Shown: one piece after another, positions 1 to 42,825 of the stretch
Layout: each line of letters begins with the position of its first letter
Position numbering within the stretch: position 1 is the first letter of the stretch
Source: Chloroflexota bacterium
GTDB lineage: Bacteria > Chloroflexota > Dehalococcoidia > Lucifugimonadales > UBA3495
DNA length: 42,825 bases
NCBI GenBank assembly: GCA_028875055.1
Contig: JAPPGG010000074.1
Span: forward strand, 1-42,825
Direction: 5' to 3'
Notes under the pieces: generated by a model
The model's input: the letters and a program-made list of their open reading frames with translations, nothing else
Told to the model about the DNA's origin: nothing
Database searches by the model: none
Program-made: the position numbers and the translations under genes

Positions 1-2
1 GG

Positions 3-272
3 GCGCTGAACCTGAACCTGCGGTGGGAGGAGGGCCGGCTGGTGTTCCGCGACCCCGCCACGGGGGAGCCCATCGCCACCCTGGAAAGTGAACGCAACCG
101 CGCCGAGGCAGCCGAGGCTCAGACTGAGATTGAGCGGCAGTCGCGTATCCAGGCCGAGATCAGAGCTGGCACCGCCGAGGCACGCGCCGATGCTTCTGAT
201 AGCCGTGCGAAAGCTGCCGAGGTGCGGAACCGGGAGTTGGAAGAGGAACTGCGCCGGTTGCGAGAAGGTTGA
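3..272 (+). CDS. Uma2-family protein, C-terminal coiled-coil tail (5' partial)
   Basis: The frame is open from base 3 and lacks its start, so the gene begins outside the window. It opens with a stretch read ALNLNLRWEEGRLVFRDPAT, followed by an Ala/Glu/Arg-rich heptad-like helix of about 60 residues ending in REG. The same join of a short 'LVFxDPATGxPIATLE' segment to a coiled coil closes the Uma2 pseudogene at 18.3-19.0 kb, and that similarity is the basis for the call. Uma2 (DUF820) proteins are PD-(D/E)XK nuclease-fold proteins of unclear role, often found as many paralogs per genome. The nuclease core is not visible here. The stop lies 12 bases before the next start, so the two genes may be co-transcribed. 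Confidence 0.7.
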   Translation, partial: ALNLNLRWEEGRLVFRDPATGEPIATLESERNRAEAAEAQTEIERQSRIQAEIRAGTAEARADASDSRAKAAEVRNRELEEELRRLREG

Positions 273-284
273 GGAGGGTTAGCC

Positions 285-893
285 ATGACCATTGCCAATG
301 GAGCGGATTTGCGGGAGACCTATCGTCCTCCGGCGCCCCGGGCGGCGCAGAAGGTGCTGGACCGGCTGGACGAGCACTGCCGGAACTTCATTGCCCTGTC
401 GCCCTTCTGCGTGCTGAGCACCAGCAACGCCGCTGGCCAGCCCGACGCCTCGCCCCGGGGCGACCCGCCGGGATTCGTGCGGGTGCTGGACGAGAGGACG
501 CTGCTGCTGCCCGACCGGCCCGGCAACAACCAGGTGGACTCCTTGCAGAACGTGGTGGAGAATCCCCGGGTGGGCCTGTTGTTCTTCGTGCCGGGGATGA
601 ACGAGACGCTGCGGGTGAAGGGGAGGGCGGAGATCGTAACCGGCCAGGGGCTGCTGGAGCCCCTGGCCGTGGGCGGGCGGGCTCCGCTGTCGGGGTTGAG
701 GGTGACGGTGGAGGAGGCCTTCCTGCACTGCGGGAGGGCGCTGCTGCGGGGCCGACTCTGGGACCCGTCGGCGCGGATAGAGCGGTCGGCCTATCCCAGC
801 TACGGGCAGGTGCTGGCGGACCAGATTACCGGGGCCGACGCCGGGCGGATTGACGCCGAGGAGGAAGAGGCCAACCGGGAGCGGCTCTACTGA
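285..893 (+). CDS. PPOX-type flavoprotein (pyridoxamine 5'-phosphate oxidase family)
   Basis: The predicted protein has 202 residues and an intact start preceded by GAGGAGGG. It resembles the split-barrel FMN-binding proteins of the pyridoxamine-phosphate-oxidase fold, close to the MSMEG_1061-type subgroup. Recognisable elements in order are the strand FCVLSTSNAAGQPDASPRGD (about residues 45-64), the flavin-binding stretch LLLPDRPGNNQVDSLQNV (about 84-101), VGLLFFVPGMNETLRVKG, and the C-terminal helix beginning around FLHCGRALLRGRLWDPSA. Family members bind FMN or F420 and act as small redox enzymes; the substrate cannot be read from sequence. It follows the Uma2 tail by 12 bases. The length is normal for the subgroup and nothing looks damaged. 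Confidence 0.85.
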   Translation: MTIANGADLRETYRPPAPRAAQKVLDRLDEHCRNFIALSPFCVLSTSNAAGQPDASPRGDPPGFVRVLDERTLLLPDRPGNNQVDSLQNVVENPRVGLLFFVPGMNETLRVKGRAEIVTGQGLLEPLAVGGRAPLSGLRVTVEEAFLHCGRALLRGRLWDPSARIERSAYPSYGQVLADQITGADAGRIDAEEEEANRERLY

Positions 894-1095
894 AGGGCCG
901 TGATCTATCGGCTGAGGGACATCGAACCGGCTGTCTCAAGAGAACCGCCCACCGCGGGGCTGCCCCCGGCTCATGAGCTGGGGGGGCGGAACGTCAGGAT
1001 CAGGGGAACGGGCAATCCCAGGAATGGGACGAGCAGGACAGGTTCCAGCGGGCCTCAAGGCTGTCCCGCTGGGTTCCGGTAGGAGATACCCCCGG

Positions 1096-1467
1096 CTACT
1101 CTCTGGCTTGGATCATGACGCGCCCGCCGTCCCCGACCTGGGTTTTCAGGTCATGCCCGTTCAGGAGCAGCATACCCACCAGCGGCGTGCTGCCCGTTGC
1201 GTCGGCCTCGATGTCTCGCGGCTCTCCATCCCACAGGAGTGTAACGTCATGAACGTGGAACTCCACCTGATCATCGTTGGCCAGGAAGGCCCGGCCAACG
1301 TAAGCGAAAGGTAACTCCAACTCGTCGACCAACGCGGGCGGCAGGGTCAGGAAGCCGGTGTAGCCGGTGTCCACCACGGCCTCGATGTCCTGGGTCTGTC
1401 CTTCTGCGCCCTGCAGGGAAAGGGAGACCACCGCTTCATACGCCGCGTTCACCATCCCTTCGATCAC
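1096..1467 (-). CDS. clan AA retropepsin-like aspartic protease
   Basis: This 123-residue protein carries the hallmark VVDTGYTGFLTLP (about residues 32-44): a DTG active-site triad followed by the hydrophobic flap strand. Further on is STPLVGMLLLNGHDL, matching the G-hydrophobic region of single-domain retropepsins. The length fits the bacterial 'clan AA aspartic protease' group, which would act as a homodimer; natural substrates are unknown. The start is GTG and its four bases GTGA overlap the stop of the upstream gene on the same strand, so the two are translationally coupled. No signal peptide is seen, so a cytoplasmic location is likely. Confidence 0.8.
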   Translation of the reverse strand: MIEGMVNAAYEAVVSLSLQGAEGQTQDIEAVVDTGYTGFLTLPPALVDELELPFAYVGRAFLANDDQVEFHVHDVTLLWDGEPRDIEADATGSTPLVGMLLLNGHDLKTQVGDGGRVMIQARE

Positions 1468-1736
1468 ACGGTCCTCCGCAGGGACCCGGCCCCTAAGCTG
1501 CGCAGCGCCCGGTATCCGACGCGCTCCATCAACACGTCAACTGCGCCGGGGCGCCGCGCCCGCAAACGCTCCAACGCTTCCCGCTCACCGGGGGCGATGG
1601 CCCAATCCCCGGTCTCAACGTCGATGGCGACGTATTCCCCGTGGTAGTTGTCCTCCAGCTTTGAACGGATGTCCCGCTCGTAAATCTCCTTGCCCAGGCG
1701 GGCGATCTCCGCTGTTGGGCGAGTTGGCGCGTTCAT
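1464..1736 (-). CDS. small protein coupled to the retropepsin gene
   Basis: The gene encodes 90 residues beginning MNAPTRPTAEIARLGKEIYE and ends with a GTGA overlap into the protease gene. I chose the ATG at 1734-1736 because upstream codons run into repeat sequence. The protein is charged and soluble-looking. Its middle contains a GEYVAIDVETGDWAIAP stretch and its end an arginine-rich helix with VDVLMERVGYRALRSLGAG. Small proteins of this pattern often precede clan AA proteases or VapC-like genes, which suggests a partner or antitoxin-like role. That is inference from context only. Confidence 0.7.
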   Translation of the reverse strand: MNAPTRPTAEIARLGKEIYERDIRSKLEDNYHGEYVAIDVETGDWAIAPGEREALERLRARRPGAVDVLMERVGYRALRSLGAGSLRRTV

Positions 1737-1826
1737 ATTAATGCCCCCCATGCCAGCGTTCCTGTTCGTCCATAGTCTACACCGCCGGGCGATCTGCGGA
1801 CAAACGGAATCGCCACTCCCCAGGCT

Positions 1827-1972
1827 GGTAATGACACAGGACGATTGCAAAGTGGCTGTAGTGGGTGCCTGTCGTTCTGAGCGCAGCGAAGAATCCCTGG
1901 CTGCAGGAAAAGGACTCTTCGCTTCGCTCAGAGTGACAGGGTGGACTTTGCAATCGTCCTGGGTAATGACAC
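1827..1972 (+). mobile_element. MITE-like element of 124 bp with 11-bp flanking duplication
   Basis: A perfect 16-bp terminal inverted repeat, AGGACGATTGCAAAGT at 1838-1853 and ACTTTGCAATCGTCCT at 1945-1960, encloses a second inner palindrome containing CTGAGCGCAGCGAAGAATC and its near-complement CGCTTCGCTCAGAGTGACAG. Both sides carry the same 11 bases GGTAATGACAC (1827-1837 and 1962-1972), which I read as the target-site duplication. There is no coding capacity. It sits directly upstream of the first replication-relaxation-like gene; the homologous upstream region of the second copy lacks it. Confidence 0.75.
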
Positions 1973-2015
1973 TTGCCTGATGACCGCCACGCTCCCGGTC
2001 TGATACGCTCGACAC

Positions 2016-3722
2016 ATGAGCGTCTCCGACCGGGAATTGCTGCACCATCTCAGCCTCATGCCCTTCACCGACACGGCGGAACTGGCGATGATCACCGGGG
2101 AGGCCCACGTCGCCATCCACCGGGGCCTGGCCGGCATGATGGCCGACGGCATCGTGGAGCGCGTCGGCCACGGCACCGCTCACCTGCCGACGAGCAGGCG
2201 ATACTACCTGACGAGGAAGGGCGTCGGCGAAGCCGCCGGAGTACTGGGCTTCGATACGCCCTCGGACTACGTGCGTGCCTACCCGGTGTCCCGGGAGTGG
2301 CTCGCCCTGCTGGTCCGCCGCATGGACGCGGTGGCCACGGTATACCGCCTGGCGGCGTCCCTTTCTCCCGGAACGGACGGGCGCTGTTCCCAGGTGGACT
2401 TTCACCGCCGGGGCCGGTTCGACGCGGTGATCACTCTCCACGACGGGCTCACCTTCGGGGTGGTGCGGCAGGGTCCGGCGCTACGGCGCCGCTCCCTCTA
2501 CGACCGGCTGCGGGCCATCGCGGAGTACGGGTACCGGCGCCGCCCCGGCACGGTCCTGGTGCTGGCCCCCAGCGTCTGGGAACAGCGGTTTGCGACCAGG
2601 TTCTGCGAGCGGCTGAACATCGACGACTGCTACGTGGCCGTGGAGTCCAGGGATTCCCTGGAGGACTGGAACAGCAACGCCTGGCGCTATGCCTCGTGGC
2701 TCTTCGGCAGCCTGCCCTATTCATTGGAGTTCATCCGCACCCGCGGCAGCCCGAACCGGGGACCCTTCACCGAGCCGCCGGAGCGCAAGCGGGCCTCGCT
2801 GCCCGACGCGCAGCGGATGGTGCAGGCCGCGCCCACCTTCGGCCTGACTTCATCGGAGAAGCGGACGCTGGACCTGATCACCGACCATCCGATGATACCC
2901 CGGGAGCATCTGGAACGCTGGCTGGGGGTTACCGAGGGCCGGGTCAGCCAGATGCTGCGCAATCTGGTGCGCACCTGGGGTCTTGTCGAAGGCCACGGCA
3001 AGCAGGGCGACATCCGCTACACCCTGACGGAGGAGGGCATCCGCTACGTCACCCACCGGGACCGGGCGCAGCTGCCGACCACCCGGGGAATATGGAGCGC
3101 GGAGCTTACCACCGACAAACACGGGAGGCGGCGGCATCTGGGCCACCGCATCGAGACCTGGGCCAGGCAGACCAGGCACGCCGACGGGGTGACCTGGTTC
3201 CTGTCGGAGCTGGCGGCGGAGGCGCGGGCGACGGCGGACTCCCAGCTGACCTGGTCCGTCCCCACGGCCAAGACCGACCGGGCCTTCAACTGGGGGGAGT
3301 CGGCCATCGCCCCGGACGCAGTGGGACACCTCATCGCCGACGGACTGCACATCCCCTTCTACCTGGAGCACGAACTGCGCGCCCGCCATCCCAAGGGAGT
3401 GCTGGCCCGGCTGCGGCCCTACACCGACTACTACCACTCCAACGCTCCCGAGACGGACATGACCCCCTTTCCCGTGACCCTGTTCGTGGTGGCCAACGAG
3501 GAGGTGGAGGAGACCTACGCGAGGACGGCTTCCAGGATGAACCTGATGACGCTGCCCATCCTGGTATCCTGCGCCGGCACCCTGACGAGGAACGGGCTGC
3601 TGGGCCGGTCCTGGCGTCCCTTGTGGGCGTCCCGACCCAGGCGGCTGGCGCTGTCGGGACTGAGGGCCTACCGGTGGGACTCGCTGCGGCACCGGATGCG
3701 TCCGGTAGAGGGGGAGACGTGA
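2016..3722 (+). CDS. replication-relaxation-like protein, copy 1
   Basis: The 568-residue protein starts MSVSDRELLHHLSLMPF. Residues 1-75 look like a winged helix (TAELAMITGEAHVAIHRGLA, then a wing with SRRYYLTRKG). A second MarR-like winged helix lies near 285-350 (EKRTLDLITDHPMIPREHLE, then LGVTEGRVSQMLRNLVRTWG, then RYTLTEEGIRYV). The C-terminal half has a nuclease-like or 'replication-relaxation' character similar to Pfam Replic_Relax proteins of Actinobacteria and Chloroflexota mobile DNA. I give that family name from pattern memory. No strong Shine-Dalgarno precedes the ATG, but the same start is conserved in copy 2 on the other strand. From about codon 166 on, the two copies encode identical protein; before that they differ at roughly 30 positions. 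Confidence 0.65.
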   Translation: MSVSDRELLHHLSLMPFTDTAELAMITGEAHVAIHRGLAGMMADGIVERVGHGTAHLPTSRRYYLTRKGVGEAAGVLGFDTPSDYVRAYPVSREWLALLVRRMDAVATVYRLAASLSPGTDGRCSQVDFHRRGRFDAVITLHDGLTFGVVRQGPALRRRSLYDRLRAIAEYGYRRRPGTVLVLAPSVWEQRFATRFCERLNIDDCYVAVESRDSLEDWNSNAWRYASWLFGSLPYSLEFIRTRGSPNRGPFTEPPERKRASLPDAQRMVQAAPTFGLTSSEKRTLDLITDHPMIPREHLERWLGVTEGRVSQMLRNLVRTWGLVEGHGKQGDIRYTLTEEGIRYVTHRDRAQLPTTRGIWSAELTTDKHGRRRHLGHRIETWARQTRHADGVTWFLSELAAEARATADSQLTWSVPTAKTDRAFNWGESAIAPDAVGHLIADGLHIPFYLEHELRARHPKGVLARLRPYTDYYHSNAPETDMTPFPVTLFVVANEEVEETYARTASRMNLMTLPILVSCAGTLTRNGLLGRSWRPLWASRPRRLALSGLRAYRWDSLRHRMRPVEGET

Positions 3723-3755
3723 TGGGGCAACTGACGCGGCCCCATCTGCCCATTA
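2016..3755 (+). repeat. left arm of a ~1.74-kb inverted repeat
   Basis: This segment and 8349-10088 on the other strand are inverted copies. The stretch from about 2505 to the stop looks identical base for base where I compared it, and similarity continues some 30 bases past the stop. The 5' ~490 bases are clearly diverged. Upstream similarity resumes as TGACACTTGCCT before both starts. Confidence 0.85.
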
Positions 3756-3777
3756 TTCCCGCGACGAAGGAAACGTC

Positions 3778-4089
3778 AGGGTGGACCACGTAGTTCTTGT
3801 CGTGGTGCCAGTAACCCACGGCGGAGCGGGAGGTGGGCAGCAGGTCCAGGACGCCGTAGTCACGGGACCGGGCGCATTCGGCGGTGAGACCGGCGGCCAG
3901 GGTGGTCAGGGCGGCGTGGTGGTCCGGCTGGGATGCCATGGAGCGTAGGGCAGTCCCGACATAGACCTGCGGGTTGTTGAGGCTGGGACCAGCGGTCCAG
4001 CGGTCCAGGACCTGCCCCACGGAGGCCCGGTCCCTGCGGACCAAGTGCGAGCTGCTATCACGGGACAACACCACCAGGTGACTTGACAC
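3778..4089 (-). CDS. unrecognised coding-like fragment
   Basis: Reading leftward on the minus strand from 4089, about 100 residues have plausible protein character: SSHLVVLSRDSSSHLVRRDR, then QVLDRWTAGPSLNNPQVYVG, and DYGVLDLLPTSRSAVGYWHH. The frame then runs into the end of the inverted-repeat arm and becomes antisense to copy 1. The natural gene end is therefore probably lost, and the fragment may be a gene truncated by the duplication. I recognise no domain. Apart from it, 3723-4188 shows nothing. Confidence 0.3.
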
Positions 4090-4188
4090 TTAAGTGACAG
4101 AACAACCAGCAGTCGATTCGCAGCTAACGAATTGCGATAACACCACGTCGCAAGCACTGTTTTTCCTACGACATGGGCGGGCACTACC

Positions 4189-4731
4189 CTAGAGTTCCTT
4201 CCATCGGTAGTGCCCGCTGCCCGTCACTATCCGCACTTTGTGCCATAGGCGCGGGGATCCTCGACTCCTTTGAGAGGCCACCGACACCAACCGAATAGCC
4301 GAATGCTGGATCAAGAGCACCCCAGCCAGCAATATCATCGCCATAAGGCCCTCGTGTGGCCAACCTGTTGCCAACAGGCCGCGGGAGGCTACCGGAAGGG
4401 CACATATCAGCAACAGCAAGAGGGTCAGGGCAATGGTCGATGTTTTGCGCCGCGCAATCCGATACACCACGACGACCGCCGCCAGCAGGGCGGCGATTGG
4501 GACCCCGACCAGCACCCCCGCCTCCACTGGAGAAGCCAGCCACAGGTAGGCAAAGGTGGGCGAGGCCAGCACGGCAATCAACTCTGCCCCGCTACTGGAC
4601 TCCTCTACGCCATCCAGTTGGACCCAGGGCAAAAGGAATGCACCGAACATCAGCAGAGCCACGACGAACCCGGCAATGCGGACGGCTAAGGTGACGGTCT
4701 CTTCCCCACTCGTCGACGAAACAATGGCCAA
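4189..4731 (-). CDS. four-helix integral membrane protein, unknown
   Basis: The 180-residue protein is predicted from a TTG start (read as Met) whose GGAG ribosome site overlaps the stop of the upstream gene. Hydrophobic segments lie at about residues 17-36 (IAGFVVALLMFGAFLLPWVQ), 68-88, 98-113 (rich in Leu) and 127-142 (LMAMILLAGVLLIQH). A loop contains DGVEESSSGAELIAVLASP. The topology suggests a small four-TM inner-membrane protein with a basic C-terminus (HKVRIVTGSGHYRWKEL). It sits four bases after the coiled-coil gene and is almost certainly in the same operon. No family is recognised. Confidence 0.7.
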   Translation of the reverse strand: MAIVSSTSGEETVTLAVRIAGFVVALLMFGAFLLPWVQLDGVEESSSGAELIAVLASPTFAYLWLASPVEAGVLVGVPIAALLAAVVVVYRIARRKTSTIALTLLLLLICALPVASRGLLATGWPHEGLMAMILLAGVLLIQHSAIRLVSVASQRSRGSPRLWHKVRIVTGSGHYRWKEL

Positions 4732-4735
4732 GTCG

Positions 4736-5383
4736 CTACTCCGCGAAGGGGGACCGGGTAATGGTCCGTATGTTCGCCGTAGCCTCTTCGAACTGTTCCA
4801 ACTCCCCCTCCAAATCCGTCAGTGCTGCCGGCATGTCGCTGAAGCGCGTGGCGTCGAAGACAAACTCAGAAGTAAGCTCCAACTTCCTGAGGGTCGTGTC
4901 CATGTCCTCCAGCCGCAACAGAATGCGCCGGGCGTTGTCCCTCGTCTCGTGGGCCCGTTGCCGCCAGACCCGATACAATTGCTGGTCGGCTTCGTCCTGC
5001 CGCCGGGCCGCAGCTTTCTGTTGGAGGTCATTGAATCGGTCCGTGAGAGCCGACTGTGCAGCAAAGTACCCTCGGGCCTGATCCTCGGCAAGGACAATAG
5101 CGGCGTCGAATCGCCGGTAGGCGTCCTGGGCCTCGGCGTACCGGGGTATCCATTCAGCCACCAACTCCGGAAGCGCCTGAATGTCCCGAATATCCTGCTC
5201 GACGACACTGTGCGTCGCAGCTACCGAGGCTCCCATGCGATTCGTCTGCTGCTGCACCATATGGACGCTGGCGTCGAAGGTCTGGGCCTCCGTAGCGCGC
5301 GTCTCCCCATAGACATGGACGGCGATAACGACCAACACAGCAATAACAACGGCTGTGGCGGCCAACCGTAAGTATTTCTGCAT
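4736..5383 (-). CDS. membrane-anchored coiled-coil protein, unknown
   Basis: The 215-residue protein begins with a single N-terminal membrane anchor (KYLRLAATAVVIAVLVVIAV) and continues as a long extracytoplasmic alpha-helical region rich in Ala, Gln, Glu and Arg. This layout resembles the four-helix-bundle sensor part of chemoreceptors (MCP 4HB) but no HAMP or signalling domain follows. A GAGG precedes the ATG at 5381-5383. The next gene, a four-TM protein, starts four bases after its stop, so the pair probably forms a membrane complex. Its job is unknown; the length and clean frame argue that it is real. Confidence 0.7.
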   Translation of the reverse strand: MQKYLRLAATAVVIAVLVVIAVHVYGETRATEAQTFDASVHMVQQQTNRMGASVAATHSVVEQDIRDIQALPELVAEWIPRYAEAQDAYRRFDAAIVLAEDQARGYFAAQSALTDRFNDLQQKAAARRQDEADQQLYRVWRQRAHETRDNARRILLRLEDMDTTLRKLELTSEFVFDATRFSDMPAALTDLEGELEQFEEATANIRTITRSPFAE

Positions 5384-5634
5384 CTGTGCCTCGTCTGACG
5401 GAAGTTATCAATTTGTAGTCCTAACCCCATAGGCGGAGTGGAATCAAGGAAAAAACGGGGCGCACGATCGCCGCGACCCGGAAGTTCCTCAGTTGGTTCC
5501 TGCAGGGGGTCAATCCCGTGCGCTCCATTCAGCACCGTGCATTCGGTCTTGCGCCCCGGTGCTCGCCATCTATCGCTGGGCAGGCCATGCTACAATCGGA
5601 CAACAGGATTCGAGGCCCAGGTTCACTGAGGGAA
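5384..5634. other. intergenic, no gene seen
   Basis: This stretch lies between the start of the minus-strand membrane operon and the dispersed repeat. I see no credible coding frame, RNA gene or strong promoter in it. Confidence 0.5.
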
Positions 5635-5759
5635 TGAGGTGGACCCGGAAATGTGGCTCTTCCGCAATTTTGGTGAAGGTGACCGAAAACCTTGCAGACA
5701 GTCAAGACGACGTAGGATGATGGCTATCGAGCGCACTGGTTCAATACCCAATTCCGCTT
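5635..5759 (+). repeat. 125-bp dispersed repeat, copy 1
   Basis: It begins TGAGGTGGACCCGGAAAT and ends near CAATACCCAATTCCGCTT. A second copy at 33661-33786 matches over its full length at roughly 80 per cent by eye. The first 13 bases are the same as one terminus of the IS3-family element in this window, so it may be a solo IS end or a MITE derived from such an element. Confidence 0.75.
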
Positions 5760-5857
5760 TAATGTTGTGCCCCTATCCGACGTTTATCAAGAATGCGGAA
5801 GATCCGGGAATTGGTACAGGTGGCGAAGTGAGAGTTCCAATCCCAGAATGATAGGCT

Positions 5858-5884
5858 TATTTCTGGATAACGAATTGCTATAAT
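5858..5884 (+). promoter_or_regulatory. candidate promoter for the 61-aa gene
   Basis: A consensus -10 box TATAAT lies at 5879-5884, 30 bases before the start of the small gene. The best -35 candidate is the weak TTATTT 16 bases upstream. Confidence 0.4.
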
Positions 5885-5914
5885 CTCAACAAGAATGGCT
5901 TCAAGGAAGGAAGC

Positions 5915-6100
5915 ATGTCATTTAGAGTAAACATCGACTATCCTACTAAGATTGGACGGATTCATCTAGGCACGCGTGAGCTTGAGCAGAAGAAAGAGAA
6001 AGACGGCTATTGGTCAGACCTACTTCCAACCTCCAACGAAGCGGAAGAGTTAGCCAAGAAAGAAGGAGCAGCACCCACGTACTGCAAGAAGTGTTTCTAG
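5915..6100 (+). CDS. small hypothetical protein with a terminal CxxC
   Basis: This 61-residue protein has a good ribosome site (AAGGAAGGAAGC directly before the ATG) and a TATAAT box upstream. It begins MSFRVNIDYPTKIGRIHLG and ends with YCKKCF. I recall similar small bacterial proteins with the pattern 'YRVNIDxPT...IHxxxC...C..C', in which the middle cysteine may pair with the C-terminal CxxC in metal binding. Here that middle cysteine is absent. The gene is AT-richer than its neighbours, which fits acquisition from elsewhere. Function unknown. Confidence 0.65.
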   Translation: MSFRVNIDYPTKIGRIHLGTRELEQKKEKDGYWSDLLPTSNEAEELAKKEGAAPTYCKKCF

Positions 6101-6482
6101 CAATATAGAGGATACGAGGAGCGTGACCCTCTACTTCCTGAAGGACAGGACTGCCTTCGATTCAAGGCAGTAGAACCGAACTCCCAGAGGCAACGCTATT
6201 TGTCCCGTAACTGGGGTCGGCGCGCCGGTTTTCTGGACGTGAAACGGCGGCCTGCACTTGTTCCACTATGAGTGACCGAATCGTCTTAGTGTATGTGGCA
6301 TTCGTACTTGAAGGTTGCGATCCGCTTTGGTTCCTTTTGCTCCCAACTCAGGAACGCTGCCAGCATCCTCCAGGAAGTTAACGCGAAAGGAAGTCAGAAC
6401 TGCTCAGTTCGCCGGACACTACGCCAGCGACCAAGCAAATCAGCGGACGCCGTCGATGTTACCGCAAACGTGCCAAGTCTTT
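6101..6482. other. intergenic, no gene seen
   Basis: Only short overlapping frames without ribosome sites or recognisable sequence are present. I see no RNA gene or repeat that recurs elsewhere in the window. Confidence 0.5.
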
Positions 6483-6689
6483 TCAGGGCGATGGTCGCCG
6501 GAACTTCGACCAACTCATAGCTTTTCGGGCCGCTGCCCGACCTCTTGTAACGATGCCTCCCAGCGCGATGGCCACCAAACCGGTGGCAAACGCCATCACG
6601 ACGCCCAATACGACGGCACCAACGACCGTCCTTATTGCGAAGCCTGACACCGGGTTGGTTGCGGCGTAGACGACCCACAGGGCCGCCAT
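6483..6689 (-). CDS. small two-helix membrane protein, possible
   Basis: The frame encodes 68 residues with two hydrophobic segments: MAALWVVYAATNPVSGFAIR leading into TVVGAVVLGVVMAFATGLVA and ALGGIV, then a basic tail. It lies 45 bases downstream of another small membrane protein on the same strand and could be its operon partner. The ribosome site is weak, so the start is uncertain. No family is recognised. Confidence 0.45.
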   Translation of the reverse strand: MAALWVVYAATNPVSGFAIRTVVGAVVLGVVMAFATGLVAIALGGIVTRGRAAARKAMSWSKFRRPSP

Positions 6690-6734
6690 GAGTACAGCGA
6701 AAACGCACGCACAGGCGAGACTCCGCCGGTTAGC

Positions 6735-7079
6735 CTACACGAGCCTCGTCGCTTCCTCTGCCAGCCGGGTGGGGCCAAGGACGGCGGCCACGAATCCCGA
6801 TACGATCAGCCACAAGCTGAGAAGAAACAGCAAGGAGATAATCGCAACCGTCGTGGCCTGCCTGTCGTCGAGGAAGCGTGTGCTGCCCATGGACATGAGC
6901 AGACCTGTGTACCCAACTCCGACCATAACGGCGGGCGCGAGGGGAAACCAACGGATTAGGCGTGCCTTGGCCGGTTCAGCTAGCGATACCCACACGAACA
7001 TGAAGATCAGCTTGGTGCCGTCGGTGGGTATCTGGGTTTGTAGGAATTCGGAAAGAAGATTTGCCAGGTCGCCGATCAT
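6735..7079 (-). CDS. small three-helix membrane protein, unknown
   Basis: The 114-residue protein starts MIGDLANLLSEFLQTQIPTD with an excellent ribosome site (TTAGGGGGCAGATT directly before ATG). Three hydrophobic segments follow: near residues 23-33 (LIFMFVWVSLA), 43-62 (FPLAPAVMVGVGYTGLLMSM) and 75-100 (TTVAIISLLFLLSLWLIVSG). The same frame is open further upstream into the decayed antitoxin gene, but the ribosome site marks the real start. It could form an operon with the 68-residue membrane protein downstream. Function unknown. Confidence 0.65.
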   Translation of the reverse strand: MIGDLANLLSEFLQTQIPTDGTKLIFMFVWVSLAEPAKARLIRWFPLAPAVMVGVGYTGLLMSMGSTRFLDDRQATTVAIISLLFLLSLWLIVSGFVAAVLGPTRLAEEATRLV

Positions 7080-7224
7080 AATCTGCCCCCTAAGCTTCCC
7101 ACGTCGCGGCGGTCGCGGGAAACCCGGGCGTAGGGGGCCGCCGGGGTAAGAGGTTTGAACTGTTTCTTCATATACGCTCCCATTCTGCTTGGTCGTGGCG
7201 GAGGTTGTCCTGCTGGTCGGTCGT

Positions 7225-7629
7225 CCCGCTGCGGGGTTGACGTGGAGGCGGCAGCCCGGGGACCGCAGCACCCGAAGCACGGTGTTGAATTTGGGGCCGG
7301 CCTCGGAGCGCACAGATTTGTACGGCTCTTCCCGCCCAGGCCGGTTTCCCGGGCCACCCTCAGCATTCGGTGGGCGCGGACCATCTGCCTCATTATTCCC
7401 ATAACCCGTCCAGGTCTCCCACTTCCAGGGCGGCGTTCAGGGCAGCCGGCATCTCGTCGTACGCGACCGGGTATTCAGGCTTTTCTTCTTTGCAACGCAT
7501 CTGCACCTGTTGACCTCCGCAATTCCTGGCCATCAGTTTCATGTACTGGCCCACTGGATACCTGAAACGCAAAGGACAACGGTCAGCAAGCGCCGCCAAT
7601 TTCGGCAATTGCCGGCTCCCCTTCATCAT
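7225..7629 (-). pseudogene. decayed HigA/HI1420-type antitoxin gene
   Basis: Read on the minus strand and joined across three frames, the sequence gives YDEMPAALNAALEVGDLDGL, then MVRAHRMLRVARETGLG, then PYKSVRSEAGPKFNTVLRVL and CRLHVNPAA. This order matches the addiction-module antidote family (HI1420-like, XRE fold), whose usual form has an N-terminal YDE...YLNAAL helix, the HTH 'ARETGLGRESLYKAL' and the end 'NPxFxTVLRVLRALGLRL'. One frame break lies near 7393-7402 (an in-frame stop follows LWE) and another near 7330. Several residues before AALNAAL also seem deleted. No RelE-like toxin gene is visible next to it. The family match is from memory but is supported by several consecutive motifs. 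Confidence 0.6.
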
Positions 7630-7655
7630 CCGGCGTCAACCCGGCCCCTGGGTCC

Positions 7656-8121
7656 CTATCTCAGCACGAACCACCACAGGAGCACGACGCCGAGCAGCAG
7701 CATCAGCAGCACCACGGCGGTTACCCGGGTCTCGATGAGCGCATTTTTCGTCTCCCTGTGCTCGGCGACCTCCTTCCGGTACTCCCTTTCAAGCTCGTGG
7801 TAAGGCCGGTTGGCATCGGCCGCCGACTCCCTGGCCGCGTCCCGCTCCCGCTCCAACTCGGATGCTCTTTGCTGCCACCCGGATACGCTCTGCTCCAACT
7901 CTCGCACCGTCCGCCGAAGTTCCTCCTCCCGGGCCACGGACCGGCGCAGCAGTTCCTCGGCGCTCAGGTACTCCGGCCCCCTGCATCCGCACGTACACCC
8001 GGCGGCCCTCCCTGGCAACCTCCACCTCTCCCCTCCGGATCATCCGGTCCAGGGTGGACATGGATACCTCAAGTTCCTCCGCCGCCTCCGCCTTGGACAC
8101 CCAGCGCACTGACTCTTCCAT
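7656..8121 (-). pseudogene. HTH / coiled-coil / C-terminal TM protein with a frame break
   Basis: The first frame (start at 8121) encodes EESVRWVSKAEAAEELEVSM and TLDRMIRRGEVEVAREGRRV, an excisionase/MerR-like helix-turn-helix of the HTH_17 kind. After about residue 47 the sense continues in another frame: GPEYLSAEELLRRSVAREEE, a coiled coil of about 80 residues, and a terminal transmembrane helix (TAVVLLMLLLGVVLLWWFVL). The switch occurs at a run of five C (7977-7981, GGGGG in the mRNA). A one-base indel, a sequencing error, or programmed slippage would each explain it. If joined, the product is a 150-residue DNA-binding protein tethered to the membrane by its C-terminus. It lies just beyond the 3' end of replication-relaxation-like copy 2. 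Confidence 0.7.
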
Positions 8122-8348
8122 CGCTTTTCACCTCGCCATGGGCTGATACGTCGGGCCTCTGCAAGTGGTACAATTCCGGTACATTCTACTCCCGGGATTT
8201 TAGTCCCGCTTTTCAATTTTCCCTCTGACTTGTCAGGGGATGCGTCAACCCCGTTTTGTACCTGAAATCGAGGGTTTTGGGGCCTTTTCACCCTCCCCGG
8301 ATGACCGGAATCGGGCCTGCCGGGACGGTTTTGGACACCCAGCGGGGA

Positions 8349-10088
8349 TAATGGGGAAATGGGGCCGCGTCAGTTGCCCCATCACGTCTCCCCCTCTACC
8401 GGACGCATCCGGTGCCGCAGCGAGTCCCACCGGTAGGCCCTCAGTCCCGACAGCGCCAGCCGCCTGGGTCGGGACGCCCACAAGGGACGCCAGGACCGGC
8501 CCAGCAGCCCGTTCCTCGTCAGGGTGCCGGCGCAGGATACCAGGATGGGCAGCGTCATCAGGTTCATCCTGGAAGCCGTCCTCGCGTAGGTCTCCTCCAC
8601 CTCCTCGTTGGCCACCACGAACAGGGTCACGGGAAAGGGGGTCATGTCCGTCTCGGGAGCGTTGGAGTGGTAGTAGTCGGTGTAGGGCCGCAGCCGGGCC
8701 AGCACTCCCTTGGGATGGCGGGCGCGCAGTTCGTGCTCCAGGTAGAAGGGGATGTGCAGTCCGTCGGCGATGAGGTGTCCCACTGCGTCCGGGGCGATGG
8801 CCGACTCCCCCCAGTTGAAGGCCCGGTCGGTCTTGGCCGTGGGGACGGACCAGGTCAGCTGGGAGTCCGCCGTCGCCCGCGCCTCCGCCGCCAGCTCCGA
8901 CAGGAACCAGGTCACCCCGTCGGCGTGCCTGGTCTGCCTGGCCCAGGTCTCGATGCGGTGGCCCAGATGCCGCCGCCTCCCGTGTTTGTCGGTGGTAAGC
9001 TCCGCGCTCCATATTCCCCGGGTGGTCGGCAGCTGCGCCCGGTCCCGGTGGGTGACGTAGCGGATGCCCTCCTCCGTCAGGGTGTAGCGGATGTCGCCCT
9101 GCTTGCCGTGGCCTTCGACAAGACCCCAGGTGCGCACCAGATTGCGCAGCATCTGGCTGACCCGGCCCTCGGTAACCCCCAGCCAGCGTTCCAGATGCTC
9201 CCGGGGTATCATCGGATGGTCGGTGATCAGGTCCAGCGTCCGCTTCTCCGATGAAGTCAGGCCGAAGGTGGGCGCGGCCTGCACCATCCGCTGCGCGTCG
9301 GGCAGCGAGGCCCGCTTGCGCTCCGGCGGCTCGGTGAAGGGTCCCCGGTTCGGGCTGCCGCGGGTGCGGATGAACTCCAATGAATAGGGCAGGCTGCCGA
9401 AGAGCCACGAGGCATAGCGCCAGGCGTTGCTGTTCCAGTCCTCCAGGGAATCCCTGGACTCCACGGCCACGTAGCAGTCGTCGATGTTCAGCCGCTCGCA
9501 GAACCTGGTCGCAAACCGCTGTTCCCAGACGCTGGGGGCCAGCACCAGGACCGTGCCGGGGCGGCGCCGGTACCCGTACTCCGCGATGGCCCGCAGCCGG
9601 TCGTGGAGGGAGCGGCGCCGTAGCGCCGGACCCTGGCGTACTACCCCGAAGCTGCGGCCATTGTGGGCGGTGATCACCGCGTCGAATCGGCCCCGGCGGT
9701 GAAAGTCCACCTGGGTACATTGCCCGTCCGTTCCGGGAGAAAGGGACGCCGCCAGACGATATACGGAGGCCACCGCGTCCATCCGGCGTATCAGCAGGGT
9801 GAGCCATTCTCTGGACACGGGGTAGGCCCGTACATAGTCCGAGGGGATGTTGAAGCCGAGTATATCGGCGGCCTCGCCGACTCCCTTCCTGGTCAGGTAG
9901 TACCGCCTGCTCGATGGCAGGTGGGCGGTACCGTGACTGACCCGCCCCACGATGCCGGCGGCCAGCAGCCCGGCCAGGCCCCGGTGGGTGGCAACGTGGG
10001 CCTCACCCAGGATCATCGCAAGTTCCGCCGTGTCAGCCAGGGGCATACGGCTCAGGTGGTGCAGCAGTTTCTGGTCGGAGACGCTCAT
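8349..10088 (-). repeat. right arm of the ~1.74-kb inverted repeat
   Basis: This is the partner of 2016-3755. The arms enclose about 4.6 kb carrying the membrane-protein genes, the decayed antitoxin and the HTH/coil/TM gene. Unlike the left arm, no MITE lies upstream of the start. Confidence 0.85.
8382..10088 (-). CDS. replication-relaxation-like protein, copy 2
   Basis: The protein has the same length (568 residues) and the same start, MSVSDQKLLHHLSRMPLADT, as copy 1. The frame is open further upstream to 10124, but copy 1 and the alignment support the ATG at 10086-10088. Differences from copy 1 are confined to about the first 165 residues and include many conservative exchanges in and around the first winged helix (AMILGEAHVATHRGLAGLLA). 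The remaining ~400 residues, with the second winged helix and the C-terminal domain, are identical. The likely role is DNA binding in replication or relaxation of a mobile element. That is inference from family resemblance. Confidence 0.65.
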   Translation of the reverse strand: MSVSDQKLLHHLSRMPLADTAELAMILGEAHVATHRGLAGLLAAGIVGRVSHGTAHLPSSRRYYLTRKGVGEAADILGFNIPSDYVRAYPVSREWLTLLIRRMDAVASVYRLAASLSPGTDGQCTQVDFHRRGRFDAVITAHNGRSFGVVRQGPALRRRSLHDRLRAIAEYGYRRRPGTVLVLAPSVWEQRFATRFCERLNIDDCYVAVESRDSLEDWNSNAWRYASWLFGSLPYSLEFIRTRGSPNRGPFTEPPERKRASLPDAQRMVQAAPTFGLTSSEKRTLDLITDHPMIPREHLERWLGVTEGRVSQMLRNLVRTWGLVEGHGKQGDIRYTLTEEGIRYVTHRDRAQLPTTRGIWSAELTTDKHGRRRHLGHRIETWARQTRHADGVTWFLSELAAEARATADSQLTWSVPTAKTDRAFNWGESAIAPDAVGHLIADGLHIPFYLEHELRARHPKGVLARLRPYTDYYHSNAPETDMTPFPVTLFVVANEEVEETYARTASRMNLMTLPILVSCAGTLTRNGLLGRSWRPLWASRPRRLALSGLRAYRWDSLRHRMRPVEGET

Positions 10089-10272
10089 GTATCGAGCGTA
10101 GCAGACGGGGAGCTTGGCGGTCATTAGGCAAGTGTCAGTGCCTCCGGTGTATGGAACATGGGCATGAGCAGCAGGTTTGAGTTAAGGGAATGGGGCCGCA
10201 AGTGCGAATGTCTCGGGCCAACCCAGGCGGAGAACGGTGGCCTGCGGATTCGGCGCCGCTTTCGCGGGTTGC

Positions 10273-10500
10273 TCATTCCTCAGCCTGATGGTCCGATGGC
10301 GCGGCCCAGGTTGACTGCCGCCTCAGGTGAGCGCGGGCGATGATCCGGGCCAGGATGCGCAGCCCCGTCTGCTTCTGCGCTCGCTCTTGCTCGGTATGGT
10401 TCGGGGATGTTCCCCCTGGGGTCTTCCGGCTGGCGTTGCCGGACTTCCGGTTGCTCCCGGGGGAACGCCCCCGTCTGTTTCTTCTGGTGTCCTTTCGCAT
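10273..10500 (-). CDS. small basic protein, unknown
   Basis: This 75-residue frame has a convincing ribosome site (GAGAGG five bases before ATG). The leader and first codons (MRKDTR) are repeated upstream of a second small frame at 11088 (MREETR). The N-terminal half is Arg/Gly/Pro-rich; the C-terminal half is a likely amphipathic helix, EQERAQKQTGLRILARIIAR followed by AHLRRQ. No family is recognised. It may be a short regulatory or nucleic-acid-binding protein, but a chance frame in GC-rich DNA is not excluded. Confidence 0.4.
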   Translation of the reverse strand: MRKDTRRNRRGRSPGSNRKSGNASRKTPGGTSPNHTEQERAQKQTGLRILARIIARAHLRRQSTWAAPSDHQAEE

Positions 10501-10640
10501 ATCCTCTCGTTGGTGGCGTGTGATAGGGCCTCCGCGTCTGGCTGGGTTTGCTGATTCAGGATCATCTCGTTCACCTTGTATTGGTTTGGGTTGGCGGCGT
10601 CTTTGCCGCTGCTGCCAGAGAGTGTGAGCAACGGGATGGC
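10485..10640 (-). repeat. leader repeat R1
   Basis: This is the first of three diverged direct copies, R1 to R3 (R2 at 11085-11230, R3 at 11585-11690). R1 and R2 share, on the minus strand, an AGGTGAAYGAGATG-like block and ACGAGAGGATATGCG with its ribosome site and start codon. R1 lies about 85 bases left of hairpin repeat A. Confidence 0.65.
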
Positions 10641-10723
10641 GGCGGGAAACTACCTGTGAGCGTTACCAACCTTGATAACCCTCACGGGTCCCCTGGCATC
10701 CGGCGCCTCCCCTGCTGTCGTGG

Positions 10724-10880
10724 GGGTGTACAGGAGATTGAGTTTTGCAGCGAACCGCCGGGTGGGTCGTTTCAAAGCTGAAACAGGGGAAATCGACCCC
10801 TTACTGGACGTGACCGGTGAACACTTCGAGTTAAGGGCCGGTTCCGGCCTGGAAGCGAAAAACCCGATTGACGTGGGGGT
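10724..10880 (+). repeat. hairpin repeat A
   Basis: The head is GTGTACAGGAGATTGAG; at 10770-10783 it carries the imperfect palindrome TTTCAAAGCTGAAA, then GGTGAACACTTCG and a GTTCCGGCC tail. The same order of blocks recurs in repeats B to D. Confidence 0.65.
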
Positions 10881-11084
10881 GCATGACGGGGCGAAAAACG
10901 GCGTTGACCTGGAAAAAGCCCCCAAAATGGCCGGGGATGTGCCGGTGCGTTACGTGCTGGACGGAACTGGTCCTGCCCCGGCGTTCAGCCCCACATGCAG
11001 CCTCTCCTACTCCAGGGCGGTGTGCTGCGTGGATACTGACGTGGACGCAGACTCCCGGCTCGATGTGTTGTCTCGTCTCTTCAC

Positions 11085-11230
11085 GCATATCCTCTCGTCG
11101 GTGGTGTGCGATCGTGCCTCCGTGTCAAGCTGGGTCATCGGCTTCCGGGTCATCTCATTCACCTCGCATGGTTTCGGGTTGATTTGGGCCGCCGGCATCT
11201 TCGGCAGCGCCACTGGCGAGTGTGGACCAT
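11085..11230 (-). repeat. leader repeat R2
   Basis: R2 matches R1 across about 140 bases with many substitutions. On the minus strand it leads into a frame starting MREETRQHIEPG at 11088 that then shares nothing with the R1 product. The repeat is therefore conserved up to the start codon and diverges after it. Confidence 0.6.
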
Positions 11231-11320
11231 CCGGGCAGCGGAAAAGACCCCCCATAGGGGGCCGCACGGATGCAGCCCCTTTCAGGCTCTCGATTTTTCA
11301 CCTCCCGCTTTGCGTATTGG

Positions 11321-11475
11321 GGGGTGTACACGAATTTGGTTCTTGTAATGAGACCGGAAAACTGCTGGTTTCAAAGCTGAAACAGGCGCAAATCGGGCGA
11401 AAATGTGCCCCGAACCTGTTAACACTTGGTTGAAAGGGCACAGTCCAGCCCCGGGACGCAAAACCGGGTTAGGGG
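11321..11475 (+). repeat. hairpin repeat B
   Basis: The head is GGGGTGTACACGAATTTGG. TTTCAAAGCTGAAA at 11369-11382 is identical to that in copy A, and GTTAACACTT follows at 11418-11427. Confidence 0.65.
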
Positions 11476-11584
11476 GTCTGCAAGAAATCAGGACACCCCG
11501 GCGCGAAATCGTGCATTTCCCCCTCCAGGGGTCAACAAGACGCGGCCCTTGGCGGGACGGGCGGCCCGTGGGTGGGGAACCGGG

Positions 11585-11690
11585 TCGGAGTATCGGTCGC
11601 AGCAGCACGTCGTTCACCTCTCCAGGGCTGTGACGATGGGTCTGTTCGCCAACGCCGCCAGCCAGTGTGAACCACTCGGACGCCCGGCAT
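11585..11690 (-). repeat. leader repeat R3 (shorter, more diverged)
   Basis: On the minus strand it shares the TTCACACTGGC...GGCG block and GGTGAACGA with R1 and R2. The ribosome-site and start-codon end is not recognisable. Confidence 0.5.
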
Positions 11691-11794
11691 AACCTCCCGC
11701 GAGGGCACGCATTCCTGCGGGGGCGCCTGGGGACCCGCATTGGTGCGGGGGCGCGCAGGGCCTTATGCCGGCGGCCCCTCCCGTGATGTCATTG

Positions 11795-11945
11795 GGGTGT
11801 ACAGGAGATGGACGCCGGTTGTAGACATGCAATTCGGGCGGTTTCGTAGCTGAAATCGGGGGAAACAGGCCGCCTGCGGGGGATTGCCGGTTAACACTTT
11901 TCGTAAGTCCCCGTTCCAACCCGGAGTTGCAGAAGCCCTAGCTGA
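11795..11945 (+). repeat. hairpin repeat C
   Basis: The head is GGGGTGTACAGGAGATGGA. A small stem TTGTA/TGCAA (one G-T pair, loop GACA) follows, then TTTCGTAGCTGAAA at 11842-11855 and GTTAACACTT at 11890-11899. The end overlaps another stem, GTTGCATTTCTGCAAC (11948-11963). Confidence 0.65.
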
Positions 11946-11986
11946 AAGTTGCATTTCTGCAACCCGTCGCCAAGGAGGAGCTAGGG

Positions 11987-12428
11987 ATGGATGCAATGCA
12001 GACGGGCATCGACCGGAGCGCAGCGTGGAGGACCTGCGCCACCTGCGGCTGATGGCCCTATTGGACGAGTTGGTGCGCGACAAGGGGCCGCGCCGGGCGG
12101 CGGCGGACCTGGACGTGGACCACCGGACCCTCACGGCCAGCCCGGAGAGCGGCAGGCTGTCCCGGCGGATGCGGACGGCCCTGAACCAGGCCCTGCTGGC
12201 CGGGGCCGGGGTTTGGAGTGGCTGCGCGACGAGGAGCGGCTCATGCCGGTGGAGCTGGCGCTCCTGGAGGAACACGGGCTGACCCTGCCCCCGCAGACCA
12301 ACTGGCGCCGCAAGGCCATGGAGGACGCCCGCAGGCGGCAGGACAGGCTCCGGTGGCCGCTGCGGACGCTACGGATGAAGCTCCGGCGCAGGCAGTGTCT
12401 GCGAAAGGGCCGGTTCCATTCCTGTTAA
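11987..12428 (+). pseudogene. frameshifted HTH protein
   Basis: An AAGGAGGAG ribosome site precedes ATG at 11987 (MDAMQTGIDR). After about ten codons the sense shifts frame to SVEDLRHLRLMALLDELVRD, KGPRRAAADLDVDHRTLTAS and SRRMRTALNQALLAGAG, a clear helix-turn-helix of a type common beside Chloroflexota mobile DNA. Near 12215 it shifts again to EWLRDEERLMPVELALLEEH and an Arg-rich end. Two frame breaks make it a probable relic unless the assembly is at fault. The HTH would have bound DNA as a repressor or element-specific regulator; partners are unknown. Confidence 0.6.
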
Positions 12429-12658
12429 CAATTTGCCGGTGGGGTGCTGCAAGGGACTATGCAACGGTCCTGGAGTGTGCGACGATTGAATGGTTATCTG
12501 GCTTTTCCAGGGTTTCCCGCCATAGAAACCTGGGGGCGCCCCCTCGAGCCCGGGTCTGACCGTAGGGATGATTCGCTCTCCCGAAGGTCCCCAAGAGGGA
12601 ACGCTGCCGCTGCGGATTTGACGTAAGCTCTCTGTAAGCAGCGCGGACCGGACCAGGC
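12429..12658. other. intergenic, no gene seen
   Basis: A fragment resembling the GTTAACA block of the hairpin repeats lies at the left end (CTGTTAACAATTTG, near 12421). Nothing else is recognisable. Confidence 0.4.
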
Positions 12659-12718
12659 GGAGTGTTTAAGTCCTCCGTCCCCGGTCCAGTCCGGCGGTTG
12701 GAGTGTTTAAGTCCTCCG
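12659..12718. repeat. 19-bp direct repeat pair
   Basis: GGAGTGTTTAAGTCCTCCG occurs at 12659-12677 and again, perfectly, at 12700-12718. Each copy has GGAG/CTCC ends that could pair as a short stem. Two copies 41 bases apart suggest a protein-binding site or the remains of a larger duplication. Confidence 0.7.
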
Positions 12719-13604
12719 GCTGCCGGGCACCCGTTCAGCGGTCCGGGGCTGATCCCTCCGGTCCGATGGACACCCGCCCGGTGGCATGAGCTAGTCACTC
12801 CTGCGACTGGACGGAGGGGACGGAGCGTTTAGCGGCGCTCCGTTCTCACCCTGGCTGAGGCATTCGTGAGTCCTGCTCGCGGCGCCCCAGCCGGAAACAA
12901 TACCCAGGAAACGCGCGGCGCGTTTCACCAGGCAACCCGAACCCAGGCGGTATCCCGACCCAACGGCGTTCATCATCATCAAGGAGGTGGCGTACCGAAA
13001 CAGCACGGCGTCCCGGATTCCCTATCCTTCGGTTCTACATAGCGGAGCGACGGCACGCTGCGCACTCTCTTACCCCTGCGGTTGGAGCGTGGACAACGCC
13101 TTGGCCGCTTCCCCACGCCTGCGGCGTAGCTGCTGAACACCGGCAGCGGCACCGCAGGATCAACATGCTCCGGTTCCCCGAAATGCCGGACCGGACGCTA
13201 ACCATTGCCACGCGATTGACACCGGGCTGGACGCTGACGGCGTAGCCCGTTGCCGCGCTGCGTTCCTCACCCTTTCCCTCACGTAGCGGTTCCCAGGACT
13301 TACACCCTGGCCGAACTGCGTCTTTCGCCAATCCCCATTCGGCGTTTCCGTTGCGCCGCCCGACCCTGGCCCCATTGCGTCCTGGGCCAACTCCCGAAGC
13401 CCAGTTCTCCGTTGAGCCGTCCTGGCGAGTGAACCGGGCGGAGTCTGCTACGCCAATGGCGATTCTGACCCGGATGTCATTGACCTGGAGGGCGGTTCAA
13501 GGGCGGAGGACAAGGAACCCGGGACCGGCGGCGCCCGGTCGTCCCGTCTCGCTTCCGGTTGCGAAATCACCCCTCCAGGACCCCGCCAGGGCCGGGTTCG
13601 ATGT
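12719..13604. other. gene-poor segment with diverged repeats
   Basis: No frame here convinces as a gene. From 13208 to 13392 the sequence resembles 16160-16375. On the minus strand both give WRKxQFxxGVxxGNxxxRE, which could be a relic coding sequence or coincidence of a repeat. Around 13425-13445 a fragment TGGCGAGTGAACCGGGC recalls leader repeat R2. Confidence 0.4.
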
Positions 13605-13760
13605 TATACCCGTGTACATGAATTGACGCCAGTTGTAGAAATACAAGTCGAGGCCATTTTGAACCTGAAACGGGGCTGGATTGTGGCCCGAATGCCGAAT
13701 TTGCGAGCAATCCCGTGTAAGGTCCGGTTCCGGCCCACTTGTATTTTTGCAAGCGGGTTG
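13605..13760 (+). repeat. hairpin repeat D
   Basis: The head is CCCGTGTACATGAATTGACG. The perfect stem TTGTA/TACAA with a GAAA loop lies at 13633-13646, then TTTTGAACCTGAAACGGGG. The tail is TCCGGTTCCGGCC, as in copy A. Confidence 0.65.
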
Positions 13761-13979
13761 ACAGGGCGATGGATCAGGCACGGGGACGGCGCCGCCACAC
13801 CGCGAGGGTCTCCTTCCACCAACGCCGGCTGGGTAACGGCAGGTACCAGGGCGCTCTGACCTTGAGACGGTTGCTCAAGTCGATGATGGCCCCGGCGGGC
13901 TGGCCTGGTACCCTAAAAGCAGGGACTTGCGAGTCATCCCTTTTGGGACAGCGGATTTGGACGGGCCGCCGGGGTGTCA
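13761..13979. other. between hairpin repeats, no gene seen
   Basis: No supported coding frame lies between copies D and E. Confidence 0.4.
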
Positions 13980-14075
13980 TACCCGTGTACAGGAGATGGA
14001 GGTTGGTGGACAGGTGTCCAATGTTGTCCGGTTGAACCTGAAATCGAGGGAAACCACCCCCTTGTATCTTGGTTA
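13980..14075 (+). repeat. hairpin repeat E, next to the IS110 element
   Basis: The head is CCCGTGTACAGGAGATGGA. The stem TGGACA/TGTCCA with a GG loop lies at 14007-14020. The block ACCTGAAATCGAGGG at 14036-14050 is identical to 8260-8274. The downstream part seen in copies A to D is lost near the left side of the IS110 element. Confidence 0.65.
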
Positions 14076-14145
14076 TGTGGGAATAATCTTTCCCATTGGG
14101 TGCGGCAGACCGAACCCCCTAAGGTCTTGGAAGGCCGTCCGATAG

Positions 14146-15223
<1,078 letters not shown>

Positions 15224-15274
15224 TATTGGACGGTTGCAGCTAGCACCTGGGTTCCAGAGCAGGTTCCAGCCCCG

Positions 15275-15374
15275 TTGGACAGAGCCACGTTCAGAATCGG
15301 ACAGTTGTCCAATGGCTGGAGTCGGCATGATTGGACAGCGCTACGTTGGAAATTGGACAGTTGTCCAGCGGCAG
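15275..15374 (+). repeat. two 56-bp repeats with palindrome TGGACAGTTGTCCA
   Basis: Two direct units begin TTGGACAG at 15275 and 15331. Each continues with an (A/C)GC(C/T)ACGTT block and then GGACAGTTGTCC. The stem TGGACA/TGTCCA is the same as that in hairpin repeat E. The array resembles iterons or an operator cluster. Confidence 0.65.
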
Positions 15375-16625
15375 GGCAAGGCCCGGGCGGTGGAGACTCT
15401 GGGGCCAGTCCGCGCACCTTGACCCGGTTCGAGGATGGCCGATGGCTGACCCCCACCCTGGTCGGGGCGTTGGAAAAGGCGCCTATTTGGAGGGGGCGGG
15501 TTGGCGGCGCCTCTCAAAGAGCCCGGACGATCTGATCGTGACCTGAACCGACTCGTGCTGCGGTGCTTCCTCACCTTCGGATTCTGGCGGAATTAGGGCG
15601 CCGGGGACGTGAGCGGAACGGCCATGCTGATGCTGCGACTCCAGAGCGAGCACTTTGTCTTGGATGGCCTGATTGCTGCGCTTTGCCCCTTCCCCGAGAC
15701 GGCGGGCTGGGCGATACTGAATGTGTTGTCCGGCTTTTGCCAGTGTTTTCAGCCCAGAAAACTGGAGGGTCCATCCCCGACCCGGTTTGTTCGCTAGGGA
15801 TCGAGCCCTGCTCTCCCGGCGGCAGACCATCAGGGGATAAGCGCCCGCCCGCTGCGTGATGCGGAACAGGGGTCGAGCATTGCTCCTCCGGCGACCGGTT
15901 CGATGCGGGACATCACACCAGCCTGGCGCCGGTCGTCAGCATCGCCAACATCGTCCAGGAGGCGAAGACTGGAACAAACGCGGTAGACCAGGACCTGAAC
16001 CCTTCGCTCCAACTCACCGAGCGCACACGAAGTTGCGCTCACCCCTCATGCTGCGGCTGGACCGGGCTTCGCCGTCCGGCCGCTCCCTCACGTCTGCAAC
16101 GTAGCTGCCGTACCAGCAGTAATCAGGCCGCAGGCCCCACCCGCTCCGGTTCGCCAACGGCGGCGACAGGCTGGACGCTCTCCCTGGCGACGCGGTTTCC
16201 ACCGGCGCGCTGGCTGACTGCGTGGCTGCTGGCACTACTGCGCCCCTTCCACTCTCTCGCAAAACAGTTCCCGGACATCACGCCAAGGACGAACTGCGCC
16301 TTTCGCCAGCCCCAAATCCGTCGTTCCGAGTTGCTCCAACCTGCCTTGGGCGTAGTGCGTCCGGCACCGGGCGGTTGGATTGAGCGGCTGAGCGTTACCC
16401 TGGGCTGCCTGCGCCTCTCGCCAACCCTCATTCCAGCCTTCGCCATTGCTGCCCTCGACCCAGGGCGTGGTGCGTCATGCCCCACCTCGCCGACTCAGTA
16501 TATCCGTTGCCGAGCCGGGCCGGACCGTGGGCGTAATGCGTCCAGCACAGCAGAGAGGCACAGGCTGATGCCGATAGCCGGTGGAATGGGGGCGATCCTG
16601 GAGGGTCAGAAGGTGCCCTTGGCCA
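15375..16625. other. gene-poor segment with diverged repeats
   Basis: I see no supported gene. 16160-16375 resembles 13208-13392, and 16380-16490 is a further, shorter copy sharing CTGCGCCTCTCGCCAA. The minus-strand reading is coding-like (GWRKAQFVLGVMSGNCFARE) but has no proper start or family. Confidence 0.4.
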
Positions 16626-16790
16626 ATGCCCAGCGCCATTTTCATCACCAGCGGCAACCACATCAACCACGGCCAGAACGTCAGCGACAACGGCGACAAC
16701 CACAACCATAACCACATCGAGGAGGTGAAACACAGCAACAACGAACATCCTGAGTCCCCGGCGGCCACCAAACGGTGGATCAATGGGTGA
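16626..16790 (+). CDS. possible small Asn/His-rich protein
   Basis: The frame gives 54 residues: MPSAIFITSGNHINHGQNVS, DNGDNHNHNHIEEVKHSNNE and a Pro/Ala end with KRWING. An AAGGTG lies upstream at a plausible distance. The Asn/His/Asp-rich composition is unusual for GC-rich DNA and may bind metal or fold as a short beta repeat. The following regulator also begins with an Asn/Thr-rich tail. I give it modest weight because no family is recognised. Confidence 0.4.
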   Translation: MPSAIFITSGNHINHGQNVSDNGDNHNHNHIEEVKHSNNEHPESPAATKRWING

Positions 16791-17062
16791 ACCGGCAATA
16801 AGTCCCAAGTCCCGCCGCGCCACGCTTCGGGCGGCGGAGACCAGGGTGGCTGCGTGAGCCGCCACTGACAATCGAATAGGCGCCAACGAGCGGGGTCGTC
16901 TCTCCCAAGTGCGGGAAGGCGGCCCCGCTCTTCGTGTTTCCCAATCTGGCGACCACGACCAAAGCGGCTGAATGGACCGCACCCAACGACCTGCATCTTG
17001 AACCGGAGAGCGGGGTCGGTCCATTCGGACCGCCTCGCTTTCCGCCTTTCGGAGGAAGCGAC

Positions 17063-18064
17063 ATGACCACCGTTATCGGCAACAGCAACAGCACCGAGAC
17101 CACCAATAACCTTGCAGTCACTCTCGACGGCCAGCGCGACACCAACGCCCTACAGGACACGGAGGCCCAGCCCCATTCGGAGAGCAAGTTTGAGAACCAG
17201 GGCAAGACCGAGAGCGAGCTCAGGGCCGCCGCCCGGCGCAAGGGCCTCACCCTCAAGGAACTGGCCGCTTTGATGGCCGTCAACTACAGCCACCTGTGCT
17301 CGGTGGCCAACGGGCGCCTGCCCTGGACTCCCGACCTGCGGGAGAAGGTAATGGCCGTCCTGGGCGAGGTCCCCGGCCAGGGCGTGGTCTACCGCCCGGG
17401 CGGCCGCGTCGGTGACTCAGGGAGCAACTACATCCGGGAGCAGGCCAGAGAGGTGGGCCTGAGCATGGGGGAACTGGCGGACCGGGTGGGCATCTCACGC
17501 AGCTACCTGTCCCAGGCGGCACGGGGAGACCGCCACTTCGGTCCCCAGGTCCAGGCGCGGGTGGAGGCGGAGTTGCAGGCTCCAGTCAAAGTCGAGGCTG
17601 CCCAGCGTCCCACCGTTGACCCCAGGGCCCTGTGGGACCGGATGGATGCGCTGGGGCTCAGCCAGAATGAGGTGGCGCGACGAGTCGGCGTCAGCAACGG
17701 CTACCTCTCCCAGATCATGAACGGCAAGCGCACCCCGTCGGGGAACGTACTGCGGCGGCTGTACGAGGTCCTGTTCCGGCCGTCCGGCGAGGAACTGGTG
17801 GTCCCCGCCGAGTTGAAGGTGCTGGCCTGGAAAAAGGGCGGGCGCAACGGCGTGGTGGTGCGCGGCGCCGGTGGTCCGGGGGCTGGCGGAAACAACCCCG
17901 GCGGCGGCACTATCCGCATCGGCGGGCACGTTCCCTGGGGGGCCGAGGTGGAGTTCGCCTACACCAGCGGCTACGACAGCCGGGGCCGGGTGACGGTAAC
18001 CCACTTTGTGGACGAAAGGGGCTACGGCGTGATGTTGCAGCGGCGGGAGCCGGACCAGGTTTAG
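17063..18064 (+). CDS. regulator with three XRE-type HTH domains
   Basis: The ATG at 17063 follows CGGAGGAAGCGAC; the frame is open upstream but without a ribosome site. The 333-residue protein has an Asn/Thr-rich N-terminus of about 45 residues and then three helix-turn-helix units. HTH1 is GLTLKELAALMAVNYSHLCS (about 60-79), HTH2 is GLSMGELADRVGISRSYLSQ (about 133-152), and HTH3 is GLSQNEVARRVGVSNGYLSQ (about 195-214). The C-terminal ~90 residues include a Gly-rich linker (GAGGPGAGGNNPGGGTIRIG) and a small beta domain. Three Cro/C1-type domains in one chain imply binding to a spaced or repeated operator. The repeat arrays at 10-15.4 kb are obvious candidates, but that link is inference. Confidence 0.8.
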   Translation: MTTVIGNSNSTETTNNLAVTLDGQRDTNALQDTEAQPHSESKFENQGKTESELRAAARRKGLTLKELAALMAVNYSHLCSVANGRLPWTPDLREKVMAVLGEVPGQGVVYRPGGRVGDSGSNYIREQAREVGLSMGELADRVGISRSYLSQAARGDRHFGPQVQARVEAELQAPVKVEAAQRPTVDPRALWDRMDALGLSQNEVARRVGVSNGYLSQIMNGKRTPSGNVLRRLYEVLFRPSGEELVVPAELKVLAWKKGGRNGVVVRGAGGPGAGGNNPGGGTIRIGGHVPWGAEVEFAYTSGYDSRGRVTVTHFVDERGYGVMLQRREPDQV

Positions 18065-18086
18065 TGCGGGGACTAAGGGGATAACC

Positions 18087-18120
18087 CGCACCCTATCGGA
18101 CAACGGGCGGGTAGGGTGCG
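18087..18120 (+). terminator. hairpin after the triple-HTH gene
   Basis: CGCACCCTA (18087-18095) pairs with TAGGGTGCG (18112-18120). Only a weak T stretch follows, so termination strength is uncertain. Confidence 0.45.
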
Positions 18121-18285
18121 CGTTTGGTACGGTCCGTTCGGGCAGCCATCGTCACGACTCACGTCGTCCTGGAATCGCCCGGTGGTGTACAATGTTCTTG
18201 GGTAGAACGCCTTCAGGGAGAGCCAAAGAGCGGCGACTCCCAGCCCTGCATCGTTCCGGGGCCGCCGCCAGCCGCCAGGTGCGAA

Positions 18286-19030
18286 ATGATTACGCCCAAC
18301 ACCACCGCCAAGACACCCCATGACCCGGGCCGGTTCCGGCTGCCGGACCCGCCCCAGCGCGAGCCCGACGAGATGACCCAGTACGACCGCCTGTTCAAGA
18401 CCGGCAACTCCCGCTACCTGGCCCTGCACCTGGGCAGACCGGAGACGACCCTGGTGGAGGCCGACCGCTGGATCGTGGCCGACCCCAGCTTCAACAGGGC
18501 CCGGGCCCGGCGGCCCGACCTGCTGGTGGCCTTTGGCGTGGACCCGGCCTTGTATGAAGCCAGCAATGGGTACATCATATCGGAGCAGCAGAAGCCACCG
18601 GACTTCGTGCTGGAGGTGGCGTCGGAGAGCACGGCGGAGATAGACGTGGGAGAGAAGCGGCGGGACTACGCCGCCCTGGGAATACCGGAATACTGGCGGT
18701 TCGACGAATCGGGGCGGTATCACGGAACTCGCTTGGCCGGGGAGCGGTGGTGGACGGGGAGTATGTTGCCCTGGACATCGAGGAACTGCCCGGGGCAGCT
18801 TGCAGGGGTACTGCGCGGCGTTGAACCTGTACCTGCGCTGGCAGAGCGGCCAGTTGGTATTCCACGACCCGGCCACGGGGCTACCCATCGCCACCCTGGA
18901 GGATGAGCGCGCCCGGGCCGACAGCGCCGAGACGGCACGCGATGCTGATCGCGCCCGCGATGATGCCGAGCAGACCCACGCCGATACTGCCGAAGCCCGG
19001 GTCCGGGAGTTGGAAGAGCGGCTTCGCTAG
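18286..19030 (+). pseudogene. Uma2-family nuclease-fold gene with two frameshifts
   Basis: The start MITPNTTAKT follows AGGTG. The PD-(D/E)XK core of Uma2/DUF820 is clear: RRPDLLVAFGVD (D78), DFVLEVASES (E110), then EKRRDYAALGIPEYWRFDES. Near 18745 the sense moves to a second frame (VVDGEYVALDIEELPG) and near 18795 to a third (LQGYCAALNLYLRWQSGQLV, then the coiled-coil tail ending ELEERLR). Both shifts are the same direction and lie at G-rich runs (GGGGAGCGG, CCCGGGGCAG). Decay and sequencing error are both possible. The tail matches the partial gene at the left edge of the window, so the two are paralogs. The cellular role of Uma2 proteins is not established. Confidence 0.8.
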
Positions 19031-20032
19031 GGGCCGTGAGGCCGTACGTCCCCCTGAGCAGGTTGCGTAAGGGCTGAAACCGTCGGAAGACGGGGTTGGC
19101 GAGAACGGACACCCATTCCATGGAAGGCGCAGGGCCGCCGTCCACCAGGCTGGTGCGCTCCGCCCCGAGCACCGGCTGCTGACTGGTCCTGAACCCTGGC
19201 CCCATCTATATGCCCGACACCGCGTTCCAAACGGTCAGCCCACTGGTGTTCCCGACCGCGCTCCCCGGTATCCACAATTCCCCCGCGGTCGCCTCCCGCA
19301 TCATCGCCAGAAGCTACCCCCTCCCGGAGTACGCCCAGAGATTCCAAGTGGCCCCGGCGGCGATGGGCCTGACGATGGAATCCCGCTTGTTGGGCAATAC
19401 CCACCAGCCCCGGTCAGGTTGGCCACCTGCTGGACTCCGTGTCATCAGTGCCCGGCCGCTTCCCGTTTTTCCTCGGTGGGGAGGTCCAACCCCGGACGGC
19501 GGGACAACACCCGCCCGTCTTTACCCCGACTTTGGGGGCAATCCGGCGCCCAATCTCCGGCGTCCCGGCAGGGACTTAGACCACGGGGTCCCCGGCAACA
19601 TGATGTTGTCACACCCCATGAGTGGGTACGTCTAGACCGCAACGTTACCTACGCCCGCACTGCGAGCGTGCTCATTCGTGTGCGGGCAAAGTCAGGACGC
19701 GTCGGCCCCGCCCTTCGCCTCTAAACAAAGTTCCCCCGCGCAGGGACGCCCGCAGCCGGTACGGTATCCACCTGACGGCCCTTACAACCCTTCGGGGGGT
19801 CGGCGCCAGAGGAGAAAACACGGTCGGGCCCAATTGCAGGACAGTATCGATATAACCTATCAGTTGCCAGGGCGGTGGGGGTTCAGATTGGCGTGTTCCG
19901 CCGCAATATGAGAACCGCACGCACTACGACTTGCACGTTTTGACTGCAATGTGATGGCCTCTTTCACATTGGTGCCGTTTCATCACGTACATAGGATTGT
20001 GTGAGAAACACAAAGTAAGAGTTGTAACGTAT
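19031..20032. other. 1-kb segment without a supported gene
   Basis: Long frames exist on both strands around 19.0-19.6 kb, but none has a ribosome site, a domain or natural-looking composition. The right third becomes AT-rich as it approaches the secreted-protein gene. No RNA gene is recognised. Confidence 0.45.
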
Positions 20033-20048
20033 TGACATATATGTTATC
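20033..20048. promoter_or_regulatory. near-palindrome over a -35-like box
   Basis: TTGACATATATGTTAT includes a -35-like TTGACA and the near-perfect palindrome TGACATATATGTTA (one mismatch). It lies about 160 bases upstream of the secreted-protein start. A repressor or activator site is plausible; no matching -10 box is obvious. Confidence 0.35.
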
Positions 20049-20204
20049 GTCACCCGCACCGTGAAATTGCCTTTCGGCCCGCGCAGGCGTTTGTCCGTGC
20101 GGCAGTCATCCACAGGGGTCGCCGCCGCAATTCCTGGTCCACCTCAGCCAGGGCCGGGTGGTCAACTGGGTTCCATTAATTGCAGAGTAACAAAAGGAGC
20201 CTAT

Positions 20205-20765
20205 ATGACAGGGAGAATGATACCCACGCTTGCTCTCGTCGCTTTCGCGCTGGTGGCGGTTGCGCTGGTGGCGATGATGCCCGACACCGCAAGCGCACAT
20301 ACCGTGAGCAGGAACGAGCAACACGTGGACGTGGTGAAGCAGTGGAACAGTCTCTACTTCGCTTCCATCATCGTCCGCACCTACGCTAGCACCTCAGAGT
20401 ACAAAAGCGAGAACACGATGCTGACGTATTACCACACCAATTCCGGGGTCGTGCCTGATGGAAGGTGCAAGTTCAAGTTCCAGTTCTGTTTCAACGGGTT
20501 CACCGACCCAAAGATCCGCTACTATCATTCGGGCAACAGTTATGACCTGACCGATTTCACCCAGCAGACCTGCATCATCGGCGGCAACGACTTTGGCAAG
20601 TGCTTCGAATCCAGCACGAACCTCGGGTGGTTGACCTGGCCCATCAACGCTAAGGCGTCTATAAGGCTGGGCCTGGCCATGAACAAGCAGGGTGAGATTT
20701 TCTTCTTCAAGAGTTGCTGGTGCTCGGTCAAAACTTTCACTATGAACGATTATGAAGTAGACTGA
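20205..20765 (+). CDS. secreted cysteine-containing protein, unknown
   Basis: The ATG at 20205 follows AAAAGGAGCCTAT. The 186-residue protein has a standard signal peptide: MTGRMIP, a hydrophobic core LALVAFALVAVALVAMM, and a likely signal peptidase I site after TASA. The mature part is rich in aromatic, Asn and Ser residues and holds six cysteines in pairs (GRCKFKFQFC, QQTCIIGGNDFGKC, SCWC), suggesting disulfides outside the membrane. No family is recognised. The next gene starts 15 bases after its stop and encodes a secreted SurA-N-like protein, so the pair may be a product and its chaperone. Confidence 0.75.
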   Translation: MTGRMIPTLALVAFALVAVALVAMMPDTASAHTVSRNEQHVDVVKQWNSLYFASIIVRTYASTSEYKSENTMLTYYHTNSGVVPDGRCKFKFQFCFNGFTDPKIRYYHSGNSYDLTDFTQQTCIIGGNDFGKCFESSTNLGWLTWPINAKASIRLGLAMNKQGEIFFFKSCWCSVKTFTMNDYEVD

Positions 20766-20780
20766 GGCATGGAGGAAGCG

Positions 20781-21422
20781 ATGAAACGCTTATTCATCGG
20801 ATCAACAATATTCGCGGCTCTAGCCGTTGCCGTTGGTGTGGGCATCGTGACCACCAGCGCCGCGCAACAGGGGCAATTCGCCCACATTAATGCCCAGGCG
20901 GAGGGAGACGACGCCGTTGTGGTAACGGTTTCTGGGCTCCCCGTCACTCGTGGCGAGGTCAGGAAGGCATCCACGCTTCGCCGTATCCACGACACGACGA
21001 TGACCGAAGACCAAGCTGACGCTGCGACGATTACCCTTATAGTGAACGAGAAGGCGGTCCTCGCGGAGGGCATCGCCCGCGACCTCACCCCCACCGAGGA
21101 TGAGCTTGACACCTTCATCGCGGCACATAAGGCCGATTGCGCGACCGAGGAAGCTCGCGCCCTCTGCGAGGAGGTCATTCGCGACACGGGGTTCTCGTAT
21201 GACGAGTTCTGGGCGGAGGCCCGTCCCGACTACAGCGACGCACTCCTCAGCATGAAGGTACACAGGGACAACTTCGAGGAACTGGAGCTGACCGAGGACT
21301 CCACGAATGAGGAACTGCTCGAAGCAGAGCGGGCTTTCGAGGGCAAGGTTTTGGCAGCGGCTACCATTGTATGGGCGGACGAGCGATTGGAGCGTCTCTA
21401 CGGGGAGGCAGTCGTAGAGTAA
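20781..21422 (+). CDS. SurA-N-like secreted chaperone-type protein
   Basis: I prefer the ATG at 20781 because GGAGG at 20771-20775 is correctly spaced for it. The 213-residue protein has a signal peptide (MKRLFIGSTIFAALAVAVGV, cleavage near TTSAAQQ). It then has the pattern of a SurA N-terminal domain: VVVTVSGLPVTRGEVRKAST, a helix ending NEKAVLAEGIARDLTPTEDE, and acidic helices to the end. A parvulin-type isomerase domain is absent, so it would be chaperone only. Two cysteines (DCATEEARALC) may pair. A strong terminator follows, so it closes a two-gene operon. Confidence 0.7.
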   Translation: MKRLFIGSTIFAALAVAVGVGIVTTSAAQQGQFAHINAQAEGDDAVVVTVSGLPVTRGEVRKASTLRRIHDTTMTEDQADAATITLIVNEKAVLAEGIARDLTPTEDELDTFIAAHKADCATEEARALCEEVIRDTGFSYDEFWAEARPDYSDALLSMKVHRDNFEELELTEDSTNEELLEAERAFEGKVLAAATIVWADERLERLYGEAVVE

Positions 21423-21462
21423 CCACGAAGCCGCCAACATGGGCTCGGGACTGATTTGCGTA

Positions 21463-21500
21463 GGGCCGAGGACACTCTGTCCTCGGCCCTGTTGTGTTCC
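21463..21500 (+). terminator. strong hairpin terminator
   Basis: GGGCCGAGGACA (21463-21474) pairs perfectly with TGTCCTCGGCCC (21478-21489) around a three-base loop. TGTTGTGTT follows. It ends the secreted-protein operon. Confidence 0.75.
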
Positions 21501-21958
21501 TCCGGTTCCTCCCCTTTGGTACAAACAGAAAGCTTGACCCGTCCCAAGCGGGACAAGGAGGTGGCCGCCAGATGGAGGAACCAATAGTGGCGCACTTGGT
21601 GCCAAACCATAAACCGCTAACAACGGAAGACCTCCGGCAGTAACGTCGGCCGCGCCCATTGGTAGGGGACGGGCCCGGATTTCTGTAGCCTAGCCACACG
21701 AAGCCTGTGCAGAACATCTGCGCGGTCACCTTCCCCCTGAAACCAGCAGAGCAGACCCCTCCCTCGCTAACAACTATGTGAATCGCTTGCAGGAGACGGT
21801 AATGCGCGTCTGTCGTACCGTCTATGGTTTTGCTATCGGGTTCCACCTCAAAGACCGTCAACCGCCCTGTTGTCCACAGCAGGACCTGAACGATAGAGTT
21901 ACCCTAAATTCCTGCGGCCCAACCATCTGCAAAACGATTTGGGACGAGGCAACCAAAC
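21501..21958. other. intergenic, no gene seen
   Basis: No supported frame or RNA lies here. The stretch precedes the disrupted HTH gene and should hold its promoter, but I cannot assign boxes with confidence. Confidence 0.4.
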
Positions 21959-23336
21959 ATGCCCCAAAAGAAGAAATTTTCAACCAACAACAACCGGGTA
22001 CGTCTTCCATTCAGTGGCGTGGTTATAGCCGCTGTTATGAAGGCTCTTGAAGTCGAAATAGAGTCCCCGGACCCACGGACTGTCCGCCGATACCTTTCAG
22101 GGAAACCAATGAGCGAGCACAATGAAATGGAGTTCTTTCTGTCGTTGGGCAAAGCCTTGGTGGAAACAGGAACGCTTCCTATCCCACCGATTTTCGATGA
22201 GTATGACGTTTCGATGCCTGTGATTGCGGGCTGTGCCATCGCCAGGGCAGCCCACAAATGGGACCGCCTCGTCGGGATGCTTCAAAGCCAATCGACAAGG
22301 AGAATTGACACAGAAGTAGCTCTCCCCGGAATTCTCAGGCTGGTTGCTGTTGATGCAGCCCTTCGGATGTTCTCTCTGCTTCGTATGTGTCAAAGGGTTC
22401 CACCAGCCCCTGAGGTGCCGACTTGGGCAAGGGAAAACGGGGGCGGACTGGTGTTGAGGCGACTGTTAACAGAGGCGGGCCTTAGTAGAAAGCAACTTGT
22501 CGACAAGATGGGTGTCTCAGAAACCTCCGTAGACAATTGGCTGGATGGGAACAATAAGCCAAATCTATCGAGCATTCACATGCTCGGGGATTGCCTCGCC
22601 GGGGTTTTGCCCGGGCAGACTCCCGATTCATTAACCGCACAAATACGAGGGCAGTTCGCATTGGCTGAAATTGGTGACCGCCTGGCATGTGTCATCGGCA
22701 GGAATGCCGTTTTGGAATTGGCGGAGAACATCTACAGGTTCGTATGGTTGATGACGGAAGATGTAAACCACATGAACCGGCCGGCAATCACCGAAGCCGT
22801 CGGAGTTGAGTTCGACACGTTCCGTTTAGGGACGGAGCAACAGGATGCCCCCACACTACTACGCAATATCTCAATGGATGTACAAGAACCTGAATGGAGA
22901 AGTTATCTTTGGGCTGCGTCTATTGACTGGGAAATAAATTTCCAGACAATTGCGGCCACACGAATAGATGGCAGTGGTGCAGCCGGGTTAGCCCAAGATT
23001 TGTTTGAGCTTCCAAACATCTCGGACGAACAAGTCCAAATCGAAACCGCAGCGATGGATCAAATTAGAAGCCTAGCTCCGACCGTCGATGACACCATGCT
23101 CCAAATAGCCCTCCAAGACATTACAATGCGATCCCTCTTCTCCTACTTGGATGCCAACATCTCGTGGCGGCGCAAGATTGTAGACAACCATCCGCTCAGT
23201 GCCAACGCTCATTTGAACCTTGGTTCCTTCCTTGGAATGATGGCGAAATACATCCCCCTACAAGGGTACCTTGAGGAAGGAATCTCAGAGTGCAAGATTG
23301 CAGCCAACCTTATGACGAATTGGGACGTACCACTAG
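21959..23336 (+). pseudogene. large XRE-HTH protein gene interrupted near its end by an IS701 element
   Basis: About 459 of roughly 470 codons are on this side of the insertion. The protein has an N-terminal basic segment that may itself be a small HTH (ESPDPRTVRRYLSGKPMSEH). A clear XRE helix-turn-helix follows at about residues 165-190 (LTEAGLSRKQLVDKMGVSET, then SVDNWLDGNNKPNLSS). The rest is a long helical domain with no recognised family. Removing the IS and one CTAG copy restores the frame as WDVPLASRRLTSGIH plus a stop at 24828-24830, overlapping the next gene's start by 14 bases. The element thus replaces only the last dozen residues by about 24 foreign ones, and the product may still work. 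Codon use is AT-richer than the flanks. Confidence 0.7.
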
Positions 23337-24794
23337 TACTACAACGACGACTTCAGGGTGGAGTATCCGGCCTGATGTGGCGGCGGGCGGCGCGGCGTCT
23401 GGCGTGAGAGTGGCTTGCTCGCTGGTTACGCAGCTGAGTCTCCTTCAGCCAGAGCAGCAACTCCTGGGGCCCGAACCGCTCTCGGGGCAGCATCTCACGC
23501 ACCACCCGGTACACTTGCGGTCGGGTGATGGGGGGCATCTTTTTTCCCCCAATCCTGCTGCAACCCTAGCAGAAAGGCTCCGGCCAGCAGGCACATGGCT
23601 ATGTGGTGATGCCAGCCAGCCCAACTCCTGGTCTCGTACTCATCCAGTCCCAAGTCGCCCTTGTCCGTCTGGAACTCCGTTTCAATGTGCCATCTGGACC
23701 CGCCCACATAGGCCAGGGTCTCCAGGGTAGTGTCTTCAGGAGCGTTGGACAGGTAATAGCGGGGTTCGCTGTCGTCCAGGTTCCGGCGCCACACCGCCCA
23801 CACCTCCTCGCCAGGCTTGTGCTTCCTGGTGGCCCGCACCCGCTGGGCGCTGAACTGGTAGACCCGGGGCCCCTGGCTTCCCTGGGCCACCGTGATCTCC
23901 CGCCAAGCCTCTTGGGGCAATTCGTCCCGGCCTTGCTCCATAGTCCGGCGTTGTCCCTCCTGTAGCTTGGGTTTGCGGGGACGTCCCGTCCCTGAATACT
24001 CGGGACGGGTCCAGGCTGGCTCCAGAGGCCAATAGGTAGTGTTGCCGGGAACGTCCAGCACGTAGCGCATCCCCAGGGCAGCCAGGTCGTCCCGCAAGGA
24101 CGGAGACATCCCGAAGGCATCGTCTCCGGCTACCCACTGGGCCCGCAGATGGCCCAACCCCACGGCCCGTGTCAACAACTCCAGCGCCAACTCCGTCTTG
24201 GACCGGTAGCCCCGCCGCTCTGTCGGCACCCCGGCCGCCGCACACCGAGCTTCGTCCGAAGTCCAACTTTCCGGCAGGTACAACCCCTTGTCCACCAGAG
24301 CCCGGCCCAGGGGACTGACGTAGGCCAGAAACATCCCCGCCTGACAGTTGGCCACTTTGCCCAGGCGCCCGCAGTACTGCCGCGCCACGCCCGCCGACTT
24401 CCGTCCCTGTTTGGGAAAGTCGCTGCCGTCTAATACCCAAACCCCCTCCGGGTGCCCCAGCCGAAGGGCCAGGTATTCCTGCAGCCGACCTACTACCGCA
24501 TCGTCGTCCCAGCGGGCCTCGGTGAGAAACCGCTGCATCGCACGAGCCGAAATTCCCACCGATTCCGACAGGTTCTCGGCGTTGCGCCGTTCTTCTCCCT
24601 GCACCAGCAGCGCCTGTAGATAATTCCGGCTGTGCTCCCGCCACTGCTTGCGCCCGAAAGCCGGCGCGCAAAAGGAATGAAACTCGCCAAAGGACTCGTA
24701 GACCCGCTGAAACTCCAACGCCTCCATCACACTCCACCACCCCGATTGCCTGCTTCACCCCGTCATATTACCAGCATAACTCGTCGTTGTAGTA
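23337..24794 (-). mobile_element. IS701-family element with CTAG target duplication
   Basis: Terminal inverted repeats TACTACAACGACGA (23337-23350) and TCGTCGTTGTAGTA (24781-24794) are flanked by CTAG on both sides (23333-23336 and 24795-24798). A 4-bp duplication of the YTAR type is characteristic of the IS701 family. The element is 1458 bp long. Confidence 0.88.
23353..24727 (-). CDS. IS701-family transposase with a late frame break
   Basis: The start MEALEFQRVYESFGEFHSFC is preceded by GGAG. DDE catalytic residues are visible: VWVLDGSDFPKQG, VAGDDAFGMSP and WHIETEFQTDKGDLGLDE. They match the DDE superfamily used by IS701 elements. The first frame stops at 23495 after QDWGKKDAPHHPTASVPGGA. 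The natural continuation (MPPITRPQVYRVVREMLPRE, then RNQRASHSHARRRAARRH) is in the next frame. The switch is at a run of six A on the mRNA (23540-23545), so a single-base indel, sequencing error or slippage is likely. The catalytic core is unaffected; only the last ~60 residues depend on the shift. Confidence 0.85.
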
Positions 24795-24816
24795 CTAGCT
24801 TCCAGGAGATTAACCA

Positions 24817-25197
24817 GTGGCATACATTGACGACCCGCACCCCATCTATTGCCCCACCTGCGGCCGGGAATCAGACCCCGACGCCCGCTTCTGCGACAAC
24901 TGCGGCGCGGCGTGGGTCACGCAGGCCGGAGGGCCTACCTATGCGCCGAGGATGCCGTAATTCGAGCAGGGAGCCCAGAACGTGGAATACATGGGCTTCT
25001 GGATTCGGCTGGCGGCAGCGGTGATTAACGGGATACTGCTATCCATTGTCAACTTCGAACTGGGGTTGTTTTTGGGTTTAGTGGACAGTCCTCTCACAAT
25101 CCTTGTAAACCTGGTGATTGGCTGGGCATATCATGTCGGCTTCATCGCTACCAAGCGTCAAACCTTGGGTACAGTGGCTCTGGGCATCCAAGTATAG
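24817..25197 (+). pseudogene. zinc-ribbon/RDD membrane protein gene with an internal stop
   Basis: The GTG start follows CCAGGAGATTAACCA. Four cysteines in CPTC...CDNC (residues 12-29) form a zinc ribbon. At 24958 an in-frame TAA interrupts the sequence. The same frame then continues FEQGAQNVEYMGFWIRLAAA and two membrane segments, ending at 25197. The MGFWIRLAAAVINGILL motif marks an RDD-type membrane domain, also present in the intact paralog at 25556. The stop is most simply CAA to TAA. The C-terminal portion is also shorter than in the paralog. Before the IS701 insertion, this gene was translationally coupled to the HTH gene. Confidence 0.75.
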
Positions 25198-25555
25198 GAG
25201 CTATAATCAAAGCTGTAGCCCGGAGGAGTACCGAGTAAACAGATGCATCCGACCAAGTCAGTAGTGCATGTGTCGGGCTTCACACCTAGATTGTTGAAGT
25301 CCGAAAAAGCCTTCGTGTGGATTGGTCTAGTTCTCAATGAAACTTAGGATTCAGTTCACCAAGAGAGTTATGTGTAAGAATCATCGCCTGTTTGCCTCCA
25401 AAATGGTTCACGGGCCATCTCTGGTTCCAGTCTTCGAACTGCCAGTGGGCAACCTGGGACGACGAATCCTACGGCTGACACAGCCAAATTGTGGCAGCAT
25501 AGATGTTGCGGACGTGCCAAGGAAACCAGACCCAATGGCCGAGGAGAAACTATAG
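25198..25555. other. intergenic, no gene seen
   Basis: A 72-codon frame at 25337-25555 runs into the next start, but it has no ribosome site or recognisable sequence. The next gene's ribosome site (GAGGAGAAAC) lies at the right edge. Confidence 0.4.
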
Positions 25556-26542
25556 ATGTTTTGTACTATCTGCGGTAAGGAAGTAAACGATGAGGCCCGA
25601 TTTTGCCAGAACTGCGGCGCGCGAAATGTTCAGCCCGTGCAGGAAATCCAGTACACGCCATCTATAACCACCTATCAAACCACCGACACAAATATGGAGT
25701 TCATGGGATTCTGGATTCGGATGGCAGCCTGGACAATTGATGCCATTCCCTTGCTATTACTCGGCTTTCCACTCCCAGAGGCTGCCACTTTTGTCGTCTT
25801 CCTAGGTTGGATTTCTTATCGCGTCGTCTTTACCGCCGCTAGAGGGCAAACCGTAGGTAAAATGGTCTGTAAACTACAAGTGGTGAACATCAGCGGAGAA
25901 AAACCGACCTTGACTCAAGCTATTGGTCGGGAGTTGTTGTCTCCGTTCTCCATATACTTGGTCAATCTCTGGGTTGCTGCAGATCCGAATAAACGGGGCT
26001 GGCATGACCATCTCTGTGGCACCTATGTGGTACGTCTGCAAGCTTCGGGAATGCCGGAAGAAGCACTAAAGACTGCGATAGAAGGTGAGGTCGCCCGTAG
26101 GGAGGAGCAGCGCAGGCAAGAACATATACGTCGCCAAAACGAGAGAGAGCGGAAACGAGAGCTTGATGAAATTAAACGAAAAGAACGTAGTTTACAGAGC
26201 AGGGGTAGCCAAAACGCCCAGTCAATGCAAGTCGGAGACTTAGACGTAGACGAAGTGCTCGACCGGATCTTGACATGGGCTCCAATGTTCCCACAAGTTG
26301 CCAGCCAACTGACTGGGGGAAGAGTTTCGCGTGAACAAGCCACTCTAATTGTGGAAATTCTGGAGAATGTAAGGCGGTCAACTAATAGTGACGGTACTCT
26401 TAACGCTGCATTCTGGCTTAATTATTCCGTGATGCAAATGAGTTTCTTAGGTAAAATGACCAGTGGAACCATTAGCAACCAAGACATAGCGGTTCACCTG
26501 GTTTATAACTTCTTAGTCTCGAACAGGCTTTCTAATGATTAG
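25556..26542 (+). CDS. zinc-ribbon / RDD membrane / coiled-coil protein
   Basis: The 328-residue protein starts MFCTICGKEVNDEARFCQNC, a zinc ribbon with cysteines at 3, 6, 17 and 20. Residues ~45-160 form an RDD domain: MGFWIRMAAWTIDAIPLLLL, a second hydrophobic segment LPEAATFVVFLGWISYRVVF, then GQTVGKMVCKLQVVN and RGWHDHLCGTYVV. Residues ~165-225 are a highly charged helix (EVARREEQRRQEHIRRQNER). The last ~100 residues are a helical domain (DVDEVLDRILTWAPMFPQVA). RDD proteins are small integral membrane proteins, some linked to ion transport. This architecture suggests a membrane anchor with a cytoplasmic metal-binding head and a coil for partner binding. The gene is AT-richer than the host core. 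Confidence 0.8.
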   Translation: MFCTICGKEVNDEARFCQNCGARNVQPVQEIQYTPSITTYQTTDTNMEFMGFWIRMAAWTIDAIPLLLLGFPLPEAATFVVFLGWISYRVVFTAARGQTVGKMVCKLQVVNISGEKPTLTQAIGRELLSPFSIYLVNLWVAADPNKRGWHDHLCGTYVVRLQASGMPEEALKTAIEGEVARREEQRRQEHIRRQNERERKRELDEIKRKERSLQSRGSQNAQSMQVGDLDVDEVLDRILTWAPMFPQVASQLTGGRVSREQATLIVEILENVRRSTNSDGTLNAAFWLNYSVMQMSFLGKMTSGTISNQDIAVHLVYNFLVSNRLSND

Positions 26543-26623
26543 AGGCAAATGGACGAAATCGAACGTATAGACCTCTGGTATGACAATGCTGGGCATTATC
26601 TGGACGCTTTGAGGTGGAACCCA

Positions 26624-27591
26624 TTATTTAGACAGAATTAAAGCCGAACTAAGTGAGAATCCCGACTCTCCTGCCGGTGATTCGGTCTCCTGTCCCGGTG
26701 AACCCCTCCTTCCATTAGAGTCCCCTTCCACCTCATCCTGCTCCCCATAGAACACCTCGGCCGGAGTCCGGTAGCCCAGGGCCTGATGGGGCCTGAGCCC
26801 GTTGTAGAACCGGAAGTAGTCCTCCAGCCCCCGCTGGGCCTCCAGAACGCTGGTGTAGGCTTTCAGGTACACCTCCTCGTACTTCACCGTCCGCCACAGC
26901 CGATCCACGAAGATGTTGTACTGGTACCTCCCCTTCCCGTCCATGCTGATCTTCACCCCCCGCTCCTGGAGGACCTGGGTGAACTCCCAACTGGTGAACT
27001 GGCTTCCCTGGTCGGTGTTGAACACCTGGTGCTGTCCCTGACCCAGGGCTTCCTCCAGCGCCTCGGCGCAGAAGCCGGCCTCCAGGGTGTTTGACAGCCG
27101 CCAGGCCAGCACGTACCGGCTGTGCCAGTCCATCACTGCCACCAGGTAGAGGAACCCCCGGGCCATGGGCAGGTAGGTGATGTCCGCGGCCCACACCCCC
27201 GCCTACGCGGGGGCAGGCTCTGGTTGGGACGGGTGATTCTCACGTCCCTCAGCAGGTAGGGATACACCGGGTGCTCCGGAGACCTTCGGCTGGTGCCAGG
27301 CCGCCGGTAGATGGCCCGCAGCCCCATGGCGCGCATCAGTCGCTGCACCCGCTTCCGGCTCACCGGCATCCCCCGCCGCTCCAGCCAGGCCTTCATACGC
27401 CTGGACCCAAAGAAGGGCGTCTCCAAGTACCGCCGGTCGCTCTCCCCCATCAGGGACAGGTCCTCTGCCGAGGCAGCCCGGGCCTGGTAGTAGAGGCTGG
27501 AACGGCTGACCCCCAGCAGCGCGCACTGCCGCACCAGGGAAAGGGATGGATGCTGCCGGTCCACCATCTGCCGCCGCCTGGCCGGACTCAT
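26624..27591 (-). pseudogene. IS3 OrfB transposase, disrupted by a 23-nt palindrome
   Basis: OrfB starts at 27591, overlapping OrfA's stop as ATGA. The N-terminal part has the usual IS3 sequence (SLVRQCALLGVSRSSLYYQ, then SRRMKAWLERRGMPVSRKRV). At 27197-27219 a 23-base insertion shifts the frame. Past it, the integrase core resumes: VWAADITYLPMARGFLYLVA (first Asp), VFNTDQGSQFTSW (second Asp) and NIFVDRLWRTVKYEEVYL. At the position of the catalytic Glu, 36 residues after the second Asp, there is Asp (FVDRLW where the family has FVERLW). The insertion and this change together make activity unlikely. Confidence 0.85.
27197..27219. repeat. REP-like palindrome inserted inside the transposase
   Basis: CCCCGCCTACGCGGGGGCAG and its last three bases are an insertion that, when removed, leaves a perfect transposase frame. 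CCCCCGC (27196-27202) pairs with GCGGGGG (27207-27213). This is the common 'CCCGCNNNNGCGGG' intergenic palindrome type, here caught inside a gene. Confidence 0.75.
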
Positions 27592-27887
27592 GGACCGGAC
27601 CTCTCCACCAAGAAATCCCGCTCCACCTTCAGCTGGCCGATCTCTTGGTACAGGCGGGCGACCAGGGCGGCGTCCTTCCGGGACTTGTCGTTCCGGGACT
27701 TCTGGTCCTTGCCGTTGCCGAAGACACCGGAGGCTCCCTCGGCAAGGGCCTTCTTCCAGGCTTGAATCTGCCCGGGATGGACTTCGTAGCGGGCGGCCAG
27801 CTGGGCCACCGTCTCCTGGCCCTTCAGCGCCTCCAGAGCCACCTTGGCCTTGAAAGCCGGGCTGTGTTTCCTGCGTCCTTGTGACAT
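27588..27887 (-). CDS. IS3 OrfA (HTH) protein
   Basis: The 99-residue protein reads MSQGRRKHSPAFKAKVALEA, then LAARYEVHPGQIQAWKKAL, a Tnp_1-type helix-turn-helix that binds the element ends. A leucine-zipper-like C-terminus follows (LVARLYQEIGQLKVERDFLV). Its stop overlaps the OrfB start by four bases (ATGA), indicating coupled translation rather than the programmed frameshift of many IS3 elements. Confidence 0.88.
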   Translation of the reverse strand: MSQGRRKHSPAFKAKVALEALKGQETVAQLAARYEVHPGQIQAWKKALAEGASGVFGNGKDQKSRNDKSRKDAALVARLYQEIGQLKVERDFLVERSGP

Positions 27888-28041
27888 TTCCTGCTCCTTC
27901 CGACAGCAACAGCTGTCCTCAGTTTAGGAGCGGAATTCTCACTTGCCTACCTGTCCGAAATTACGGGTCCACCTCATCGCTTAAGGTAGCGGCGACTCGC
28001 GCGGAGTAGCCGACATATCCGCCGCAAAGAGGCTGCACGCG

Positions 28042-28208
28042 ATGGCATCCGCGCGATACTGGTCGGCTTGCGGTATCCAGAACACCCCCGCCGCCCGCTA
28101 CTGCGTCTGCTGTGAGGAACCCGTTCCGGTGCCAGGTGTACCACAGCCCACCACCCTCATCCCGCGACGGGGAACGCGGTGGCGCAGGATTGGTCCAATA
28201 GCCGGAAT
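28042..28208 (+). pseudogene. small zinc-ribbon protein, 5' part cut by IS21
   Basis: The frame MASARYWSACGIQNTPAARY and CVCCEEP resembles the zinc ribbons of the two upstream paralogs, with the first cysteine changed to Trp. It then runs to GTRWRRIGPIAGI, where the IS21 element inserts. The 3' remainder lies at 30826-30877. With one GGAAT removed, the joined product is about 72 residues ending GILGVVFNRYRGYSQSGW, a short protein with a probable C-terminal membrane segment. Confidence 0.7.
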
Positions 28209-28356
28209 TGTGAATTTCCGACAACATTGACCCACTAAAGGCCAATATTTCCCGCAACATTGACCCACTCCGAGCAGGAAATTTCCTGCAACATTGACCC
28301 ACTCTTTGGGAGCCAATCGGCGACCATTGCTGCACTTCAGGAATGGAGGTGCAGGG

Positions 28357-29925
28357 ATGGCGTACCGGGAGGTTGCCAGAGTGGAAATACAGGAGATTAT
28401 CCGGCGGTGGAAGCTGGGCGAGGGACACCGCCGAATCGCATCGGGGACCGGTGCATCCCGGAACACAGTCCGCAAGTACCTCAGCGCTGCGGCAGCGGCG
28501 GGAATTTCCCGCTACGGGCCGCCCCCGACTCCAGACCAGGTCAGCAGGCTGGCAGCCCTGGGCCAGGCGGGACTGCTGAAGCCCAAAGTGACCAACGAGG
28601 AATTGTTGGACCCCTGGGCTGACCAGATCCACCGGTGGCTCACCGGCGACCGGCTGCAGATGACCCGGATCCACGAGTTGCTGGTGGCTCGCGGCTGTTC
28701 CGTGAGCTACAAGTCGGTGTGGGGCTTTATTCACCGGCGCCAGTGGCGACGGCCTCGCCGTGCCACCATCCGCATGGAAGAGACGCCTCCAGGCGAAGTC
28801 GCCGAGATGGACTTCGGCCGCCTGGGCCTGATCCCTGATCCTCAGAGCGGCCGTCGGCGGGTGGTATACGGGCTGATCCTGGTGCTGGGGTACTCCCGGC
28901 ACAGCTTCCTCTGGCCCACCAGCAACCAGAAGCTGGAGGACGTCATCGCTGGCCTGGAGTCGGCCTGGGCCTTCTTCGGCGGCATCCCCAAGTACCTGGT
29001 CATCGACAACTGCCCTCCCGCGGTGGCCACGGCGGATCCCCTACATCCCGTCTTCACCCGGGGCTTTCTGGAATACTCCCAGCATAGGGGCTTCATCGTC
29101 GATGCGGCCCGGGCCCGCCATCCCAAGGACAAACCCAAGGTGGAGCGCAATGTCCAGTACGCCCGCGAGCGCTTCTTCAAGGGGGGCGAGTTCAAAGACC
29201 TGGCCGATGTCAGAACTCAGGCGCACCGCTGGTGTCTGCAAGTGGCGGGACAGCGGATCCACGGCACCACCTTCAGGCAGCCCCTGGTGGTCTTCCAGGA
29301 CGAGGAGCGCCAGGCCCTGTTCCCCTGGGACGGCGAGCCCTACGAGATCGCCGACTGGCGCCACGCCAAGGTCCACCAGGACCATCATATCCAGTGCCAG
29401 CAGGCGCTCTATTCAGTACCGTCCAGCCTCTGCCCTCCTGGCCAGAAGGTGGAGGTCCGGGTGGACAGCAAGCTGGTGCGCATCTACCACCGGGGCCAGC
29501 TGGTCAAGACCCACGTCCGCCAGCCTAAGGGCGGAAGGTCCACCGACAATGCCGACTATCCCGCTGAGCTTTCCGCCTACACCACCAGGGCCCCCGACGG
29601 CATCAAGGCCAGCGCAAAGGAACTTGGTCCCTCCGTAGCCGAGTTCGCCGACCGGCTCTTCGACGGTCCCCTGCCGTGGGCCAAAGTCCGGCAGGGACAC
29701 AAGCTGCTGCGCCTGGGGGAACGCTACACCGCGAAGCGGCTGGACGCCGCCTGCGGCCGGGCTCTGGAGGTGGACCTCATCGACGTCACGCGCCTGGAAC
29801 GCATCCTGGTCCAGGCCCTGGAGGAGGAGACCACCCCGGAGTTGCCAGCGTCGCTACCCCAGGGCCGCTTCGCCAGGCCCGGATCCGTCTTTTCCCATAC
29901 CAAGCAACACCGCCGTACGGCTTAA
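28357..29925 (+). CDS. istA: IS21 transposase IstA
   Basis: The ATG at 28357 follows GGAGGTGCAGGG. The 522-residue protein has an N-terminal helix-turn-helix (HRRIASGTGASRNTVRKYLS) and a second DNA-binding region (MTRIHELLVARGCSVSYKSV). The DDE integrase core shows AEMDFGRLGLI (first Asp), YLVIDNCPPAV (second Asp) and HPKDKPKVERNVQYARERFF (Glu). The C-terminal beta domain resembles Mu-transposase C-terminal folds. IstA cuts and joins the element ends after IstB selects the target. The gene is full length and undamaged, and its product is 12 bases upstream of istB. Confidence 0.93.
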   Translation: MAYREVARVEIQEIIRRWKLGEGHRRIASGTGASRNTVRKYLSAAAAAGISRYGPPPTPDQVSRLAALGQAGLLKPKVTNEELLDPWADQIHRWLTGDRLQMTRIHELLVARGCSVSYKSVWGFIHRRQWRRPRRATIRMEETPPGEVAEMDFGRLGLIPDPQSGRRRVVYGLILVLGYSRHSFLWPTSNQKLEDVIAGLESAWAFFGGIPKYLVIDNCPPAVATADPLHPVFTRGFLEYSQHRGFIVDAARARHPKDKPKVERNVQYARERFFKGGEFKDLADVRTQAHRWCLQVAGQRIHGTTFRQPLVVFQDEERQALFPWDGEPYEIADWRHAKVHQDHHIQCQQALYSVPSSLCPPGQKVEVRVDSKLVRIYHRGQLVKTHVRQPKGGRSTDNADYPAELSAYTTRAPDGIKASAKELGPSVAEFADRLFDGPLPWAKVRQGHKLLRLGERYTAKRLDAACGRALEVDLIDVTRLERILVQALEEETTPELPASLPQGRFARPGSVFSHTKQHRRTA

Positions 29926-29936
29926 GGAGATTCCCC

Positions 29937-30722
29937 ATGACCATGACTACCGAACTCACACCCCTGCTCAAGCAACTCAAGCTGGGCGCCATGGCCGACA
30001 CCCTGACCGAGCGCATCGCCCTGGCCCGCAGGGAGCAACTGGACTATGCCTCCTTCCTGGAAATCATCCTCAGTGACGAGGTCAACCGCCGCGCCAACCG
30101 GCGCATGGAGCTGAGAATCCGGGCCGCTGGCTTTGAGGAGACCTGCCGATTGGAGGACTTCGACTGGTCGGCGTCCATCACCCTGGATCGCCGACTGCTG
30201 GACGCCGTCTTCTCCCTGGAATTCCTGGCCAAGCACGAGCACGTCCTGCTGGTTGGCCCCGCTGGTGTGGGCAAGACCTTCCTGGCCCAGGCCCTGGGCT
30301 ACACCGCCGTCCGGGCCGGACATACCGTCCGCTTCCTTCACGCCGACGATTTCTTCAGGGCCATGGCCCAGGCCCGGGTCGACAACTCCCTGGAGCGCGC
30401 CTTCAGGTCGGTTCTCTCTCCCGACCTGCTCATCCTGGACGACCTGGGCCTGCATAAGCTTACGGCCCAGCAGTCTTCCGACCTGTACGAGCTGATCATC
30501 GGCCGTCACCGCTCTTCCAGCTTCATCATTACCAGCAACCGGGCCGTGGAGGAGTGGCTCAGTCTCTTCGAAGATCCCATATTGGGGAACAGCGCGTTGG
30601 ACCGCCTGGCCAATGCCTCTTATCAGATCGTCATCGAGGGGAGAAGCTATCGGGAGAGACTCTCTCCCCACCAAGCTCTCCTGGGCACAGTGTCCAGGAT
30701 TCTCACGAATAACGGGGATTGA
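29937..30722 (+). CDS. istB: IS21 helper ATPase IstB
   Basis: The ATG at 29937 follows TTAAGGAGATTCCCC. The 261-residue AAA+ protein resembles DnaC: LLVGPAGVGKTFLAQALGYT (Walker A, about residues 105-124), LLILDDLGLHKL (Walker B) and FIITSNRAVEEWLSLFEDP (sensor region). The N-terminal helices (LTPLLKQLKLGAMADTLTER) are typical of IstB. It binds target DNA as an oligomer and recruits and stimulates IstA. The frame is intact. Confidence 0.93.
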   Translation: MTMTTELTPLLKQLKLGAMADTLTERIALARREQLDYASFLEIILSDEVNRRANRRMELRIRAAGFEETCRLEDFDWSASITLDRRLLDAVFSLEFLAKHEHVLLVGPAGVGKTFLAQALGYTAVRAGHTVRFLHADDFFRAMAQARVDNSLERAFRSVLSPDLLILDDLGLHKLTAQQSSDLYELIIGRHRSSSFIITSNRAVEEWLSLFEDPILGNSALDRLANASYQIVIEGRSYRERLSPHQALLGTVSRILTNNGD

Positions 30723-30825
30723 TTTGCCAATCACAAGGTGATACTAATTTATTGAACATGCTCCCAAAGAGGGGTCAATGCTTGGGGAAACCCCTGGGTC
30801 AAAGCTACCGGAAATTGACAGGAAT

Positions 30826-30877
30826 TTTAGGCGTGGTGTTCAATCGCTATCGTGGTTATAGCCAGTCGGGATGGTGA
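30826..30877 (+). pseudogene. 3' remainder of the IS21-cut zinc-ribbon gene
   Basis: Continuing the frame of 28042-28208 after removal of the element and one GGAAT gives ILGVVFNRYRGYSQSGW and a stop at 30875-30877. Confidence 0.65.
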
Positions 30878-31136
30878 GACGTTTAAGGCTTTCGACGACA
30901 TGACCTGCGAGGATATGATAGACGACATAATCGACCTGAGCAAAGAACCAGAGCCGTTCAAGGTCGAAATTCTGAAAATCTACGTGCCGGATCATATTAG
31001 CAAATCACTGTTTCTGCTGGAATGCGAGGGGAAAGTGTCTACCTCACCTGGAAACGGATTGAAAGAGGTGAAGTTCAGACTGAAAAAGGACGCTGACGGC
31101 GAATTATTCGTAGGATACGAAATGGACCCGAGTTGA
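30852..31136 (+). CDS. small acidic protein, unknown
   Basis: The frame encodes up to 94 residues from a GTG at 30852, overlapping the end of the interrupted zinc-ribbon gene in another frame. An ATG at 30900 is an alternative start. The protein is acidic (DDMTCEDMIDDIIDLSKEPE) with a beta-type middle (FKVEILKIYVPDHISKSLFL) and a lysine-rich turn. No domain is recognised. It precedes the HARE/GIY-YIG gene by 78 bases and may be in one operon with it. The AT-rich codon use matches that gene. Confidence 0.5.
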   Translation: MVIASRDGETFKAFDDMTCEDMIDDIIDLSKEPEPFKVEILKIYVPDHISKSLFLLECEGKVSTSPGNGLKEVKFRLKKDADGELFVGYEMDPS

Positions 31137-31214
31137 CTTCCCTATCGTATGTGATTCACATTGGATAGAAGCTACGTTGGTCAGATGATGATCGCACGTA
31201 AAGAGAGGATGACA

Positions 31215-32003
31215 ATGACGACGCGAGAAACAGGTTGGCAGGAAGCTATCGTCGCTGTTCTGCAAGACGCTGATGGTCCGCTAAAGTATGACGCAATCAC
31301 GCAGATTATCGGCGAAAGAGGTTTGAGACCACTCACGGGAGCTACTCCAGCTACAACTGTGAGTTCTTATCTGAGCAACATGACCAAACCGAACCATCAG
31401 TGGTACGACAGTGGAGTTCGCAAAATCGGGCGCGGCATCTTTGAGTACGTTAGTGCCGATTCGCCGGCCCCATCTGAGGTTCTGGAAAGGGATCTTGATG
31501 ATGACGAGACGGCAGACAATACGGATCAGATCGTCCGTGTAGCCGCGTTCGGTCTCTACTGGGTCAAAGACAAAGTGAAATGGAATTCTCGCCAAATCCT
31601 CGGGCGTCCGCCCGGTTCTTCTTCCTCTATCAATTTTGCCGACCAGCAAGGAGTCTACATACTGCACAAGGACCGTTCCGTTGCCTACGTCGGACGTACA
31701 ACCACTAGCCTTTACGAACGGCTTCGCCAACACAACCGGGATCATAAGTCAGTGCGATGGAATAGTTTTTCTTGGTTCGGGTTCCGAGATATTGACAGCG
31801 AAACCGGCGAGCTAAAGCCCATGCCCGTAGGGTTAGACACAGTGCACCTCATCAACATTTTGGAATCGGTGTTGATTGAGGCGTTGGAGCCGCCTGTCAA
31901 CGGGCAGCGAGGTGACTTCTTGGGCCATCAGTGTGAACAAGTTCCCGACCCTGAAATTGCTTTGCATCATAGTCGTGCTTTCCTGCAAAATCTGATTGGA
32001 TAA
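31215..32003 (+). CDS. HARE-HTH / GIY-YIG nuclease-domain protein
   Basis: ATG 31215 has the better spacing to AGAGAGG; 31209 is an alternative. The N-terminal ~75 residues match a HARE-HTH (HB1) winged helix: TGWQEAIVAVLQDADGPLKY, DAITQIIGERGLRP, then PATTVSSYLSNMTKPN and a wing ending GRGIFEYV. After an acidic linker comes a GIY-YIG nuclease core: QQGVYILHKDRSVAYVGRTT with SLYERLRQHNRDH (Arg) and LESVLIEALEPPVNGQRGD (Glu, Asn). The GIY triplet appears as GVY and YIG as YVG, both common variants. HARE domains pair with restriction-type nucleases and recognise modified or particular DNA. A role in defence against foreign DNA is therefore plausible, but no methylase lies nearby. Confidence 0.78.
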   Translation: MTTRETGWQEAIVAVLQDADGPLKYDAITQIIGERGLRPLTGATPATTVSSYLSNMTKPNHQWYDSGVRKIGRGIFEYVSADSPAPSEVLERDLDDDETADNTDQIVRVAAFGLYWVKDKVKWNSRQILGRPPGSSSSINFADQQGVYILHKDRSVAYVGRTTTSLYERLRQHNRDHKSVRWNSFSWFGFRDIDSETGELKPMPVGLDTVHLINILESVLIEALEPPVNGQRGDFLGHQCEQVPDPEIALHHSRAFLQNLIG

Positions 32004-32387
32004 GGTTTACAGTCGATCGGTCACGGTCGCGGCATTGGTCATATTGAATTTAGCGGGAAAAACGTGCAGCAAAGAGGATAAATTCAGCCAGAGGGCGACG
32101 ACTACGGAGCTCAGTCGTGAGAGCAGTTTCATGGCTTGGCGGTGCTTCTTCCGGGCACTGTGCGGTAGCTTCTGGGTAGGCATCTCTGGAGTTTGTGCAC
32201 TTCAAGCGGCGGCGGTAAATTGCAGGCAAATGAGTGTGCCAGGGGCGAGGGACCGGCAGATGGCTAAGGCCTTGATCCAAAAGCGCGCGCCAACAATGCG
32301 GCTTCCGCTTTGGCCAGCTACAATAGTGGATGCACCAGAGCGCCTAGTGGTTTGTCTTTATTGGGATGATGCGTGCTTCCCCCGTTC
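32004..32387. other. intergenic, no gene seen
   Basis: Short frames on both strands lack ribosome sites and recognisable sequence. No RNA gene is seen. Confidence 0.45.
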
Positions 32388-32443
32388 TTACTGAGCTTGT
32401 CAAAGGGCCGCCCGTGGTGGTTCGTCGAGTTCATCACGAACGG
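32388..32443. repeat. REP-like degenerate palindrome
   Basis: CTGAGCTTGTCAAAGGGC and GGTTCGTCGAGTTCATCACG are arms of the widely scattered intergenic palindrome of the 'CTGAGCTTGTCGAAGGGC...GGTTCGACAAGCTCACCACG' type. Confidence 0.5.
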
Positions 32444-33024
32444 ATTCCCGGTTTATCCATCGTTACAAGGCTGTACTACCATAACAAGGCAAAAGGATAC
32501 AAAAGGGAGCAACAAGCCACTACGTTCGCAGCCGGGAACGACGGCGGCAGAAGGGTGCAGAACGAAGTAATTTCTCTCGCTTCGAAAAGAGGACACGTTC
32601 AGATGCCGAGATATGCCAAAGGCACATCTACTTGTGCGTTCAAAAGATACACTTCGGCGAGATCATGGCCATTATGCTAGCTCTTGAGGATATGCTGTCG
32701 CCGAAATCTGACACCAGCCATTCCATATGTTAAAGTCTGCGAGAGGCAATGCCCGAGGTCAAAGGCCTAAAGATGCTGGTTTGATGTCCGGCGATACGCG
32801 ATCTTCGTAGCGACCCGTGATGGAAGAGGGTGCTGTGAACAATAACCATGCGCTGGTCATTTCGCTTCTTATAGCTAGGCCTGCGGGGGCAAGTCGACGA
32901 GATCGAGATGGTGATAGACTTCGGAATAGTTGTCTTTCCCACTTTGCCTGCGACAATTGCAGATCGCGATGAGACGCCGGAAATCGTAACTTTCATTATT
33001 CAGCCAGTGACAGGGGAACGTGAA
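32444..33024. other. intergenic, no gene seen
   Basis: Nothing is supported until the NYN gene. The frame of that gene is open upstream to 32908, but without a ribosome site. Confidence 0.45.
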
Positions 33025-33663
33025 ATGGAAAGAGTTTTCATTTATTGGGACAATTCTAACATTTTCATCAGCGCTCAGCAGGTTGCGATTGAACGGGAAG
33101 GCGAAACCGCCCGGTACCGGGCCCGCATCCATTTTCGCAATCTCTTGCAATTGGCTCACGGAGGGCGGGATATCGAACACGCCATCGCGGTCGGTTCCAT
33201 ACCCCCTGAGCTGCGCCACGTCTGGAACGTCTTGGCGAACGAAGGTGTTACCGTACAATTGCTGGAACGCGGCGCAATGCAAGGCGGCGAACAGGGCGTA
33301 GATCAGACTTTGCAAACGGCGATGCTGCGCGACGCCTTCGACCACAACGGCGACCCCGGAATCGCGGTTATGCTGACCGGAGACGGGGCAGGCTTCGCCG
33401 ATGGCGTAGGCTTTCACGCCGACCTAGAGCGAATGCACCGCCGAGGATGGCGCATCGAAGTGTTGTCATGGCGGCACAGTTGCAATCCGAGAATGCGAGA
33501 ATGGGCGGAAGAGAAGGGTCAATTTATAGCGCTTGATGACTTCTATGACAGCGTTACATTTCTGGAGCCGCCTGCCCCGGGCCGCCCAATGGCGGAACCA
33601 CGTGACCCTGTCCCGATTGACTTGACTCGTCGTCAGGGACTTGCCAATGATAACTTAGGGTGA
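33025..33663 (+). CDS. NYN-domain (LabA-like) protein
   Basis: I take the ATG at 33025, which follows CAGGGGAACGTGAA. The 212-residue protein opens MERVFIYWDNSNIFISAQQV, with the aspartate that begins NYN/PIN-like active sites. It continues HAIAVGSIPPELRHVWNVLA, EQGVDQTLQTAMLRDAF and GIAVMLTGDGAGFADGVGFH (later acidic residues), then WRIEVLSWRHSCNPRMREWA. The order matches LabA/DUF88 NYN proteins, predicted metal-dependent ribonucleases of the PIN-like fold. The C-terminal 30 residues are Pro-rich. A 126-bp dispersed repeat begins at its stop codon. Substrate and partners are unknown. Confidence 0.82.
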   Translation: MERVFIYWDNSNIFISAQQVAIEREGETARYRARIHFRNLLQLAHGGRDIEHAIAVGSIPPELRHVWNVLANEGVTVQLLERGAMQGGEQGVDQTLQTAMLRDAFDHNGDPGIAVMLTGDGAGFADGVGFHADLERMHRRGWRIEVLSWRHSCNPRMREWAEEKGQFIALDDFYDSVTFLEPPAPGRPMAEPRDPVPIDLTRRQGLANDNLG

Positions 33664-33786
33664 GGTGGACCCGGAAATTCGGCTCTTCCGCGCTTTTGAT
33701 GAAGGTGATCGAAAACCGCCACGGGCGGTTAGGGCCCCATAGGATGATGGCTATCCGGCGCACCGGTTCAGTACCCAATTTCGCTT
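33661..33786 (+). repeat. 125-bp dispersed repeat, copy 2
   Basis: TGAGGTGGACCCGGAAATTC begins at the TGA stop of the NYN gene, so the repeat supplies or abuts that stop. See copy 1 at 5635. The minus-strand sense is coding-like in both copies (EPVRxIAIIL), suggesting derivation from a transposon end. Confidence 0.75.
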
Positions 33787-33869
33787 AGGGAACTATATCT
33801 TTATGTACACAAAGTTATAATTCCCAAACATATTGTGCTTTACTCACTGTATCAAGTTTAACGGGAATC

Positions 33870-34334
33870 TTGCTGACAAATCAGACGCTTACGGCCATGA
33901 GCCATCCTTGGAGGGGGATTGATACACTTGATTTCACGAAACAGGCGCGAATGCCGATTCGCACTGAATCAGCAGGGCGCGTCACAATCGATGAATTGAG
34001 GTCAGTTTATATGCTTATCGGACTACCCGAGGACATGCCAACATTCAGCTTAGGGGATGCCCAATCTGTGGGAGTGTTTGCGAACGGCTACCATGGTGCG
34101 ATAATTGGAGCACTTCTAATTGAGGCCAAGGTGACTGCAAGTGGCACCCAGTTGAGGAGTCTCATTGATCAAGGAGAGGTTGAACTGGTTCGAGGTGAGA
34201 ACAGCGACGCGGCGCTTGGCGATGTCTTTAGTTACTCTCCCAAGAAGGTAATAAATCATTACAACCACATCGACGCCCTTTTCCCAGGGGACGTGATACG
34301 GGCTGGTACCCTTTTCGTCCGTCTAGTGGAGTAG
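33870..34334 (+). CDS. hypothetical protein
   Basis: The frame opens with TTG at 33870 (preceded by ACGGGA) or ATG at 33897 (MSHPWRGIDTLDFTKQARMP), giving 154 or 145 residues. The body has mixed alpha/beta character: RVTIDELRSVYMLIGLPEDM, then GVFANGYHGAIIGALLIEAK, and the end HIDALFPGDVIRAGTLFVRL. No motif or family is recognised and no partner gene is adjacent. The base composition is AT-richer than the core genes to the right. Confidence 0.6.
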   Translation: MLTNQTLTAMSHPWRGIDTLDFTKQARMPIRTESAGRVTIDELRSVYMLIGLPEDMPTFSLGDAQSVGVFANGYHGAIIGALLIEAKVTASGTQLRSLIDQGEVELVRGENSDAALGDVFSYSPKKVINHYNHIDALFPGDVIRAGTLFVRLVE

Positions 34335-34895
34335 CTCACTGGGTTGCGCTTTTTCGGCGGCTTTCGGTCTCGAAAACCATTTGTTAGTCCTAATCCACCG
34401 AAGAGATGAGTTGGTTTGGCGCGAACGCAAGCAACCACTCCTCTCACTAGGCGTAACAACGGGCACTACTACTCCGTGTTTATGCTTGTTTCCAATTACT
34501 TTGGCTGTGGCCGCAACAGCGGGTACAGGCGCTCCAGCTTTGACCCACTTCCCGGGGTATGCTACAAGGATTCTGAGCATCGTATCCCAGTCCGTAACAG
34601 TTATGTGGCCCAAATCGTCTAGACAGGCGACAAGCCACCCTTTCCCGACCACCGCGAATATCGGCAGCACGACCCTGTACGCCCAACATAGTTCCACCTT
34701 GGACGGGTCCGGGGAGCGCATGGGCTTCGTGGCCTTCTCAGGTAAGAACGATTAGACAAGAGCCAAGGTCCCTGCCGAAAAAGCAGGGGCCGTGTGATAA
34801 TTGTAGGGTTTCGGCAACGCTGGTTGGCTTAGGTGTGGCTGCTAAAGCTCTAGCACGAACTGGACCACGAAAGTTCTTGATTTTATCCAGTTAGG
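34335..34895. other. intergenic with a hairpin
   Basis: A 132-codon minus-strand frame (34323-34721) and overlapping plus frames exist, but none has a ribosome site or a family. GGTCCCTGC (34767-34775) pairs with GCAGGGGCC (34783-34791) as a terminator-like hairpin without a T run. Confidence 0.4.
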
Positions 34896-34968
34896 TGGGC
34901 CGTGTGGGGATCGAACCCACGACACCCGGATTAAAAGTCCGGTGCTCTGCCAGCTGAGCTAACGGCCC
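34896..34968 (-). tRNA. tRNA-Lys (anticodon UUU)
   Basis: On the minus strand the gene runs from GGGCCGTTAGCTCAG to the T-arm GGGTTCGATCCCC. The acceptor stem GGGCCGT pairs with ACGGCCC. The anticodon loop is CTTTTAA with TTT in the anticodon position. The 73-nt gene has discriminator A and no encoded CCA (CCT follows). It marks the border between accessory DNA and the core-like right side. Confidence 0.95.
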
Positions 34969-35098
34969 GTAAGAAGAGGGTTCCCGCAGGCCAATATTGT
35001 AGCATAAGGTCCCCTTTCTACCGCCGGCTTCCCCAACTACGGCCATTACCCCCTTGCCAGATCGTGAAAAATGGTGCATACTCTTCACCGTTAAATGT

Positions 35099-35222
35099 AC
35101 TTCCTGGTGGTTCTAGCGGGGTGGACCCACCCGTTCCCATCCCGAACACGGAAGTGAAACGCCCCAGCGCCGACGATACTGCTTTGGTAACGGAGTGGGA
35201 AAATAGGTCACTGCCGGGAAGT
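35099..35222 (+). rRNA. rrf: 5S ribosomal RNA, unlinked
   Basis: The sequence contains the canonical GACCCACCCGTTCCCATCCC, GAACACGGAAGTGAAACG and GGTAACGGAGTGGGAAAATA blocks. The ends ACTTCCTGG and CCGGGAAGT pair as helix I. No 23S gene precedes it in the window, so it is separate from any rRNA operon. Confidence 0.95.
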
Positions 35223-35374
35223 ATATTTCTGAATGCCACAGGCGTCGGCCGCAGTCTCCCTTCAGTCCCACGGGGGCTGCTTCCAGGCTGATCGTAGTCA
35301 CTCCTTCAGGTTGCTTGTCCCGCCCGGATATCGAATGCGGTTAAACTTGCGTGGCTCCGGGCAGGATCAACAGC

Positions 35375-35404
35375 TTTACATAGAACAAACAGGTGCAATA
35401 TAAT
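35375..35404 (+). promoter_or_regulatory. promoter for clpC
   Basis: TTTACA (35375-35380) and TATAAT (35399-35404) are separated by 18 bases, close to the sigma-70/SigA consensus. The start of clpC is 130 bases downstream, leaving a leader. Confidence 0.7.
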
Positions 35405-35442
35405 TCAGTCCAGTTTGATGTCGGGTAGTTTAAGCAACGGTT

Positions 35443-35484
35443 AAGGGAACCCTTTTCGTTCTTCAACGAACGGCCGGCTCCCTT
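35443..35484 (+). promoter_or_regulatory. leader hairpins upstream of clpC
   Basis: TTCGTT/AACGAA with a CTTC loop (35455-35470) is nested within AAGGGA/TCCCTT arms (35443-35448 and 35479-35484). No CIRCE (GAGTGCTAA-type) or clear CtsR box is seen. An RNA-level control role is possible. Confidence 0.4.
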
Positions 35485-35533
35485 TCTCGAAGACCCCTGA
35501 AGCAACCCCGTATTACCCGACAGGAGCGGTATT

Positions 35534-38002
35534 ATGGGTAGCAGATTCGAAAAGTTCTCGGAACGGGCTCGGAGAGTTCTGTCGCTGGCTCAGGAAGAAG
35601 CCCAGCGCTTTAACCACAACTATATCGGTACCGAGCATATCCTTCTCGGCCTCGTCCGCGAAACCGAGGGTGTCGCCGCCAGGGTCCTTTCCGGACTGGG
35701 CGTTGACCTCAGCAAGGTCCGCTCCGCGGTCGAGTTCATCATTGGAAGGGGCGAAAAGCCCGCCCAGGGTGAAATCGGCCTTACCCCCCGCGCCAAGAAG
35801 GTCGTGGAACTGGCGGTAGATGAAGCCCGCCGCATGAACCACACCTACATCGGCACCGAGCACCTGCTCATCGGCCTCCTCCGCGAAGGCGAAGGGGTCG
35901 CCGCCGGCGTCCTCGAAAGCCTCGGGGTTACCCTGGAGAAGGTCCGCACCGAAACCCATCGCATCCTCAGCAACAGCTCCACCGGCAGCGGCAGCTCCCA
36001 GAGTTCCCGCACCGGTACCCGCACTCCCACCCTCGACCAGCTGGGCATCGACCTGACCAACGCCGCCCGGGACAACAAGCTCGACCCGGTGGTGGGCCGT
36101 GATTCGGAAATCCAGCGCGTGGTCCAGATTCTCAGCCGCCGCACCAAGAACAACCCCGTCCTGGTGGGCGAACCCGGCGTCGGCAAGACCGCCATCGTCG
36201 AGGCCCTGGCCCAGCAGATCTACAGCGGCGAGATCCCCGAAACTCTCCAGGGCAAGCGCCTGGTCACTCTGGACATGGGCGCCCTGGTCGCCGGCACCAA
36301 GTACCGCGGCGAGTTCGAGGAACGCCTCAAGAAGGTCATTGAAGAAATCAAGACCGCCGGCAACTGCGTCCTCTTTATTGACGAGGTACACACCCTGGTG
36401 GGCGCCGGCGCTGCCGAAGGCGCGGTTGACGCCTCCAATATCCTCAAGCCCTCCCTGGCCCGGGGCGAAATCCAGTGCATCGGCGCCACCACCCTTGACG
36501 ACTATCGCAAGTACGTGGAGCGCGACCCGGCCCTGGAACGCCGTCTCCAGCCCGTCCGGGTCGAGGAACCCAACGGCGACGAGACCGTCGAAATTCTGAT
36601 GGGCGTCAAGGGCAACTACGAAGAACATCACAATGTCGAGTTTACCGACGCCGCCATTCGGGCCGCCGCCGCCCTGGCTACCCGCTTTATCCCCGACCGC
36701 TTCCTCCCCGATAAGGCCATTGACCTGCTGGATGAGGCCGGTTCCCGCGTCCGCCTGCGCGGCAGCGTTACCCCCTCCTCCGTCAAGGACGCCATGGAAG
36801 TCCTCGACAAGGTCCGCCAGGAAAAGGACGCCGCCATCCAGTCCCAGCAGTACGAGGTTGCCGCCGAGTTGCGCGACCGCGAACTGAACCTGAACCAGGA
36901 CCTGGACAGCCTCAAGGAGGAATGGCAGGAAGACCGGGCCAGGGGCCGCTCCACCGTCACTGAAGAAGACATCGCCGAAGTGGTCAGCATGTGGACGGGC
37001 ATCCCCGTCACCCGCCTGGCCGCCGAGGAAACCGAACGCCTCATCCACATGGAAGACGACCTGCACAAGCGCATCATCGGCCAGGATGAAGCCATCGTTA
37101 ATATCTCCAAGGCCGTCCGGCGCGCCCGGGCCGGCCTGAAGGACCCCCGCCATCCCATCGGCGTGTTCATGTTCCTTGGCCCCACCGGCGTGGGCAAGAC
37201 CGAGCTGGTCCGGGCCATGGCCGAGGTGATGTTCGGCCACGAGGACAATATGATCCGCCTGGATATGTCCGAGTTCCAGGAGCGCCACACCGTCGCCCGT
37301 CTCATCGGCGCCCCTCCGGGCTACGTGGGATACGACGAGGGCGGCCAGCTGACCGAGGGTGTCCGCCGCAAGAACTACTGCGCCATCCTGCTGGATGAAA
37401 TCGAAAAGGCCCACCCCGAGGTCTTTAATATCCTCCTGCAGATCTTCGACGCCGGTCAGTTGACCGACGCCCGCGGTCGCCGCGTGGACTTCCGCAACTC
37501 CATCATCGTAATGACCAGCAACCTGGGTTCCGACCTCATCAAACGGGACACCACCCTGGGCTTCGGCGTCAAGTCCGACGGCGCCCAGACCTCCCAGCAG
37601 TCCTACGAGCGGATGAAGGACAAGGTCATGGACGAGGTTCGCCGCTTCTTCCGCCCCGAGTTCCTCAACCGTATCGACGCCACGGTGGTCTTCCACCAGC
37701 TCGACCAGGAACAGATTCACGCCATCGTTGACCTGATGATCAACATGGTCCAGACGGAACTCAACGACCGCAACATCACCCTGGAAATCACCGACGCCGC
37801 CCGCGAGTACCTGGGCGAGAAGGGCTTCGACCCCGTCCTGGGCGCCCGCCCGCTGCGCCGGGTAATCCAGAACGAGGTGGAGGACACCCTGTCCGACGAG
37901 CTGCTCAACGGACGCCTCAACGACGGCGATGTCGCGGTGGTGGATGTCGAGGACGAGAAGATTGTGATTCGGCCCAAGGTGCCTGCCGCAGCATCCGCTT
38001 AA
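35534..38002 (+). CDS. clpC: ATP-dependent Clp protease ATP-binding subunit ClpC
   Basis: The 822-residue AAA+ unfoldase starts after ACAGGAGCGGTATT. Two Clp_N repeats occupy about residues 1-145 ([20 protein letters not shown], then [20 protein letters not shown]). AAA-1 has Walker A GEPGVGKT (212-219) and Walker [14 protein letters not shown]-like middle segment ([15 protein letters not shown]) identifies ClpC rather than ClpA or ClpB. AAA-2 has GPTGVGKT (549-556) and [13 protein letters not shown]. The C-terminal D2-small domain is present ([29 protein letters not shown]). ClpC hexamers unfold substrates into ClpP and act in stress and regulator turnover. The gene is complete; a promoter and leader precede it and a terminator follows. 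Confidence 0.97.
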
Positions 38003-38040
38003 CTCGGCCCGCCCCCCAAGCCCATCAGCCAGCACACTGA

Positions 38041-38076
38041 CAGCAGGCCCTTCAAAGGGGCCTGCTGTTGTTATAT
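38041..38076 (+). terminator. terminator between clpC and radA
   Basis: CAGCAGGCCC (38041-38050) pairs with GGGCCTGCTG (38058-38067), followed by TTGTTATATT. Confidence 0.8.
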
Positions 38077-38103
38077 TATGGGCCGGCATAGGGAGGCATA
38101 GTT

Positions 38104-39558
38104 ATGAACCGGTCCCGGGGCCAGCAGCGAACCCAGTTTGTCTGCCAGGAATGCGGCCACGAAAGCGCCCGCTGGATGGGCTTCTGCCCTTCCCCTGCCT
38201 GCGGCTCCCCTCTGCCCCTCCAGGAACTGGATGTCAGACCGCCACCGGCAGGCAGTCGGACCTGGCTTCCCTCTGCCGCCGAGCCCCCCACGGAACTTTC
38301 CACCCTGGAACCCGAGGACCGGCAACGACTCCTGCTCCCCTCCGCGGAACTGAACCGGGTCCTGGGCGGCGGCATCGTGGCCGGGTCCGTGGCCCTGCTG
38401 GCCGGCGAACCAGGCGTCGGCAAGTCAACCCTGCTCCTCCAGCTTGCCAGGTACCTGTCCGAGGGAGGCCGACCGGTCACCTACCTCAGCGGCGAAGAGT
38501 CCCCCCACCAGATTAAGCTCCGGTCCGAACGGCTGGGCTTTTCCGGAGACCGCGTATTCCTGGAAACTGAGACCGATGTGGACCAGGCTCTCGCTCGCCT
38601 GGAGGAAAGCCGGCCCGCTTTCGCCATTGTTGACTCCATCCAGACCCTCTACACCCAGGACGCGCCCTCCGGCCCCGGCAGCGTGGCCCAGGTGCGCGAG
38701 TGCGGCCTCAAGCTGATGCGCTGGGCCAAGCTCCGCAACGTCCCCGTGTTCCTGGCCGGCCACATGACCAAGGACGGCTCTCTCGCGGGACCCCGGGTCC
38801 TGGAGCACATGGTGGACCTGGTCATGTACCTGGAAGGCCAGGAGGTCAGTTCCTACCGGGTATTGCGCAGCGGCAAAAACCGGTTCGGTTCCACCACCGA
38901 AATCGGCGTCTTTGAAATGACCGGCCAGGGCCTGGTGGAAGTCCCAGACCCGTCCCGCGCCCTGCTGGCCCAGCGCTACGAGCGCGGCGTGGGCGCGGCC
39001 CTGGCTCCGACCCTGGAAGGCAGCCGCCCCCTCATCCTCGAAATCCAGGCCCTTACCTCGCCAGCCTTCGCGCCGGTGCCCCGCCGGGTGGCCAACGGCG
39101 TGGACTACAACCGCCTTCTCATGCTGGCCGCGGTCGCCTCCCGCCGGTCGGGCCTGGAGCTGGGTGGGCAGGACATCATCGTCAACGTGGCCGGCGGTTT
39201 CCGCGTCACCGAACCCGCCGCCGACCTGGCCATCATCCTGGCCCTGGCTTCCAGCCTCTACAACCGTCCCCTGGACCCGCACCTGGTCGCCATCGGCGAA
39301 GTGGGACTCAGCGGTGAACTCCGCACGGTGCCCCAAGTTGAACGGCGGGTTTCCGAGGCCGCCCGCCTGGGTCTCCACCGCTGCATCCTTCCCGAAACCG
39401 CCCGCGACCGGCTGGGCAAACTGCCCGACATTGAACCCATCTTCGCTCGCACCGTCCGCCAGGCGGTCCGCGCCGCCCTGGGCTCCCCGAACAGGCCCGA
39501 CCCGGAAATCAACGGCAACGACGGCGACTTCGAACCCGACGACCTGGTTTTCGAATAG
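38104..39558 (+). CDS. radA: DNA repair protein RadA/Sms
   Basis: The start is preceded by AGGGAGGCATAGTT. The 484-residue protein has the N-terminal C4 zinc finger (C14, C17, C28, C33). The RecA-like ATPase has Walker A GEPGVGKS (101-108), and the RadA-specific KNRFG motif is at 258-262. A C-terminal Lon-protease-like domain (GGFRVTEPAADLAIILALAS, then AIGEVGLSGELRTVPQVERR) lacks the catalytic serine-lysine dyad, as is normal for RadA. RadA is a branch-migration helicase in homologous recombination. A neighbour of clpC in many Gram-positive-type genomes, it has here its own ribosome site and sits behind a terminator. No damage is seen. Confidence 0.97.
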   Translation: MNRSRGQQRTQFVCQECGHESARWMGFCPSPACGSPLPLQELDVRPPPAGSRTWLPSAAEPPTELSTLEPEDRQRLLLPSAELNRVLGGGIVAGSVALLAGEPGVGKSTLLLQLARYLSEGGRPVTYLSGEESPHQIKLRSERLGFSGDRVFLETETDVDQALARLEESRPAFAIVDSIQTLYTQDAPSGPGSVAQVRECGLKLMRWAKLRNVPVFLAGHMTKDGSLAGPRVLEHMVDLVMYLEGQEVSSYRVLRSGKNRFGSTTEIGVFEMTGQGLVEVPDPSRALLAQRYERGVGAALAPTLEGSRPLILEIQALTSPAFAPVPRRVANGVDYNRLLMLAAVASRRSGLELGGQDIIVNVAGGFRVTEPAADLAIILALASSLYNRPLDPHLVAIGEVGLSGELRTVPQVERRVSEAARLGLHRCILPETARDRLGKLPDIEPIFARTVRQAVRAALGSPNRPDPEINGNDGDFEPDDLVFE

Positions 39559-39661
39559 TAACTCCGCCACTGACCCACAAACCCCGTCCTCACATCAACG
39601 CCACCCAATTCCCGGTAAGAGGTCAAAGTTGGTCGGACTTCGCTACCCGTCGTCCCCGTCT

Positions 39662-39679
39662 TACCGGCGAAAGCCGGTA
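39662..39679. repeat. REP-type palindrome
   Basis: TACCGGCGAAAGCCGGTA: TACCGGC pairs with GCCGGTA around a GAAA loop, followed by TCCAG as in the common 'CGAAAGCCGGTATCCAG' repeats. Confidence 0.65.
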
Positions 39680-39938
39680 TCCAGGAATCTTGCCCTGTAA
39701 GCGCCGCTGGCACTTTAGATGCGGTACTCCTCCTCCGAATGTCTCGCTCCTGCCCCATCCCGACTTTTCAACCCTGAACATTCCCTACCTTCTGTTACCG
39801 TTGCGACTCAGGTGGTTTACAGGAGGTAGGGGCGGGTTTGAAACCCACCCTGGCTACATTTCGACCATCCTGCCTGCGCCATACCGCCGAAGTGGTACGC
39901 TTCCCGAGCCCCAGGGCTATTGCATGAGTGGGTAAATT
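39680..39938. other. intergenic, no gene seen
   Basis: Between radA and tRNA-Asp (39559-40195) I find only palindromic repeats and no supported gene. Confidence 0.5.
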
Positions 39939-40048
39939 GTCATTCTGAGCCTGCCGAAGAATCTAAGCTCTTCCCCATCAACTGGCTTTCGGACCCGTAG
40001 CGAGGCCGTGGGGAAGGATCTTAGGCCCTTCGGCAAGCTCAGGACGAC
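39939..40048. repeat. 110-bp palindromic repeat (CATTCTGAGC family)
   Basis: GTCATTCTGAGCCTGCCGAAG at the left is the inverted partner of CTTCGGCAAGCTCAGGACGAC at the right, with a GGGGAAG-type inner stem. The core is shared with the inner part of the MITE at 1868-1938 and with 41620. Confidence 0.65.
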
Positions 40049-40195
40049 ATAGCTTTGCCTTGTGGACATTGGCCGGCTGTAGGACGAATCTCTCAAGCGA
40101 TAGCCCTGTTCCCGAGCCCCACCGCATCTTGACACTGATACCTTGCCGGCCATAAACTTTAGATACGCCGCTGTAAGGCGGCCCACGTTTTGAGT

Positions 40196-40272
40196 GGCCC
40201 GGTGGTGTAGTTGGTTAACATACCGCCCTGTCAAGGCGGAGATCGGCGGTTCGAGTCCGCTCCGGGTCGCCA
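40196..40272 (+). tRNA. tRNA-Asp (anticodon GUC)
   Basis: GGCCCGG pairs with CCGGGTC as acceptor stem. The anticodon arm is CCGCC-CTGTCAA-GGCGG with GTC, and the T-arm is GGCGGTTCGAGTCCGCT. The 3' CCA is encoded (40270-40272), unlike in the tRNA-Lys gene. Confidence 0.95.
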
Positions 40273-40298
40273 CCAAGTCCAGACCCGCAAAAAATGCG

Positions 40299-40332
40299 GC
40301 CCGTGAAGTAATTCACGGGCTCTTTTCTTTCG
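40299..40332 (+). terminator. terminator after tRNA-Asp
   Basis: GCCCGTGAA (40299-40307) pairs with TTCACGGGC (40312-40320), followed by TCTTTTCTTT. Confidence 0.85.
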
Positions 40333-40360
40333 GCCCAGGTTAACCTGTTGGGCATTCCCC

Positions 40361-40390
40361 ATTCCGGCCTTCCGGCAAAGGCCGGAATCC
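40361..40390. repeat. REP-type palindrome
   Basis: ATTCCGGCC...GGCCGGAAT with an inner TTCCGGC/GCCGGAA alternative stem; it belongs to the same class as 39662-39679. Confidence 0.6.
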
Positions 40391-40553
40391 GGTAACCATC
40401 CTGCCCGCTCAAGTTGACCCATAACGAGGGCCCCACTTCATATCAGGCAGTTTCACAGGAAACCAGGCAGCGATACACACGAGCTTCTGCCCCTGCCTCG
40501 TGGCAAAACCTCCCGTGGGACCGGTCCACCCCCGACATTACAGGCCTGTAAAA

Positions 40554-40585
40554 CAAAAAAGGGAGCGGACACCTGGTCCGCTCCC
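40554..40585 (-). terminator. terminator of the NHL-repeat gene
   Basis: On the minus strand GGGAGCGGAC pairs with GTCCGCTCCC around CAGGT, followed by TTTTTTGTTTT. Confidence 0.9.
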
Positions 40586-40609
40586 CAAGCCTCTCATGCT
40601 GGAACCAGC

Positions 40610-41506
40610 CTACTGCTTCACGTACTTGTCCACGCCCACACCGTCGGGCACTCCCACGAAAATGTCGCCATTGGGAGCAATCCACGAGCCGTGACCGCCC
40701 CGGATAATCCAGCGGGCCAGCAGGTCGCCGTTGGCGTTCATCAGGCTGATGCGGGAATCCGTCTCCTCGGTCCAGCCCTGTCGCGCGTCCCGGCCGCCCT
40801 CGCTGATGCAGAAGACGCCGTTGTCGTCCTGGGAAATGTCCATGGGCCGCAGCACGTCGGTCCACATCCCCTGGTACTCGCCGTCGGCATTGAAAATCTG
40901 GATCCGGTTGTTCTCCCGGTCGCAGACATACAGCAGGCCGTCGGCGCCCACCATCATGCTGTGCACCAGGTGGAATTCGTTGGGCGCGTCCTTGCCAGGC
41001 TCGCCCCACGATGACTTCAGGTCGCCGTTGGCGGCAAACCGGTGCACCCGCGCGTTGCGGTAACCGTCGGCCACGTACATATCGCCGCCGGCGCCAGGCA
41101 CCAGCTCGGCGGGGTAGTTGAAGGGACCGGCTGACCGCGGGCACAGGGTCCCGGGCACTTCACAGCCCGTGTCCGAGTGGACGCCCCGGTCGCCGATGAC
41201 CTGCAGCGGCTTGCCGTCCAGGGTGTACCGCAGGCACACCGAGTCCTCGCGGTCGGTGATATAGACGATGTCGTCCTTGATGAAAATGCCGTGGGGGTTG
41301 CTGATGGCGTTCAGCCCCCAGGAGCCAATGAATTCGCCATCGGGATTGAAGATGACAATGGGCGGCTCCTTCCGCTGGAAGGCATACAGGTTGCCCTCCG
41401 AGTCGGTGGCGCAGGCGCTGACCATACCGAACTCTTCGCCCTCCGGCAGCTTGGCCCAGCTCTCAACAAGCTCGTAAGTATATTCTCCGCTTCCTACGGT
41501 AGTCAT
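40610..41506 (-). CDS. NHL-repeat beta-propeller protein
   Basis: The start follows CTGGAGGTAAACGTCCT. The 298-residue protein is a run of about six NHL blades. Examples are ATDSEGNLYAFQRKEPPIVI, NPHGIFIKDDIVYITDREDS, PAELVPGAGGDMYVADGYRN, HSMMVGADGLLYVCDRENNR and RPMDISQDDNGVFCISEGG. Each blade carries the D-G-x-(I/L)-Y-V-(A/C/T)-D signature. No signal peptide or transmembrane segment is seen. Such propellers bind ligands or act as lactonase- or amidating-lyase-like enzymes; I cannot tell which. The gene stands alone, with its own terminator, and is common in SAR202/Dehalococcoidia-type genomes as I recall. Confidence 0.85.
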   Translation of the reverse strand: MTTVGSGEYTYELVESWAKLPEGEEFGMVSACATDSEGNLYAFQRKEPPIVIFNPDGEFIGSWGLNAISNPHGIFIKDDIVYITDREDSVCLRYTLDGKPLQVIGDRGVHSDTGCEVPGTLCPRSAGPFNYPAELVPGAGGDMYVADGYRNARVHRFAANGDLKSSWGEPGKDAPNEFHLVHSMMVGADGLLYVCDRENNRIQIFNADGEYQGMWTDVLRPMDISQDDNGVFCISEGGRDARQGWTEETDSRISLMNANGDLLARWIIRGGHGSWIAPNGDIFVGVPDGVGVDKYVKQ

Positions 41507-41839
41507 AGGACGTTTACCTCCAGAAAGTTAGGGTCATTCCTGCCCCAAGTATCCGTATTTGGCGGTGGGGAGTCAATAGGGATATTGGTCAGGGAAATCG
41601 CATCTCGACGAATTGGCATTCTGAGCGAAGCCGAAGAATTTAGACTCGACCCCTTAAGCCAGCTTTCGAACCCTCGCCGGGATTCAGACGACACAACATC
41701 AGGCTTCTGCGGAGATAGAAATCAAAGATTCGGTTGCCCTGGGAGCTTTGCACAGCTACAGCGTTTGACTTTGTTGATAAGCGTATAATAGGCGGTACCT
41801 TGAAAGTAGAATTGGTCGGAGAGCCGGCAGGAGCGAACT
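41507..41839. other. intergenic with repeat arm and -10 box
   Basis: GCATTCTGAGCGAAGCCGAAG near 41619 is one arm of the CATTCTGAGC repeat family. TATAAT at 41784-41789 is a likely -10 box for the toxin-antitoxin-like operon; TTGACT at 41765 is only 13 bases away, too close for a standard -35. Confidence 0.5.
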
Positions 41840-42118
41840 ATGTCGTTGAACTTGGCAACCGTAGCGAAGGAATTCTCCCTCTCAGAAGCGGACTTGACCC
41901 GAGAAAGCATCCGTGCCTTCCTCGCCGAACAACTCAGGCTGCTTGACGCAGACCGCAGGGCTCGCTGCGCCAAATACGGAGTGGGAACCCTGGAAGAGAT
42001 GGACGCCCTGATCCGACGTGGAGAGGTTGAGGAGGATGATATTCTTGAGGATTTCCAGGAAGTTGACTATCTCTACGACCGTATAGAACGGGTAAGGACT
42101 ATGCTAGAGGAATCATAG
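41840..42118 (+). CDS. putative antitoxin of a TumE-like pair
   Basis: The 92-residue acidic helical protein (MSLNLATVAKEFSLSEADLT, RESIRAFLAEQLRLLDADRR, GTLEEMDALIRRGEVEEDDI) has no DNA-binding motif I can name. Its stop TAG overlaps the GTG start of the next gene by one base. A small acidic protein immediately before a basic toxin-like protein is the usual antitoxin arrangement. The function is inferred from this position. Confidence 0.7.
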   Translation: MSLNLATVAKEFSLSEADLTRESIRAFLAEQLRLLDADRRARCAKYGVGTLEEMDALIRRGEVEEDDILEDFQEVDYLYDRIERVRTMLEES

Positions 42119-42504
42119 TGCCCAATCTTTCAACACTTAGACGAAGAGCTGAAAGCCAGTTTCCGGATATCGTGACATCTACCGCTATCGTTGGCAACAA
42201 ACTGCGAATAGAGTTGATTGACGGATCATATATGGACCTTTGGTGGTCCACCCAATTTATGGGCCGTTACGCCTACCATTGGGAGAGTACCCACCTTGAC
42301 GGAACGATTTACCGGCACGATAACATTCCACATTTGAGGTGGAGGACCGCATCAACGTTTCCTAAACACTTTCATTCAGGGAACCGAGAAACGGTAATCG
42401 AAAGTCACATTTCTGACGACCCAGAAGAAGGGATGACGAATTTCTTGCAGTTTGCCCGCGCGGCTTTAGGGACGCTTGGCAGAGACACCAGTAACACAGG
42501 CTAA
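42118..42504 (+). CDS. TumE-family (DUF6516) toxin-like protein
   Basis: The GTG start overlaps the upstream stop. The 128-residue protein matches the TumE/DUF6516 pattern: KLRIELIDGSYMDLWWSTQF, AYHWESTHLDGTIYRHDN, IPHLRWRTASTFPKHFHSGN and a C-terminal helix TNFLQFARAALGTL. The HDNxPH and FPKHFH clusters are the recognisable family signature. TumE toxins belong to type II toxin-antitoxin pairs; their target was not read from sequence here. The next gene follows at once. Confidence 0.75.
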   Translation: MPNLSTLRRRAESQFPDIVTSTAIVGNKLRIELIDGSYMDLWWSTQFMGRYAYHWESTHLDGTIYRHDNIPHLRWRTASTFPKHFHSGNRETVIESHISDDPEEGMTNFLQFARAALGTLGRDTSNTG

Positions 42505-42507
42505 TGG

Positions 42508-42735
42508 ATGTCGCCATACGACTTGAACCACTACCTCGCCCTCATCCCCGCCCTGCGCCAAAGCCCGGCTGGCAACCTTTGGTCGTCTTATGACGAACAC
42601 GGCGATGTCCTGTACGTCAGCTTCGACCAGCCTCGCCCGGCCACTGACAGCGAACTTACCGACGAAGACGTAATCCTTCGCTATGACGGCGACGACCTCA
42701 TCGGCATCACCATCCTCCACGCCAGCAAGCGCTGA
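42508..42735 (+). CDS. DUF2283-family small protein
   Basis: The 75-residue protein contains SYDEHGDVLYVSFDQPRPAT and then DVILRYDGDDLIGITILHAS, the typical two beta-strand blocks of DUF2283. Members often sit beside toxin-like genes and are suspected antitoxins. The ATG at 42508 is preferred to the ATG at 42504, which lies in another frame. It begins four bases after the TumE-like stop, so all three genes form one unit. Confidence 0.8.
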   Translation: MSPYDLNHYLALIPALRQSPAGNLWSSYDEHGDVLYVSFDQPRPATDSELTDEDVILRYDGDDLIGITILHASKR

Positions 42736-42825
42736 TCATTCCGGCGCAGGCCTGGGTTTACCCCCTACCTCCCCTGAAAGGGGTATGTAAAGGGTATTCA
42801 GGGGGGCACGTGGCAGGTAATTTCC

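Follow-up and report, generated by a model that had tools for sequence, protein, structure and literature searches.

Repeated putative operator regions of an unnamed helix-turn-helix regulator family on mobile elements of uncultured Chloroflexota

Among the described systems closest to the elements reported here, the conjugative plasmid pLS20 encodes a regulator, RcoLS20, that binds repeats in two operators, 75 bp apart, within a single intergenic region and acts by DNA looping with a phasing requirement (PMC4207663). In lambdoid immunity regions, a self-regulated helix-turn-helix (HTH) repressor or Cro has palindromic operators by its gene (PMC3317979; PMC9986795). The C proteins C.Esp1396I (PMC4041747) and C.Csp231I (PMC4321490) are small HTH regulators whose operators precede the genes under their control, and the large structured RNAs of mobile elements include ROOL and GOLLD, the latter often exceeding 800 nt (PMC12286853).

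The window analysed here (42,825 nucleotides of contig JAPPGG010000074.1 from a Chloroflexota bacterium) contains five copies, A to E, of an element of ~155 bp associated with an unnamed family of HTH genes, herein referred to as HHL (table 1). The resemblance to the RcoLS20 switch is one of arrangement: a regulator of a conjugative element has two putative operators (V1 and V2, with centres 104–143 bp apart here) and looping is proposed, whereas the RcoLS20 sites are repeats of one motif and each unit here has its own near-palindrome, within a constant scaffold and a large paralogous regulator family. As in the lambdoid immunity regions, palindromic, here putative, operators adjoin a predicted HTH gene and specificity diverges between elements. 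The recognition helix sets operator specificity in lambdoid repressors; HHL, however, is a longer protein that includes a coiled coil and ends in a helical domain, and homology was not detected; here a 130-bp scaffold is common to the specificities and a structured RNA follows the gene. C-protein operators sit close together, whereas the present sites are about 106–129 bp apart and restriction–modification genes are not consistently linked. The neighboring RNA is large, structured and located on mobile elements like GOLLD and ROOL, but is about 0.9 kb and accompanies HHL genes of conjugative-type elements rather than phage tRNA islands.

Table 1. Features of the window and one reference gene
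Feature	Position	Strand	Evidence or sequence
Replic_Relax-domain gene of mobile element, divergent from copy A	8382..10124	-	Pfam PF13814 5e-11
Copy A of control element	10713..10864	+	R1 99.9 bits (R1 match 10713-10852)
Copy B of control element	11310..11473	+	R1 81.3 bits
Copy C	11784..11963	+	R1 82.5 bits
Copy C V1	11817-11834		GGTTGTAGACATGCAATT
Copy C V2	11925-11963		half-site AGTTGCAG, then GTTGCA-TTTC-TGCAAC
Decayed HHL regulator gene	11959..12428	+	own-genome protein search, profile search
Large structured non-coding RNA candidate	12480..13400	+	covariation on 19 loci
R2 model match, core of RNA candidate	12598-12729	+	
Copy D	13600..13753	+	R1 67.0 bits
Copy D V1	13631-13648		AGTTGTAGAAATACAAGT
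Copy D V2	13736-13753		CACTTGTATTTTTGCAAG
Copy E, left half	13973..14062	+	R1 44.1 bits, model positions 2-94
Copy E V1	14001-14023		GGTTGGTGGACAGGTGTCCAATG
IS110-family element inside copy E	14063..15222 (approximate)	+	Pfam DEDD_Tnp_IS110 9e-22, Transposase_20 6e-20, empty site
IS110 transposase ORF	14212-15207	+	
Copy E, right half	15223..15371	+	R1 20.4 bits, model positions 90-142
Copy E V2 units	15274-15315 and 15330-15371		TTGGACAG...GGACAG-T-TGTCCA twice
Multi-HTH_3 regulator	16934..18064	+	Pfam HTH_3 4.7e-22, two stretches
Intact HHL gene	G000:C15:15468-16355		

The five-copy family and the block order proposed for it in an earlier note on this DNA are borne out: GTGTACANGANNT sites occur five times in the window against 0.03 expected, a count reached in none of 100 shuffles. 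All copies lie on the same strand (at 10726, 11324, 11797, 13612, and 13985), share a constant scaffold (GTGTACAGGA, TTCGTAGCTGAAA or TTTCAAAGCTGAAA, GTTAACACTT, AAGGGCCGGTTCC) and score E = 1e-11 to 1e-29 with the family-built model R1, the sources of which include window copies A–D. Copy E, previously taken for a short copy, is a full copy split by an IS110 element; a relative carries it uninterrupted (L017/L025), and at the empty site in L017 window position 14062 is joined to 15223. This empty site rules out that copy E was the terminus of an autonomous IS110 transposon and A–D its derivatives, and an IS110 bridge RNA was rejected in that the conserved blocks of copy E fall outside the IS110 boundaries. 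Ends of an IS21-family element were likewise dismissed (copy F adjoins an IS21 istA gene, other copies do not), as was, on inspection, protein coding through the repeat: some copies have open frames on the minus strand, but the spacing from V1 to the block varies by 1–2 nt, and in copy A a stop interrupts the shared frame. Further downstream, the multi-HTH_3 regulator has a paralogue, by homology, on contig C15 (L033:17604-18866).

The stems named in the earlier note for copies C, D, and E are found in the sequence, whereas nothing at the V1 position of A or B (10740-10759 in copy A) forms a convincing hairpin. Both classes occur elsewhere: A-type relatives are present in other genomes of the family, and copy G on contig C15 is of the B class. 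C, D, and E each have at their 3′ end a second palindrome, V2, that had been overlooked; its core is that of V1, which is the informative feature of the copies. The orthologue of copy D in another genome (G004) has V2 = CTTGTATTTTTACAAG. Of the selected structure that had been proposed from paired changes, a selected palindrome stands, and the paired changes fit palindromic DNA sites.

Within a copy, the near-palindromes V1 and V2 have a sequence in common that is specific to that copy and extends through the spacer, whether the two match directly or inverted (for example, TTCCCAAAAGGGAA or GGACAGTTGTCC occurring twice). Across 74 non-redundant copies the V1–V2 match is 9.18 within a copy and 6.45 between copies (0 of 20,000 permutations), and a control comparison of V1 with the middle of the copy gave nothing (1262/5000). 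Matched V1/V2 reach threshold in 32 of these 74 copies and are missing in about half, classes A and B among them. The comparison replaced a best-palindrome scan that chose wrong palindromes in many copies. In clear palindromes the V1 centre lies 27–29 bp from the anchor, and V1–V2 distances cluster at 104–110, 115–120, and 126–132 bp (near 106, 118, and 129), with a best period of 11.5 bp, not exactly 10.5; one of 5000 jittered sets was equally regular, and distances in the C class reach 143 bp.

The copies are tied by position to HHL genes, whose products of ~300 aa comprise a predicted N-terminal HTH, a coiled coil and a helical domain at the C-terminus. A copy lies 35–263 bp upstream, on the same strand, of 53 of the 56 HHL N-terminal matches in the loci examined, and a protein search of this genome, which has about ten HHL genes, found a copy upstream at nine of ten loci with an HHL N-terminal part. 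Some copies stand apart: 33 of 77 have no intact HHL gene within 3 kb, some of them at contig ends. In the window an AAGGAGG...ATG at 11972-11989 begins shortly after the end of copy C V2, and the HHL gene there is decayed, its N-terminal part (11959-12213) and C-terminal part (about 12198-12350) lying in different frames. Pfam, NCBIfam and PHROGs contain no family that matches HHL. The prediction of an HTH-like N-terminus comes from a model of middling confidence (pLDDT 69) and a sequence motif; the model gave no significant structural match, only weak fold matches (Z about 5) to Fis, N15 Cro and proteins of the XRE family, with C.Esp1396I also among the weak ones.

As judged by sequence, the palindrome changes in step with the presumed recognition helix encoded by the HHL gene beside it. 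Proteins with a lysine in the helix motif G-V-x-x-K-T tend to have TTCC..GGAA operators (5/6 protein clusters versus 0/15, p = 3e-4, post hoc), and a rule set beforehand, [YH]RT with TTGCA..TGCAA, held in 5/8 versus 0/16 of 24 further genes (p = 0.0013). The HHL of locus L174 goes with TTCCCAAAAGGGAA. The lysine rule alone gave p = 0.054 on the new genes, where it is weaker because the DRKT class uses GGGGCA instead, and the helix rules are incomplete, other rules having had no clear outcome on the 24 new genes.

We hypothesize, with a probability of roughly 70%, that the copies are autoregulatory operator regions (promoter/operator DNA) of mobile-element HHL regulators. Of the three options that the earlier note had offered, the operator family is the best supported, by the tie to HHL genes, the V1/V2 pairing and the tracking of the helix; palindromic sites upstream of a predicted HTH gene and an operator covarying with the presumed recognition helix, both expected of an autoregulated HTH operator region, are seen here. 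Each copy would be a double-stranded DNA control region for the HHL gene directly downstream on the same strand, its constant scaffold holding at least two copies of one near-palindromic operator at set distances. We infer that HHL, as a dimer or oligomer, most likely occupies both V1 and V2, brings the two together through a bend or loop in the intervening DNA and thereby represses or activates its own gene. A promoter is assumed, since no sigma-70-like one was found. The presumed recognition helix and operator have diverged together among paralogues, which would give each unit a private address, and copies that lack an intact gene, D, E, and F among them, may be relics or extra targets.

It is rather unlikely that the copies are instead iteron- or parS-like sites, that is, an origin or centromere for replication, partition or transfer, with HHL as a Rep- or Par-like binder. 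The layout is similar, in that genes for Rep and Par proteins commonly have repeated sites of their own in front of them, and genes for Replic_Relax, TraG, TraC, and TrbL lie in the neighborhood. V2 of C and E holds direct repeats of X half-sites ~22 bp apart plus inverted repeats; iteron plasmids carry comparable arrangements of direct and inverted repeats, and the TTTCA....TGAAA block presumably resembles a parS half-site arrangement. However, ten or so HHL genes and 27 copies in one genome are many for an origin, the operators vary from unit to unit, and HHL has no match among the Rep and Par families of Pfam, NCBIfam or PHROGs.

A structured 5′ leader RNA of the HHL gene (an attenuator, riboswitch-like element or small RNA), with V1 and V2 as alternative stem partners, appears less probable still. 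V1 can pair with V2 and frequently has a GAAA-type loop, and copies D, C, and F, if taken together with V2, form more stable folds than their shuffled versions (z about -2.3 to -3.1). Yet RNAalifold returned zero consensus pairs for 20 copies, copies A and B are stemless, terminator-like sites are at chance level, and the operator follows the DNA-reading helix of a protein. In a larger alignment of the D class the sole predicted pairs join V1 with V2 and are equally explained by shared palindromes. The direct-orientation matches (AAAA/AAAA spacers) are unneeded for pairing and expected of a DNA site; V1/V2 matches that are both direct and inverted, with a conserved spacer, suit double-stranded DNA. 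In Rfam 15 the copies had no gathering match, and a permissive search of 10.0-15.4 kb gave chance-level matches only.

Single-strand recombination sites, another option raised by the earlier note and considered here as part of an integron-like or cassette system, are very improbable: the copies form a same-orientation series with genes in between, and a large serine recombinase and an excisionase-like gene lie near some loci, but the copies precede one gene family rather than flanking varied cassettes, attC-like long-range pairing of the conserved ends is not seen, and the integron-type integrase model TIGR02249 gave partial matches to two ORFs of the genome, none above cut-off and of the same weak type as in all 14 control genomes. 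Least credible is a miniature transposable element (MITE) spreading by itself, which would account for several copies per genome with related ends but not for a single orientation at the 5′ side of HHL genes or for an inner scaffold that is the most conserved part.

The suggestion of a non-coding RNA, unsupported for the copies, holds for a neighboring region that the earlier note had not flagged although it falls within the interval described there, a candidate of 0.9 kb that follows the decayed HHL gene and is flanked by copies C and D. Over 19 loci, 97.0% of its cells are paired versus 94.0% in shuffles (0/500) and 38–54% when slid, and two-sided cells number 48 versus 15.4 (sd 3.7) in shuffles (0/500). 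The region follows HHL in 27 of 33 loci, has repeated short hairpins of GGAG-loop-CTCC type and is matched by model R2 in 15 of 247 genomes. No Rfam covariance model, those of GOLLD, ROOL, and OLE among them, matches 12.48-13.40 kb (best E = 0.57, unrelated and on the other strand), and the RNA is apparently undescribed so far.

Further copies in related genomes are abundant: this genome has 27 matches at E ≤ 0.01 and 28 of 250 genomes of the order have matches. In a pattern scan of 84,980 species, true copies occurred only in sponge-type Dehalococcoidia/Chloroflexota bins and one contig of an “Acidobacteriota” bin; 13 viral contigs matched the short pattern and none passed the profile. Neither copy D nor HHL had a match in a plasmid collection, HHL had none in a phage collection, and no description of these elements was found in open-access papers. 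The hosts are uncultured Chloroflexota of SAR202 type, mostly sponge-associated, and the elements are mobile. More tentatively, and with the odds somewhat against it, the control element, the HHL regulator and the 0.9-kb structured RNA may form a three-part module spread via conjugative elements of SAR202-type Chloroflexota, in which a new regulator family with private, co-evolving addresses and a new large ornate RNA would work together, the RNA being, for example, a regulated product or a partner of HHL.

If read as operators, the copies would amount to dozens of paralogous regulator–operator pairs on one scaffold, the DNA-reading helix and its site changing together, a natural set with many variants in which specificity, DNA looping and the insulation of co-resident mobile elements from one another can be tested. 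Beside these HHL regulators, in uncultured bacteria, is placed an apparently undescribed large structured RNA.

Two near-palindromes of the copies vary concertedly, V1 lying ~28 bp from the anchor and V2 at the 3′ end; they have a common sequence within one copy (e.g., AGTTCCCAAAAGGGAAGTCGG / AGTTCCCAAAAGGGAAGTGGG, GTTGCATAAATGCAAGTCGG / GTTGCAGAAATGCAAGTCGG, and GGACAGTTGTCCA twice) and differ in sequence from copy to copy. Across 74 non-redundant copies, the V1–V2 match averages 9.18 within a copy against 6.45 between different copies (0 of 20,000 permutations), and no signal is seen when V1 is instead compared with the middle of the copy. The match takes in the spacer and is found in both orientations, as would be expected of a double-stranded DNA site. 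Centre-to-centre distances of matched pairs fall at 104–110, 115–120, 126–132, and 136–143 bp with a best period of 11.5 bp, a regularity equalled by 1/5000 jittered sets, which is suggestive, not decisive, of helical phasing.

On the same strand, 3′ of the copies, lies an orphan gene family that we name HHL for its HHLRL motif. Searches of Pfam, NCBIfam, and PHROG gave no assignment above chance, plasmid and phage collections yielded no relatives, and sequence comparison with the PDB found none. In a structure model (pLDDT 69), helical N- and C-terminal domains flank a long coiled coil; the solved folds nearest to the N-terminus include, at low confidence, Fis, XRE-family, and N15 Cro proteins. 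A copy lies 35–263 bp upstream of 53 of 56 N-terminal HHL hits in the loci examined. Since most of those loci had been chosen for their copies, a protein search of the own genome was run as well; of its 10 loci with the HHL N-terminal part, 9 have a copy immediately upstream. Copy C of the window is followed by a decayed HHL gene. Copies D and E, and copy F elsewhere in the own genome, have a clear V1/V2 address and no adjoining HHL gene. The copy E address, GGACAG, is also that of an intact HHL unit on contig C30, so copy E may be a target of the protein encoded there.

The second predicted HHL helix (H61–70, the presumed recognition helix in the model) begins with the motif G-V-x-x-[K/R]-T, in which K accompanies TTCC..GGAA operators and R accompanies TTGCA or GGACAG. 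By protein cluster, TTCC..GGAA operators occur with K in 5/6 and without K in 0/15 (p = 3e-4, on the data from which the rule was derived). A second rule formed on those data, that [YH]RT goes with TTGCA..TGCAA, was then applied to 24 further genes and gave 5/8 versus 0/16 (p = 0.0013). The simple K rule is weaker on these genes (p = 0.054) because the DRKT[LI]W class has GGGGCA operators (4/4 vs. 1/20, post hoc). Most simply read, these sequence patterns mean that V1 and V2 are bound by HHL proteins; such binding, like autoregulation, looping, and the sign of any effect, is inferred. The paired sites, the gene placement, and the helix–operator covariation make an operator family the best supported of the possibilities raised in the earlier note. 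The adjacent HHL protein most likely acts by binding the paired sites as operators, much as conjugation or immunity switches work; in layout, the closest analogue that we found described is RcoLS20 of pLS20, a looping switch with two operators (PMC4207663).

A non-coding RNA, also proposed earlier, fails for the copies themselves but fits a neighbouring 0.9-kb region. RNAalifold predicted no pair on 20 copies and only V1–V2 pairs on 16 D-class copies, and the copies have no Rfam match. One class of copies (L081, L039) has a long hairpin in its middle (GCTGAAATGGGCGA TTA TCGCCCATTTCAGC in L081), unlike other classes. The neighbouring region, a conserved stretch 3′ of HHL genes that lies in the window between copies C and D, holds short overlapping frames only, and we treat it as non-coding. 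Across 19 loci, RNAalifold predicts 70 pairs in its first 370 nt, with 97.0% of cells paired (shuffled 94.0%, 0/500; slid 38–54%) and 48 cells with two-sided changes (15.4 shuffled, 0/500). Folded over the full 0.9 kb, nine loci give a consensus energy of −218 kcal/mol on the HHL strand, compared with −158 on the opposite strand and −131 for column-shuffled alignments, and G-U cells outnumber A-C cells on the HHL strand by 268 to 27; the RNA is therefore probably read in the HHL direction. Short hairpins recur within it, with GTGTTCAAGTCC-type and ATTTGACGTAGCTC-type loops swapping at the same position between loci. Rfam gave no match to this candidate large structured RNA. A covariance model finds it in 15/247 genomes of the order, and HHL sequence lies immediately upstream on the same strand in 27 of 33 fetched loci; the six exceptions comprise three close to the end of a contig and three in which a copy is present with no intervening HHL gene. 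The RNA was not found in other HHL-bearing families of the class and is therefore dispensable for HHL and its control element.

Coordinates of the copies and associated features (window unless a locus is named; G000, own genome)
Feature	Locus	Coordinates	Strand
Replic_Relax region, first copy		1967–3762	+
Replic_Relax region, second copy		8342–10137	−
Decayed HHL gene		~11959–12428	
Structured RNA candidate		~12480–13400 (core 12598–12729)	
Copy D		13600–13753	+
Copy E, left half		13973–14062	+
IS110-family insertion		14063–15222	
Copy E, right half		15223–15371	+
IS21-type pair		28294–30722	
istA-like ORF		28294–29925	
istB		29676–30722	
Copy F	G000:C9	8590–8730	
Intact HHL unit	G000:C30	10926–12000	
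Large serine recombinase	L165	14233–15828	
Large serine recombinase	L162	3833–5578	
Copy with long hairpin	L081	416–554	
Copy with long hairpin	L039	4450–4588	

When the own genome and 49 other genomes of the family were searched by pattern, relatives of types A, B, and D turned up in five additional genomes, and a sequence-only model built from 20 copies matches 27 times in the own genome (E<=0.01) and in 28/250 genomes of the order. Named records with true copies are Dehalococcoidia/SAR202/Chloroflexota bins, several of which are sponge-derived to judge from their isolate names, together with a single contig from an Acidobacteriota bin. That contig (JAPPFQ010000213.1, 3.4 kb) carries at least three copies beside a serine recombinase, a RelE-like/XRE pair, and HTH genes, and reflects either inter-phylum transfer or a binning error. 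Genes around copies include Replic_Relax, TrbL, TraG- and TraC-like genes, an excisionase-like gene, and large serine recombinases; the carriers are therefore mobile elements, probably conjugative. The large serine recombinases in these elements (own-genome contigs C1 and C49) are related to SCCmec Ccr/XisF types. In the window, the Replic_Relax region is present in two inverted copies (95.5% identity over 1796 bp), and there is a complete-looking IS21-type pair.

The five copies reported in the earlier note are all present, on the same strand, in the window, where the first block, GTGTACANGANNT, occurs 5 times against 0.03 expected, and alignment returns the conserved blocks in constant order; the hairpin is shown by copies C, D, and E and is absent from A and B. 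Copy E appeared short because an IS110-family element, its transposase recognised by Pfam, is inserted within it: L017, in genome G004, is a relative with the empty site, in which the counterparts of window positions 13363–14062 and 15223–16328 are contiguous with a 2-bp overlap. Copy E therefore ends at ~15371, beyond the 10724–14075 interval first assigned to the repeats. This clean empty site also gives near-exact ends for the element and for its putative bridge-RNA region. The five-copy observation is real, and represents a family of regulator-linked control regions.

Follow-up and report, generated by a model that had tools for sequence, protein, structure and literature searches.

XRE/Cro-C1 regulators such as SinR, C.BclI, P22 c2, the 434 repressor and ImmR have one helix-turn-helix (HTH) per chain and usually work as dimers, and XRE units belong mostly to regulators. 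Among large bacterial RNAs, GOLLD and ROOL have ties to phages and mobile DNA, and a type III toxin-antitoxin operon consists of RNA repeats, a terminator and a protein gene. The locus described here lies in a window (the whole stretch of DNA analysed, 42,825 nt of contig JAPPGG010000074.1 from a Chloroflexota bacterium, assembly GCA_028875055.1) and pairs a gene for a predicted three-HTH protein, gene B, with hairpin-forming non-coding DNA and the remnant of a second gene, gene A, upstream of it. Gene B and its predicted units are as follows.

17063-18064, plus strand: gene B, 333 amino acids (Pfam, PHROG, AlphaFold, unit profile)
17210-17365, plus strand: HTH unit 1, residues 50-101 (unit profile, AlphaFold)
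17423-17578, plus strand: HTH unit 2, residues 121-172, the type doubled in four-unit relatives (unit profile)
17624-17776, plus strand: HTH unit 3, residues 188-238 (AlphaFold, unit profile, VIA-align, entropy)

A preliminary description of this DNA had proposed three Cro/C1-type HTH units in one chain, an uncommon architecture with a Gly-rich linker and a small beta end, and had named structure prediction and a search for orthologues as checks. Profiles above the curated cut-offs place gene B among XRE/Cro-C1 proteins: Pfam HTH_3 (78.9 bits against a cut-off of 23, E 2.9e-22) matched in two stretches, HTH_31 (67.3 bits against 27) in three and PHROG 7241 likewise in three, and a profile built from the family's own units, whose source sequences include the window gene B itself, located the units at the residues given above. 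AlphaFold with 18 family sequences returned the four-helix HTH pattern in all three units with identical internal spacing, helices 2, 3 and 4 starting at residues 64/75/90 in unit 1, 135/146/161 in unit 2 and 201/212/227 in unit 3; a single sequence also gave three helical units with the same spacing. The pLDDT per ten-residue block was mostly 79-88, 62-82 and 61-90 for units 1, 2 and 3, and the overall pTM was low (0.26-0.27), probably because the linkers and ends are flexible. The top rows of a Foldseek search of the model against the PDB were mostly XRE-type proteins, with no row at E 0.001 or better, and the VIA-align rows shown against solved structures cover unit 3 only (residues ∼180-240), with Z up to 10.0. 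No S24 peptidase domain appeared among the 25 Pfam families shown of 31, and no RNase family among the families shown, the matches being to HTH-type families. Taken together, these predictions uphold a 333-aa protein that would run from a disordered, Asn/Thr-rich N-terminus through three Cro/C1-type HTH units and a Gly-rich linker to a small beta C-terminus. The proposed three-unit chain was thereby borne out by profiles and fold prediction; the linker can be read directly from the sequence, the beta end consists of strands predicted with low confidence, and the uncommon architecture proved to be a trait of a whole family, in which the number of units itself varies between three and four.

The search for orthologues did yield relatives: of 59 related genomes, counting the own one, 11 contain them, and gene B is therefore not a chance ORF; a class sample gave 4 of 393 genomes, again with the own one. 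The own genome holds nine gene-B places, seven full-length (C18, C35, C1, C30, C49, C9 and C15) and two partial. Four HTH units were found with the unit profile in 7 of 49 loci, some of them partial, and three in most of the complete ones. Pairwise dN/dS was 0.22-0.35 over eight pairs, the lowest value belonging to the window copy and the G003 copy, the one closest to it. Recognition-helix contact positions, which we take by analogy from the 434 repressor, varied more than the other positions in the units (entropy 1.33 versus 0.78 bits, one-sided p 0.002, in a test that ignores phylogeny), and residue 212, the first of the recognition helix of unit 3, had the highest entropy among the positions printed. 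Alignment A1 was made without L043, whose start is out of frame, and without L040, which has four units, and alignment A4 without L063; L041 and L148 are truncated gene copies. One copy comparison dropped alignments that were >98% identical and >2500 nt long, another dropped near-identical rows. At the truncated copy, L041 (own genome) and L044 (G001) share 98.7% identity over 6.5 kb, far above other flanks. A named genome collection (MAGs) contributed 41 gene-B loci, with titles that are nearly all Chloroflexi/Chloroflexota, Dehalococcoidia or SAR202 and one Acidimicrobiia; none was found in the plasmid collection or in the viral contigs searched, and open PMC text yielded no publication on the gene-B family or the region between genes A and B. 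The bin names of these MAGs, together with PMC5649159, suggest that they come from sponges.

The DNA immediately upstream of gene B contains two terminator-like features.

17005-17060, plus strand: gene B leader, with a GC-rich hairpin at ∼17005-17043 and an alternative pairing at ∼17036-17060 that partly overlaps it
16888-16939, plus strand: second terminator-like hairpin with a T-containing tail (sequence and alignment)

A GGAGG ribosome site precedes the ATG at 17063; an in-frame GTG lies at 16934, and since the DNA upstream of the ATG does not hold that frame between aligned copies, 17063 is the likely start. The alternative leader pairing, as read by eye, includes the ribosome site. Over the 58 nt ending 14 nt before the start, leader hairpin energy averaged -37.1 kcal/mol in 29 listed gene-B copies of 49 (near-identical pairs L067/L068 and L071/L073 included; L036, L038, L061, L072, L079, L080 and L084 among those left out) versus -16.3 kcal/mol at 85 further GGAGG-ATG sites in these loci, none of which matched the median of gene B. 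The hairpin arms vary between copies and retain their pairing, and the 3′ part of the leader has five matches across the own genome, every one of them where a gene B starts, against none for a reversed control. The leader hairpin has no long T run, and a consensus scan for terminator-like sites showed no excess (4 versus 5.6 in shuffles), its sites including part of the second hairpin. In L038, the stretch covering the region of the second hairpin gave a fold z of -7.1. A fuzzy count of a hairpin motif, M1, was rejected because it matched all 29 upstream regions but also 14 of the 26 downstream controls; limiting the search to two substitutions left 19 of 29 versus 0 of 26.

Gene B sits in a family of conjugative elements with a recurring layout. 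Homology between copies ends near the 3′ end of gene B and extends upstream. Gene A encodes ∼280-300 aa with an HTH-like N-terminus and no Pfam family above cut-off; it lies mostly 1.2-1.6 kb upstream of gene B, the space between them being conserved non-coding DNA, and further gene-A copies occur in the own genome with no gene B beside them. The C15 copy has the gene set of such an element (type IV secretion ATPase, coupling protein, pilins and TrbL), in the order serine recombinase, Replic_Relax, TraD/TrwB, VirB4, pilin, an unknown protein of 562 aa, pilin and TrbL, with gene A, the structured region and B running divergently. C35 has Replic_Relax, TraD, VirB4, TrbL and a piece of a recombinase, and other copies carry some of these genes. 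The own genome has 16 occurrences of Replic_Relax, and at six of its nine gene-B places (including C9, where the match falls below the family cut-off) it lies 7-15 kb from gene B, on the gene-A side and the opposite strand. In G013, at both G553 places, at one of G452 and at C4 of the own genome, B is replaced behind gene A by a small gene, a primase and Rad52; in L088 and L090, on two chromosomes, the small gene sits between A and B. The places in G013, G553 and G452 have gene A and the structured region without B, and B is therefore not essential. The Rad52-like protein of these elements has an Asn/Gly/His-rich N-terminus (L101:3123-3971, L102:2942-3814 and L146:12831-13694, the Pfam match being tested in L146 only). 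An empty-site search for C49 found the downstream flank in G003 (79% and 85%) and the upstream flank in the own genome only.

Upstream of gene A, aligned copies carry a GTGTAC box, and copy-specific palindromes of 14-20 nt occur in L035, L037, L061, L081, L083 and L084, of the types TTGCA..TGCAA, TGGACAGTTGTCCA and TTCCC..GGGAA. These are candidate operators, fitting A as well as B, and comparison of palindromes with recognition helices across copies assigned no site to B. The control of the mobile region by B that had been suggested earlier is thus plausible, since B lies inside conjugative elements, but the palindromes do not tie it to B. B may also read a spaced repeat as a monomer, as had been proposed, but again no palindrome was assignable to it.

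The window copy is degraded, and the following features precede gene B.

8382-10124, minus strand: Replic_Relax protein, closest to the block among the conjugation-related genes
10250-11986, no strand assigned: divergent promoter region of the first remnant, with GTGTACAG boxes and the palindromes GTTTCAAAGCTGAAAC and GTTGCATTTCTGCAAC
11987-12430, plus strand: gene A remnant (tblastn matches at 11929-12210 and 12201-12389 in different frames)
12595-12863, plus strand: structured element of subtype 1, from another element remnant (match to model R1, built in part from the window, at 12689-12848, 158.6 bits)
13560-15400, no strand assigned: divergent region of the same type, second remnant, with GGACAGTTGTCC at 15299-15310 and 15355-15366, cut by IS110
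14063-15222, plus strand: IS110-family insertion, transposase at 14212-15207, absent from the G003 copy
15712-15960, plus strand: structured element of subtype 2, adjoining gene B (alignment A7, energy z, weak covariation)
16282-16545, plus strand: TGGGCGnAnTGCGYC hairpin-like repeats spaced by ∼58-65 nt (motif identified by eye)

Gene A lacks ∼120 codons here and is in two frames. Replic_Relax is the only conjugation gene of the set found in the window, so the element there is a remnant. What lies between the two RNA subtypes is similar to the promoter region found in a different type of element (L037, L051), so that the window, judged by its sequence, appears to combine two decayed remnants that have been joined, gene B being intact. 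Replic_Relax matches at 2016-3722 (+) and 8382-10124 (-), in opposite orientation, both score 45.9 bits, as does one in C61, and the pair is possibly an inverted duplication. A Uma2-family putative nuclease (Pfam) lies directly downstream of gene B at 18124-18906 (+); in most loci copy-to-copy homology stops before this gene. An rve/Mu-type transposase is present at 28294-29925 (+), and an ORF at 23495-24730 (-) is presumably another DDE transposase.

For subtype 1 of the structured region, an alignment of 14 copies folds with 70 pairs, 15 of them compensatory, versus 5.2 in shuffles (0 of 500 reached 15) and 2-5 for slid structures. Its consensus energy was -75.0 (z -5.8) on the coding strand and -46.2 (z -4.0) on the other, and one hairpin comes and goes as a whole, about half of the copies having it and the others lacking it. 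Subtype 2 gave z -5.4 on the plus strand versus -2.4 on the other; its covariation is weak (3 pairs versus 1.4 in shuffles, 54 of 500) because its sequence hardly varies. Coding controls from two stretches of gene B gave fold z of -0.8 to 0.8. Strand was judged by energy z-scores in place of G-U versus A-C counts, which were rejected as proof because coding controls were also high (80:7 and 110:7); segment A5 hardly differs between strands (z -5.0 and -4.6), A6 does (-3.8 and -2.8). The subtype-1 covariance model has matches in 9 of the 59 related genomes and in 13 of 250 genomes from the order; among its 32 loci with 1.5 kb flanks (29 places, three loci being secondary matches), 27 contain gene A and 21 gene B. 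Rfam gave no match at gathering score in window positions 10000-18200 (two fell below it) and none in 12 loci. A coding origin of the upstream block was rejected, as mismatches between the window and G003 show no codon phase there, unlike those in the gene (84/34/36). Gaps between these two copies are mostly of 3 nt, at the block ends, with 1 and 2 in one bin; many gaps in the G026 copy are not multiples of three, and GC content by codon position gives no clear sign of a gene in the block. Block identity was 0.93-0.97 in five of six bins versus 0.85 for the gene, the remaining bin being 0.84. Some of the gaps in an upstream mini-ORF (NHNHNHIEEVK...) are multiples of three, but the analysis did not establish it as a gene. 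The repeat arrays noticed earlier beside gene B are real, although mostly hairpin-forming non-coding DNA and not simple repeats, and the stretch between A and B, which folds into tandem hairpins, better on the coding strand, has the look of a structured RNA.

On balance, and with modest confidence, gene B is best explained as a sequence-specific DNA-binding regulator of Chloroflexota integrative/conjugative elements, its specificity diverged between copies, that is made by read-through behind a structured RNA; DNA binding, the targets, attenuation and the action of the A-B fold as RNA are here what we infer. Three, sometimes four, tandem HTH units would allow a single chain, or a dimer, to bind an extended composite operator that probably lies where the transfer genes and gene A diverge. 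Since recognition helices differ among copies in one genome, each element may mainly answer its own regulator. B would be transcribed downstream of the structured RNA, itself behind gene A, with the GC hairpin ahead of B possibly serving as a terminator or attenuator, so that B would be made by read-through. The present role of the window B is uncertain because the element around it is degraded. A bolder proposal, which we hold tentatively, is that the region between A and B represents a new class of large structured RNA, with tandem hairpins gained and lost as units, carried by conjugative elements and working with an evolvable three- or four-unit XRE HTH array for element identity or immunity.

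The fold could instead work as single-stranded DNA on the transferred strand, as a transfer origin or a single-strand origin or promoter, with B acting on it or being expressed from it on entry into the recipient. Its location inside a conjugative element, in several copies beside a CHC2 primase and Rad52 module, would suit this, and its strand preference suits one DNA strand as well as RNA; yet the fold is on the coding strand directly after gene A, the measured B copies have the hairpin and ribosome-site design typical of RNA leaders and no nick site was identified, and we regard this account as unlikely. Rather improbable is a B that serves as an accessory maintenance or replication-type protein, partition-like or array-binding, and not as a transcription regulator: it does replace the small gene-primase-Rad52 module in some copies and hairpin-like repeat arrays adjoin it, but no ParA-like partner was found among the gene-B neighbours scanned, and the general association of XRE units with regulation speaks for the latter. 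For the window copy, the broken gene A, the inserted IS110 and the joining of two remnants might mean that B has been left over from decayed elements or domesticated and has no role tied to an element; against this, B is intact and its dN/dS with G003 is the lowest of the eight pairs, which leaves such a role-free B distinctly improbable.

Under the preferred reading of gene B as an element regulator, a protein whose unit number and recognition helices vary, with many copies per genome, offers a test bed both for tandem-HTH reading of DNA and for how mobile elements keep apart. The hairpin region is a candidate RNA class without Rfam match that would give conjugative elements a testable RNA component.

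Compared with known systems, gene B shares a sequence profile in its units with XRE/Cro-C1 regulators (SinR, C.BclI, P22 c2, 434 repressor, ImmR), and unit 3 resembles them in fold (Z ∼8-10 over 55-62 residues); those proteins differ in their single HTH per chain, whereas the gene-B family has three or four with a Gly-rich linker and a beta end. Unlike CI/LexA-like repressors with an S24 peptidase, gene B has no S24 domain among the 25 of 31 families shown. Type III toxin-antitoxin operons have the same order of RNA repeats, terminator and protein gene, but their ToxN-like endoRNase has no counterpart among the families shown for gene B, which matches HTH-type families. Integrative and conjugative elements with Replic_Relax, TraD, VirB4 and TrbL have the same transfer set in a recurring order with a serine recombinase nearby; the elements described here differ in a divergent arm of gene A, the structured region and B. 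Like the large ornate bacterial RNAs GOLLD, ROOL and OLE (PMC12286853), the A-B region is a long structured non-coding stretch; it differs from them in lacking an Rfam match and in being built of tandem hairpins set between two genes for HTH-type proteins.
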